DNA from: a bacterium
GTDB taxonomy: Bacteria > Verrucomicrobiota > Kiritimatiellia > RFP12 > UBA1067
Length of the DNA stretch: 33,828 bases
Reading direction: 5' to 3'
NCBI GenBank assembly: GCA_030537465.1
Contig: JAUNMP010000032.1
Coordinates: 1 to 33,828, forward strand
Below, piece by piece: positions 1 through 33,828 of the stretch. The translations under genes were made by a program, and so were the position numbers. The notes beneath the pieces are model-generated. The model did no database searches, had not been told where the DNA came from, and saw only the letters and a program-made list of their open reading frames with translations. Every line of letters begins with the position of its first letter. Positions within the stretch are counted from its first letter, which is position 1.

Positions 1-26
1 GATTCCCGTCGATTCCCGTCGACGGG
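1..26. repeat. Tandem 10-bp duplication with 12-bp palindrome
   Basis: The window opens with GATTCCCGTC repeated twice (1-10 and 11-20). The second copy runs into a perfect 12-bp palindrome, CCCGTCGACGGG, at 15-26. The repeat may continue to the left of the window. It lies in the 3' flank of the PPC-type gene and has no recognised function. Confidence 0.6.
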
Positions 27-34
27 GGCAGACG

Positions 35-119
35 AAAAAGTCGCTAGGGGGAAGCGAAAAAGTCGGGTGGACCAACGGAAAAGTCTTCGGGACCTTTCAA
101 AAAGTCTTCGGGACGAAGA
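35..119. repeat. Four degenerate 21-22-bp units carrying AAAAGTC
   Basis: The core AAGTC recurs at 38, 60, 81 and 102, so the spacing is 22, 21 and 21 bp, close to two helical turns. The last two units share AAAAGTCTTCGGGAC almost exactly and the first two are more diverged. Read on the minus strand, each unit is a GAC followed by a T-run, placed just after the end of the PPC-type gene. The units could be protein-binding sites or repeated terminator halves. The sequence does not decide between these. Confidence 0.6.
99..119 (-). terminator. Candidate Rho-independent terminator
   Basis: On the minus strand a 6-bp stem (TCTTCG / CGAAGA, loop TCC) is followed by C and five T. It lies about 30 bases beyond the stop codon of the PPC-type gene. 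The stem is short and only half GC, so it is a modest candidate. It is built from the 21-bp repeat unit found here. Confidence 0.4.
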
Positions 120-127
120 GACGTGCC

Positions 128-152
128 GAAGGCTCTCGAAACAGGAGCCTTC
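128..152 (-). terminator. Hairpin overlapping the stop of the PPC-type gene
   Basis: GAAGGCTC (128-135) and GAGCCTTC (145-152) form a perfect 8-bp stem with a 9-nt loop. The stem overlaps the TGA stop at 151-153. There is no T-run directly after it, so it may be an mRNA 3'-end structure that works with the weaker T-tailed hairpin just beyond. Confidence 0.4.
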
Positions 153-1998
153 AGCGCTGCTGCATGCGCTGCATCTTCCGCATCTGCTTCTTCTGCTGGT
201 TCGGGCGCATCCCCTTCTGCTGGTTCGGGCGCTGTTGCTGCTGTCCTTGTCTGCGAAAGTTCTTCGGCTGCTGTCCGGGGAAGGCCTTGAACGCAAAATC
301 GCGTGCCGGGATCAGATGGTCCCAGGCGAAGGCCTGGTTGTACTCGTTCGCGGGGATCACGGGCACATCGACGCTCACACCACCGACGACGGCGGACGCC
401 GTGACCGTGACGTTCGTGGGGGCGCACGGCTGCTGCAGCTTGCAGACGACCGTCACGTCCATGCGGTTCGACGACGCGGGAATCACATTCGGGGTGAACT
501 TGATGAAATCATTCTCCTCAAGCGTCACGGAACCATCAAATCCATCCTTTCGCATCACCGTGAAGCGAACACGCTGTCCCCCCCACCAGGACCTGGGGGC
601 GAACCCGCTCTTGTGGCACCAGACCTCGCACCGCGGGGCGGGACGGTGCAGACGCAAGGTGTAGAAGTAGTCAGGACCGCCACGCCCCGCCTCGTCTTCG
701 ACGCGAATCTCGTACTTGCCCGGTTCCTCGATCTTCACACGCCCCACAGGGTCGCACTCGGCCTGGATCACGCTACCCAGATGGACCGTGTTCGTGACGT
801 CGTCGACGCGGGCCACTTCCACGCCACCCTTCCATACCGTCACGCGGGCGTCCAGAGGCGATCCCGCACGCCGCGCCAGCAGGTCGAACCCCAGCTCGCA
901 CGGTTCTTTCACGGTGAAGGCGTGCTTGTGGGCCTTGCCGGGCTTCTCGACAACCCCGGCGTAGGTGCGCACCAGAGAATCCTTCGGAACGTCCCATTTC
1001 GGCAGCGGCGAGAGCGAGAGCTCGCGAACGGACGGCGCCCAGGTTCCATCCTGCACGTCGATCTCGTAGGTGAAGTCCTCACGTCCACGGAAGAGGTTGT
1101 CGTGGATTTCGAGCGTGTACTCGTCATCCGTCGGCGCGGTGAATGTCAACACCGGGTCGGGGTGGTAGAAGTAGTCGTCGGCGAGGGCGATCTCCTCGCC
1201 ACGGCGATTGACGACTCTGACGATCGGATTGAAGAATCCCGGCACGGCATCGCCGATGTACGGCTGGAACTCGCGTGCCGTGACGCGCAGGGTGACGGTG
1301 CGCCCCTTCTCGAGCGGCAGGATCCAGCGGTCCGTGGAGCCGGGCATGATCTGTCCATCCAGCACGCAGGGGATGGTCGTAACGACGGGTGCCGCGGGCT
1401 GCGGACGATGCGGCGGCACATAGAGGGGCTCCTCGACATGGGGAACCGTGGTGACGACGAATGGACGCGGCGGCGAGAATCCCTGCGGACTGAACACGCG
1501 GAACTCGCGCACGCCGGGCTTCGCATCGGCGTCGGCCGCCACCGTGACCAGTAGCTTCTGGCTCAGGGCGGGGGACATCTGCAGGGCATTCCGCGGAGTG
1601 TAGAGGAAGTGCTCGACCAGCGTCCGCTTCCCGAGATCAAGGTCGCCCAGGACGAAATACCAGCGGTTGGAGCGCCAGTCGCTGAAATGCTCGCTCTCCA
1701 CAGGCAGACGCGGCTGGGTGAAGTCGCCCTTGAGTGCGATCTGGTCCAGCCATTTCACCATCCAGCGCCGCTGTTCGCCCACCGGTGGCGGGAAATTCGG
1801 CACGAACTCGACGTCCAGCACTTTCACGCCCTCGCCCGCGAGGGCCCCTTTGATATTGCCGAAGAACTGTCCGCCGACGATGAGTCGGTTCGTCGTTCCC
1901 GCCTGGATGCCGGCTGGATAGATATAGCCCACGTATGGGTCCGCTCCGTGCGACATCAACGCCAACGCGAGAGCAAACAGTCCAAGCATCTTTTTCAT
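151..1998 (-). CDS. Secreted PPC-type beta-sandwich protein with basic Gln-rich tail
   Basis: This 615-residue exported protein starts with a clear signal peptide (MKKMLGLFALALALMSHGA). Its body is beta-rich. Around residues 230-320 and 370-430 there are stretches of the pre-peptidase C-terminal (PPC) kind, for example RWILPLEKGRTVTLRV and YTLEIHDNLFRGREDFTYEI. Proteins like this accompany DUF1501 and DUF1549/DUF1553 proteins in PVC bacteria, and here it follows the DUF1501 gene. The last 40 residues are odd: almost only Q, R, K, M, N and P, strongly basic and low complexity. I chose the ATG at 1998 because it gives the MKK signal peptide and has AGGAT 10 bases upstream. An in-frame GTG at 2004 is the alternative. 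Its biochemical role is unknown. Confidence 0.75.
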   Translation of the reverse strand: MKKMLGLFALALALMSHGADPYVGYIYPAGIQAGTTNRLIVGGQFFGNIKGALAGEGVKVLDVEFVPNFPPPVGEQRRWMVKWLDQIALKGDFTQPRLPVESEHFSDWRSNRWYFVLGDLDLGKRTLVEHFLYTPRNALQMSPALSQKLLVTVAADADAKPGVREFRVFSPQGFSPPRPFVVTTVPHVEEPLYVPPHRPQPAAPVVTTIPCVLDGQIMPGSTDRWILPLEKGRTVTLRVTAREFQPYIGDAVPGFFNPIVRVVNRRGEEIALADDYFYHPDPVLTFTAPTDDEYTLEIHDNLFRGREDFTYEIDVQDGTWAPSVRELSLSPLPKWDVPKDSLVRTYAGVVEKPGKAHKHAFTVKEPCELGFDLLARRAGSPLDARVTVWKGGVEVARVDDVTNTVHLGSVIQAECDPVGRVKIEEPGKYEIRVEDEAGRGGPDYFYTLRLHRPAPRCEVWCHKSGFAPRSWWGGQRVRFTVMRKDGFDGSVTLEENDFIKFTPNVIPASSNRMDVTVVCKLQQPCAPTNVTVTASAVVGGVSVDVPVIPANEYNQAFAWDHLIPARDFAFKAFPGQQPKNFRRQGQQQQRPNQQKGMRPNQQKKQMRKMQRMQQR

Positions 1999-2008
1999 AA
2001 TCACTTAA

Positions 2009-2078
2009 TCCTAACCCTGAACCTTCAACCTTGAACCCGGACCATTGAACCTTGAACCCGGAACTTGAAACTTCTACA
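2009..2078 (-). repeat. Heptad array A (single arm, GTTC orientation)
   Basis: Nine consecutive 7-bp units without indels run from 2009 to 2071. On the plus strand they read as variants of CTTGAAC, so on the transcribed strand they read GTTCAAG. The next heptad (2072-2078) holds the TAG stop of the DUF1501 gene in phase. The array fills the gap between that stop and the AGGAT ribosome-binding site of the PPC-type gene. Confidence 0.85.
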
Positions 2079-3264
2079 CGTAGATTTCCTTCAGGCGTCC
2101 GTGTTCGGACTGGGGCGGCAGGATGGTGTACTTCTTGCCGAGGTTGTTGGGCAGATTGCCATCGGGATCGATTCCGCAGCGTTCATAGATCGAGCCGAGG
2201 AAATCAACCGGCGTGACGGGACGCTCCACGACCTTCGAGGCCGTCTCGTCGCTCTTACCCACCACGCAGCCACCCTTGAAGCCACCGCCGGCGATGAGGG
2301 CGTTGAAGCACTTCGAGTAGTGGTTGCGCCCGCCGTTCCATGGCGGATCGCGGTCGATGCGCGTCGTGCGGCCGAACTCGCCGCTCACCCAGACGATCGT
2401 CGTGTCGAGGAGCTTCTTCGCCGCGAGGTCCGTCAGCAGCGCGGCCAGCGCTCGGTCGGTCTCGGCGGTGCGGTTCCGCATCGTCTCGAAGTGGCGCTTG
2501 TGCGAATCCCACCCGGGCATGTTCACGGTGATGTACGGCACGCCGTATTCGACGAGACGGCGCGCGGCCAGCAGACTCTGGCCGATGTGCGTGCGGCCGT
2601 AGCGGTCGCGCGTCTCGGGGGACTCCTGCTTGAGGTCGAAGGTCTTGGCGGCGCTGCCCTCGATGATGTGGCGCGCCTTCTCACCGGCGGCGAAGTAGTC
2701 CTTGAAGCGCCTCTTCTCGCCGAAGTGGTCCACCATCTTGAGCAGGTCGAAGCGGCGGGACATCTCCTCGGGTGAGAGTCCGCCCGGAGGCACGATGCCA
2801 TCCACGACGAACTGCGGTCCGTTCGGGTTGCCGCCCGTCACCAGAGGGGCGTACCGATCGCCCAGGAAGCCCACCTCGCTGAAGCGTCCCTTCGCCTGGG
2901 TGAGGATCACGTACGGAGGCAGATCGCCCTGGTAGGACTTGTCGCGCGTCTTCATCATCGCCGTCACGGTGCCGATCGCGGGGAAGACGTCGCCGCCGCC
3001 GGGATTGCGCCCCGTCTGCATCAGATAGGTGGCCGTCTCGTGCCCTGCGTGCGGATGGGTCATGGACCTGATCACGGAGAAGAGGTTCCCGCACTTCGCG
3101 AGCTCCGGCCACCACTCGTGGACGGAGAGCCCCGGCGCATTGGTGGGGATTGCCTTCAGGCCGTTGTTGTAGTCCGGCGACGCATCCGGCTTGGGGTCGA
3201 AGGTCTCAAGCTGGCTCGGACCACCCCACAACCAAATCTCGATGACACTTTGGGCGTGTTTCAT
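2074..3264 (-). CDS. DUF1501 family protein lacking an export signal
   Basis: This 396-residue protein belongs to DUF1501, a family with an alkaline-phosphatase/sulfatase-like fold that is abundant in planctomycetes and relatives. Hallmarks are WLWGGPSQLETFDPKPDA at residues 11-28, SMTHPHAGHETATYLMQTG near 70, the NMPGWDSHKRHF block and the VSGEFGRTTRID block that contribute metal-site-like D, H and E residues. Most family members carry about 40-60 residues with a Tat signal before the GGPSQ motif. Here the motif begins at residue 14 and no signal is present. The ATG at 3264 directly abuts heptad array B and has no Shine-Dalgarno, so the 5' end may have been altered by the insertion. It follows the DUF1549/DUF1553 gene, its usual partner. 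Confidence 0.88.
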   Translation of the reverse strand: MKHAQSVIEIWLWGGPSQLETFDPKPDASPDYNNGLKAIPTNAPGLSVHEWWPELAKCGNLFSVIRSMTHPHAGHETATYLMQTGRNPGGGDVFPAIGTVTAMMKTRDKSYQGDLPPYVILTQAKGRFSEVGFLGDRYAPLVTGGNPNGPQFVVDGIVPPGGLSPEEMSRRFDLLKMVDHFGEKRRFKDYFAAGEKARHIIEGSAAKTFDLKQESPETRDRYGRTHIGQSLLAARRLVEYGVPYITVNMPGWDSHKRHFETMRNRTAETDRALAALLTDLAAKKLLDTTIVWVSGEFGRTTRIDRDPPWNGGRNHYSKCFNALIAGGGFKGGCVVGKSDETASKVVERPVTPVDFLGSIYERCGIDPDGNLPNNLGKKYTILPPQSEHGRLKEIYV

Positions 3265-3390
3265 GTTCAAAGTTCCAAGTTCAAAGTTCCGGGTTTCAGG
3301 TTCAAAGTTTCAGGTTCCGGGGTCAAGGTTCAAGGTCCCGGGGTCAAGGTTCAAAGTTTCAGGTTCCGGGTTCAAAGTTCAAGGCTCTAG
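3265..3390 (-). repeat. Heptad array B (18 perfect-period units, right of DUF1501 start)
   Basis: Eighteen contiguous 7-bp units with no indels fill exactly 126 bp. On the plus strand each begins with G and follows GTTCNRR: GTTCAAA, GTTCCGG, GTTTCAG and GGTCAAG are the main variants. The trio GTTCAAA-GTTTCAG-GTTCCGG occurs at 3300-3320 and again 49 bp later at 3349-3369, a higher-order repeat. The last unit (3384-3390) contains the TAG stop of the four-helix-bundle gene, and the first unit abuts the DUF1501 start codon. Confidence 0.93.
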
Positions 3391-3791
3391 ACGGCTTTCG
3401 GAAGATTGTAGCGGGGGCCGGAGAAGTTGGATGTCGTCAGGGACTTGATCAGGCAATAAATACGAGTGCCAATCGCCTTGGCCTCGGCATGCAGATTTCT
3501 GAATTGTTCAGCATCTATGTATCCATTGTCATAGGCAATGTAGAGCTGTGAGGCAACCTCTCCCGCCGATCCCTTGGCAATCCAGAGAAATTTTATGAAT
3601 TCCTTGTTTCCTGCCCGTTCATACCCCTCTGCGATGTTTGATGAAATGGAAACCACGGCTCGTTGTATCTGATCCCGAAGTCCGTAATCCCTGGAGAAAG
3701 CATCTGTTCGTGCAACGGCATATATCCTCGAAGCAAGAACCCGTCCCTGCTTCCACACATCAATGTCCTCGAATTGCCTGAATGCCGCCAT
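3387..3791 (-). CDS. Four-helix-bundle protein (23S rRNA-IVS / Avd-like family)
   Basis: This 134-residue protein matches the family long annotated as 23S rRNA-intervening-sequence or four-helix-bundle protein, which is related in fold to the Avd accessory protein of diversity-generating retroelements. Visible hallmarks are F-x-D-x-x-VWKQGRVLASRIY at the N terminus, RDQIQRAVVSISSNIAEGYER at about 39-59 (quoted here only as a motif region), and the EFIKFLWIAKGSAGEVASQL helix. The family forms basic pentameric barrels that bind nucleic acid. There is no rRNA here. The gene sits inside an operon, bracketed by inverted heptad arrays, and is clearly less GC-rich than its neighbours, which suggests transfer. 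It has its own AAAGGA Shine-Dalgarno 7 bases before the ATG at 3791. Its TAG stop is part of array B. Confidence 0.92.
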   Translation of the reverse strand: MAAFRQFEDIDVWKQGRVLASRIYAVARTDAFSRDYGLRDQIQRAVVSISSNIAEGYERAGNKEFIKFLWIAKGSAGEVASQLYIAYDNGYIDAEQFRNLHAEAKAIGTRIYCLIKSLTTSNFSGPRYNLPKAV

Positions 3792-3818
3792 TACTCGATC
3801 CTTTCACATTCAAATTCC

Positions 3819-3908
3819 CGAAACCCTGGAACCCGGAACTTGAAACTTGGAACCTGGACCTGGACCCCGGAACTTAGAACCTGAAACTTTGAACTTGGAA
3901 CCTTGAAC
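3819..3908 (-). repeat. Heptad array C (13 units, upstream of the four-helix-bundle gene)
   Basis: Twelve heptads and one hexad (3854-3859) make up 90 bp. On the plus strand the units are variants of CTTGAAC, TTGGAAC, CCGGAAC and CTGAAAC, which is the reverse complement of the array B unit. It starts directly after the GGAGGG that follows the DUF1549 gene stop and ends about 27 bp before the start of the four-helix-bundle gene. Confidence 0.92.
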
Positions 3909-3913
3909 CCTCC
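3908..3913 (-). promoter_or_regulatory. Orphaned Shine-Dalgarno GGAGGG at the DUF1549 gene stop
   Basis: On the minus strand the stop codon reads straight into the motif, as TGAGGAGGG. This arrangement normally serves a gene starting about 10 bases later. Here the next bases are heptad array C. The nearest start (four-helix-bundle gene) is over 110 bases away with its own AAAGGA, and the DUF1501 start is about 640 bases away with no ribosome-binding site. Confidence 0.6.
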
Positions 3914-5302
3914 TCAATGCTGATAGAGGAATTCGCGGGAGTTCAGGAGGCACCAGGCGAGGTCGCGCGGGAAACGCCACTTCTCGGGACCGGGCTTCAG
4001 AACCGCGAAGTGGTCGAGGAGCTGCCTCTTCTCCTGCTTCGTCGGCGCGCGGGAGAGGAATCGCCAGTAGAGGTCCTGGACGATTTCGGCCATGTTCTGG
4101 CGACGGTAGTCCTTGTTGTCGACGATGCGTCCAAGCCGCTGGAAGAGGCTGCCGGAGTTGAGCAGATAGAGACGCTGCTTGGCCGTGATCTCGTTGTGCC
4201 GCTCCGAGAGATGCCCCGTGTCGCGGGCCGGACGCCCGAAGAGCAGCAGGAAGGCATTGGAGATCGACCCATCCTCGATCAGGATGCTTCTGCGCTTCGC
4301 CGGCAGGAAGGTGAACGGCTCGGGGGCAATGGACTGGTAGCTGCGTCCCGAGTCGGTGAGATCGCAGATCACGTCGTCCAGTACCTCGGCGTCGAGGCGA
4401 CGGTACGGGAAGTCACCCGTCACGGGACCACGCTCGTACTGGGACGAAAGCGCGAGTTCACGAAGCAGCGGACGCAGCCGATAGCCGTTGTCGACGAAGA
4501 TCTCGACATGCTTCGGGTCTGGCTTCTCCAGACCGAAGAGCCAATAGTCGACGCGCTGGACAAAGGCCCTGGCGAAATCCTTCCGCCACTCGCCCAGCAT
4601 CCGGTCGACGAACGCGACGCGGCGATCCTCTCCTTCGATCTGGACGATCTCCTCCTTCCACTCGCGCGTATTCTTGATCCGCACGCAGGCGAAGTAGTCC
4701 GCGAGCTCCTTCCGACGCTCCTCCGTGAGATCGTTCCACTCCCAGCCCAGAAAGGTCAGGGCGGCGATCTCGGCAAAGCCATCAGGGGTGCGACGCGCGG
4801 TCGAACGCAGGAAGTTCGCCTCGGCGTCGCGGAAGTCGCTTCCCGTGGAAAGAAGCAGCGCCCGCGCGAAGCGGTCCCACGGCTCGTCGTTCTTCACAAA
4901 GGCGTGAATGCGGCGATGATAGACGTAGACGGCGTTCGGCCAGAGATTGATCGGGAATTCGCTCTTCACGCGCAGAACGTCGCAGAAGCGCATGGACCAG
5001 TAGTCGGCAAAGGATTCCGCGGCGAGAAGGTCGTCAACCAATGCCTTCTTCCGTTCGGGGTCGCGTGAGAACACATAACCCTGGGCCTCGACCTTGGTGG
5101 GGATGCGTCCGGCGAAGTCAATGTACGCCCGGCGCACGAAGACCTCGTCCGAGGCGCGTCCGTCGGACTTCTCCCACGGAGCCACGCCCTTTCCATCCGA
5201 AACGGAGCCTGCCGCGGCGCCGAAAAGGTTCACGCCGGCGAACACCGGCAAACCCGCCGTCGCCACCGATCCTCCAAGAAAACTCCGTCTCGTCCAGCTC
5301 AT
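3914..5302 (-). CDS. Compact DUF1549/DUF1553 protein with Tat signal
   Basis: This 462-residue protein opens with a twin-arginine signal (WTRRSFLGGSVATAG). Residues from about 48 carry the DUF1549 signature (DEVFVRRAYIDFAGRIPT, then RDPERKKALVDDLLAAESFADYW). The second half carries DUF1553 features (YRRLDAEVLDDVICDLT, LLFGRPARDTG and the QRLYLLNSGSLFQRL block). The ending ...CLLNSREFLYQH is typical of the family, whose members usually run 700-1000 residues with a cytochrome-like domain; that domain is absent here. These proteins are encoded beside DUF1501 proteins, and their biochemical role is not established. The ATG at 5302 has AAGGAG 5-6 bases upstream. The gene follows the LamG/TIM-barrel gene by 57 bases. 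Confidence 0.88.
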   Translation of the reverse strand: MSWTRRSFLGGSVATAGLPVFAGVNLFGAAAGSVSDGKGVAPWEKSDGRASDEVFVRRAYIDFAGRIPTKVEAQGYVFSRDPERKKALVDDLLAAESFADYWSMRFCDVLRVKSEFPINLWPNAVYVYHRRIHAFVKNDEPWDRFARALLLSTGSDFRDAEANFLRSTARRTPDGFAEIAALTFLGWEWNDLTEERRKELADYFACVRIKNTREWKEEIVQIEGEDRRVAFVDRMLGEWRKDFARAFVQRVDYWLFGLEKPDPKHVEIFVDNGYRLRPLLRELALSSQYERGPVTGDFPYRRLDAEVLDDVICDLTDSGRSYQSIAPEPFTFLPAKRRSILIEDGSISNAFLLLFGRPARDTGHLSERHNEITAKQRLYLLNSGSLFQRLGRIVDNKDYRRQNMAEIVQDLYWRFLSRAPTKQEKRQLLDHFAVLKPGPEKWRFPRDLAWCLLNSREFLYQH

Positions 5303-5359
5303 AGATGCTCCTTGTCACTCAAGTAGGGGAAACGGAACGGAAATCTACAAGGGCCGATG

Positions 5360-8300
5360 TCACTTGAGCGCCGGACGCCCCTCGGGGGCGGAGAAGCTTC
5401 TCATCTCATATGGCCCCAGCTCCAGCTTCTGCGTCGTGGCTCCACCGAAGAGCCCGCCGCCGAACGTCTCGCCCGAGACGAGGTCCGCCGTCTTCGCCGG
5501 CATCTCAAGCGTCACCGACGCGGACTTCATCCCCGTGTTGACGACATAGAAGTAGGTCTTTCCGTAGAAGGTGCAGGCACGCACGCGGACATCCCCCACG
5601 GCCGCCACATCGTCCATCACCGCCGCCGGCAACGCACGGAAAGCCTGGAAGAACGGCACCAGCTTCTCCTCCATGCCGTAGGTTCCGATCAGGAAGCCGC
5701 CCTTCGAAAGGCCGAGCACGTCGCCGTGGCGCAGCGGCTCCACGAAGTGGCGCAGCGCGTGGACGCCGGACGGGTTGATCGTGGAGACGCGCCAGGCGCA
5801 CTCCTTCAGCCAGTCGCAGGAGAGGGAGTTCTTTCCGCCCTTCCCCGCGGCACCGATGGGACTCTCCCAGTACCGGTCGTGCTGGTGGACGAGCGGATAG
5901 GCGGCGCCCTTCAGATTCGCGTAGAATCCGGGAAGCGTGTCGATCACGCGCTGATGGGCCCGTGCGGCCTCCGTGGGGGCTCGGTCCCCACGCCAACGAT
6001 AGTCGGCCGGAACCATCGTCTGACCGAGGATCACGTTCGGCGCCTCCTTCGTGAGGCGGACGGGGTCAAGTCCCGCGCCACGCCAGGCCGACGCCATGAA
6101 GTCCGGCTTCGTGAAGTCGGGATGCTTCATGTTCGCCGGTATCATGTAGTTCAGCCAGAGCTTGAGGTCCGGACGCTTCGCCGCGAGCTTGCGCGCCTCC
6201 TTCACGTAGAAGTCCGTCACCACGTCGCAGCGCCACTGCAGCCATTCGTCCCATGCGTTCGCCCGCAGCCATTCCGCATAGGCCTTGCCGCGAAGCGGAT
6301 CGTCCGCCAGTTTCTCGGGGATCTTGAGTCCCTTCGCCTTCGCGAACGCCTTCACGGTGTAGTCGTTGTAGCCGCTCCGCTCGTCGCCGAACCAGAGGAA
6401 GCAGTGCCGCGTCATGTGCATGCACACGCCCTTGAAGCTCGGATGCCCGACACCCTGCTCGACCAGGGCGCCGATGATGCCGGAAATGTGCTTCTGCACC
6501 TTTGGATGCTGGAAGTTGAAGTTCGGCGGCGTGTCGTGCCATCCCCCCCAGTTCGGCTTGCCCGTGTCGTGAATGGCGATCACGCTGTCGTGCAGCGAAC
6601 CATCGGACATCGCCCGGCGCGTGACGAGACCCTCGGGAACCGGCATCGTGTTCGGGTTTACGGTCGGCATGAGGCCGAGCCCCTCATGGTCGAACTTCGC
6701 GTACCAGGCGCTCAGGAAGTCGGGCGCGTGGTGGCGGGGGTTGTACTTCTCGCCGATGAGACCGTGGTACCAGGCGCCCGGATAGGCGAAGAGGTTCTCG
6801 CCCGTGAACTTCATCAGCGCCGCCGTACGGTCGATCAGGTTGTCGAGGTCTTCCGGCAGGTAGCCGCTGGACTTCGGCACGGCGAAGTCGTAGCCGATCG
6901 CAGGGTCCTCGAAGTAGAGCGCCACGGTGCGGGTCCAGCCGGACTGGGGGCCTTCCTTCGACATGCGCCGCTGGTGTTCACCGAGCCGCTTCTCGTTGAA
7001 GTTCTTCCAGTCGCTCCAGGCGCGCTGGATGCCCGTCGGCGCGGGCGGAGGCTGGGGTTCGTTGACCTCCGCCGCGGGCAGCGCGGCGCCGTTCACGCGG
7101 TAGACCCGCACGGCGGAGACGGCCGCGGGGGCGTCCTTCCGCGCCGTCATCACAACGAGCGTCACGTCGGGGTCGCTCGCCCAGTAGAGCACGCGGTGCG
7201 TGAGGATGCGTCCCGTATTCGGATATTCGTCGCCCGCGGCGTAGCCGACCTGCATCGTGTAGTCGCTCTGCGGAATCTTCGACTTCTGGATGATCAAGTC
7301 CGCCGTGCGCTTCGCGTCGTCGGGATAATCGATCTCGAACACCCAGAGCGGCGAATTCGTGTCGATGTTGAAGCGCAGCGCATAGCGGTCGCCCGCGTGG
7401 ACGCCCGCCTCGAGATAGGACGTAACCCCCAGGCGTTTCGTCGCCACCGCCCCCACCGCGCGGAACCGATCCGCATCCGGCTCGCGGTCAAGCTTGAGCG
7501 TCTGAACGAGCTCGAGGTTGCCGAGCACGCCCGGGGTCTTGAGCGCGGACTTCGCGGCTTCGCCCGTCAATTCGTAGGGATTGTCGCGGCGCAGGACGAC
7601 ATATGGCACAGAACCGTAGAACCAGGTACCGTCCGTCGCCTTGATCTCGTACTCGCCGGCGGGAAGATTGACGAGCAGATCCGCGTCCTTCTCCCCGACC
7701 TTGTCCTTGTAGCGGGCGACGACGGCGCCGGACTTGTCGCAGATGCAGTACTTCAGTCCAGAGAGGTCGCAGCCGCCGGGGCTTGTCGCCGAGACGTTGA
7801 CCGTACCCGGAGTGTCCGCCAGCGAATAGCAGCCGCGCGCCTTGATTTCGATCACGCTCTCACGACGCCAGATCTCCCGGACCTGCTCATCCGAAAGAGG
7901 AGCCGAATAGATGCGCAGGTCGTCCACAAGGCCGTCGAACTGGAAGCCGCGTCCCTGTCCGCCCACAAAGAACGTCTCGAAGACCTGGCGACTGAACGTG
8001 AGGAGATCCTGCGATTTGAGAGCGGAGATCATCGGCGAGGAACCGTCGGAGACACCACGCCCTCCCTTTCCGTTCAGATAGACCCTGACGCCCGCTTCGT
8101 CCCATGAGACGGCGAGATGATTCCAGTCTTCGGAAGGCGCCGCCCCCTGCCAGACGGAATAGGCATCGTCGTCGTCGCCCTGGTCGGCGCGGAAGCGCTC
8201 GCCCCACCACCAGAACCAAAGCTGCCCCGAGCCGATGCGCTCGCCTTTCGGCGGAGGATTCGCGAAGAGTGCACGCCAGACTTCGTTTCCGTTCGGCAGA

Positions 8301-9136
8301 CGGCCCGTGTCAGGCCACTCGCGCTTGAACCACAGGGACACCGTTCCGCGCTCCGGCACAAGATTGCCCTTGGCGGAGTATTCGAGCACGCTCTTCGCCT
8401 TCGCCGTGAGGCGCACGGCCTTGCCACGCTTGCCGTCCACGAATTCGAGACCCTCGGCCCGGACTGGACCCTTCTCGCCCTTCGCCGTCCTGGCTTCGGC
8501 CGAACCGTCGAACGGCGCATGGAAGACCAGTTCGGGCTTCACATACCGCTTTTCGGTCTGAATGGGCAGCTCGCGCTCGAGGGCATACTTGGCGCCGTAG
8601 AACTCCAGCGGACCGTTCTTCGCCGCGCGCGAGACGTCCCAGCGCAGATGGAGGGATTTCACCTTCTCGTCGACCGTGGCGATGAACGGGTAGCTCTTGC
8701 GATGCCCCCTCGTCTCCAGTTTGCGGCTCTTGTAGTAGTGGAGATTCGGACCATGCCCCTCGAAATAGGCAAGCATCTCCGTGCCGCGCACGCCACCCAG
8801 ATCGCTCACCAGTGCACAGTCGCGGCCGAGGTAGGGTGCAGGATCGAAGTCCGCGCTCGTGAAGACGAGCTTGCGCATCCCCGCCTTGTAGGCAGGGCGC
8901 GCGTCGATCACCAGGTGGTCCACGGCCTGTGAGACGACGAGATGCTTCGCGAAATTCCCGCCTTCCGTGTGGAAGCGCATCAGAAGCCGTCCCGCAGGAT
9001 CGACGACGTAGACCTGACCTCCATTGGAGACCACGCGGGTCTCACTCCAGGAGTAGCCTGGGAAGGAAACGACTTCGGCGGATGCGGCAAACGCAGTAGC
9101 CAGGGAAACCAGAATCAGCTTGAATGAAAAGTCCAT
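5360..9136 (-). CDS. Large secreted LamG-domain / TIM-barrel hydrolase-like protein
   Basis: This 1258-residue protein starts with a signal peptide (MDFSFKLILVSLATAFAASA). Residues of roughly 205-430 form a LamG/concanavalin-like jelly roll, running from LVFHAPFDGSAEA through TVSLWFKREWP, NHLAVSWDEAGVRVYLNG and GLVDDLRIYSAPLSDEQV. The C-terminal 500 residues resemble a glycoside-hydrolase-type TIM barrel, with VALYFEDPAIGYDF, YPGAWYHGLIGEKYNP and GVHALRHFVEPLRHGD, and end in a small beta domain. I cannot assign a GH family or catalytic residues. The role is probably binding and cleaving a polysaccharide or glycan outside the cell. The start at 9136 was chosen for the signal peptide. Longer in-frame starts run into the HAD gene and lack one. 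A promoter lies so close that the mRNA may be leaderless. Confidence 0.72.
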   Translation of the reverse strand: MDFSFKLILVSLATAFAASAEVVSFPGYSWSETRVVSNGGQVYVVDPAGRLLMRFHTEGGNFAKHLVVSQAVDHLVIDARPAYKAGMRKLVFTSADFDPAPYLGRDCALVSDLGGVRGTEMLAYFEGHGPNLHYYKSRKLETRGHRKSYPFIATVDEKVKSLHLRWDVSRAAKNGPLEFYGAKYALERELPIQTEKRYVKPELVFHAPFDGSAEARTAKGEKGPVRAEGLEFVDGKRGKAVRLTAKAKSVLEYSAKGNLVPERGTVSLWFKREWPDTGRLPNGNEVWRALFANPPPKGERIGSGQLWFWWWGERFRADQGDDDDAYSVWQGAAPSEDWNHLAVSWDEAGVRVYLNGKGGRGVSDGSSPMISALKSQDLLTFSRQVFETFFVGGQGRGFQFDGLVDDLRIYSAPLSDEQVREIWRRESVIEIKARGCYSLADTPGTVNVSATSPGGCDLSGLKYCICDKSGAVVARYKDKVGEKDADLLVNLPAGEYEIKATDGTWFYGSVPYVVLRRDNPYELTGEAAKSALKTPGVLGNLELVQTLKLDREPDADRFRAVGAVATKRLGVTSYLEAGVHAGDRYALRFNIDTNSPLWVFEIDYPDDAKRTADLIIQKSKIPQSDYTMQVGYAAGDEYPNTGRILTHRVLYWASDPDVTLVVMTARKDAPAAVSAVRVYRVNGAALPAAEVNEPQPPPAPTGIQRAWSDWKNFNEKRLGEHQRRMSKEGPQSGWTRTVALYFEDPAIGYDFAVPKSSGYLPEDLDNLIDRTAALMKFTGENLFAYPGAWYHGLIGEKYNPRHHAPDFLSAWYAKFDHEGLGLMPTVNPNTMPVPEGLVTRRAMSDGSLHDSVIAIHDTGKPNWGGWHDTPPNFNFQHPKVQKHISGIIGALVEQGVGHPSFKGVCMHMTRHCFLWFGDERSGYNDYTVKAFAKAKGLKIPEKLADDPLRGKAYAEWLRANAWDEWLQWRCDVVTDFYVKEARKLAAKRPDLKLWLNYMIPANMKHPDFTKPDFMASAWRGAGLDPVRLTKEAPNVILGQTMVPADYRWRGDRAPTEAARAHQRVIDTLPGFYANLKGAAYPLVHQHDRYWESPIGAAGKGGKNSLSCDWLKECAWRVSTINPSGVHALRHFVEPLRHGDVLGLSKGGFLIGTYGMEEKLVPFFQAFRALPAAVMDDVAAVGDVRVRACTFYGKTYFYVVNTGMKSASVTLEMPAKTADLVSGETFGGGLFGGATTQKLELGPYEMRSFSAPEGRPALK

Positions 9137-9142
9137 GCGGAA

Positions 9143-9171
9143 AGTATACCACATCCGCAGAGGCCGGTCAG
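9143..9171 (-). promoter_or_regulatory. Promoter of the LamG/TIM-barrel gene, possibly leaderless
   Basis: CTGACC (9166-9171) and TATACT (9143-9148) are separated by 17 bp, and TGG before TATACT makes an extended -10. Only six bases separate the -10 from the ATG at 9136, so transcription should begin at or next to the start codon. The -35 overlaps the stop codon of the HAD gene (9168-9170). Confidence 0.5.
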
Positions 9172-10118
9172 ACGCCGAGATCGAGTTCCATCTGGCCGGA
9201 GATGGTGAACTTGCGGCCCTTCTCGAGGGACGGGTCGCTCGTGTCGTAGACGACGAACTTGCAGGACCCAAAGCGGCGGGAGAGCTCGCCGCGGACGTAG
9301 TCCGACACAGCCTTCACGTTGCCGGGATCGTCATCCGAGAATCCGACCGCGACCTGACGGAGGCCAACGCCCCCGACTCTTCCCATCGTCCGGTAGAGGT
9401 GCTCGACGAAATCACGGATCGCGAATTCCTTCGCAAGTTCCGGACGCTGCTCGGAGGAGGCCGCCGCAAAGCGTTCGCCAAAGTCCTCGTCGCCCACCAT
9501 CCGCTCCTTGAAGTCGGGGTTCGTCACCGCATGGTAGCGGCACATCGAAAGGAAGTAGTCGATCTCCTGCTCGTCGGTGCCAAAGGCCTGAACCTTGTCG
9601 AAGCAGTAGCGGTAGCCCCGAAGGTTCGCGAGCATCTCCTCGCGCTCCTCAGACGTCAAAACCTCGTCGATGAAGATCTTCACCGCCTCGCGGATCGTGG
9701 AGGCGGCGTGTCCACGCGCCGTGACAATCGCGAAGATGCGCCCTTCGCGCAGGGTTTTCCGAAGCGTCTCGAAGGACGGTCCCGGCTGTGCGCCGGCCTT
9801 GATTCTCGCAAGCGCAGCGCGCGTATCGCGAATGAACGCGAGGTCGGCCACGGCGGCGTCGGGCGCATCCTGGAAGTCACGGAAAGCCGCCTCGCGACCG
9901 CCTTCACTCGGCATACGGTAGTGCTCTTCGTCGGTGCGAACGAGCGCGAAGGTTCCTGTCGAGACGCTCACAGGCCGCCACACGCCATCCTCGCCCCGAT
10001 GTTCGAGGTAGATGCGCGTGGGCATATGCAGGATGTTGTCGTCCCAGTCGAAGATGTAGTACTTGAAGTCGCGTCCCGCGACTTCCACGTTCACGTTCTT
10101 CCCGTCGATGACGTCCAT
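9168..10118 (-). CDS. HAD-superfamily hydrolase-like protein
   Basis: This 316-residue cytoplasmic protein has a haloacid-dehalogenase motif I at residues 20-28 (YYIFDWDDN; nucleophile D24 and acid D26), a motif II-like IFAIVTARGHA with the Thr after the beta strand, and a motif IV-like VGFSDDDPGNV. The likely activity is phosphate-ester hydrolysis with Mg2+, and the substrate is unknown. A long insert lies between motifs I and II. I placed the start at the ATG at 10118, 16 bases after the cyclo-ligase stop. An in-frame TTG at 10148 would overlap that gene. The gene appears co-transcribed with the cyclo-ligase gene. Confidence 0.72.
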   Translation of the reverse strand: MDVIDGKNVNVEVAGRDFKYYIFDWDDNILHMPTRIYLEHRGEDGVWRPVSVSTGTFALVRTDEEHYRMPSEGGREAAFRDFQDAPDAAVADLAFIRDTRAALARIKAGAQPGPSFETLRKTLREGRIFAIVTARGHAASTIREAVKIFIDEVLTSEEREEMLANLRGYRYCFDKVQAFGTDEQEIDYFLSMCRYHAVTNPDFKERMVGDEDFGERFAAASSEQRPELAKEFAIRDFVEHLYRTMGRVGGVGLRQVAVGFSDDDPGNVKAVSDYVRGELSRRFGSCKFVVYDTSDPSLEKGRKFTISGQMELDLGV

Positions 10119-10134
10119 CTTCGCAATCCGATTT

Positions 10135-10692
10135 CTATGCGCTGACAACGGCGGTCAACGACTGGTCGTGGAGTTCCGAGGGGATCACGTCCACGAACTG
10201 GAACGAATGCGCCACGCCCAGTTTGAGAGATTCCGGGGAGGACTTCCGCAGCATGCGGTCGTACCATCCGCCGCCGTAGCCGATGCGTCCGCCACCCCGC
10301 GTGAACGCGAGCCCGGGAACGATCCAGACGCCAATATCCTGTTCGGCGACGGGGTTCACCTCAGCCGGTTCAAGAATATGGCACCGCCCCTCCACCAAGG
10401 TCGTGGTGTTGTCGTAGGCGCCCAGCACATAGACCTTCTCCTCTGCATTCCAGCAGGGCACCGCCACGGTGACGTCGGCGGCCCAAAGCGCCTCGATCAG
10501 AGGCGTGAGATCGATTTCGTCCGGCGAAGCCAGATAGACGGAGAACGGGCGGTGCTTCTCGATCGCCTCACGCACGTCGGGACGGTCCAGCACAGCGGCG
10601 CAAATCTCGTCGGAAGCAGAGTCCCGCTCCTTCGCGGTCAGCTCGCGTCGCAGGGCACGCATTCTCGCCCGTATTTCGTCTTTGCTGTTCAA
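10135..10692 (-). CDS. 5-formyltetrahydrofolate cyclo-ligase
   Basis: This 185-residue enzyme converts 5-formyl-THF to 5,10-methenyl-THF using ATP, in cytoplasmic one-carbon metabolism. Recognisable parts are the N-terminal KDEIRARMRALRRELTAKER helix, the YLASPDEIDLTPLIEAL segment, VPGLAFTRGGGRIGYGGGWYDR (phosphate-binding glycine loop and invariant YDR region) and the end FQFVDVIPSELHDQ. The conserved N-terminal helix begins at the second or third codon, yet the only start that includes it is a TTG (10692) made of the last heptad of array D. The next ATG, at 10662, would cut off ten residues. FolD, acting on neighbouring one-carbon folates, is also encoded in the window. The HAD gene follows. 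Confidence 0.9.
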   Translation of the reverse strand: MNSKDEIRARMRALRRELTAKERDSASDEICAAVLDRPDVREAIEKHRPFSVYLASPDEIDLTPLIEALWAADVTVAVPCWNAEEKVYVLGAYDNTTTLVEGRCHILEPAEVNPVAEQDIGVWIVPGLAFTRGGGRIGYGGGWYDRMLRKSSPESLKLGVAHSFQFVDVIPSELHDQSLTAVVSA

Positions 10693-10831
10693 GGTTCAAA
10701 GTTCCAGGTTCAAGGTTTCAAGTTCAAGGTTCTAGCTTCTAGGTTCAAGGCTTCGGGCAGGATCGTTTAAGTCACCTGAATCTTTGGACTTTGAACCTGA
10801 AACCTGGAACTTTGAACTCGGAACTCTGAAC
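10687..10831. mobile_element. Heptad array D: gene-less inverted pair
   Basis: The left arm (10687-10749) is nine GTTCAAG-type heptads on the plus strand. The right arm (10776-10831) is eight CTTGAAC-type heptads. Neither arm has an indel. They are separated by 26 bp with no gene. Orientation and order match arrays B and C around the four-helix-bundle gene, so this looks like an empty version of the same cassette, or a hairpin element. It occupies almost the whole gap between the RNase D stop and the cyclo-ligase start. Two units, GTTCTAG and CTTCTAG, resemble the variant array G. Confidence 0.82.
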
Positions 10832-10838
10832 TCGCATG

Positions 10839-11942
10839 TCAGACGTTAAACCTCTCGGCTATTTCGCGGCCGAAGTTCTCAAAGCGCCAGCCCGTCGCAA
10901 GGGGATTCTCCTCGTCGTCGGGATTGTCCACATAGGCCGTTACCGTCGCACGATTCGCCACGATGGCCGGATCCACGTGAATCGCCTCGGCATGCTCGCG
11001 GATAAAGGCGATGGCCTGGTCCGCGGCGTCGAGGACCTCGGAGATGTAGCGCGGACGCGGATTCTCGGGCCATTCAGTCTCGGGGACGGCAAGCCCTTCC
11101 CGGACGGCGGCGGCGAATTCGCCCGCCAGCGTGTCGCGTTGACCGCGATTGCGCAGACGGTGACGGAAGCGCAGACGATCCGCCTCGATCTCGGCCCGAT
11201 CCGCCATCTCGGCAAGAGACGCATCGTCCGCCAGCCAGGTCTTCGGCAGATTCCATTCGCGCGCCAGCATCTCGCGCGTTGCCGCCAGGGCGCGCAGCAC
11301 GGCGAAACCGCGCCGGTCCAGGCGCACGCGCCCACACTTCACGCGCTTCCAAACCTCCTGCGGATCGGCATCGCCGTAAAGGGACGGGTCATCGTAGCGG
11401 GCCATCTCCTCGTCCAGCCAGGCACGGGTGCCCAGCGCGTCGGCCCGTTTCAGCAGTTCGGCGCGGACTTCGCCAAGATATCGGACGTCGTCGAGCGCGT
11501 AGGAGATCTGCGCGTCTGTGAGCGGACGCTGCATCCAGTCCGTCGTCGTCTCGGTTTTGGCGAGACCGACGTCCACCGTCTCCTGCACGAGCTTCTGCAG
11601 GGAAAGCCCCGCAGGAAGTCCCGCGAAGGCGGCCGCGAGCTGCGTGTCGAAGACGTTCACGGGCTTCGCGCCCGTGTAGTGGAAAAGATGGTCGAGGTCC
11701 TGGTGCGCGTCGTGCAGCACCTTCACGGTTCCTGCGTCGGCCAGGAGCTCCGCGAGCGGCGCGGTGTCGAGCGCGAGCAGGCAGTCCTCGACCCAGCTCG
11801 TGCCATCCAGGGCCCCAAGCTGCACGAGGGCGAGCTTGGGACGATTGGTGTTCCGCCAGACGAACTCGGTGTCCAGCGCGGCGAGGCCACCGGCCCGCAG
11901 GCCCGCGCAAACCTCCTTCAGTTCCGTGGCGTTGCGGATCAT
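10839..11942 (-). CDS. rnd: Ribonuclease D
   Basis: This 367-residue DEDD-family 3'-5' exoribonuclease takes part in tRNA 3'-end maturation. Exo I is ALDTEF (D24, E26), Exo II is HDAHQDLDHL (D82) and Exo III is YALDD (Y148, D152), so all four acidic residues and the tyrosine are present. An HRDC-like helical region with RRGFAVLRALAATREMLAREWN follows at about 205-270. The ATG at 11942 gives the conserved N terminus and lies one base after the esterase stop, so translation is probably coupled. Array D and the folate and HAD genes lie downstream. Confidence 0.92.
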   Translation of the reverse strand: MIRNATELKEVCAGLRAGGLAALDTEFVWRNTNRPKLALVQLGALDGTSWVEDCLLALDTAPLAELLADAGTVKVLHDAHQDLDHLFHYTGAKPVNVFDTQLAAAFAGLPAGLSLQKLVQETVDVGLAKTETTTDWMQRPLTDAQISYALDDVRYLGEVRAELLKRADALGTRAWLDEEMARYDDPSLYGDADPQEVWKRVKCGRVRLDRRGFAVLRALAATREMLAREWNLPKTWLADDASLAEMADRAEIEADRLRFRHRLRNRGQRDTLAGEFAAAVREGLAVPETEWPENPRPRYISEVLDAADQAIAFIREHAEAIHVDPAIVANRATVTAYVDNPDDEENPLATGWRFENFGREIAERFNV

Positions 11943-11943
11943 G

Positions 11944-13329
11944 TTACTTGACTGCGCCCTCGATCGTGAAGTCCTGATTCGGAGCCGGCGGCACATAGCC
12001 ATGCGTGGACCCCTGCACCCACCAGATCTTCTTGTTGGTGCCAGGGATGTTGTTGTACATCTTGGCAAGGCCCGTGGGCGGGCAGCAGTAGTCGCCGAGT
12101 CCGGCGCGCGTGATGATCGTCTGGCAGGTCGTGGGGATGCGCTTCGCGAAGTTGGCGGCGTCGTAGTAGCCCATCGCTTCCGTCCAGGGAATGTACCAGC
12201 CGTCGCTCGCGAGATTCTGCGCGGGATCAAGGCGGAGCTTGCCGCTCGTGTACATGTCGCAGCACCAGGTGATGCCGCTCTCGGCACGGGTGAGGCTTTC
12301 GCCGCAGCCGGCCGCCCAGATGGTCTGGAGACCGCCCTGGCTGCCGCCGGACGCGATCAGGTCCTTGCCGTTCCACTCGGGCAGCGTCTTGAGGTACTGG
12401 AGGGCGCGCTTGACGCGCAGCACCATGCCGTTGAAGTACGCGACCTCGGGATCGGCGTTCTGCAGGGCGTCGAAGGCATAGCTCTTGTCGTGCGAACGCG
12501 TCTCCCAGCGAAGCGCCTTGCGGTCCGCCTCGGTAGCGCCGAACTCCTTGAGCTTCTGACCGTGCGCGTTGATGTTGAGCACGACCTCGTTGTCGCGCGC
12601 CCAGCCGGGAGCGTCATGCTGGCAGCGGTCGCCGCTGTAGCCATGCGTCTCGAGGCGGCAGGGGAACTTCGCGCCCTTCTCGGCGGCGGTCGGAATTGTG
12701 AGGTAGCCCGTCACGGGACGGAGACCGGCACACGCGATCTGCACCGCATAGATGCGGGCCTTCGGATTGCCGCACTTCACCTCCACGCGCTCGGCCTTGA
12801 TCGGAACGAGCTTCAGACGCTCGGCCTGCGTTGCCCAGAAGGCGTCGAAGTCCTTGGGCTCCGGATGGGACTGGAGCTTGTCGATCTGCACGCCGGCGCC
12901 ACCATCGAAGAAGATGCGGCGGTCACGACGCTCGAATTCGTTCTGGGCGCGCTTGCCCTCAGGCGTCGTCGTGTCGCCCGTGTACTTCTTGCGGTAGACC
13001 TGGCCCTTGCCGTCGACGAGCTGGGCGCGCACGCGGACAAACCCAGGACGGTCGAGCGACGTCTTGATCACGATCGGCTTCGTGAGATCGGCTGGCACCT
13101 TCTCGCCGAACTTCTTGCCGTCGTCGCCGAAGCGCTCCCAGTTGATGAACCACTGACCTTCCGGCAGCTTCTCGATTTTGTCCAGCTTGAGCGTGAACGT
13201 CATCTCCTCGCCCGGAGCGTAGTCGATCGCGCGCTTATCCGTGGAACCGCGCAGAAGGCCGTTATCCAACTCACCAGCGAAGGCGGACGCAACCGCCAGC
13301 GCGAACATCGAAAACATCTTAATTCTCAT
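11944..13329 (-). CDS. Secreted acetyl xylan esterase-like hydrolase (CE7 family)
   Basis: This 461-residue protein has an N-terminal signal peptide (MRIKMFSMFALAVASAFA), a beta domain to about 140, and an alpha/beta-hydrolase domain of the CE7 / cephalosporin-C deacetylase type. The catalytic triad appears complete: S330 in GGSQGG, D413 in RAGLGDYCCPP and H443 in GSTHGY. The ETHGYSGD oxyanion-loop region is also present. The expected role is deacetylation of plant xylan or of acetylated oligosaccharides outside the cytoplasm. I chose the ATG at 13329 because AGAAAGG lies 5 bases upstream. A TTG start seven codons earlier is less likely. It has its own strong promoter and leads into rnd. Confidence 0.88.
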   Translation of the reverse strand: MRIKMFSMFALAVASAFAGELDNGLLRGSTDKRAIDYAPGEEMTFTLKLDKIEKLPEGQWFINWERFGDDGKKFGEKVPADLTKPIVIKTSLDRPGFVRVRAQLVDGKGQVYRKKYTGDTTTPEGKRAQNEFERRDRRIFFDGGAGVQIDKLQSHPEPKDFDAFWATQAERLKLVPIKAERVEVKCGNPKARIYAVQIACAGLRPVTGYLTIPTAAEKGAKFPCRLETHGYSGDRCQHDAPGWARDNEVVLNINAHGQKLKEFGATEADRKALRWETRSHDKSYAFDALQNADPEVAYFNGMVLRVKRALQYLKTLPEWNGKDLIASGGSQGGLQTIWAAGCGESLTRAESGITWCCDMYTSGKLRLDPAQNLASDGWYIPWTEAMGYYDAANFAKRIPTTCQTIITRAGLGDYCCPPTGLAKMYNNIPGTNKKIWWVQGSTHGYVPPAPNQDFTIEGAVK

Positions 13330-13347
13330 TTGAACCTTTCTTTTATT

Positions 13348-13385
13348 CAAATCCGTCGTGATATTATCGCAAAAACAAATCCGTC
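13348..13385. promoter_or_regulatory. Direct repeats CAAATCCGTC flanking the -10: candidate operator
   Basis: A perfect 10-bp direct repeat occurs at 13348-13357 and 13376-13385, 28 bp apart. The upstream copy (in the transcription sense) sits directly after the -35 hexamer and the other covers the predicted transcription start. This arrangement suits a regulator that blocks or bends the promoter. The protein is unknown. Confidence 0.5.
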
Positions 13386-13391
13386 TGGCAA
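13363..13391 (-). promoter_or_regulatory. Sigma70-type promoter of the CE7 esterase operon
   Basis: TTGCCA (13386-13391) and GATAAT (13363-13368) are separated by exactly 17 bp, with five of six consensus bases in each. It lies just downstream of the dinB stop. The start site should be near 13356, giving a leader of about 27 bases with AGAAAGG before the ATG. Confidence 0.7.
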
Positions 13392-13393
13392 GC

Positions 13394-14551
13394 TCAGCGA
13401 TTGAGTCCCAACTTGTCGATCACGGCGGAAAGCCGCTCACGCTTCTCCATCTGTCCCGCCAGGGGTGATGGAAAGAGCGAGGGCTCAGGATCCTCCCGCG
13501 TATCGGTGATGTCCGTCACGCCAAACCCGATCAACCGCACACTGCGGCGTCCACCAGGCGGCCACTCGCGATCGAAGAGTTCCAGCGCCAGATGACGGAA
13601 CGTGATGTCGTCGCAGGCAGGGAGTTCGAAGCGCATCTGGCGTGTCAGTGTGTTGAAGAAGGCGTCGCGGAGCTTGATCTTGCCCGTGCGCGCCCAACGG
13701 GGCTGCTTTCGGAAGCGGCGACCGACTTCGGTTATGAGATCAAGCAGCGTCGCCCGCACGACTTCTCGGTCGGTCTCATCCTCGGCAAACGTGTGCTCGC
13801 GCGAAACGCTCTTCTCCTCCTCCGCCTCCCAGGCGACTTCGGTTGAGTCGAGTCCGAAGGCATGAGCGCGAATCGACGTCGCCGCGGCCTCGCCGAGAAC
13901 GCGGTTCAAGAACCGTGGGTCCGCCTCCTGAAGGTCCCCGCAGGTGCGGAAACCGTATTTCTCGAGGATGTCATTCGTCTTCTTGCCAACGCCCCAGAGA
14001 ATCTTCACGGGCTGTGGAGCCAACCAGGCGCGGATCTCGTCCGAATCAAACGGCATGACGAAGAGTCCGTCGGGCTTGGCTTCCTCGCTGCCGATCTTCG
14101 CGAGCAGCCGATTCGGCGCGATGCCGACGGAACAGGAGAGCCCGCAGACATTCCGTACCTCCTCGCGCAGACGCGTGCCGAGCGCCTTCGCATCGCCAAA
14201 GAGGTGAACGGTTCCTGAGATGTCGAGGAAGGCCTCGTCAACCGAGACCCCCTCCACGAAAGGCGAGTAATGCCCCAGAATCTCGAACACCTGGTCCGAA
14301 ACCTCCTGGTAGACACGCATGCGGGGCTTCACGAAGATGCCGCTCGGGCACTTTGCGAACGCCGTGCGGCTCGGCATGGCGGAATGGACGCCAAACTTAC
14401 GAGCCTCATAGGAGCAAGTGGAAACGACGCCGCGCTCATGGGGACCAGAACCAACGATGACCGGAAGGCCTCGCCATTCCGGATGATCTCGCTGTTCAAC
14501 GGACGCGAAGAAGGCGTCCATGTCAACATGCAGGACTGTCGGCATCGCCAT
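13394..14551 (-). CDS. dinB: DNA polymerase IV (Y-family)
   Basis: This 385-residue translesion polymerase carries the Y-family catalytic residues in HVDMDAFFASVE (D10) and GVSVDEAFLD (D105, E106), the CSYEARKFGVHSAMP finger segment, the LSCSVGIAPNRLLAKIGSE palm block, an HhH at about 180-210 (ILWGVGKKTNDILEKYG) and the little finger. The C-terminal PSLFPSPL may be a clamp-binding peptide. I chose the ATG at 14551 because GAGGTG, overlapping the amidase stop codon, lies 9 bases upstream. Co-transcription with a murein amidase and a thioredoxin-like gene shows no obvious SOS link, and no LexA box was recognised. Confidence 0.94.
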   Translation of the reverse strand: MAMPTVLHVDMDAFFASVEQRDHPEWRGLPVIVGSGPHERGVVSTCSYEARKFGVHSAMPSRTAFAKCPSGIFVKPRMRVYQEVSDQVFEILGHYSPFVEGVSVDEAFLDISGTVHLFGDAKALGTRLREEVRNVCGLSCSVGIAPNRLLAKIGSEEAKPDGLFVMPFDSDEIRAWLAPQPVKILWGVGKKTNDILEKYGFRTCGDLQEADPRFLNRVLGEAAATSIRAHAFGLDSTEVAWEAEEEKSVSREHTFAEDETDREVVRATLLDLITEVGRRFRKQPRWARTGKIKLRDAFFNTLTRQMRFELPACDDITFRHLALELFDREWPPGGRRSVRLIGFGVTDITDTREDPEPSLFPSPLAGQMEKRERLSAVIDKLGLNR

Positions 14552-14564
14552 ACGCGCCAGCACC

Positions 14565-15815
14565 TCAGGGGATTGCGGCGGCAGGAGCATCCTCCACAGG
14601 TTCGGACGGAGGCACCGGAGGAGGAGGCATCATCCAGTCAAGCACGCCGCAGACGACGGCATCCGCAACCTTCTTCTGGCGAATGGGATCCCACGATCCC
14701 TCCTCCCCTTCAGGAAGATTGATGAAATCGACTTCAAGCAGACAGCTTGGAACGGCGGGATTGCGGCAGACGGCCAGCGACTTCAACTGCGCGCCAACAT
14801 CCTGCACGGGAGCCATCACCTGGCCGATGTGTTTCTGAATGCAGCGTGCGAGGGCGAGACCATTGGAGAGCGACGCGTAGGTCGCCGTGTATCGGGCGAC
14901 TCGGGGATCCCTCTGAGGCGCCGTGGAATTGTGGTGAACGGAGATGAAGGCGTCCACACGCTCTTCGTAGGCCAGGGACGGACGCGCCAGAAGATCGGGG
15001 AACGAGTCTCCGTCACGCGTCATCACCACCTGAAAACCCACCTTCTCCAGTGCGTCCCGAATCGCCCGCGCCTGCATGAGATTCACGTCCTTCTCGCGCC
15101 AACCATGAGGCGAGATGGCCCCGGGATCGCTGCCGCCATGGCCAGCGTCGACGCAGATCCGCACGGCGGAGGGCGGCTTGCCATACGGGGGATGATCGGG
15201 GAAACCTGCCGTGGGATCGGGCGCGACAAGTCCCCTGGGGGGAATCTTGGCCTTTTCTCCCAGCGGCGCAACCACCTTGCGAGGCAGGAACCCCATACGA
15301 TCCTCCAGCCAGATCGCGATCCAGCCCGTCTCCTTCACTTCCGCCCCACGGAAAACGAACCCTGGGGGCAGGAAATAAAGGCTATCGCTGCCGTCAATGG
15401 TGGAGCGTACACGGTTCGAAAACAACTGTCCCGTCGTCTTCCAAGCCCCAATCTTGCTCAAGAGTGGCGAATCGTCAGACTCAATCACAGGTGCAGACTT
15501 CGGGAGGGAGAACACCACCGTCGGCTCCGCCACGACAAAACGGCGCTCAAAGCTCGCGGCTCCACGACGGATCATCAGCACGTTCGTGCCAGGCTGAACC
15601 GGGACCATCTGGACAAAGGCCCCAGTCCTGTGCACCGAGGTCGTCATACCGTTCACGTAGAGCATCTCGGTGCGCCCAGGCTCAACCGCGCCGATGACAT
15701 ACGTCTCGGAAATCGCGGGCAGGCGCTGACGTTCCGCCGGGAACGCCACCGTGATCCGCTCGGCGGACGCCGATAGGAACAGAAGGACCAGCCCGACTGT
15801 GAGATAAAATCTCAT
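14565..15815 (-). CDS. N-acetylmuramoyl-L-alanine amidase (Amidase_3 type)
   Basis: This 416-residue exported enzyme cleaves the amide bond between MurNAc and L-Ala in peptidoglycan using zinc. A signal peptide (MRFYLTVGLVLLFLSASA) is followed by a beta-rich 200-residue N-terminal region, which may target the wall. The catalytic domain is at about 217-395. Zinc ligands are H226 in VDAGHGG, E241 in REKDVN and H294 in SVHHNS, and the catalytic glutamate is E361 in LLEVDFIN. The tail is proline-rich (PPPPVPPSEP). The start overlaps the stop of the thioredoxin-like gene by four bases (ATGA type). dinB follows 13 bases after the stop. Confidence 0.9.
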   Translation of the reverse strand: MRFYLTVGLVLLFLSASAERITVAFPAERQRLPAISETYVIGAVEPGRTEMLYVNGMTTSVHRTGAFVQMVPVQPGTNVLMIRRGAASFERRFVVAEPTVVFSLPKSAPVIESDDSPLLSKIGAWKTTGQLFSNRVRSTIDGSDSLYFLPPGFVFRGAEVKETGWIAIWLEDRMGFLPRKVVAPLGEKAKIPPRGLVAPDPTAGFPDHPPYGKPPSAVRICVDAGHGGSDPGAISPHGWREKDVNLMQARAIRDALEKVGFQVVMTRDGDSFPDLLARPSLAYEERVDAFISVHHNSTAPQRDPRVARYTATYASLSNGLALARCIQKHIGQVMAPVQDVGAQLKSLAVCRNPAVPSCLLEVDFINLPEGEEGSWDPIRQKKVADAVVCGVLDWMMPPPPVPPSEPVEDAPAAAIP

Positions 15816-16267
15816 TTCGTCGCGGCGGTCTTGCCAATCGCCTTCTTGACCTCGGGAATGAAGCTCTCCGGCGTCACATCACGTCCCGGGCAATGCGCAC
15901 GGCCAAGCTCCTTCTCTCCTCCGGCGGAGAGAACGACGAACGTGGGGAATCCCCGGATTCCAAAGCGTTCGGCCAGCGCCTCGTTCTGCTTCCTGGTCTT
16001 GGCGGTGATCTTGGACTCGTCGCGCGGGAAGTCGATCGTCACGCAGACGACGTTCGTCTTCGCCCAGTCGTCCCACGCCTTCTCGGCGAAGACCTTTCTG
16101 TCCATCAGCTTGCACCAGCCGCACCAGTCACTGCCCGTGAAGTCGAGCATCATCGGCAGATTCTTCTCCTTCGAGGTCTTCTTCGCGGCCTCGAAATCAC
16201 TCGTCCACTCACCGGCGAACAAAGTCGCGGTGGCCAGAGCCATACAGGCGAACATCATCTTCTTCAT
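15812..16267 (-). CDS. Exported thioredoxin-fold protein (WCGWC)
   Basis: This 151-residue protein begins with a signal peptide (MKKMMFACMALATATLFAG). It has a thioredoxin-like fold of the Thioredoxin_7 or DsbD-gamma kind, with LDFTGSDWCGWCKLMD at 41-56 (active C49 and C52) and the cis-Pro in RGFPTFVVLS. The role is probably a periplasmic disulfide reductant or isomerase. It may be lipid-anchored, because a Cys lies in the signal (ACMA), but there is no clear lipobox. GGAGG lies 7 bases before the ATG. The gene follows heptad array E and overlaps the amidase gene. Confidence 0.88.
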   Translation of the reverse strand: MKKMMFACMALATATLFAGEWTSDFEAAKKTSKEKNLPMMLDFTGSDWCGWCKLMDRKVFAEKAWDDWAKTNVVCVTIDFPRDESKITAKTRKQNEALAERFGIRGFPTFVVLSAGGEKELGRAHCPGRDVTPESFIPEVKKAIGKTAATK

Positions 16268-16282
16268 TTTCGATCCTCCGGC

Positions 16283-16345
16283 ATTCAGCCTTCAACCTTG
16301 AACCTTGAACTTTGAACCTTCAACCTTGAACTTTGAACGTTGGAC
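16283..16345 (-). repeat. Heptad array E (single arm, GTTC orientation)
   Basis: Nine heptads without indels occupy 16283-16345. On the plus strand they are CTTGAAC, TTTGAAC and CTTCAAC variants. The array lies between the GH31 stop (16355) and the GGAGG of the thioredoxin-like gene. In transcription sense it reads CAAGGTT repeated, the same orientation as arrays A and C. Confidence 0.88.
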
Positions 16346-16354
16346 TTCCCGCGC

Positions 16355-17989
16355 TCACTTCACGCGAACGAAATGCGGCAGACGCGCGAGCGGCGTCTTC
16401 ACCGTGATGGTCTTCGGCCCGACCACCGTCGTGCCGTCATCGGCTTTCCACGTGCCGGGCGGAATCACGACGTCACGCGTCGTGGCATCCTTCTCCATCT
16501 GCGGGGCGACAAGCAGGTCCGTACCCATCATGAACTCGTCGATGACGGAGGCATAGCCCTGATTCGGGTAGTTGTACTCAAGTCCGCGCAGAATCGGCTC
16601 ACCGTCGGTCGCGGCCTTCTTCGCGAGCTCCACGAACATCGGCGCGAACTTCTGGCGCAGGGCGACCGTGTCGCGCACGATCTGCTGCTTCTCGGCGTCC
16701 AGCACGCGCCACGGAGACGCGGAGAACTGCATCATCGGGCAGAGCGCGTGGATCTGGGCACTGCGCACGAAGAGGTCGGGTTCGAACGGGGAACCGGGGA
16801 TGAAGGTGGTCCACTCGCCGCCGCCCACCATGTCCGGACAGATGAACGGCTGCCCGATCACGCCGGCCGCGATCATATCCGCCGTGATGCGGCGCAGGGC
16901 CTCCCACGTGTGCGGCTTGTCGTGAAGACGCACGACAACGGGCATCTGCTGCAGGCGCCACAGGTTGCGGATCTCGCAGAACGGATACTTGAGCGCATAG
17001 GCCGCGTAGCCATTGTTGAGGGAGCCGTTCGTCGCCTTGGGGTCAAGAGCCTCGCAGGCCTTGAGGTTGTAGGCCGTGAGGTCGGCGCCGTCCAGCTTGA
17101 AACCATCCACGCCGAAGTCATGGACGAGACCGTCCAGCACCTCGGTGAACCACGCGTTTGCATTCGGGTGCGAGAAGTCGAGGAACGCACTGTAGCCATT
17201 CCACCAGCGACAGGCCTTCGCCTCAACGCGTCCATTGGCGGAAGGACGCTTGCCCTTCTCCGCGAGGAATCCGCCCTTGACGGGATAGCCTCTCACGTCG
17301 TCTGGGTTCGTTCCCCACGCGACGCGGCGGAACGAGGGCAGGTCCATGCCGACGTACGGGCACATCCAGAGCATCACCTTGTAGCCCATGGCGTGGAGCT
17401 TCTCCATCATGCCCTTGGGGTCCTTGAAGCGCGTGGGCTCGAAGCGCCAGTCTCCGTACCCGGCCTGCCAGGTGTCGTCGATCATGAGAACGCCGGCGGG
17501 GACGCCATTGTCGATCATCGACTTCGCGTAGCCGAGAATGTCCTTCTCGTTCTGATGGTAGGTGAGTTCGATCCAGGTGTTGATCTGGGGCGCGCTGAAG
17601 AAGAGCGGATCGGGCATCTTGCCGCTCGCGGGGAACCATTTGCGCATCGCGAAGCGATAGGCCTCGGGCAGGGAGTCACCACCCTTCGTCACGACGATCT
17701 CCGAATCGCTCTCAACGGTGATTTCACCATTCTTCAGAGTGAAGAGCGCCTGGGCATCCGCCCAGATCACACGACCCTTGTCGGAGAGCAGCAGCGACGC
17801 GCACTGGTTGTGGTAGTTGTCCTTGCGGAGATCGATCTTCAGATCGGTCTTCTCCGTGAACGGCATCTTCGTGCCGAAGAAGTTGGCCGCGCCCCACCAG
17901 TTCTCGCCAGCCGTCATCTTGACGGTCTGCGTATCGGCGAGAAGCGAGAGCGAAAGAAGTGCGACAGTCGACAAAAGAAGTTTTTTCAT
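16355..17989 (-). CDS. Secreted GH31 family alpha-glycosidase
   Basis: This 544-residue exported enzyme of glycoside hydrolase family 31 probably acts on alpha-linked glucosides, xylosides or related sugars. It has a signal peptide (MKKLLLSTVALLSLSLLA), an N-terminal beta domain to about 135, a TIM barrel from 138 with MIDDTWQAGYGDW (168-181), the nucleophile D300 in DGFKLDGAD and the probable acid/base D386 in CPDMVGGG, and a C-terminal beta domain (LLVAPQMEKDA through VIPPGTW). It is shorter than classical GH31 enzymes (700 or more residues), as in sulfoquinovosidase-like and small alpha-galactosidase-like groups. The ATG at 17989 gives the signal peptide. Heptad-type sequence precedes and follows the gene. 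Confidence 0.88.
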   Translation of the reverse strand: MKKLLLSTVALLSLSLLADTQTVKMTAGENWWGAANFFGTKMPFTEKTDLKIDLRKDNYHNQCASLLLSDKGRVIWADAQALFTLKNGEITVESDSEIVVTKGGDSLPEAYRFAMRKWFPASGKMPDPLFFSAPQINTWIELTYHQNEKDILGYAKSMIDNGVPAGVLMIDDTWQAGYGDWRFEPTRFKDPKGMMEKLHAMGYKVMLWMCPYVGMDLPSFRRVAWGTNPDDVRGYPVKGGFLAEKGKRPSANGRVEAKACRWWNGYSAFLDFSHPNANAWFTEVLDGLVHDFGVDGFKLDGADLTAYNLKACEALDPKATNGSLNNGYAAYALKYPFCEIRNLWRLQQMPVVVRLHDKPHTWEALRRITADMIAAGVIGQPFICPDMVGGGEWTTFIPGSPFEPDLFVRSAQIHALCPMMQFSASPWRVLDAEKQQIVRDTVALRQKFAPMFVELAKKAATDGEPILRGLEYNYPNQGYASVIDEFMMGTDLLVAPQMEKDATTRDVVIPPGTWKADDGTTVVGPKTITVKTPLARLPHFVRVK

Positions 17990-18007
17990 GCGATGTGATC
18001 CCCTTAC

Positions 18008-18036
18008 TTTCAACGTACAACCTTTAAACCCTCAAC
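18008..18036 (-). repeat. Heptad-like remnant F
   Basis: Three heptads and one octad (TTTCAAC, GTACAAC, CTTTAAAC, CCTCAAC) lie between the permease stop and the GH31 start. The permease stop codon (18032-18034) lies inside the last unit. The units are more diverged than in other arrays, so this is either an old copy or chance. Confidence 0.5.
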
Positions 18037-18886
18037 TCTTGTTCCGCAGTGCTGGGTCGAGCAAGTCGCGCAGCTCGTCCGCGAGGTGGTTGAACACCAG
18101 CACGAGGGTGAAGATGGCGAGCGTCACGAACGTCATCTCCCACCAGATGCCCTGCCAGAGGCGCAGTCGGGCATTGTTGATCATGATGCCCCAGCTCGGT
18201 TCGCCCTGCACGCCAATGCCGAGGAAGCTGATGAAGACCTCTGTGGCGACGGCTCCCGGGAAGCGGATGGAGAACTGGATGAGGATGATGTGCGCGACGT
18301 TCGGCAGAATGTGGCGGAACATGATGCGCAGGTGCGAATAGCCCAGTACGCGCGCGGCCTGCACGTAGGCGCGATCACGGTGCTTCATCACCTCGGCGCG
18401 GATGGTCCGGCAAACACCAACCCACGTGGTGAGTCCGATGCCGAGGTAGATGCCGAGCAACCCCTGCCCGGCAATCAGCGAAATCGCGAGGATGAAGAGC
18501 AATCCCGGCATGGACGCCACGGTGGCGCAGAGCCAGACGACGAGGGAGTCCACCTTCCCGCCGAAGTAGCCGCCCAGCAGCCCCAGCACCAGTCCGAGGG
18601 GGATCGCGATGAGGGACGTCATGATGCCCACGTGGAACGCGATGCGCGAGCCCTGCACGAGACGCTGCGCGACGTCTCGGCCGAGATTGTCCGTGCCCAT
18701 CGGATGGGAGAGGCTCGGCGGCAGATAGCGGGCATCCTCGTGGACGACATTGTACGACGGCGTCACATCCTTGGCCCTGGCGACGCGGTACTGGACCTCG
18801 CCGTAGACGGCCATCGCGAAATACGCCGCAATGACGACCAGACACAACCGCCCGGCCACGCTCAGTTTACGCCACAGATCCCTCAT
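18032..18886 (-). CDS. ABC transporter permease, DppC/OppC type
   Basis: This 284-residue inner-membrane permease belongs to the dipeptide/oligopeptide/nickel importer family. It shows one N-terminal membrane helix (about 13-30), the periplasmic segment ending MGTDNLGRDVAQRLVQGSRIAF, four to five further helices and the EAA-type loop VQAARVLGYSHLRIMFRHILPN that contacts the ATPase. The ATG at 18886 overlaps the DppB-like stop by four bases. No ATPase gene is adjacent. The nearest matching binding protein in this window is 12 kb upstream. The substrate cannot be told from the sequence. Confidence 0.92.
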   Translation of the reverse strand: MRDLWRKLSVAGRLCLVVIAAYFAMAVYGEVQYRVARAKDVTPSYNVVHEDARYLPPSLSHPMGTDNLGRDVAQRLVQGSRIAFHVGIMTSLIAIPLGLVLGLLGGYFGGKVDSLVVWLCATVASMPGLLFILAISLIAGQGLLGIYLGIGLTTWVGVCRTIRAEVMKHRDRAYVQAARVLGYSHLRIMFRHILPNVAHIILIQFSIRFPGAVATEVFISFLGIGVQGEPSWGIMINNARLRLWQGIWWEMTFVTLAIFTLVLVFNHLADELRDLLDPALRNKS

Positions 18887-19836
18887 CCCAGCCTCACTCT
18901 CGGATCAAGCCACGCGTAGAGCAGGTCCGTCGCCAGATTGACGGTCTGATAGAGAAGCGCGCCAAGAACGACGACGGCGCGGACGACGGCCATGTCGGCG
19001 GAGTGAATCGCGTTCAGCGAGACGTTGCCGAGGCCGGGAATGCCGAAGAAGCTCTCCAGCAGCAGGGACCCCGTGAAGAGATAGGGAATCGCCAGGGAGA
19101 TGTAGGTGACGATCGGGATGAGCGAGTTGCGCAGCACATGCTTCACAAGAATCGTCGTGCCGGAGAGTCCCTTCGCCCGGGCCGTGCGGACATACGACTT
19201 GTAGATTTCGTCGAGGATCGCAGTACGGAAGAAACGCACATCGACGCCGAGCCCCGAGACGACGCCGATGATCACGGGAAGCGCGAGGTAGAACCAGTTC
19301 TCGTAGCCCCAAATGGGGAAGAGTCCGCCCTTGAATGCAAGGAAGAACTGTCCCGCCAGCACCCAGACGACGTAGTTGACGCTCATCAGCACGGTTGATC
19401 CAACCAGTACGGTCCGGTCCAACCAACCTCCCCGGAAAGCCGCGCAGAGCAATGCAAGCGAAAGCGCAACGACCGTGCCGCCCACGAGAATCGGCACAGT
19501 GAGGGAGAGGGACGGACCGACGCCGCGCTTGAGGATGTCCGCCACGGGCTCATCGTACTGCGTGGAAACGCCGAAGTCGCCCTTCGCCAGGTTTCCGACG
19601 AAATTGCAGAACTGGGAATCGAAGAGGGACGCGCCCTTCTCCGTATTCACCAGCAGTGGCTTGTCGTAGCCATAGCGCGCGTTGAACGCGGCGATGGACT
19701 CCTTGGTCGCGTTCTTGCCGAGCACGGCGAGGGCGGGCGACCCGCCCACGACGTGGAACAGAACGAACGTGAGCACGAGGATCCCGAACGTGGTCGGGAT
19801 CAGCTCGAGCAGACGTCTGGCGATGTAACGGAGCAT
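18883..19836 (-). CDS. ABC transporter permease, DppB/OppB type
   Basis: This 317-residue inner-membrane protein has the family-typical start MLRYIARRLLELIPTTFGI (first helix), a periplasmic stretch with DFGVSTQYDEPV, five more helices and the cytoplasmic loop VRTARAKGLSGTTILVKHVLRNSLIP. It pairs with the DppC-like permease, which it overlaps. It begins six bases after the stop of the 651-residue unknown protein, so the unknown gene and the permease pair are probably one transcription unit. The substrate is unknown and no ATPase is present nearby. Confidence 0.92.
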   Translation of the reverse strand: MLRYIARRLLELIPTTFGILVLTFVLFHVVGGSPALAVLGKNATKESIAAFNARYGYDKPLLVNTEKGASLFDSQFCNFVGNLAKGDFGVSTQYDEPVADILKRGVGPSLSLTVPILVGGTVVALSLALLCAAFRGGWLDRTVLVGSTVLMSVNYVVWVLAGQFFLAFKGGLFPIWGYENWFYLALPVIIGVVSGLGVDVRFFRTAILDEIYKSYVRTARAKGLSGTTILVKHVLRNSLIPIVTYISLAIPYLFTGSLLLESFFGIPGLGNVSLNAIHSADMAVVRAVVVLGALLYQTVNLATDLLYAWLDPRVRLG

Positions 19837-19842
19837 CGGCAG

Positions 19843-21798
19843 TTACGACTGGATCGCCTTCTTGAGCGCCTCGGCGACGGCGTGCGGATCACACGCGTCC
19901 AGGCGCTTGAGGATGCGGGACCAGCGATACGCACCGGAACCGGCCTCGTCGTAGGGGCGATGCAGGAAGAGTTCGTCGAAGGCGCGGCGGCGTTCGCGGT
20001 AGGCGGCCTGAGTCGCGGCGAGGGTACGCTCGAACGCGAGCACGTAGGCCTTGGCGAAGGCCGCGAAGTCGTCCACGAAGCGCTCGCGACGGCGTACCAC
20101 GCGGGCGTAGGGCACGATCAGCTCATCGAAGGACTCCATATACTTCACGAAGGATCCGGCGTGGTCCGTCACGACGATGCGCTTCGGCAGACCGTCCGGA
20201 CCGCACTGCAGCACTTCGAAGTTCGAGTCGAACACCGCCTCGCCCGTCTCCGTGGCGGCGCGTCCCACGACCAGATCGATGGCGGCGGCCTGACCCATGA
20301 GGTAGGCGAAGGCCTGGGCGAAGGCCGGGTTGCGGAAGCGCTCCGGCGGAACCTTGTCGGACGCCGTGCCGGGGACGTAGGCACGCACATAGTAGTAGGC
20401 GCGCACGGTGGTTCCCTGGTACTGGTTGCGGCCGGTGTACTTCTCGGTGAAGTGGCCAAAACCCAGATGGGAGGGAAGATTCATCCCGAGCTGACGACAT
20501 GCGAGACGACGGTCGAGAATGAAGTCAGCGTACTCGTCCGCCTCGAGGATGGCGCGCAGCAGGTCCTTGCCCTCGTCGAGATGCTCGGCGATGCCCCACT
20601 TCTGGAAACGGATGATGTCGAGGCGGGGCGCGGCGGACTCGGCCATCTTCGTCTGCACGATGTAGACGCTGCCACGGCGAGCGCCGGCAACGGGATGCCG
20701 GGCGAGCGAACGGGAGATGCGCCCGATATTGATGTATTCGATCGAGCCGAAGAGGCGCATGGTGTTGAAGAGGATCGCGCGAACGCGCATGTCGCAGAGT
20801 TCGAGCAGCGCGGGATCCTGCGTGCGGTGGGCCTCGTCGTAGATCGGGTCGAAGATGAGCTCGCCCTTCTCGATGCGGCCGCCCGGCAGCCACTCGATCT
20901 GGCGGAAGAACTCGGGGGAGATGCCCTGGATGAGATCCTGGTCGTTGACCTCGGTCTCGTTCGGCACGCGCGTGAGCGTGGCGTCCATCTCGGCGCGCCA
21001 CGCGAAGTTGTCCGTCGTCTCCTCACGGAGCGTCGCGGGCAGGGCCATGCGCCACTTCATCATCACGCCGTCAACCGCCGCACGGAGTGCCGCATCATCG
21101 AGTTCGGCGGGCTTGATTGCCTTGAAGGCCGTGGCGACGGAGACATCGAGGGAGGCGGGGAAGAGTCCGATTTCGGGCTGTCCAAGACGGTTGTGTCCGG
21201 AGAGACCCGCGGTGATCTCCTCGATCTGGGCGCGGAAAGCGTCTTCCGTCAGCGCACAGACGCGCTCGAGGCCTCCGGCCGTGAGCCAGCGCGTACCGGT
21301 GTTGCCATTGTAGAAATAGACCGTCTCGTGCTCGATGGCGACACGGGCAGATTCAATCGAGCAGACGATCTCCTCGGCGCTCTGGGCGGGACGCGCCATA
21401 CGCCAGTTGTCGCCGCGCGCACGAAGGGCGTCGCGAACCTTGGCAGAACTGGTGTTGAGGAAGCGGATCTTCCGCTTCGAGACGAGCGTCTGCAGTACCT
21501 CGTCCGCCTTGAGCGCGAGGTCCATGCGGCTCGGATCGGGGCGAATCAGCACAGAGTCGTCCGTGAACAGCAGGTCGGCGGAATCCGCCCACTCCGCCAT
21601 CGCCTCGTTCTCCGTGAGTTCGGGCTTTCCGGCGGCGAGACGCTCCTTGTTCAGCTCGTTCGTCCAGGCGATGCGCTGCATGGCGTGGACGCCCTTGCGG
21701 GTCACCAGGCCGGGCGTACGGAAGAAGAGCGTTCCGATGCGGGACTTGAGCGTCCCGTCGGGATTCTTCGCGAAAATGGGGTCTCCAAGAATCTTCAT
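19843..21798 (-). CDS. Uncharacterised 651-residue protein
   Basis: I do not recognise this family. The protein is soluble, without signal peptide or membrane helices, rich in charged residues and full length, with codon use like its neighbours. Segments that stand out are ADLLFTDDSVLIRPDPSRMD near 75, YEARHPVAGARRGS-like basic stretches near 350, HLGFGHFTEKYTGRNQYQGTT near 450, and a C-terminal part with AVFDSNFEVLQCG, IVVTDHAGSF and a long Arg/Ala-rich helix. The D-x-N and later T-D-H-A-G vaguely recall a kinase catalytic and metal-binding loop, but the spacing does not fit well. The gene starts at ATG 21798 with GAGGGTG upstream, one base after folD. It is six bases before the permease genes, so it may work with that transporter or be a passenger. 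Confidence 0.75.
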   Translation of the reverse strand: MKILGDPIFAKNPDGTLKSRIGTLFFRTPGLVTRKGVHAMQRIAWTNELNKERLAAGKPELTENEAMAEWADSADLLFTDDSVLIRPDPSRMDLALKADEVLQTLVSKRKIRFLNTSSAKVRDALRARGDNWRMARPAQSAEEIVCSIESARVAIEHETVYFYNGNTGTRWLTAGGLERVCALTEDAFRAQIEEITAGLSGHNRLGQPEIGLFPASLDVSVATAFKAIKPAELDDAALRAAVDGVMMKWRMALPATLREETTDNFAWRAEMDATLTRVPNETEVNDQDLIQGISPEFFRQIEWLPGGRIEKGELIFDPIYDEAHRTQDPALLELCDMRVRAILFNTMRLFGSIEYINIGRISRSLARHPVAGARRGSVYIVQTKMAESAAPRLDIIRFQKWGIAEHLDEGKDLLRAILEADEYADFILDRRLACRQLGMNLPSHLGFGHFTEKYTGRNQYQGTTVRAYYYVRAYVPGTASDKVPPERFRNPAFAQAFAYLMGQAAAIDLVVGRAATETGEAVFDSNFEVLQCGPDGLPKRIVVTDHAGSFVKYMESFDELIVPYARVVRRRERFVDDFAAFAKAYVLAFERTLAATQAAYRERRRAFDELFLHRPYDEAGSGAYRWSRILKRLDACDPHAVAEALKKAIQS

Positions 21799-21799
21799 A

Positions 21800-22678
21800 T
21801 CACACCCTCTTTGCGCTTTCGAGCGTATTCCAGAGCAACATCGTGATGGTCATGGGGCCAACGCCACCCGGGACAGGCGTGATGGCGGAGGCAACCTGGG
21901 CGCAGGACTCGTAGTCGGCGTCGCCGCAGAGGCGGTAGCCCTTCGGCTTCGTGGCGTCGGGGACGCGGTTCACGCCGACGTCGATGACGACGGCACCCGG
22001 CTTGAGCATATCGCCGGTGAGCGTGTTGGGGCGTCCCGCGGCGACGACGACGATGTCAGCCGTCTTCGTGTAGATCGAGACGTCCGGCGTGCCGGTGTGG
22101 CAGAGCGTGACGGTGGCGTTCGCGCTCTTGCCCTTGCGGGAAAGCAGCACGGCGACGGGCTTGCCAACGATGTTCGAGCGGCCAATCACCACGGCGTGCT
22201 TGCCCTGGATGTCCATGCCCGTCACCTCGATCAGCTTGACGATGCCGTGCGGCGTACAGGGGAGGAAGCAGTCCTCGCCGATGAGCATCTTGCCCACGTT
22301 CACGGGGGTGAAGCCGTCGACATCCTTCTCCGCGGCGATCGTGTCGATCACCTTCTTCTCGCTGATGCCCTTCGGCAGCGGCAGCTGGACGAGGATGCCG
22401 TGGATGGCGGGGTCGTCGTTGAGCGCCTTCACGGTGTCGATCACGGTCTGCTCGGGCGTGTCTGCGGGGAGGCGGATCTCACGCGAGTACATACCCGCCT
22501 CGATGCAGGCCTTCTCCTTCGCCGTCACGTAGCTGACGGACGCGGGATTGTCGCCCACGAGGATGACGGCGAGACCGGGCGTGATGCCCTTCTCGGCCTT
22601 GAGGGCGGCGACACCCGCCGCGATTTCGGCGCGCGTATCCGCCGCCAGCTTCTTGCCATCGATGATCTGTGCGCTCAC
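21800..22678 (-). CDS. folD: Bifunctional methylene-THF dehydrogenase / methenyl-THF cyclohydrolase
   Basis: This 292-residue cytoplasmic enzyme interconverts 5,10-methylene-, 5,10-methenyl- and 10-formyl-THF with NADP. Hallmarks are SYVTAKEKACIEAG (active-site Tyr and Lys), the ILVQLPLPKGI and KDVDGFTPVNVG blocks, CTPHGIVKLI, the Rossmann motif VVIGRSNIVGKPVAVLL and the ending ITPVPGGVGPMT. The start is GTG, overlapping the GDPD stop (GTGA), with AGGAG about 8 bases upstream inside the preceding gene. The length is usual. The neighbouring genes are not folate genes. Confidence 0.96.
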   Translation of the reverse strand: MSAQIIDGKKLAADTRAEIAAGVAALKAEKGITPGLAVILVGDNPASVSYVTAKEKACIEAGMYSREIRLPADTPEQTVIDTVKALNDDPAIHGILVQLPLPKGISEKKVIDTIAAEKDVDGFTPVNVGKMLIGEDCFLPCTPHGIVKLIEVTGMDIQGKHAVVIGRSNIVGKPVAVLLSRKGKSANATVTLCHTGTPDVSIYTKTADIVVVAAGRPNTLTGDMLKPGAVVIDVGVNRVPDATKPKGYRLCGDADYESCAQVASAITPVPGGVGPMTITMLLWNTLESAKRV

Positions 22679-23499
22679 TTTGAAAGCTCCTTCATTTTGT
22701 CGCGAATCGCCACGAGGTTGTCGGTGAGGATGAAGTCAACCCCCAGGTCGACCAGCGCCTTCACCTTCTCGGGATTCTCACAGTGGAAATACGAAACCTT
22801 GACGCCGGCGTCGTGCATCATCTTGATGTCGTCCTTCGAGCAGGGAGCGAGCAGCTGCAGGAACTGGCACTTGTTCTCGACGGTCTGCTTCGCGTAAAGC
22901 GTGCTTTTCTCGGGCGGCCAGGGTTTGTGGTAGGCCTGAACTCCCGTGAACGTGCGGCTCATATTGCAGGTGAGGATCTCGGGGACGACCTTCCGCGCCT
23001 GGGCGATCGCCTTCAGGGACATCGCGATGAACGCCTGCTTGAGGCGGCCTTTCGCCTTGATGATCTTCGCGACCTCCACGGCCGTGTTGGGGGCGCAGTG
23101 GCAGTTGATCCACACCTCTGCGTCGGCGGGGATGGAGTCGATGGCCTCCTCGAAGGTCGGCACCTTCACGGACGGACAGCCTGGAATCGGCTTGCCCTTG
23201 CGGTAGTTGGCCTCAAGTTCGCGGATGGCGGAGAAGGTCAGATTGGTGACATAGCCCTTCCCGTTCGTCGTGCGGTCCACCGTCGCATCGTGCATGATCA
23301 CGAGCTCGCCCGTCTTGCAGCGCTTGACGTCGAGTTCGACCATCTGGGCGCCCAGCTTCACGGCGTTCGGCCAGGCGAGCGTTGTGTTCTCCGGCATTTT
23401 CCCATCGTTGCCCCGATGGGCGCAGACGCCGCGCTCCGGCATCGCCGCGAACAGCGAGGAGACCGCCATTGCGAGAGCCATGACAAAAAGATTTTTCAT
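22675..23499 (-). CDS. Exported glycerophosphodiester phosphodiesterase
   Basis: This 274-residue protein of the GDPD family probably hydrolyses glycerophosphodiesters to glycerol-3-phosphate and an alcohol, outside the cytoplasm. After the signal peptide (MKNLFVMALAMAVSSLFAA) come CAHRGNDGKMPENT (H28, R29, E37), VELDVKRCKTGELVIMHD (metal Glu, Asp and catalytic His) and the closing LVDLGVDFILTDN. The start at 23499 is preceded by AAAGGA. The gene overlaps folD by three bases and heads a long unit fed by the extended -10 promoter just upstream. Confidence 0.9.
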   Translation of the reverse strand: MKNLFVMALAMAVSSLFAAMPERGVCAHRGNDGKMPENTTLAWPNAVKLGAQMVELDVKRCKTGELVIMHDATVDRTTNGKGYVTNLTFSAIRELEANYRKGKPIPGCPSVKVPTFEEAIDSIPADAEVWINCHCAPNTAVEVAKIIKAKGRLKQAFIAMSLKAIAQARKVVPEILTCNMSRTFTGVQAYHKPWPPEKSTLYAKQTVENKCQFLQLLAPCSKDDIKMMHDAGVKVSYFHCENPEKVKALVDLGVDFILTDNLVAIRDKMKELSK

Positions 23500-23517
23500 A
23501 AGAGGTCCTTTCACCCG

Positions 23518-24282
23518 TTACTTCGGGGGGATTATAGCATTTTCAGCGGGCTTCCGCCACCAGGCGAGATATTCGATGTTCCCCTTCTCGCGGCCGCGGA
23601 TCGGCGACTCCTCCACGCCAAGGAGCTCAAGCCCAAGCGTCTGCGTGCCAAAGGCCGAGATGTCCTCAACCACGCGGCGGCGCACCTCGGGGTCATTGAC
23701 GACGCCGCCCGGCGCATTGCCGCGCCCGGCCTCGAACTGGGGCTTGATAAGCGAGACGATCTCGCCGCCGGGGAGCAGAACCTCCGCCATTGGCGGAAGA
23801 ATCAGCTTGAGCGAGATGAAGCTCACATCGGTGACCGCGCGGGCTGGGCGCTCCGGCAGGTCGGCGATCGTCATGTTGCGGGCATTGAAGTTCTCCCGCA
23901 CCCAGACGCGCGGATCGACGCGGAGCTTGTAGGCCAGCTGGTTGGTACCGACGTCGACGGCCATCACCCTCGCGGCGCCGTGCTGAAGCATGCAGTCGGT
24001 GAAACCACCCGTGGAGCTGCCGACGTCAAGACAGACGAGACCGTCGACCGTCCAGCCCGAGAACTTGGCGAAGGCCCCCTCGAGCTTCTCCCCGCCACGG
24101 GAGACGAAGCGCGGCGGCGCCTCGACCTCCAGCGGAACATCCTCGGCCACGGCACGACCGGCCTTCGTCTCAACGCGTCCGTCGACACGGACTTTACCCT
24201 CCATCACGAGGGCCTGGGCCGCCGTGCGCGAAGTCGCAAGCCCACGGCTGAACAACAACTGGTCGAGTCGGATCTTCGCCAT
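23518..24282 (-). CDS. tlyA: TlyA-family rRNA 2'-O-methyltransferase / hemolysin-like protein
   Basis: This 254-residue protein has an N-terminal S4 RNA-binding domain (IRLDQLLFSRGLATSRTAAQALVMEGKVRVDG region, about 4-34) and an FtsJ/RrmJ-like methyltransferase domain with the SAM motif CLDVGSSTGGFTDCML, AVDVGTNQLAYKL and LIKPQFEAG. Family members 2'-O-methylate cytidines in 16S and 23S rRNA. The ATG at 24282 is one base after the PEGA protein stop, so it belongs to the tadC-FHA-PEGA series by spacing. Its 3' end contains the promoter of the GDPD gene. Confidence 0.93.
   Translation of the reverse strand: MAKIRLDQLLFSRGLATSRTAAQALVMEGKVRVDGRVETKAGRAVAEDVPLEVEAPPRFVSRGGEKLEGAFAKFSGWTVDGLVCLDVGSSTGGFTDCMLQHGAARVMAVDVGTNQLAYKLRVDPRVWVRENFNARNMTIADLPERPARAVTDVSFISLKLILPPMAEVLLPGGEIVSLIKPQFEAGRGNAPGGVVNDPEVRRRVVEDISAFGTQTLGLELLGVEESPIRGREKGNIEYLAWWRKPAENAIIPPK
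23531..23559 (-). promoter_or_regulatory. Extended -10 promoter of the GDPD-folD unit
   Basis: A perfect TATAAT (23531-23536) is preceded by TGC, forming an extended -10. Seventeen bp upstream is TGGCGG (23554-23559) in place of a TTGACA-like -35. The start should be near 23524. The promoter lies within the last codons of tlyA. The same TGGCGGA and TGCTATA combination occurs before pgpA. Confidence 0.5.
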
Positions 24283-24283
24283 A

Positions 24284-25594
24284 TCACTTCAGGGACTTGA
24301 CCTTGCGGATGTCCTCTTTCCTGAAGGTCTGCTGTACGCCCGGGGACACCTCGATCGTGACGTTTCCAAGGAAATCCGTCTCGACCAAAACGCCTCGATG
24401 GATACCGCTGATCGTCTCCAGTTCGGTGTCCACCTGGAAAATGCGGGGCAGCTTGACGGTGATCTTGCTCGTGTCCTTTGCCTTGACAAGGATCTTGCGG
24501 GATGTATCCTGGTATCCATCTAAGTGGACCAGCACAGAGTGATCGCCCGCGGCGACGTTCTCGACTGCGAGTATCTGCGACCGCGAGCCACCGGACATGA
24601 TCCGCGTCGTTCCGGCAACCTTGCCGTCGATGGACACCCTGGCACCTGCTGGGATTGTCACGACTTCAAGCCGTCCCAGCATGCTTTCGAGCTTGAACTC
24701 CTCTGTCTTCGCCGCGCCGTTGTCAAGCACCACGTCGCGCGTGACCGGCGCGTGACCAGCCAGTTCGATTCGAATCTTGTGCGCACCACCGGCAAGCGTG
24801 GAGATTGTCGCCGGAGTCTTGCCCTGGTAGTCATCGTCCACGAACACCTTGGCACCCTCAGGAGAGGAGACCACCACGAGCTTGGCGGGCTGTCCCTTGA
24901 GCTGAACGGCCAGCGTCTGGCTGTCGCCAGGCGTCAAACGCAATTCCCGTGTTTCATCTTTGTAGCCCGCCAACCGGAACACGACCGTGGCAACCCCCTT
25001 CGGGATATTGGAGAGCTTGACCGGGGTGACGCCGCGCTCGACGCCGTTGACGAGCACGGTCGCTCCCGCGGGCTCGGTGGTACAGTCGACCACGCCGGAA
25101 TCAAGGGCGAGCGTCTCCGTGCGCACGAGCGGATGGCGGCCTTCAGTCTGCACGTCGATGCGCTTTGTCTGATAGCCGTTGAGGGACAGCTCCAGTGCAT
25201 GCGGACGGTCGCTTGCGAGCGTCGTGACCAGCAGCGGCGTCGTGCCAAGCGAGACGCCGTTGCACTTCACATCCGCCCCGGCAGGCTCTGTCTTCACAAG
25301 CACAAGCCCCTTCTCCTCCGCAAGCGTGAAGGTCTTCTGCACGTATTCGCCGGCGGAGATCTGCACGAACTCATCCTGCGTGACGTACGACGCCGCCTCG
25401 ACCTGCACCAGGTGCACGCCGTCTGACAGCCCGAAGACGGAGCACGGCGCAATGCCGCGCGCCTTGCCGTCCACCATCACCTTCGCCCCCTCGGGCTGGA
25501 CGGCGACGTCGAGGCGACTCGGGGAATCCTTGTCACCCCAACACGCGAGCGCGCCGAATACCGCAACCACGCAGACACAGAGAAAACGCTTCAT
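24284..25594 (-). CDS. Exported protein with about five PEGA repeats
   Basis: This 436-residue protein starts with a signal peptide (MKRFLCVCVVAVFGALACWG). Its N-terminal Cys residues could be a lipoprotein anchor, though no clean lipobox is seen. About five PEGA domains of 65-70 residues follow, each with the EPAGA-x-V-x-V-x-G pattern and a G-x-T-P turn: VQPEGAKVMVDG, TEPAGADVKCNG, TEPAGATVLVNG, SSPEGAKVFVDD and TIPAGARVSIDG. PEGA domains are beta-sandwich surface or periplasmic modules. The last 60 residues differ and may form an interaction end. The start overlaps the FHA gene stop (ATGA), and an alternative GTG is one codon earlier. Confidence 0.88.
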   Translation of the reverse strand: MKRFLCVCVVAVFGALACWGDKDSPSRLDVAVQPEGAKVMVDGKARGIAPCSVFGLSDGVHLVQVEAASYVTQDEFVQISAGEYVQKTFTLAEEKGLVLVKTEPAGADVKCNGVSLGTTPLLVTTLASDRPHALELSLNGYQTKRIDVQTEGRHPLVRTETLALDSGVVDCTTEPAGATVLVNGVERGVTPVKLSNIPKGVATVVFRLAGYKDETRELRLTPGDSQTLAVQLKGQPAKLVVVSSPEGAKVFVDDDYQGKTPATISTLAGGAHKIRIELAGHAPVTRDVVLDNGAAKTEEFKLESMLGRLEVVTIPAGARVSIDGKVAGTTRIMSGGSRSQILAVENVAAGDHSVLVHLDGYQDTSRKILVKAKDTSKITVKLPRIFQVDTELETISGIHRGVLVETDFLGNVTIEVSPGVQQTFRKEDIRKVKSLK

Positions 25595-26907
25595 CACTTG
25601 GCTCCCTTCCTCAGACGGCCTTCAACGTCAAGCAGTTTCGCGGAAGCCTCGGCATGGCGTGGATCCTTCGCGTCCGGCACAAGGTCGCAGAGCACGCGGA
25701 GCTCACGCTGGGCCGTCGCCCAGTCTCCGAGGTTGATTGCCCGATCGGCCAGGAACCGCTGGTCGCGGTAGCGCTTCTCGAGTTCCGCCGCGACCTCGTC
25801 GCGACGGGCGACGAGCGCACCAAAGTTCTCGGGCTTCGGATTGACCGTCTCAAGATAGAAGACCGCCTCCTTGTATGCGGCAAGAGCCGCCGAGAGGTTG
25901 CCGTACTGGACGTCACGCTCCTCCCATTTGGCGTCACCCGATCGGCGAGATTCCTCGCTCATCTCGATGAGCTTGTCGGCGGAGACCTGAATCGCCCAGA
26001 TGCCGAGCTCGTTCTTCGAGAAGGCCTCGAGGCGCTCTCTCGCCATGCGGAACGCATCCGGCTCCAGGGTGTTCTCGACCGAGGTCCGGAAAACCTTCGA
26101 ACCGCGCAGGATCTTCAGCGCGGAGCTCTTGAGCGTGCCAGGCTTGAGCGGGACGCCCGTGTACTCGCGGTCAAGCGCCTGGAGTTCCTGGGCGGACAGA
26201 ATGCGCGACAGCTCCTCGAGGGCAGTGGCCGAAAGCTGCGCGGACTTCTTCAGGTGCCGATTCGCCTTCGGCACGTCGTCGACCTCCACGCTCAGCGTCC
26301 CCTCCCCGTCCAATGCGAGCGCATAGCGGTAGATGCCCTCCGGCCCCGCATCCACCGTCTCGAAGGTGAAGCCGTGAAGAACGGGTTTGTCGGACACTTC
26401 GGCCTTCGCAATGGGCTCGGACTGGGTCTGCCCATCCGCGAGGATCAGCATCGCCGCGCCGGCTACGGCGACGGCCGCGCCCACCCAGAGGAGAATCCGC
26501 TTCGCCGGCGACGAGGCGGGGGGCTCCTCCTCGACAGCCTGTTCCTTCGCACTGCCAAGACCAAGATCGACCTTCGCCTCCACCGACGGCGGCGGAGCGT
26601 CCGCCCCCTCCGCCACAATGGCCAGACTCGAATCGCCGACCACCACGACATCACCCTCGACCAGCCGACGCGAATCGGCACCGAGCATCTCGCCATTCAC
26701 GGACGTACCGTTGACACTCGCGAGATCCGTGATCCAAAGCGCATCGTCGCGCAGCTCGAAAAGGCAGTGACTACGCGAAAGCGAGGGATCCGTGATGGCG
26801 ATTTCACACGAGGACGAGCGTCCCAGACGGAGGCCATTCACCGTCACGGTGAACCTGCGTCCCTGAAGCGGACCCGAGGTCACGAGGATTTCCGGTATCT
26901 TGCTCAT
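25594..26907 (-). CDS. FHA-domain membrane protein
   Basis: This 437-residue protein has an N-terminal forkhead-associated domain (about 20-100) with LGRSSSCEI, the SLSRSHC core and the ASVNGTSVNG turn, which normally binds phosphothreonine. A Pro/Glu-rich linker leads to one membrane helix (about 137-158, LLWVGAAVAVAGAAMLILA), then a 270-residue part on the other side of the membrane ending in a helical, tetratricopeptide-like stretch. FHA proteins often regulate secretion machinery. Here it lies between tadC and the PEGA gene, which fits a control or assembly role for a Tad-type system. AGGAAAG precedes the ATG at 26907. Confidence 0.88.
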   Translation of the reverse strand: MSKIPEILVTSGPLQGRRFTVTVNGLRLGRSSSCEIAITDPSLSRSHCLFELRDDALWITDLASVNGTSVNGEMLGADSRRLVEGDVVVVGDSSLAIVAEGADAPPPSVEAKVDLGLGSAKEQAVEEEPPASSPAKRILLWVGAAVAVAGAAMLILADGQTQSEPIAKAEVSDKPVLHGFTFETVDAGPEGIYRYALALDGEGTLSVEVDDVPKANRHLKKSAQLSATALEELSRILSAQELQALDREYTGVPLKPGTLKSSALKILRGSKVFRTSVENTLEPDAFRMARERLEAFSKNELGIWAIQVSADKLIEMSEESRRSGDAKWEERDVQYGNLSAALAAYKEAVFYLETVNPKPENFGALVARRDEVAAELEKRYRDQRFLADRAINLGDWATAQRELRVLCDLVPDAKDPRHAEASAKLLDVEGRLRKGAK

Positions 26908-26919
26908 AGTGCTTTCCTA

Positions 26920-27834
26920 TCAAAGAATGTTCCTGGAGGCCTGCATGAGAATCGGGCCCAGCAAAATGACGAAGACCGCCGGGAAGATGCACAACATCAA
27001 CGGCCCCAGCATCTTCACGGGGGCCTCGTTGGCCAGCTTCTCGGCGCGATCGAACCGACGTCCACGTAGCTGCTCGCTCTGAATGCGCAGAATCGAGCCG
27101 ATGGAGACCCCCAGCTCGTCCGCCTGGATGAGAGCGTGGGCAACGCTCTTCAAATCAGGCTGTCGGCAACGATCGGCCATATTCCGCAACGCCACGCGCC
27201 GCGGCGTCCCGACCTGGATCTCCTTGGTCATGCGGATGAGTTCTTCGTTGAGTGCATCCAGCTTCCGCCGTTCGCAGTTGCGCTGGAGCGCGCTCATGAA
27301 GTCCATTCCCGCCTCCACGCTCAGCGTGAGCAGATCGAGCACGAACGGCAGTGACCGCATAATCTCCAGATGACGACGCTTGAGCGCGCCCCGCAGCCAC
27401 ACCAGAGGATAGATGTAGAACCAGCTGACGCCAAGGAGACTCAGCACCAGCACATTCTCGGAAATAAACGAATCCGGCAGCAGCGCCCCCAGCAAAAGGA
27501 TGAACAACGTCCACACAACGCCACAGACAATCGGCATCAGAAGCTTGAGGGCAACGAACTCTGTCGAAGAGAGGAGCCCCTCCATTCCCGAGGCGACTAG
27601 CATCCAATCCGCCTCTCTCCGCTGCTTCTCAAAGGCCTTTCCGCCCACAAAATGCACAAGATTGGGGACAAAAGGCAACAACAGGCGCATCAGCAGCGGA
27701 ATCTTCCGCTCCGTCTTCCGCCCGTCGGCGAGCGTCACGTAGGTGATCTCGCGGGCAACGGAAGCCGCATAGAGAGCGAATCCGGCGACGCAGACCGTCC
27801 ACGAAAGGATGATGGCTAGCTGCAGCACTGTCAT
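26920..27834 (-). CDS. tadC: Tad/type II secretion system F-domain protein, TadC-like
   Basis: This 304-residue inner-membrane protein carries the T2SSF fold (about 160-290) with the PFVLDLLTLSVEAGMDFMSALQR and LGVSIGSILRIQSEQLR segments, typical of TadC, the second platform protein of Tad pili. Membrane helices are at about 5-25, 95-120, 130-145 and 280-300. TadB and the CpaF/TadA ATPase are normally adjacent, but none lies in this window. The ATG at 27834 follows a promoter by about 20 bases and lacks a Shine-Dalgarno. The FHA and PEGA genes follow. Confidence 0.9.
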   Translation of the reverse strand: MTVLQLAIILSWTVCVAGFALYAASVAREITYVTLADGRKTERKIPLLMRLLLPFVPNLVHFVGGKAFEKQRREADWMLVASGMEGLLSSTEFVALKLLMPIVCGVVWTLFILLLGALLPDSFISENVLVLSLLGVSWFYIYPLVWLRGALKRRHLEIMRSLPFVLDLLTLSVEAGMDFMSALQRNCERRKLDALNEELIRMTKEIQVGTPRRVALRNMADRCRQPDLKSVAHALIQADELGVSIGSILRIQSEQLRGRRFDRAEKLANEAPVKMLGPLMLCIFPAVFVILLGPILMQASRNIL

Positions 27835-27853
27835 AAGGATGGAACCCGCTGAG

Positions 27854-27882
27854 ATTTTATCAAAAACCGCCTAGCGTGTGAA
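27854..27882 (-). promoter_or_regulatory. Promoter of the tadC operon
   Basis: TTCACA (27877-27882) and TAAAAT (27854-27859) are 17 bp apart, and TGA precedes the -10 (extended). The start would be near 27847, giving a leader of about 13 bases with no Shine-Dalgarno. It is divergent to the tRNA gene. Confidence 0.55.
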
Positions 27883-27894
27883 GCGGGGATTTGA

Positions 27895-27900
27895 TATCAT
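27895..27900 (+). promoter_or_regulatory. Possible -10 of the tRNA-Arg gene
   Basis: TATCAT lies 16 bases before the mature tRNA 5' end, a sensible place for a -10. No good -35 is seen at 16-18 bp, so support is weak. Confidence 0.3.
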
Positions 27901-27916
27901 ACGCGCCGCTCAGATT

Positions 27917-27993
27917 GGGACAGTAGCTCAACTGGACAGAGCGATGGTTTCCTAAACCGTAGGTTGGGAGTTCGAGTCTCCCCTGTCTCACCA
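27917..27993 (+). tRNA. tRNA-Arg (anticodon CCT)
   Basis: A complete cloverleaf can be drawn. The acceptor stem is GGGACAG with CTGTCTC (one G-U pair), the D arm is GCTC/GAGC, and the anticodon stem ATGGT/ACCGT has loop TTCCTAA with anticodon CCT at 27951-27953. The T stem is GGGAG/CTCCC with loop TTCGAGT, the discriminator is A, and CCA is encoded at 27991-27993. It reads AGG codons. It is the only plus-strand gene recognised in the window. No integrase or attachment-site duplication was seen at its 3' end. Confidence 0.95.
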
Positions 27994-28012
27994 CTTCGTG
28001 TTTCCACGAGGT
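27993..28012. terminator. Hairpin after the tRNA
   Basis: ACTTCGTG and CACGAGGT form an 8-bp stem (one G-T) with loop TTTC. On the minus strand the loop is a GAAA tetraloop. It could end the tRNA transcript and, from the other side, the prenyl synthase transcript. There is no T-run, so it is only a candidate. Confidence 0.35.
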
Positions 28013-28050
28013 CCTTCAAGCGCAATTCGTGTTGCAAGTCGCCCGATTTT

Positions 28051-28716
28051 TCAAATTCGCGCAGCCACGGGATCCTTGGCCAGCAACGCCTCGTATTCGG
28101 CCTGCAAAGCCAGGAGTTCGGGGGAATCCGCGCCATCCGCGAGGTCGTCGCGAATCTGGAACAGAACCCCGTAGGTCAGGGCGTAGCGCCGGTACGGCGC
28201 GTCGTCCACTCCCGCCGCGAGCGCTCCCAACTGGGCAGCCAGTGCAAAGGCCTCGCCCGTCTTCCGCTCGCAGGTCGAAAGGTACTCCGCACGGTCGAAC
28301 GGCTTGTCGTTCGAGAGGTTGAGCGGATTGGTCTCGAGCAGCAGCAGATCATCGCCCTGCCCTTCGCAGAGCTGCACGTGGCTGTCGACGACGGTCGCCA
28401 GCATCTTCACCACATTCTGGAAACCGCTCTTCGCAATCAACTGATAGCCATGCGCGACCAGCCAGTCTCCCGCCGCAATGGCGACGCCCACGCCATGTTC
28501 CTTCCAGGTCGTGGGACGCCCGTAGCGTTCCTCATCGCAGTCCTGGATGTCGTCGTGGATGAGGGACGCCTTGTGGAAGCACTCGATGGCGTCGCAGATG
28601 GGATCGACATCCCCCACGCCGCCACAAAGCTCGAAGACCCTCTTGCAAAGGCGCGGCCGCAATCTCTTGCCGCCGCGCCCGAGGAACTCCAATGCAATCT
28701 CGGAGATCCGACTCAC
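28051..28716 (-). CDS. Unusually short polyprenyl synthase-like protein
   Basis: This 221-residue protein of the trans-isoprenyl diphosphate synthase fold condenses allylic diphosphates with IPP in typical members. It has GGKRLRP at 15-21, the first Asp-rich motif DDIQD at 55-59, KTGEAF at 152, and the second motif DDLAD at 190-194. Typical enzymes are about 300 residues: here some 28 residues before GGKRLRP and about 50 after the second motif are absent, including the usual K-x-x-D and GKxT segment. The start is a GTG overlapping the discoidin gene stop, and no earlier start exists in this frame. It may be a compact variant or a decayed copy. Product length cannot be predicted. Confidence 0.75.
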   Translation of the reverse strand: MSRISEIALEFLGRGGKRLRPRLCKRVFELCGGVGDVDPICDAIECFHKASLIHDDIQDCDEERYGRPTTWKEHGVGVAIAAGDWLVAHGYQLIAKSGFQNVVKMLATVVDSHVQLCEGQGDDLLLLETNPLNLSNDKPFDRAEYLSTCERKTGEAFALAAQLGALAAGVDDAPYRRYALTYGVLFQIRDDLADGADSPELLALQAEYEALLAKDPVAARI

Positions 28717-29366
28717 TTGCCGAACACTTCAATTTCGATGTAGTTGTTCACCGGCTCGCTCGTGGAACCGTTCGAATAGACGCGCACGTAGCGGCCCTTC
28801 GTGAGCTTGGCGTCGACCGGGCGGCCATCGTTGCGCTCGCGGTACTCCTTGTCCGTGCCCTTGCCGAGCTTGGCGGTGTTGTCGTGGTCGTTGTTGAAGA
28901 CCGTCTTCACGCCGTCGACGAAGTTCGCGTCGTTGGAGATCTGCATGATCACGTCCTTGTAGACGCGCTCGTCGCCCTGGTCGTGCCACACGCAGATGGC
29001 GGAGATCGTGTGCTCGGCGCCGAGGTCGAGCTGGACCCACTGCAGACCGCCGGGGAGCTGGAGCATCGAGGTGGCGTCCGGCGTCTTGTCGCCGTCGACC
29101 ACGTACTCGTTGTCGCCCGTCACGGCCTCTTCGGACGTCGTGACCTTCGTATCCTCGGTCGTGAGCTTCTTGGCGAACTCGGGCTCGACCATGATCGGAG
29201 CGCGAAGCTTGCCGGGGCCGCGATCGGGCTCGAGGTTGTCGCTCTTGATTTCCTTCGGCGTGCCACTCGAGTGGGGCGCGGGCAGTTCGAACTTGATGGC
29301 GACCTTGTCGGCGAACAGCGCGGTGGCGCAGAACGCGACGGCTCCGAGAATCATCAGCTTCTTCAT
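28713..29366 (-). CDS. Secreted F5/8 type C (discoidin) domain protein
   Basis: This 217-residue exported protein has a signal peptide (MKKLMILGAVAFCATALFA), a charged stretch of about 60 residues, then a discoidin or carbohydrate-binding-module-32-like domain: LPGGLQWVQLDLGAEHTISAICVWHDQ, VYKDVIMQISNDANF, and the final KGRYVRVYSNGSTSEPVNNYIEIEVFG. The likely role is binding glycans or other surface ligands, since no catalytic domain is attached. It has its own promoter, GAAAGGA before the ATG, and overlaps the prenyl synthase gene by four bases. Confidence 0.85.
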   Translation of the reverse strand: MKKLMILGAVAFCATALFADKVAIKFELPAPHSSGTPKEIKSDNLEPDRGPGKLRAPIMVEPEFAKKLTTEDTKVTTSEEAVTGDNEYVVDGDKTPDATSMLQLPGGLQWVQLDLGAEHTISAICVWHDQGDERVYKDVIMQISNDANFVDGVKTVFNNDHDNTAKLGKGTDKEYRERNDGRPVDAKLTKGRYVRVYSNGSTSEPVNNYIEIEVFGK

Positions 29367-29401
29367 GGTACGAATCCTTTCGTTGAAATTGAATGTGTCA
29401 A

Positions 29402-29430
29402 GTTTAGCAGATACGGGGCCTTTTGTCTAT
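29402..29430 (-). promoter_or_regulatory. Promoter of the discoidin-domain gene
   Basis: TAGACA (29425-29430, covering the TAG stop of the phosphatase gene) and TAAACT (29402-29407) are 17 bp apart. The start would be near 29395, giving a leader of about 29 bases that holds GAAAGGA. A TTGACA overlapping the -10 has no partner at the right distance. Confidence 0.5.
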
Positions 29431-31079
29431 TCCAGCATCAAGCCGCGGAACTTCTCGATGTCGGCCTTTGTGAAGCCGAGCGAAAGCACATAGTTCTCGA
29501 GCTTCTCGCGGACCGTCCCGCCCGGCCACTTCTCGAAGCCGGCGACGAGCTTGTCGTAGAGGTTCCTGTGGTTGAACTCCGCGTTCTTGTTCCAGAAGCC
29601 CGTCACCTCCCAGTCAAGCGACAGCTGCTCCGGATCGACGCCCAGGAGTCCGTTGAGAATGTAGGCGACCGCCCCCGTGCGGTCCTGTCCCGCGATGCAG
29701 TGGAAGTCGATCGGATAGTTCTTCTCGTCCAGGAAGACCGAGAACACCTTCTTGAAAGCCGCCTTGCCGGCATCGCCCTGCATCCCGCCGTAGGCGGAGG
29801 ACGAATAGTGGAACCAGGTGACGTCCGCGCCCATCGGCGATCCTGTCATGCCGAAACACTCGCGGTCGGACCGCAGATCGACGTCGCTGCGGATACCGAG
29901 CGTCTTCGTCATATAGGCCTGCGCCGCCGCGTCCAGGCGGTTCTTGCCGGGCACATACCCCTTCTCGACACGGCCGCCGTGCTTCTTGCGGGCCTCCGCG
30001 TTACGGACCATCGACGCCAGCGCCTTCGCGATCGGATCCTTCGCGCGGGAAATGCGCCAGATCCGCTTCGAATTGTTGGGATTCACCGTCACGACGATCT
30101 CGTTCGCACCCTTCTTCACGGGCAGCGCTACCAGCGCGTCATCCTTGGCGGGACGATGACCTCCGGCCGTGCCCTTGAGATCGTGGACCAGTTCGCCGTT
30201 CAGGCGGATGCTCGCCAGCTGCGACAGCGTCATCGACGCGAGGAACACGCCCTCCTCGGGCGCCGTGAACGCCTGCGTGAGCGTCACATCCTCCGTCGAC
30301 GTGCCGTTGGCTGTGATGGAACCATGGCGGTCCATCTTCACGTTCTCGATGCTCCCGTCCTTGAACTGCAGCGTCCAGTCCGCCGCGAGCGGACTCTTCA
30401 GTACCTTCACGGATGACGGATTCGCCATCTTCGCCTTCCAGTCCGCCAGCTGTCGGTCAAGCTTGGCACGGTCCGCCTTCAGCGCGTCGTAAAGCCCCTT
30501 TGCCTTCAGCTCCTCCTTCGAATAGTAGGCCATCGAGGCGTTCGAATTGAGTCCCGCCGTACGGTAGACCATACCCTGTTTGACACGTTTGCCGCCAAGG
30601 CCGATGCGTCCGCCGAGGTCCCGCATGTTGGAGGCCCCCGGCACGCGCAGCAGACGAGGCGCGAGGTCCTCGGTCTTGAAGGTTCCCCTGGCCGTCTCGC
30701 CATTTCCCTTCACGGTCCACTCGTACGAGCGGGCGATCTCCAGGTTGTCGACGTCGATCGTCGTGTTCGTGCCCGTCCAGCTCCAGAACGACTTGCCATC
30801 CGGAAGACGTTTCACGGAGACCTCGTAGGTCGTCCCCACAGCGCCACCCTCCCAGACAAGCTTCACGGGTGGCGGATACCAGCCGAGCTTCTGCATCTCG
30901 TTGCGCTTCGCCTGGTCGGCGAAGAAGGCGATACGCGCATCGTGCGGCATCGTCACATAGGCCTTCTGCCCCTCTGAAAGCGTCGGCACAAGCGCGCCTT
31001 CCGCCGGAGCAAGCAACTTCACCGTCCCCGCCGCCGCCACCAGAGGCAGCACCAGCGCCATACAAACCATCGTCTTCAT
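29427..31079 (-). CDS. Secreted tyrosine phosphatase interrupted by an inserted domain
   Basis: This 550-residue exported protein has a signal peptide (to about 17) and a fibronectin-like beta domain (about 20-135). It then has a tyrosine/dual-specificity phosphatase of the Y_phosphatase3 kind split in two. The first half has NMRDLGGR at 151-158 and GMVYRTAGLN. The second half has LGIRSDVDLRSDRE at 394-407 and the active loop HCIAGQDRTG, with nucleophile C461 and R467 (CX5R). Between them, residues of about 205-380 form an extra beta-rich domain. The catalytic residues are intact. Phosphoprotein or phosphoinositide substrates outside the cell are possible but unknown. GAGGG lies shortly before the ATG at 31079, and heptad array G lies directly upstream. 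Confidence 0.87.
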   Translation of the reverse strand: MKTMVCMALVLPLVAAAGTVKLLAPAEGALVPTLSEGQKAYVTMPHDARIAFFADQAKRNEMQKLGWYPPPVKLVWEGGAVGTTYEVSVKRLPDGKSFWSWTGTNTTIDVDNLEIARSYEWTVKGNGETARGTFKTEDLAPRLLRVPGASNMRDLGGRIGLGGKRVKQGMVYRTAGLNSNASMAYYSKEELKAKGLYDALKADRAKLDRQLADWKAKMANPSSVKVLKSPLAADWTLQFKDGSIENVKMDRHGSITANGTSTEDVTLTQAFTAPEEGVFLASMTLSQLASIRLNGELVHDLKGTAGGHRPAKDDALVALPVKKGANEIVVTVNPNNSKRIWRISRAKDPIAKALASMVRNAEARKKHGGRVEKGYVPGKNRLDAAAQAYMTKTLGIRSDVDLRSDRECFGMTGSPMGADVTWFHYSSSAYGGMQGDAGKAAFKKVFSVFLDEKNYPIDFHCIAGQDRTGAVAYILNGLLGVDPEQLSLDWEVTGFWNKNAEFNHRNLYDKLVAGFEKWPGGTVREKLENYVLSLGFTKADIEKFRGLMLE

Positions 31080-31087
31080 GTCACCCT

Positions 31088-31123
31088 CTACTTCCTAGTT
31101 TCTACGTTCCTAGTTCCTACTTC
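31088..31123 (-). repeat. Heptad array G (variant unit CTASTTC)
   Basis: Four heptads and one octad (CTACTTC, CTAGTTT, CTACGTTC, CTAGTTC, CTACTTC) lie between the binding-protein and phosphatase genes. The TAG stop of the binding-protein gene is inside the last unit. The unit differs from the main consensus but matches GTTCTAG and CTTCTAG units in array D. In transcription sense it has the opposite orientation to arrays A, C and E. Confidence 0.65.
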
Positions 31124-32754
31124 CTGAACAAGTGCTTCTCGGTCCCGTACGGGAAGTCCGTCGGGCGATAGTTGCCCACATGGTCCCAGGAGAGCGAATA
31201 GGCCTTCGGGAAATGGAGGAAGATCCAGGGACAGTCCTCACGTACGATCTCCTGCGCCGCGCGCCACTTTTCGCTCCGTACCACGGGATCCGTGGACGCC
31301 ATCGCCTCGTCATAGAGCTTGTCGAACGCCGCATTGCGGTAGTTTCCGTGGTTCGCGCCAGGCGAGACGTTCTTCGAATGGAAGAGCTGCAGGAAGTTCT
31401 CGGCGTCCGGATAGTCGCCGATCCACCCCAGCATGAAGAGCGTCACGTCGCCACGGTTCACCGCGTCGAGATACGCGTTCCAGGTCATGTAGCGGGGCTC
31501 GAGACGGACGCCGATGCGGTTGTAGAAACTCTGCATGAGCTCCACCTCCTCGCGGGCCGTCTGGTTCGCGCGGCCGACCGTGATGGTGATCTCGAGCCGC
31601 TTTCCGGTCTTCGGGTCGATGCCATCCGGATAGCCAGCCTCGGCGACGAGGCGCTTCGCCTTCTCCACATTGAACGCGTAGGCAAATGGTGTCTCAAGAC
31701 GACCTTCGACCCCCGGCGGCACGGGACCGTCGCACGGTTCGACGCGGTTGTTGAGGAACCGCTTCCAGGCAGGTCCGTCGAATGCGCAGTTGAGCGCCTG
31801 GCGCAGCTTCTTGTTCCTGCCGAGCACGGGGTCGTCCATGTTGATGCCCACGTACATCACCGTCATCGTGGGATTCCCGTGCAGGTGAACGCCCTTCCGC
31901 TCGAGGTCGCCGGCGAGCTTCCCGTCCGCGCCGACCACCGCGTCCCAGTTGTCGTGCGAGACCTCTCCAAGGAAGTCCACCTCGCGCGAGAGGAACATCA
32001 GCCACTGCGTCGAGACATCGTCCACCACCAGATAGTCGATCTCGTCGTAGGGCCTCGTCTTGATCTCGCCCCAGCCACGCCACGAAGGATCACGGCGGAA
32101 GCGCATCCTGTGGTTGCGCCACCATTCCTCGAGGCGGTAGGGACCCGACCCCACCGCGACGCCGCCGAACTTCACGCCGTACATCTCCACCGCCTCGTGC
32201 GGAATCACCGCGGCGTAGGCCATCGCCATCAACCAGGGGAACACGTGAAGCGGCTTCTTGAGCATGATCTTCACCGTCTGGTCGTCCACGGCCTCGACGG
32301 ACTTCACCGCGTCCATCGTCCAAAGTCCGCTCGACGCATTCTTCTTGTCGGCCAGACGATTGAGGGAGAAGACGACGTCGGCGGCGACCACGGCGCGCCC
32401 CTGCCCGTCCTGGAAACACTTGTCGGGCTGGAATTTCGCCCCCGCGCGGATGCGGAACGTGTAGACGAGACCGTCCTTCGACATCTCCGGTAGATCGCAG
32501 AGACACCCCTTCAGGCGATACGGACGCGCGAAGTAGTCGACCTCGAGCAGCGGCTCGTAGACTAGCGAAATCGCCCGCGACTCGCAGACGCTCGCCGCCC
32601 GCAGCGGATCCATCGACGCCACACGCTCCATCGGACGGCGGAACACCGTCTCCTCCGCTCCCGCCCCCAGAACCAGGGCGAAAACGAACATCCCCAACAT
32701 TCCAAAGTATTTAAATACTTTAGAATCGACACCACGGCACATACGATCTTCCAT
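31117..32754 (-). CDS. ABC transporter solute-binding protein, peptide/nickel family 5
   Basis: This 545-residue exported protein has a signal region at about 15-33 (YFGMLGMFVFALVLGAGA) and the family-5 binding-protein fold. Hallmarks are the early SLVYEPLLEVD block, LVYTFRIRAGAKFQPDKCF, VVAADVVFSLNRL, VGSGPYRLEEW and the ending YPDAENFLQLFHSKN. Binding proteins of this family feed DppB/DppC-type permeases, and a matching pair lies 12 kb downstream. The ligand is unknown. The ATG at 32754 has GGAGG 7 bases upstream. The gene is 18 bases after pgpA, and its stop codon lies in heptad array G. Confidence 0.92.
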   Translation of the reverse strand: MEDRMCRGVDSKVFKYFGMLGMFVFALVLGAGAEETVFRRPMERVASMDPLRAASVCESRAISLVYEPLLEVDYFARPYRLKGCLCDLPEMSKDGLVYTFRIRAGAKFQPDKCFQDGQGRAVVAADVVFSLNRLADKKNASSGLWTMDAVKSVEAVDDQTVKIMLKKPLHVFPWLMAMAYAAVIPHEAVEMYGVKFGGVAVGSGPYRLEEWWRNHRMRFRRDPSWRGWGEIKTRPYDEIDYLVVDDVSTQWLMFLSREVDFLGEVSHDNWDAVVGADGKLAGDLERKGVHLHGNPTMTVMYVGINMDDPVLGRNKKLRQALNCAFDGPAWKRFLNNRVEPCDGPVPPGVEGRLETPFAYAFNVEKAKRLVAEAGYPDGIDPKTGKRLEITITVGRANQTAREEVELMQSFYNRIGVRLEPRYMTWNAYLDAVNRGDVTLFMLGWIGDYPDAENFLQLFHSKNVSPGANHGNYRNAAFDKLYDEAMASTDPVVRSEKWRAAQEIVREDCPWIFLHFPKAYSLSWDHVGNYRPTDFPYGTEKHLFRK

Positions 32755-32772
32755 CTTCCTGCCTCCGTCAGA

Positions 32773-33276
32773 TCACACCTGCAGCGCCCACGCGATTCCG
32801 GAGACGACCGCGGCCGAGTAGGCAGCGGAGACGATGTCATCGAAGAGGACGCCGTGTGCGCTGTGGATGTTGCGGTCGATGTAGCGCGCAATCGGGAGCT
32901 TGATCGCGTCAAGAATGCGAAAGACGACAAATCCCAGAAGCGCGTAGGCCCAGAGCGGATAGTCAGTATTCTCGGGGAGAACCCAGAAGAGCGGCACACA
33001 GAGGTAGCCGACGATTTCGTCCTGTACGAAATGCTTCGGATCGAAGTCGTTCCAGTACTTCTGCGCCCAGGGCGTCAACCAATAATGCAACCAAGAGAAG
33101 AGAACCACACCGCAGAGGCACCAGAAACGGGTGAAGCCATCACCCCAGCCCAGCAGCACGGCAATCAAATGCCAAACGAGCCCCGAGAGCGCACCGAAGG
33201 AACCCGGCACAACCGGCGACAGTCCAAGATAGAAGCCGCTCGCGAGGAACAGCTTGAGTTTGTTGTCCTTTTTCAC
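32773..33276 (-). CDS. pgpA: Phosphatidylglycerophosphatase A
   Basis: This 167-residue membrane enzyme dephosphorylates phosphatidylglycerophosphate to phosphatidylglycerol. It shows the family motifs VPGSFGALSG near 23, FVQDEIVGYL near 83 (catalytic Asp/Glu), and HSAHGVLFDDIVSAAYSA near the end, with hydrophobic helices between. The start is a GTG at 33276 without Shine-Dalgarno, only seven bases beyond an extended -10, so the mRNA is probably leaderless. The binding-protein gene follows closely. Confidence 0.92.
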   Translation of the reverse strand: MKKDNKLKLFLASGFYLGLSPVVPGSFGALSGLVWHLIAVLLGWGDGFTRFWCLCGVVLFSWLHYWLTPWAQKYWNDFDPKHFVQDEIVGYLCVPLFWVLPENTDYPLWAYALLGFVVFRILDAIKLPIARYIDRNIHSAHGVLFDDIVSAAYSAAVVSGIAWALQV

Positions 33277-33283
33277 GGTGTGA

Positions 33284-33312
33284 AGTATAGCAAAAGCCCT
33301 TCCTGTCCGCCA
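33284..33312 (-). promoter_or_regulatory. Extended -10 promoter of pgpA, probably leaderless
   Basis: TATACT (33284-33289) is preceded by TGC (extended -10), and TGGCGG lies 17 bp upstream (33307-33312). Only seven bases separate the -10 from the GTG start, which places the predicted transcription start at or next to the first codon. Confidence 0.55.
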
Positions 33313-33342
33313 GCTTCACGGCCGACGACCGACGACGAGCCT

Positions 33343-33828
33343 TCAGCATGCGGACAAGGCCGCCGTTCCCAATCCAAACACGTCAAGATCGAACATCTCC
33401 GGCGCGCAGTCGGCACCAATCCGGCCATTCTCAAGAAAAAGCAGCCGCGTAAAGACCCCTTGGGGCAGCGGGAACTCGTGGATCGACATCACGATTGTGC
33501 GGTCCGTCTTCGCCAGCAGGTCGAAGATCTCCCGCCGGCAGCGGGGATCGAGGTGCGCCGTGGACTCGTCCAGCAGCAGGACCGGCGCCCCGCTCGCGAG
33601 CGCCAGCGCCAACGCCAACCGACGGCGCTCGCCCCCTGAAACGGCATTCAACCGACGGGATGCGAAGTCTGCCAAGCCAACGGACGCCAGCGCCTCCGCC
33701 ACCGCCGCCTCGTCCGTCGCCGCAGGACGCCGCCAGGCGCTCAAGTACGGCGTGCGCCCCAGCATCACGTAGTCGTGGGCCGTCATGGACTGCTCCAGCT
33801 CCGTGGGCATGTCCTGCGGCACGAAAAC
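33343..33828 (-). CDS. ABC transporter ATPase, FecE/BtuD type (N terminus outside window)
   Basis: The C-terminal 162 residues of a nucleotide-binding subunit are visible. The Q-loop end VPQDMP and the TAHDYVMLGRTPYL segment are typical of iron-siderophore and cobalamin importers. They are followed by the signature SGGERRRLALALALAS, Walker B LLLDESTAHLD and the switch His in MSIHEF. The Walker A part lies beyond the right edge, so the frame is open at 33828. The last 40 residues are short and Cys-ended. It would power iron-chelate or B12 uptake. It is not the usual ATPase for the Dpp-type permeases here. The stop is 67 bases before pgpA. Confidence 0.88.
   Translation of the reverse strand, partial: VFVPQDMPTELEQSMTAHDYVMLGRTPYLSAWRRPAATDEAAVAEALASVGLADFASRRLNAVSGGERRRLALALALASGAPVLLLDESTAHLDPRCRREIFDLLAKTDRTIVMSIHEFPLPQGVFTRLLFLENGRIGADCAPEMFDLDVFGLGTAALSAC

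Follow-up and report, generated by a model that had tools for sequence, protein, structure and literature searches.

The closest described counterparts of the element analysed here are the intervening sequences (IVS) of 23S rRNA in Leptospira and Coxiella, in which complementary termini form a stem and an S23p/IVP ORF lies in the loop. In Coxiella the stem is 28 bp long and is cut by RNase III, and the 5′ end of the IVS has three tandem GACAGAT heptamers, variable in number among strains, with an RNase III cut at the first repeat (PMC4990558). Heptamer tandem arrays, mostly intergenic, are also known from other bacteria. According to the passages of the papers used here, Xanthomonas genomes have 70-75 inverted convergent pairs of GGGAATC heptamers each and dispersed heptamers occur in Nostoc as well (PMC4692102), heptamers are described for Nostoc trnL introns (PMC4476775), filamentous cyanobacteria have STRR heptamers for whose intergenic hairpins an effect on coupling or stability has been suggested (PMC2670836), and the TAACTGA repeats of Beggiatoaceae are found for the most part immediately before start codons, where Shine-Dalgarno sequences would otherwise stand (PMC4679880).

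The window, that is, the whole stretch of 33,828 nucleotides that was analysed, carries a cassette that a sequence-only reading had described as a four-helix-bundle gene bracketed by inverted 7-bp arrays. The features of the cassette, of the adjoining operon genes and of other arrays in the window are as follows.

3265..3908, minus strand: whole cassette, 644 bp, between the DUF1549 Shine-Dalgarno/stop and the DUF1501 ATG; not present at 9 orthologous junctions of the genus or at 5 more distant ones
3818..3908, minus strand: 5′ arm, 13 GTTCNRR units, G-rich relative to the gene
3387..3791, minus strand: four-helix-bundle gene, PF05635/TIGR02436 (23S rRNA intervening-sequence protein family), 405 bp with stop, 134 aa
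3265..3390, plus strand: 3′ arm, 18 GTTCNRR units, C-rich relative to the gene; abuts the DUF1501 ATG
3909..3916, minus strand: TGAGGAGG, DUF1549 stop overlapping a Shine-Dalgarno sequence presumably of DUF1501; outside the 5′ arm
3262..3264, minus strand: DUF1501 ATG, directly at the opposite foot of the predicted stem from TGAGGAGG
2074..3264, minus strand: DUF1501 (PF07394), downstream operon gene, Pfam profile match
3914..5302, minus strand: PSCyt2/PSD1 (DUF1549/DUF1553), upstream operon gene, Pfam profile match
2009..2071, minus strand: solo GTTCNRR array of 9 units separating DUF1501 from the next gene; missing in genus-mates
10687..10749 (plus strand) and 10783..10831 (minus strand): gene-less inverted pair of GTTCNRR arrays, 33-bp loop, no four-helix gene
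16290..16338, minus strand: solo GTTCNRR array of 7 units, intergenic

The sequence-only reading had counted 18 units at 3265-3390 and 13 units at 3819-3908, in opposite orientation. The left array does consist of exactly 18 units on the plus strand, each matching at least five of the six defined GTTCNRR positions; the right array, on the minus strand, has the 13 units claimed, with a 1-nt register shift part-way through, and begins at 3818 rather than at 3819. The array runs scored 25.4 (left) and 12.4 (right), whereas the best run in 100 Markov-shuffled versions of the window scored 3.6, and these shuffles, together with the comparison with distant windows given below, rule out a chance origin of the arrays and of the link between gene and arrays. 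A CRISPR array is likewise ruled out, the units in the window being contiguous 7-mers without spacers. The lower GC content of the gene, put at near 49% against about 63%, was found to be 49.9% versus 62.7% for the window, and the TAG stop codon of the gene (3387-3389) lies, as had been noticed, inside the last array unit (3384-3390).

The assignment of the 405-bp gene to the 23S rRNA-IVS/Avd-like family was confirmed by profile searches, in which gene 3387-3791 matched PF05635 (23S_rRNA_IVP) of Pfam with 116 bits (E 9.7e-34) and TIGR02436 of NCBIfam with 117 bits. An AlphaFold model of the protein had a mean pLDDT of 90, and Foldseek returned the solved family members XCC0516 (2GSC) and BT_0352 (2RLD) at the top, followed by the Avd chains of 4DWL and the particle of diversity-generating retroelements (DGR) in 8UB7/8UB8. 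The TM score of the model against Avd 4DWL was 0.64-0.69 by query length at an identity of at most 12%, a similarity of fold only. The fold is the same as that of the DGR accessory protein Avd, but no reverse transcriptase (RT) or template repeat was seen in the cassette. No RT was found on the window contig (C413), the RT matches of the genome lying on contigs C319 and C175, and dependence on an RT in the same genome is not supported, several family-rich genomes (e.g. G035), themselves incomplete, having no detected RT. Purifying selection acts on the PF05635 protein (pN 0.06-0.30 versus pS 0.18-0.87), and the motifs YGLRDQI and S..NI.EG are invariant. Searches of the PADLOC anti-phage defence models (up to E 0.1) and of the PHROG families gave no match for the protein, and phage carriage was ruled out, with 0 matches in 50,697 phage records. 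No transposase or RT was found with the cassette, and no nuclease or recombinase domain within it. Short intergenic inverted structures, many of them without a gene and few with one, are shared with REP/RAYT systems and MITEs; the cassette differs from these in having neither a Y1 nor a DDE transposase and no target duplication, and in that its arms are tandem arrays whereas theirs are unique sequences.

Like the 23S rRNA IVS, the cassette contains an ORF of the PF05635 family, and its complementary termini are predicted to pair into a stem whose loop contains the ORF. Unlike the IVS, its host transcript is a protein-coding operon, each of its arms is a long array with a unit of 7-9 bp, and solo and gene-less arrays are scattered through its genome. 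No rRNA genes were found within the window, the flanks of the cassette being the DUF1549 and DUF1501 genes; the cassette lies outside rRNA and is therefore not filed as a 23S IVS. We read it as an operon counterpart of the 23S rRNA IVS that would work like one.

A transmissible element had been proposed, and a comparison of orthologous DUF1549-DUF1501 junctions suggested as a check. In 9 such junctions from the same genus (62-73% protein identity) only 8-29 bp lie between the genes, and 5 more distant homologous junctions of the genus likewise have 8-29 bp and no cassette; the nearest available empty site is at about 73% protein identity, with none closer (>90%). At L208-L213 the junction is TGAGGAGGCGGAAAGATG or a near variant, and TGAGGAGG directly precedes the ATG; in the window it reads TGAGGAGG-[GTTCAAG...TTTGAAC]-ATG, with 644 bp in between. 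The cassette is thus placed between TGAGGAGG and the ATG, and therefore splits the Shine-Dalgarno sequence from its DUF1501 start codon. As judged from the compared sequences, a 644-bp cassette with approximate boundaries has been gained at the DUF1549-DUF1501 junction; rather than being always present and vertically inherited there, it is missing from the junction in genus-mates, and the proposal of a transmissible element stands. A second, independent case was found in the type III secretion operon of related genomes, in which a cassette occurs at either of two junctions: sctS-sctT has one in L058, L076 and L156 and is empty in L158 and L051, and sctT-sctU has one in L158, L144 and L051 and is without one in L076. 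Cassettes also recur directly upstream of a UmuC/DinB-like polymerase gene in three relatives (L047, L148, L054), and one junction common to four other relatives (L059, L161, L166, L062) holds different cassettes. These recurrent junctions are possibly hot spots.

Such insertion gains would also be expected if the arrays were DNA-level, sub-terminal binding sites of a transposon-like element, the ends of which are synapsed by a pentamer of the four-helix-bundle protein with host factors, RNA pairing being incidental. Inverted end arrays of fixed polarity resemble the clustered end sites of transposons, and the copy in L003 that follows a tRNA-Leu gene has a 14-bp repeat of the 3′ end of that tRNA at its flanks. 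However, there is no sign of target-site duplication, the flanking repeats of 57 two-armed loci being no longer than chance level; the cassette lacks a nuclease or recombinase domain, as stated above; and a pure DNA mechanism does not predict the strong bias in sense within operons (35:0) described below. We consider a DNA-level element of this kind improbable.

Folding the transcript, as had been suggested, gave a predicted stem of about 84 bp between the two arrays of the cassette (z -6.1), the gene forming the loop. In this predicted fold GAGGAGG is unpaired at one side of the stem foot, and the AUG lies directly on the other. Among 59 two-armed copies, the predicted arm-arm pairs had a median of 36, versus 10 when an arm was combined with that of another locus. 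The earlier proposal of a structured-RNA element with the gene in the loop is thus supported by predicted folding and by arm-arm matching. Cassettes with both arrays present that lie between codirectional genes are in the same sense as these in every case (35:0, with the orientation of neighbours taken from the longest ORFs), and the bias is 75:4 when one-armed and array-less members are pooled. Exceptions to the sense-only rule are L322 (a Nostoc edaphicum plasmid) and L324 (a plasmid of Calothrix PCC 7716), which are antisense to both neighbours; the L322 cassette sits between two ribonucleotide reductase subunit genes. The 3′ array ends at most 12 nt from the next start codon in 22 of the 55 two-armed copies, and a Shine-Dalgarno-like motif of their own was present for only 15 of the 55 starts that follow such copies. 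With the Shine-Dalgarno sequence and the AUG at the foot of the predicted stem and with this spacing from the next start, one could envisage a regulatory hairpin domesticated by the host, in which the array stem and the protein tune translational coupling or mRNA stability in the operon, movement being infrequent and incidental, an effect on coupling or stability being also what the cited passages on STRR hairpins suggest (PMC2670836). Yet no one type of gene hosts the cassettes (the hosts include secretion, polymerase, thiolase, ribonucleotide reductase and cas genes), and relatives manage without the insert; we regard a purely regulatory hairpin as very unlikely.

The gene family had been expected to be linked to GTTCNRR heptad arrays in related genomes. 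PF05635 members were gathered from 59 relatives, from GTDB genomes of many phyla and from cyanobacterial plasmids, most of the genomes compared being metagenome-assembled. Tandem arrays of period 7, 8 or 9 were present within 250 bp of 105 of the 141 members, from bacteria and ANME-1 archaea (63/77 in relatives and 42/64 in other members, with an array on either flank), compared with 3 of 46 control loci from the same genomes (ParE 1/21; GIY-YIG 2/25, a set that is mostly uvrC), a difference with a Fisher p of 6e-17; in distant windows the proportion with period 7-9 arrays was 4%. The ParE and GIY-YIG controls rule out that arrays generally accompany small genes or mobile genes in the genomes compared. 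The periods of arrays flanking 156 non-redundant genes were 7, 8, 9 or multiples, never 5 or 6, and the repeat unit varied by locus and lineage (GGGAACA, AAGTTGAA, GGTTAGGT, AACGGCTTG, GAGTCTGTC and others). The link between gene family and arrays therefore held, and its specificity for GTTCNRR did not, the unit varying by lineage and the period ranging from 7 to 9. Arrays also accompany ANME-1 archaeal members (L120), and in Nostoc and Calothrix plasmids they bracket the four-helix gene as well. Detectable arrays are absent in about a quarter of the family members, and 0 of 20 array-less loci lay in rRNA. No description of the link between gene and arrays outside rRNA was found in the open-access literature searched. 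The published passages on STRR, GGGAATC and TAACTGA repeats do not link them to a four-helix-bundle gene, whereas the cassette arrays bracket the gene systematically, and XCC0516 (2GSC) is not named in the main-text passages of the Xanthomonas heptamer paper (PMC4692102). On the Pseudanabaena galeata plasmid pPg_01 (L326) the four-helix gene lies between cas6 and cas4, with very long AAGCTAA-type heptamer arrays; a catalogue of cas loci noted 18 PF05635 genes (PMC3936711). Plasmids 1 and 2 of Calothrix brevissima NIES-22 (L319, L320) both carry the same block of an integrase and an S23 gene.

Within a locus, each arm is the reverse complement of the other (inverted 48 versus direct 11), and the score of an arm against its own partner had a median of 24 versus 6 against the arms of other loci, with 95% in the top 5%. 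The 9-mer units of the Brocadia/Scalindua type score direct, not inverted, partly because they are near-palindromic. With respect to the gene, G exceeds C in 88 of 98 5′ arrays and C exceeds G in 77 of 81 3′ arrays. When mapped on the protein tree, the array period changed 16 times, versus 34 times in shuffles (shuffle minimum 29). Proteins at least 60% identical, encoded at loci with non-homologous flanks, had the same period in 92% of 60 pairs, and pairs below 60% identity in 40-58%; in the orthologous pair L049/L052 both arms had changed together, from GGAGAAC to AGAGAAC. By these measures of likeness between loci, the 7-, 8- or 9-bp unit follows the protein phylogeny, even at unrelated sites. 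The agreement of period with the protein tree, the sharing of the period at unrelated sites and the concerted change in L049/L052 argue against a gene that merely drops into host hairpins.

Such a gene is part of an alternative in which two independent things are combined: the arrays would be hairpins made by the host through slippage, like the STRRs of cyanobacteria, and the four-helix gene a separate element that homes to the loops of hairpins, just as it enters the stem-loops of rRNA. Arrays far outnumber PF05635 genes, as this alternative would have it. Pattern searches and sampled contigs gave 274 matches to three-unit GTTCNRR arrays in the source genome (5.19 Mb, 438 contigs), versus 14 for the reversed pattern, and only 3 PF05635 genes, of which that in the window has GTTCNRR and the other two, which follow tRNA genes, have different repeats (GAATAGT-like and TTTAACTG-like). 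Of 34 array clusters sampled in this genome, none lies inside one long ORF, a mostly intergenic placement shared with the STRR, GGGAATC and TAACTGA families as their cited passages describe them, and 6 are inverted pairs without a gene, such pairs thus being common. Some close relatives, moreover, have such arrays and few or no PF05635 genes, and rRNA insertions occupy either the top or the base of a stem-loop (PMC11270868). The excess of solo arrays fits decay of an element and also host-made hairpins. Other observations are harder to reconcile with host-made hairpins, in that a protein clade keeps its period and unit at unrelated sites and in different hosts, one genome contains several units each with its own gene (GTTCNRR, GAATAGT, TTTAACTG), the arrays have a constant polarity with respect to the gene, and relatives lack both arrays and gene at the site of the window cassette. 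We judge it unlikely that arrays and gene are independent.

Further arrays were seen in the course of these comparisons. A short 7-bp CTAGTTC-like array occupies the gap between two minus-strand ORFs at 31087-31125 of the window. In L003 (G000:C330; 1150-1480 and 1820-1860) the PF05635 gene comes directly after the 3′ end of tRNA-Leu, with TTTAACTG repeats upstream, and a 14-bp copy of that 3′ end (CCACCGCGCCCACC) is found again behind the gene, a pattern like that left by integration at a tRNA. At positions 1-200 of L002 (G000:C273) a tRNA gene is closely followed by another member of the family, which has an inverted array of GAATAGT heptamers 5′ of it. L230, L232 and L238 on other G000 contigs carry more solo arrays, whose periods are 8 and 9 and whose units are GGTTAGTT, TCTAGAGCC and GATTGTGT, and a relative of the same order (G041) has 243 matches of GTTCAGG-type arrays together with 23 PF05635 genes.

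The gene for the PF05635 four-helix-bundle protein and the two inverted 7-bp arrays are one unit. As an explanation of the whole, we favour an IVS-like mobile element, which we consider probable. In the polycistronic mRNA the arrays are predicted to form a long stem that tolerates slippage and whose loop contains the gene. A hairpin between a Shine-Dalgarno sequence and an AUG can bring the two together, and the foot of the predicted stem would reunite the native Shine-Dalgarno sequence (GAGGAGG) with the downstream AUG, so that the insertion would be near-neutral. The array stem is also a predicted duplex for RNase III, as in the 23S rRNA IVS. Avd of retroelements binds RNA/RT; the cassette protein, presumably a pentamer related to 2GSC/2RLD and Avd, may recognise the duplex of its own array and would promote the spread of the element. 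Slippage and gene loss would then leave many solo arrays and gene-less hairpins.

The heptamers of cyanobacteria, xanthomonads and Beggiatoaceae, the movement of the 23S IVS and the role of the IVS protein have so far been unexplained. We put forward tentatively, as one joint proposal, that the cassette belongs to a pan-prokaryotic class of minimal mobile elements, free of transposase and RT, which consist of a four-helix-bundle protein and matched inverted 7-9-bp arrays evolving in concert, and that this class is both the source of the dispersed heptamers (STRR, GGGAATC, TAACTGA) and the parent of the 23S rRNA IVS. The suggested route by which an insert would be tolerated inside an operon is that it folds out and reunites the Shine-Dalgarno sequence with the AUG. 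The link between gene and arrays, with units that track the protein phylogeny, brings the heptamer and IVS puzzles together and lets both be tested on a single small protein and the array that belongs to it; the cassette architecture, found across bacteria and some archaea, may be the origin of many unexplained bacterial 7-base repeats.

Follow-up and report, generated by a model that had tools for sequence, protein, structure and literature searches.

A gene-less pair of facing heptad arrays and its relation to IVP gene cassettes

Positions 10687 to 10831 of the window, the whole 33,828-nt stretch of bacterial DNA that was analysed, hold two arrays of seven-nucleotide words that face each other and enclose no gene. 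Arrays of the same word flank a gene for a four-helix-bundle protein (IVP) elsewhere in the window. This raises the question of whether the gene-less pair derives from such a cassette, was selected as a hairpin or arose in place as a repeat. The reading we favour, at a probability of roughly 0.55, assigns the pair, as a member without a gene, to a dispersed family of insertion units; the gene-bearing members carry IVP, and movement of the family would be linked to that protein.

The gene-less pair and the IVP cassette in the window

The relevant features of the window are:
2009..2071, minus strand: single array of nine units; fills the gap between two co-directional genes
3265..3390, plus strand: left array of the gene-bearing cassette, about 18 units; extends to the ATG of gene 2074-3264
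3387..3791, minus strand: IVP gene (23S rRNA intervening-sequence protein; four helix bundle protein, PF05635 / TIGR02436), 134 aa
3826..3908, minus strand: right array of the gene-bearing cassette, 12 units with one frame slip
10135..10692, minus strand: 5-formyltetrahydrofolate cyclo-ligase (5-FCL, PF01812); neighbour downstream in transcription
10687..10749, plus strand: left arm of the gene-less pair, nine GTTCNRR heptads
10750..10775, no strand: loop of the gene-less pair, 26 bp; not common to the loops of other pairs
10776..10831, minus strand: right arm of the gene-less pair, seven clear heptads (10783-10831) and one degenerate unit (10776-10782)
10839..11951, minus strand: RNase D-like 3'-5' exonuclease (PF01612); neighbour upstream in transcription
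16290..16338, minus strand: single array of seven units; fills the gap between two co-directional genes

The left arm (plus strand) consists of the units GTTCAAG, GTTCAAA, GTTCCAG, GTTCAAG, GTTTCAA, GTTCAAG, GTTCTAG, CTTCTAG and GTTCAAG. These nine units are free of indels, and two of them deviate from GTTC. On the minus strand, the right arm reads from 10831 inward GTTCAGA, GTTCCGA, GTTCAAA, GTTCCAG, GTTTCAG, GTTCAAA and GTCCAAA, followed by the degenerate GATTCAG. The nine and eight facing heptads across 26 bp described in the first-pass annotation were thus present, with the eighth right unit degenerate. Their array scores were 17.5 and 12.9, whereas 20 dinucleotide shuffles of the whole window yielded none above 4.6. 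The pair sits between the stop codon of the RNase D-like gene and the start of 5-FCL, both on the minus strand. The stop codon is 7 bp from the right arm, and the TTG start of the 5-FCL frame falls inside the outermost heptad of the left arm. The single arrays at 2009-2071 and 16290-16338 (GTTCNRR) take up nearly the whole of their intergenic gaps.

As RNA, the pair had a predicted fold of -55.1 kcal/mol (z = -5.65), and 0 of 200 shuffles were as good, in agreement with the earlier suggestion of a hairpin made from the same units. Apart from one tRNA, no known RNA family was found in the window, and it held no rRNA.

The word of the pair is that of the gene-bearing IVP cassette (3265-3908) in the same genome. 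The relative orientation of the arms around the IVP gene, plus for 3265-3390 and minus for 3826-3908, is also the same, as the annotation had stated. IVP is the sole gene of the cassette, and an enzyme able to cut or copy DNA is absent inside the cassettes. A search of the genome yielded only three IVP genes, and GTTC arrays flank just the one in the window.

Arrays across the genome, with filled and empty sites in congeners

Like the other genomes, that of the window (G000, 5.19 Mb) is a draft, and several arrays lie at contig ends. Its arrays were catalogued by two pattern searches and from the stretches fetched around the matches, and the genes around them were called with a small codon-usage model. 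The exact three-unit pattern GTTCNRRGTTCNRRGTTC gave 77 + 107 = 184 matches in the genome, compared with 4 + 0 for the reversed control. The fetched stretches held 71 array sites, of which 52 were single (a count that takes each arm of the IVP cassette as one single site) and 19 were close pairs, so the window pair does not stand alone. All 19 cases of neighbouring arrays within 250 bp were facing; none was divergent or tandem, and none enclosed a gene. About 19 gene-less close pairs and about 50 single arrays stand against a single gene-bearing cassette, so that gene-less sites are in excess by about 70:1. Contigs C22, C63, C270, C327, C377 and C431 start or end in or near heptad arrays, and some pairs hold runs of N; the true number of arrays is therefore likely higher.

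The loops of the pairs ranged from -5 to 160 bp and were mutually unrelated, and the unit numbers differed. An arm matched its own partner no better than it matched the arms of other pairs (permutation test, P = 0.99). Complementarity between the arms of a pair therefore does not serve as evidence that a hairpin was selected or duplicated, and a freshly duplicated hairpin is unsupported. Intergenic array sites lay between aligned (co-directional) genes in 51 of 54 cases, between convergent genes in 3 and between divergent genes in 0, compared with 102 aligned, 7 convergent and 9 divergent gaps among array-free neighbours in the same stretches. In single arrays, the median distance to the nearest gene was 5 bp for the outer (5') edge and 21 bp for the inner edge (one-sided Wilcoxon P = 0.03). 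The G000 sites examined were in or between predicted protein genes, not in a 23S rRNA helix.

Other genes were considered as cargo and rejected. Only ordinary genes (RidA, a GNAT acetyltransferase, a HIT protein) lay between or beside far-apart arrays, which therefore look like unrelated neighbouring sites. Some arrays or facing pairs lay within predicted, still-open reading frames (L038:370-432, L050:1476-1524, L055:8029-8102, L059:1434-1503, L065:2473-2554). Second or third heptad words, ACTGAAR and GTTACAG, adjoined GTTC arrays at L047 near 2570, L087 near 3536 and L070 near 2511.

The GTTC word occupies about 70 places in G000 and is hardly used in most close relatives. Arrays were also present in G008 and G010, both incomplete genomes in which no IVP was found. 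This distribution bears on the explanation that the arrays are simple-sequence repeats which polymerase slippage created on the spot, in gaps free of constraint, with IVP having landed in or near them. The variable unit numbers, the many single arrays and the unrelated loops would fit such an origin, and earlier work on bacterial heptamers has proposed slippage at 7-nt units (PMC4692102, PMC4679880). However, slippage does not account for one word at so many places in a genome whose close relatives mostly lack it, or for neighbouring pairs that all face each other. It also sits poorly with the matching arms at IVP genes in unrelated phyla and with a 182-bp gene-less unit that interrupts an open reading frame and has copies in 36 plasmids, both described below. 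We regard it as already disfavoured and an unlikely source of the arrays.

Filled and empty sites exist for both IVP cassettes and gene-less pairs, and both kinds of insertion occur at one plasmid junction. At the IVP cassette site the stop-to-start distance is 649 nt in G000 versus 26 nt in three congeners (G010, G012, G015), and the original 26 nt are missing from G000. For five gene-less pairs (L052, L075, L077, L079, L089), the flanking genes are also adjacent in G008, G010, G012 or G015, where the orthologous gaps are shorter and hold no GTTC array. Two G000 gaps, at the L077 pair and at the single array of L087, hold a different word, GGTGAGAN, in G008, and one gap can therefore be used repeatedly. 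The old spacer was often lost, rather than merely interrupted, at the G000 insertions. For the window pair, no empty site was found through RNase D orthologues in close relatives, because its two neighbour genes are not adjacent there. We therefore infer its insertion from its relatives. A hairpin with another word (GGAGTTT-like) follows the RNase D stop codon in G002 (L105) and is absent in G003 (L106).

The pairs might instead be RNA hairpins selected between cistrons for stability, processing or translational uncoupling, with IVP as an RNA-binding user. The stable predicted fold is consistent with this, as is the location between co-directional genes with an outer edge a few base pairs from a gene. 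The heptamer repeats of Xanthomonas are mostly transcribed (PMC4692102), and IVP is in the same family as Avd, the accessory protein of the reverse transcriptase system in diversity-generating retroelements (PMC10053308). However, pairs are missing at orthologous junctions of congeners, the arms are not matched to each other and some units are inside genes. Selection for an RNA hairpin thus seems rather improbable as the origin of the pairs.

Spacer loss would be accounted for if the pairs were repair scars, in which a templated polymerase had added the same word to both 3' ends of a double-strand break before the ends were joined. The exclusively facing orientation, the short and unrelated loops, the unmatched arms and a spacer replaced between stop and start codon agree with such a process. 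The conserved loops and ends of the Nostoc units described below do not, nor do IVP-bearing cassettes at the same positions, and no enzyme has been identified. Repair scarring therefore appears to be an unlikely cause.

IVP genes and their arrays in other bacteria and on plasmids

IVP genes of relatives were flanked by facing tandem arrays of other words, e.g. AGTGGCT, GAGCTTG, GTGGTTC and GGAGAAC. For a wider survey, one genome per species was scanned across more than 20 phyla with one conserved peptide pattern, and the best-matching 80 IVP loci were taken. Counting arrays within 300 bp of IVP gave 34 upstream and 38 downstream, while control windows placed 600 bp further out held 3 and 4. 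With periods of 4 to 15 allowed, the 72 arrays had a period of 7 in 52 cases, 8 in 10, 9 in 6 and others in 4. Both arms were present at 56 of 122 IVP loci from more than 20 phyla, and in 51 of those 56 the arms were the same word inverted; the median similarity was 0.71, versus 0.00 in direct orientation and 0.00 to other loci. The upstream arm was G-rich on the strand of the IVP gene in 65 of 74 cases. Word similarity climbed with IVP identity, from 0.03 (30-40%) through 0.23 (60-80%) to 0.76 (>80%), values that are uncorrected for shared ancestry. Facing arrays of a common word thus flank IVP genes across bacteria, and the word tracks the IVP lineage. From the sequences, the correlation would fit a word that its IVP reads, or one that moves together with its IVP.

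The word beside an IVP gene was also found elsewhere in the same genome. G098 and G099 contained GTTC words (120 matches, and 5 that were all GTTCCGA, respectively) and no GGCGT arrays, while G104 had 31 matches to GGCGTCR and no GTTC arrays. The GTTC count of G098 is less clean, since this genome has 35 matches to the reversed control. Since several words are present in G100 and G101, word and IVP do not correspond one to one. At L139 and L140, the facing units beside IVP are not heptads but longer, at about 21 bp (a hairpin plus CTGGTTTGA). Within L214-L233 (277 kb of G015), 8 of 10 tandem arrays of 5-13 bp units had a period of 7 or 8, with the words GTTTGARR, GTTTCGRR and GTTTCGG.

Plasmids of Nostoc and other cyanobacteria provided further filled and empty sites. 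An operon of hypothetical genes is conserved in nine Nostoc plasmids. At its C-D junction, L426, L440, L444 and L445 read 'TAG GTT ATG', and L439 and L441 carry an IVP cassette. A second junction is empty in L434, L435 and L438. At this second junction, L428 and L433 have an IVP cassette with the word AGGGAAC, L436 a gene-less facing pair of the AGGGAAC word type, and L437 a gene-less pair with a different word. An IVP gene found intact in L439 and L441 is interrupted in L443 by a gene-less pair of 182 bp. This 182-bp unit occurs at 54 places in 36 Nostocales plasmid records, often at full length and sometimes in genes, and its copies have conserved loops and ends. A possible 3-bp target duplication (TCA) was seen at L437 and none at L443. 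All eight plasmid IVP genes inspected had facing short tandem arrays, mostly of 7-mers, and one such IVP cassette lies between nrdB and nrdA in Nostoc edaphicum. A Calothrix case, in which one IVP is present on two plasmids, was set aside as evidence of element-sized movement, as the two share a 3.6-kb common block.

The first-pass annotation had taken the gene-less pair for a non-autonomous, MITE-like derivative. The first half of this proposal gained ground from the 19 facing gene-less pairs that share the cassette's word, from the Nostoc junction occupied in both ways and from the dispersed 182-bp unit. The second half did not hold in its classical sense. There was no fixed terminus, consistent target duplication or transposase between the arrays, and the G000 pairs with their unrelated loops, differing unit numbers and unmatched arms, among arrays that are mostly single, do not look like copies of one MITE. 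An ordinary MITE mobilised by a DDE or Y1 transposase encoded elsewhere would have short inverted ends, no gene and a dispersed distribution, and the full-length copies in Nostoc plasmids and the possible TCA duplication would suit it. However, in addition to the missing terminus and duplication, the gene common to the cassettes is IVP, and the two Y1 transposase genes of G000 are not near arrays. An ordinary MITE is a very improbable explanation.

Known repeat families and a possible route of movement

In 23S rRNA intervening sequences, an IVP gene lies in the loop of an inserted hairpin. The present element has a gene of the same protein family (PF05635, TIGR02436); however, it is found in protein operons and its stem is made of tandem heptads. 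Eukaryotic foldback elements have long inverted ends of short tandem subrepeats, with or without a gene in the loop, whereas the present element is bacterial, has 7-bp units and no known transposase, and carries IVP as its only gene. REP/REPIN sequences with RAYT are dispersed intergenic palindromes tied to one protein family. In contrast, IVP is not a Y1 nuclease, and arrays are found instead of single palindromes. A REP/RAYT system was rejected for G000, whose only two Y1 transposase genes (L092, L093) are both away from arrays.

The closest precedents are the GGGAATC repeats of Xanthomonas and the GGGGA(T/C)T repeats of Nostoc, which are tandem, dispersed 7-bp words located mostly between aligned genes and near stop codons (PMC4692102). 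In Xanthomonas, 70 and 75 convergent gene-less pairs per genome were counted in 2015; the authors proposed a G-quadruplex function and found generally no association with mobile elements (PMC4692102). Facing gene-less heptamer pairs were therefore already known, with no cause given, and the window pair, as convergent gene-less arrays between aligned genes, belongs to that kind of feature. The words differ here and flank IVP genes. X. campestris itself encodes an IVP, XCC0516, whose structure (2gsc) is the closest solved relative and is described, in a reference cited in PMC10053308, as a ring of five four-helix bundles. Neither XCC0516 nor 23S turned up in a search of the main text of PMC4692102. 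The TAACTGA repeats of Beggiatoaceae and others are intergenic heptanucleotide arrays, patchy between lineages and in some cases in genes, and their author raised the possibility that the mobile element is a protein which binds the repeats (PMC4679880). They differ from the present arrays in having one direct word and hardly any inverted pairs, and a term search of the text returned no IVP link. Our literature search, which had preprints and most subscription journals outside its reach, found no paper tying IVP to heptad arrays.

How might the favoured family of insertion units move? The unit would consist of two facing arrays of tandem 7-bp words, able to form a hairpin and inserted in a short gap between co-transcribed genes, with IVP as the one gene in the loop of gene-bearing members. 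IVP may recognise the word or the hairpin and may help to move or copy gene-less units in trans. In the simplest reading, the moving form would be an IVP-bound hairpin of DNA or RNA, with nucleases, polymerases or reverse transcriptases presumably supplied by the cell. Slippage could then alter array length and yield single arrays and unequal arms, and the bias to gaps between aligned genes can stem from selection. A classical cut-and-paste transposase is disfavoured by the frequent spacer loss and by the absence of a target duplication of constant length; both leave a break-repair route open. The frequent loss of original spacers is not predicted by simple insertion. The absence of a DNA-cutting or DNA-copying enzyme from the cassettes, the unrelated loops, the unmatched arms, and the arrays of G008 and G010 where no IVP was found also count against this best explanation, as do the two of three G000 IVP genes that lack GTTC arrays.

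We know of no agreed origin for the heptamer arrays of unrelated bacteria, and of no role for the common IVP/four-helix-bundle genes outside rRNA insertions and reverse-transcriptase systems. The tie between such arrays and IVP cassettes with lineage-varying words appears to be new; the route of movement is our reconstruction. Joining the two gives a candidate function for IVP and a candidate source for heptamer repeats. It also predicts a binding code, in which the word seen by an IVP should be deducible from its own flanks. If confirmed, such elements would form a mobile class that lacks a transposase and is active enough to reshape the gaps between co-transcribed genes. More tentatively, and with somewhat less confidence than an even chance, IVP with facing heptad arrays may form a widespread transposase-less class in which IVP reads the word and the word drifts along with IVP, and gene-less pairs that are moved in trans may account for much of the unexplained bacterial heptamers, including those of Xanthomonas and heterocystous cyanobacteria.

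On two cyanobacterial plasmids (L430, L432), IVP cassettes were located inside CRISPR operons, between cas6 and cas4 and between cas10 and a cmr3-like gene. Such insertions may explain the reported association of IVP with CRISPR (PMC10910872).
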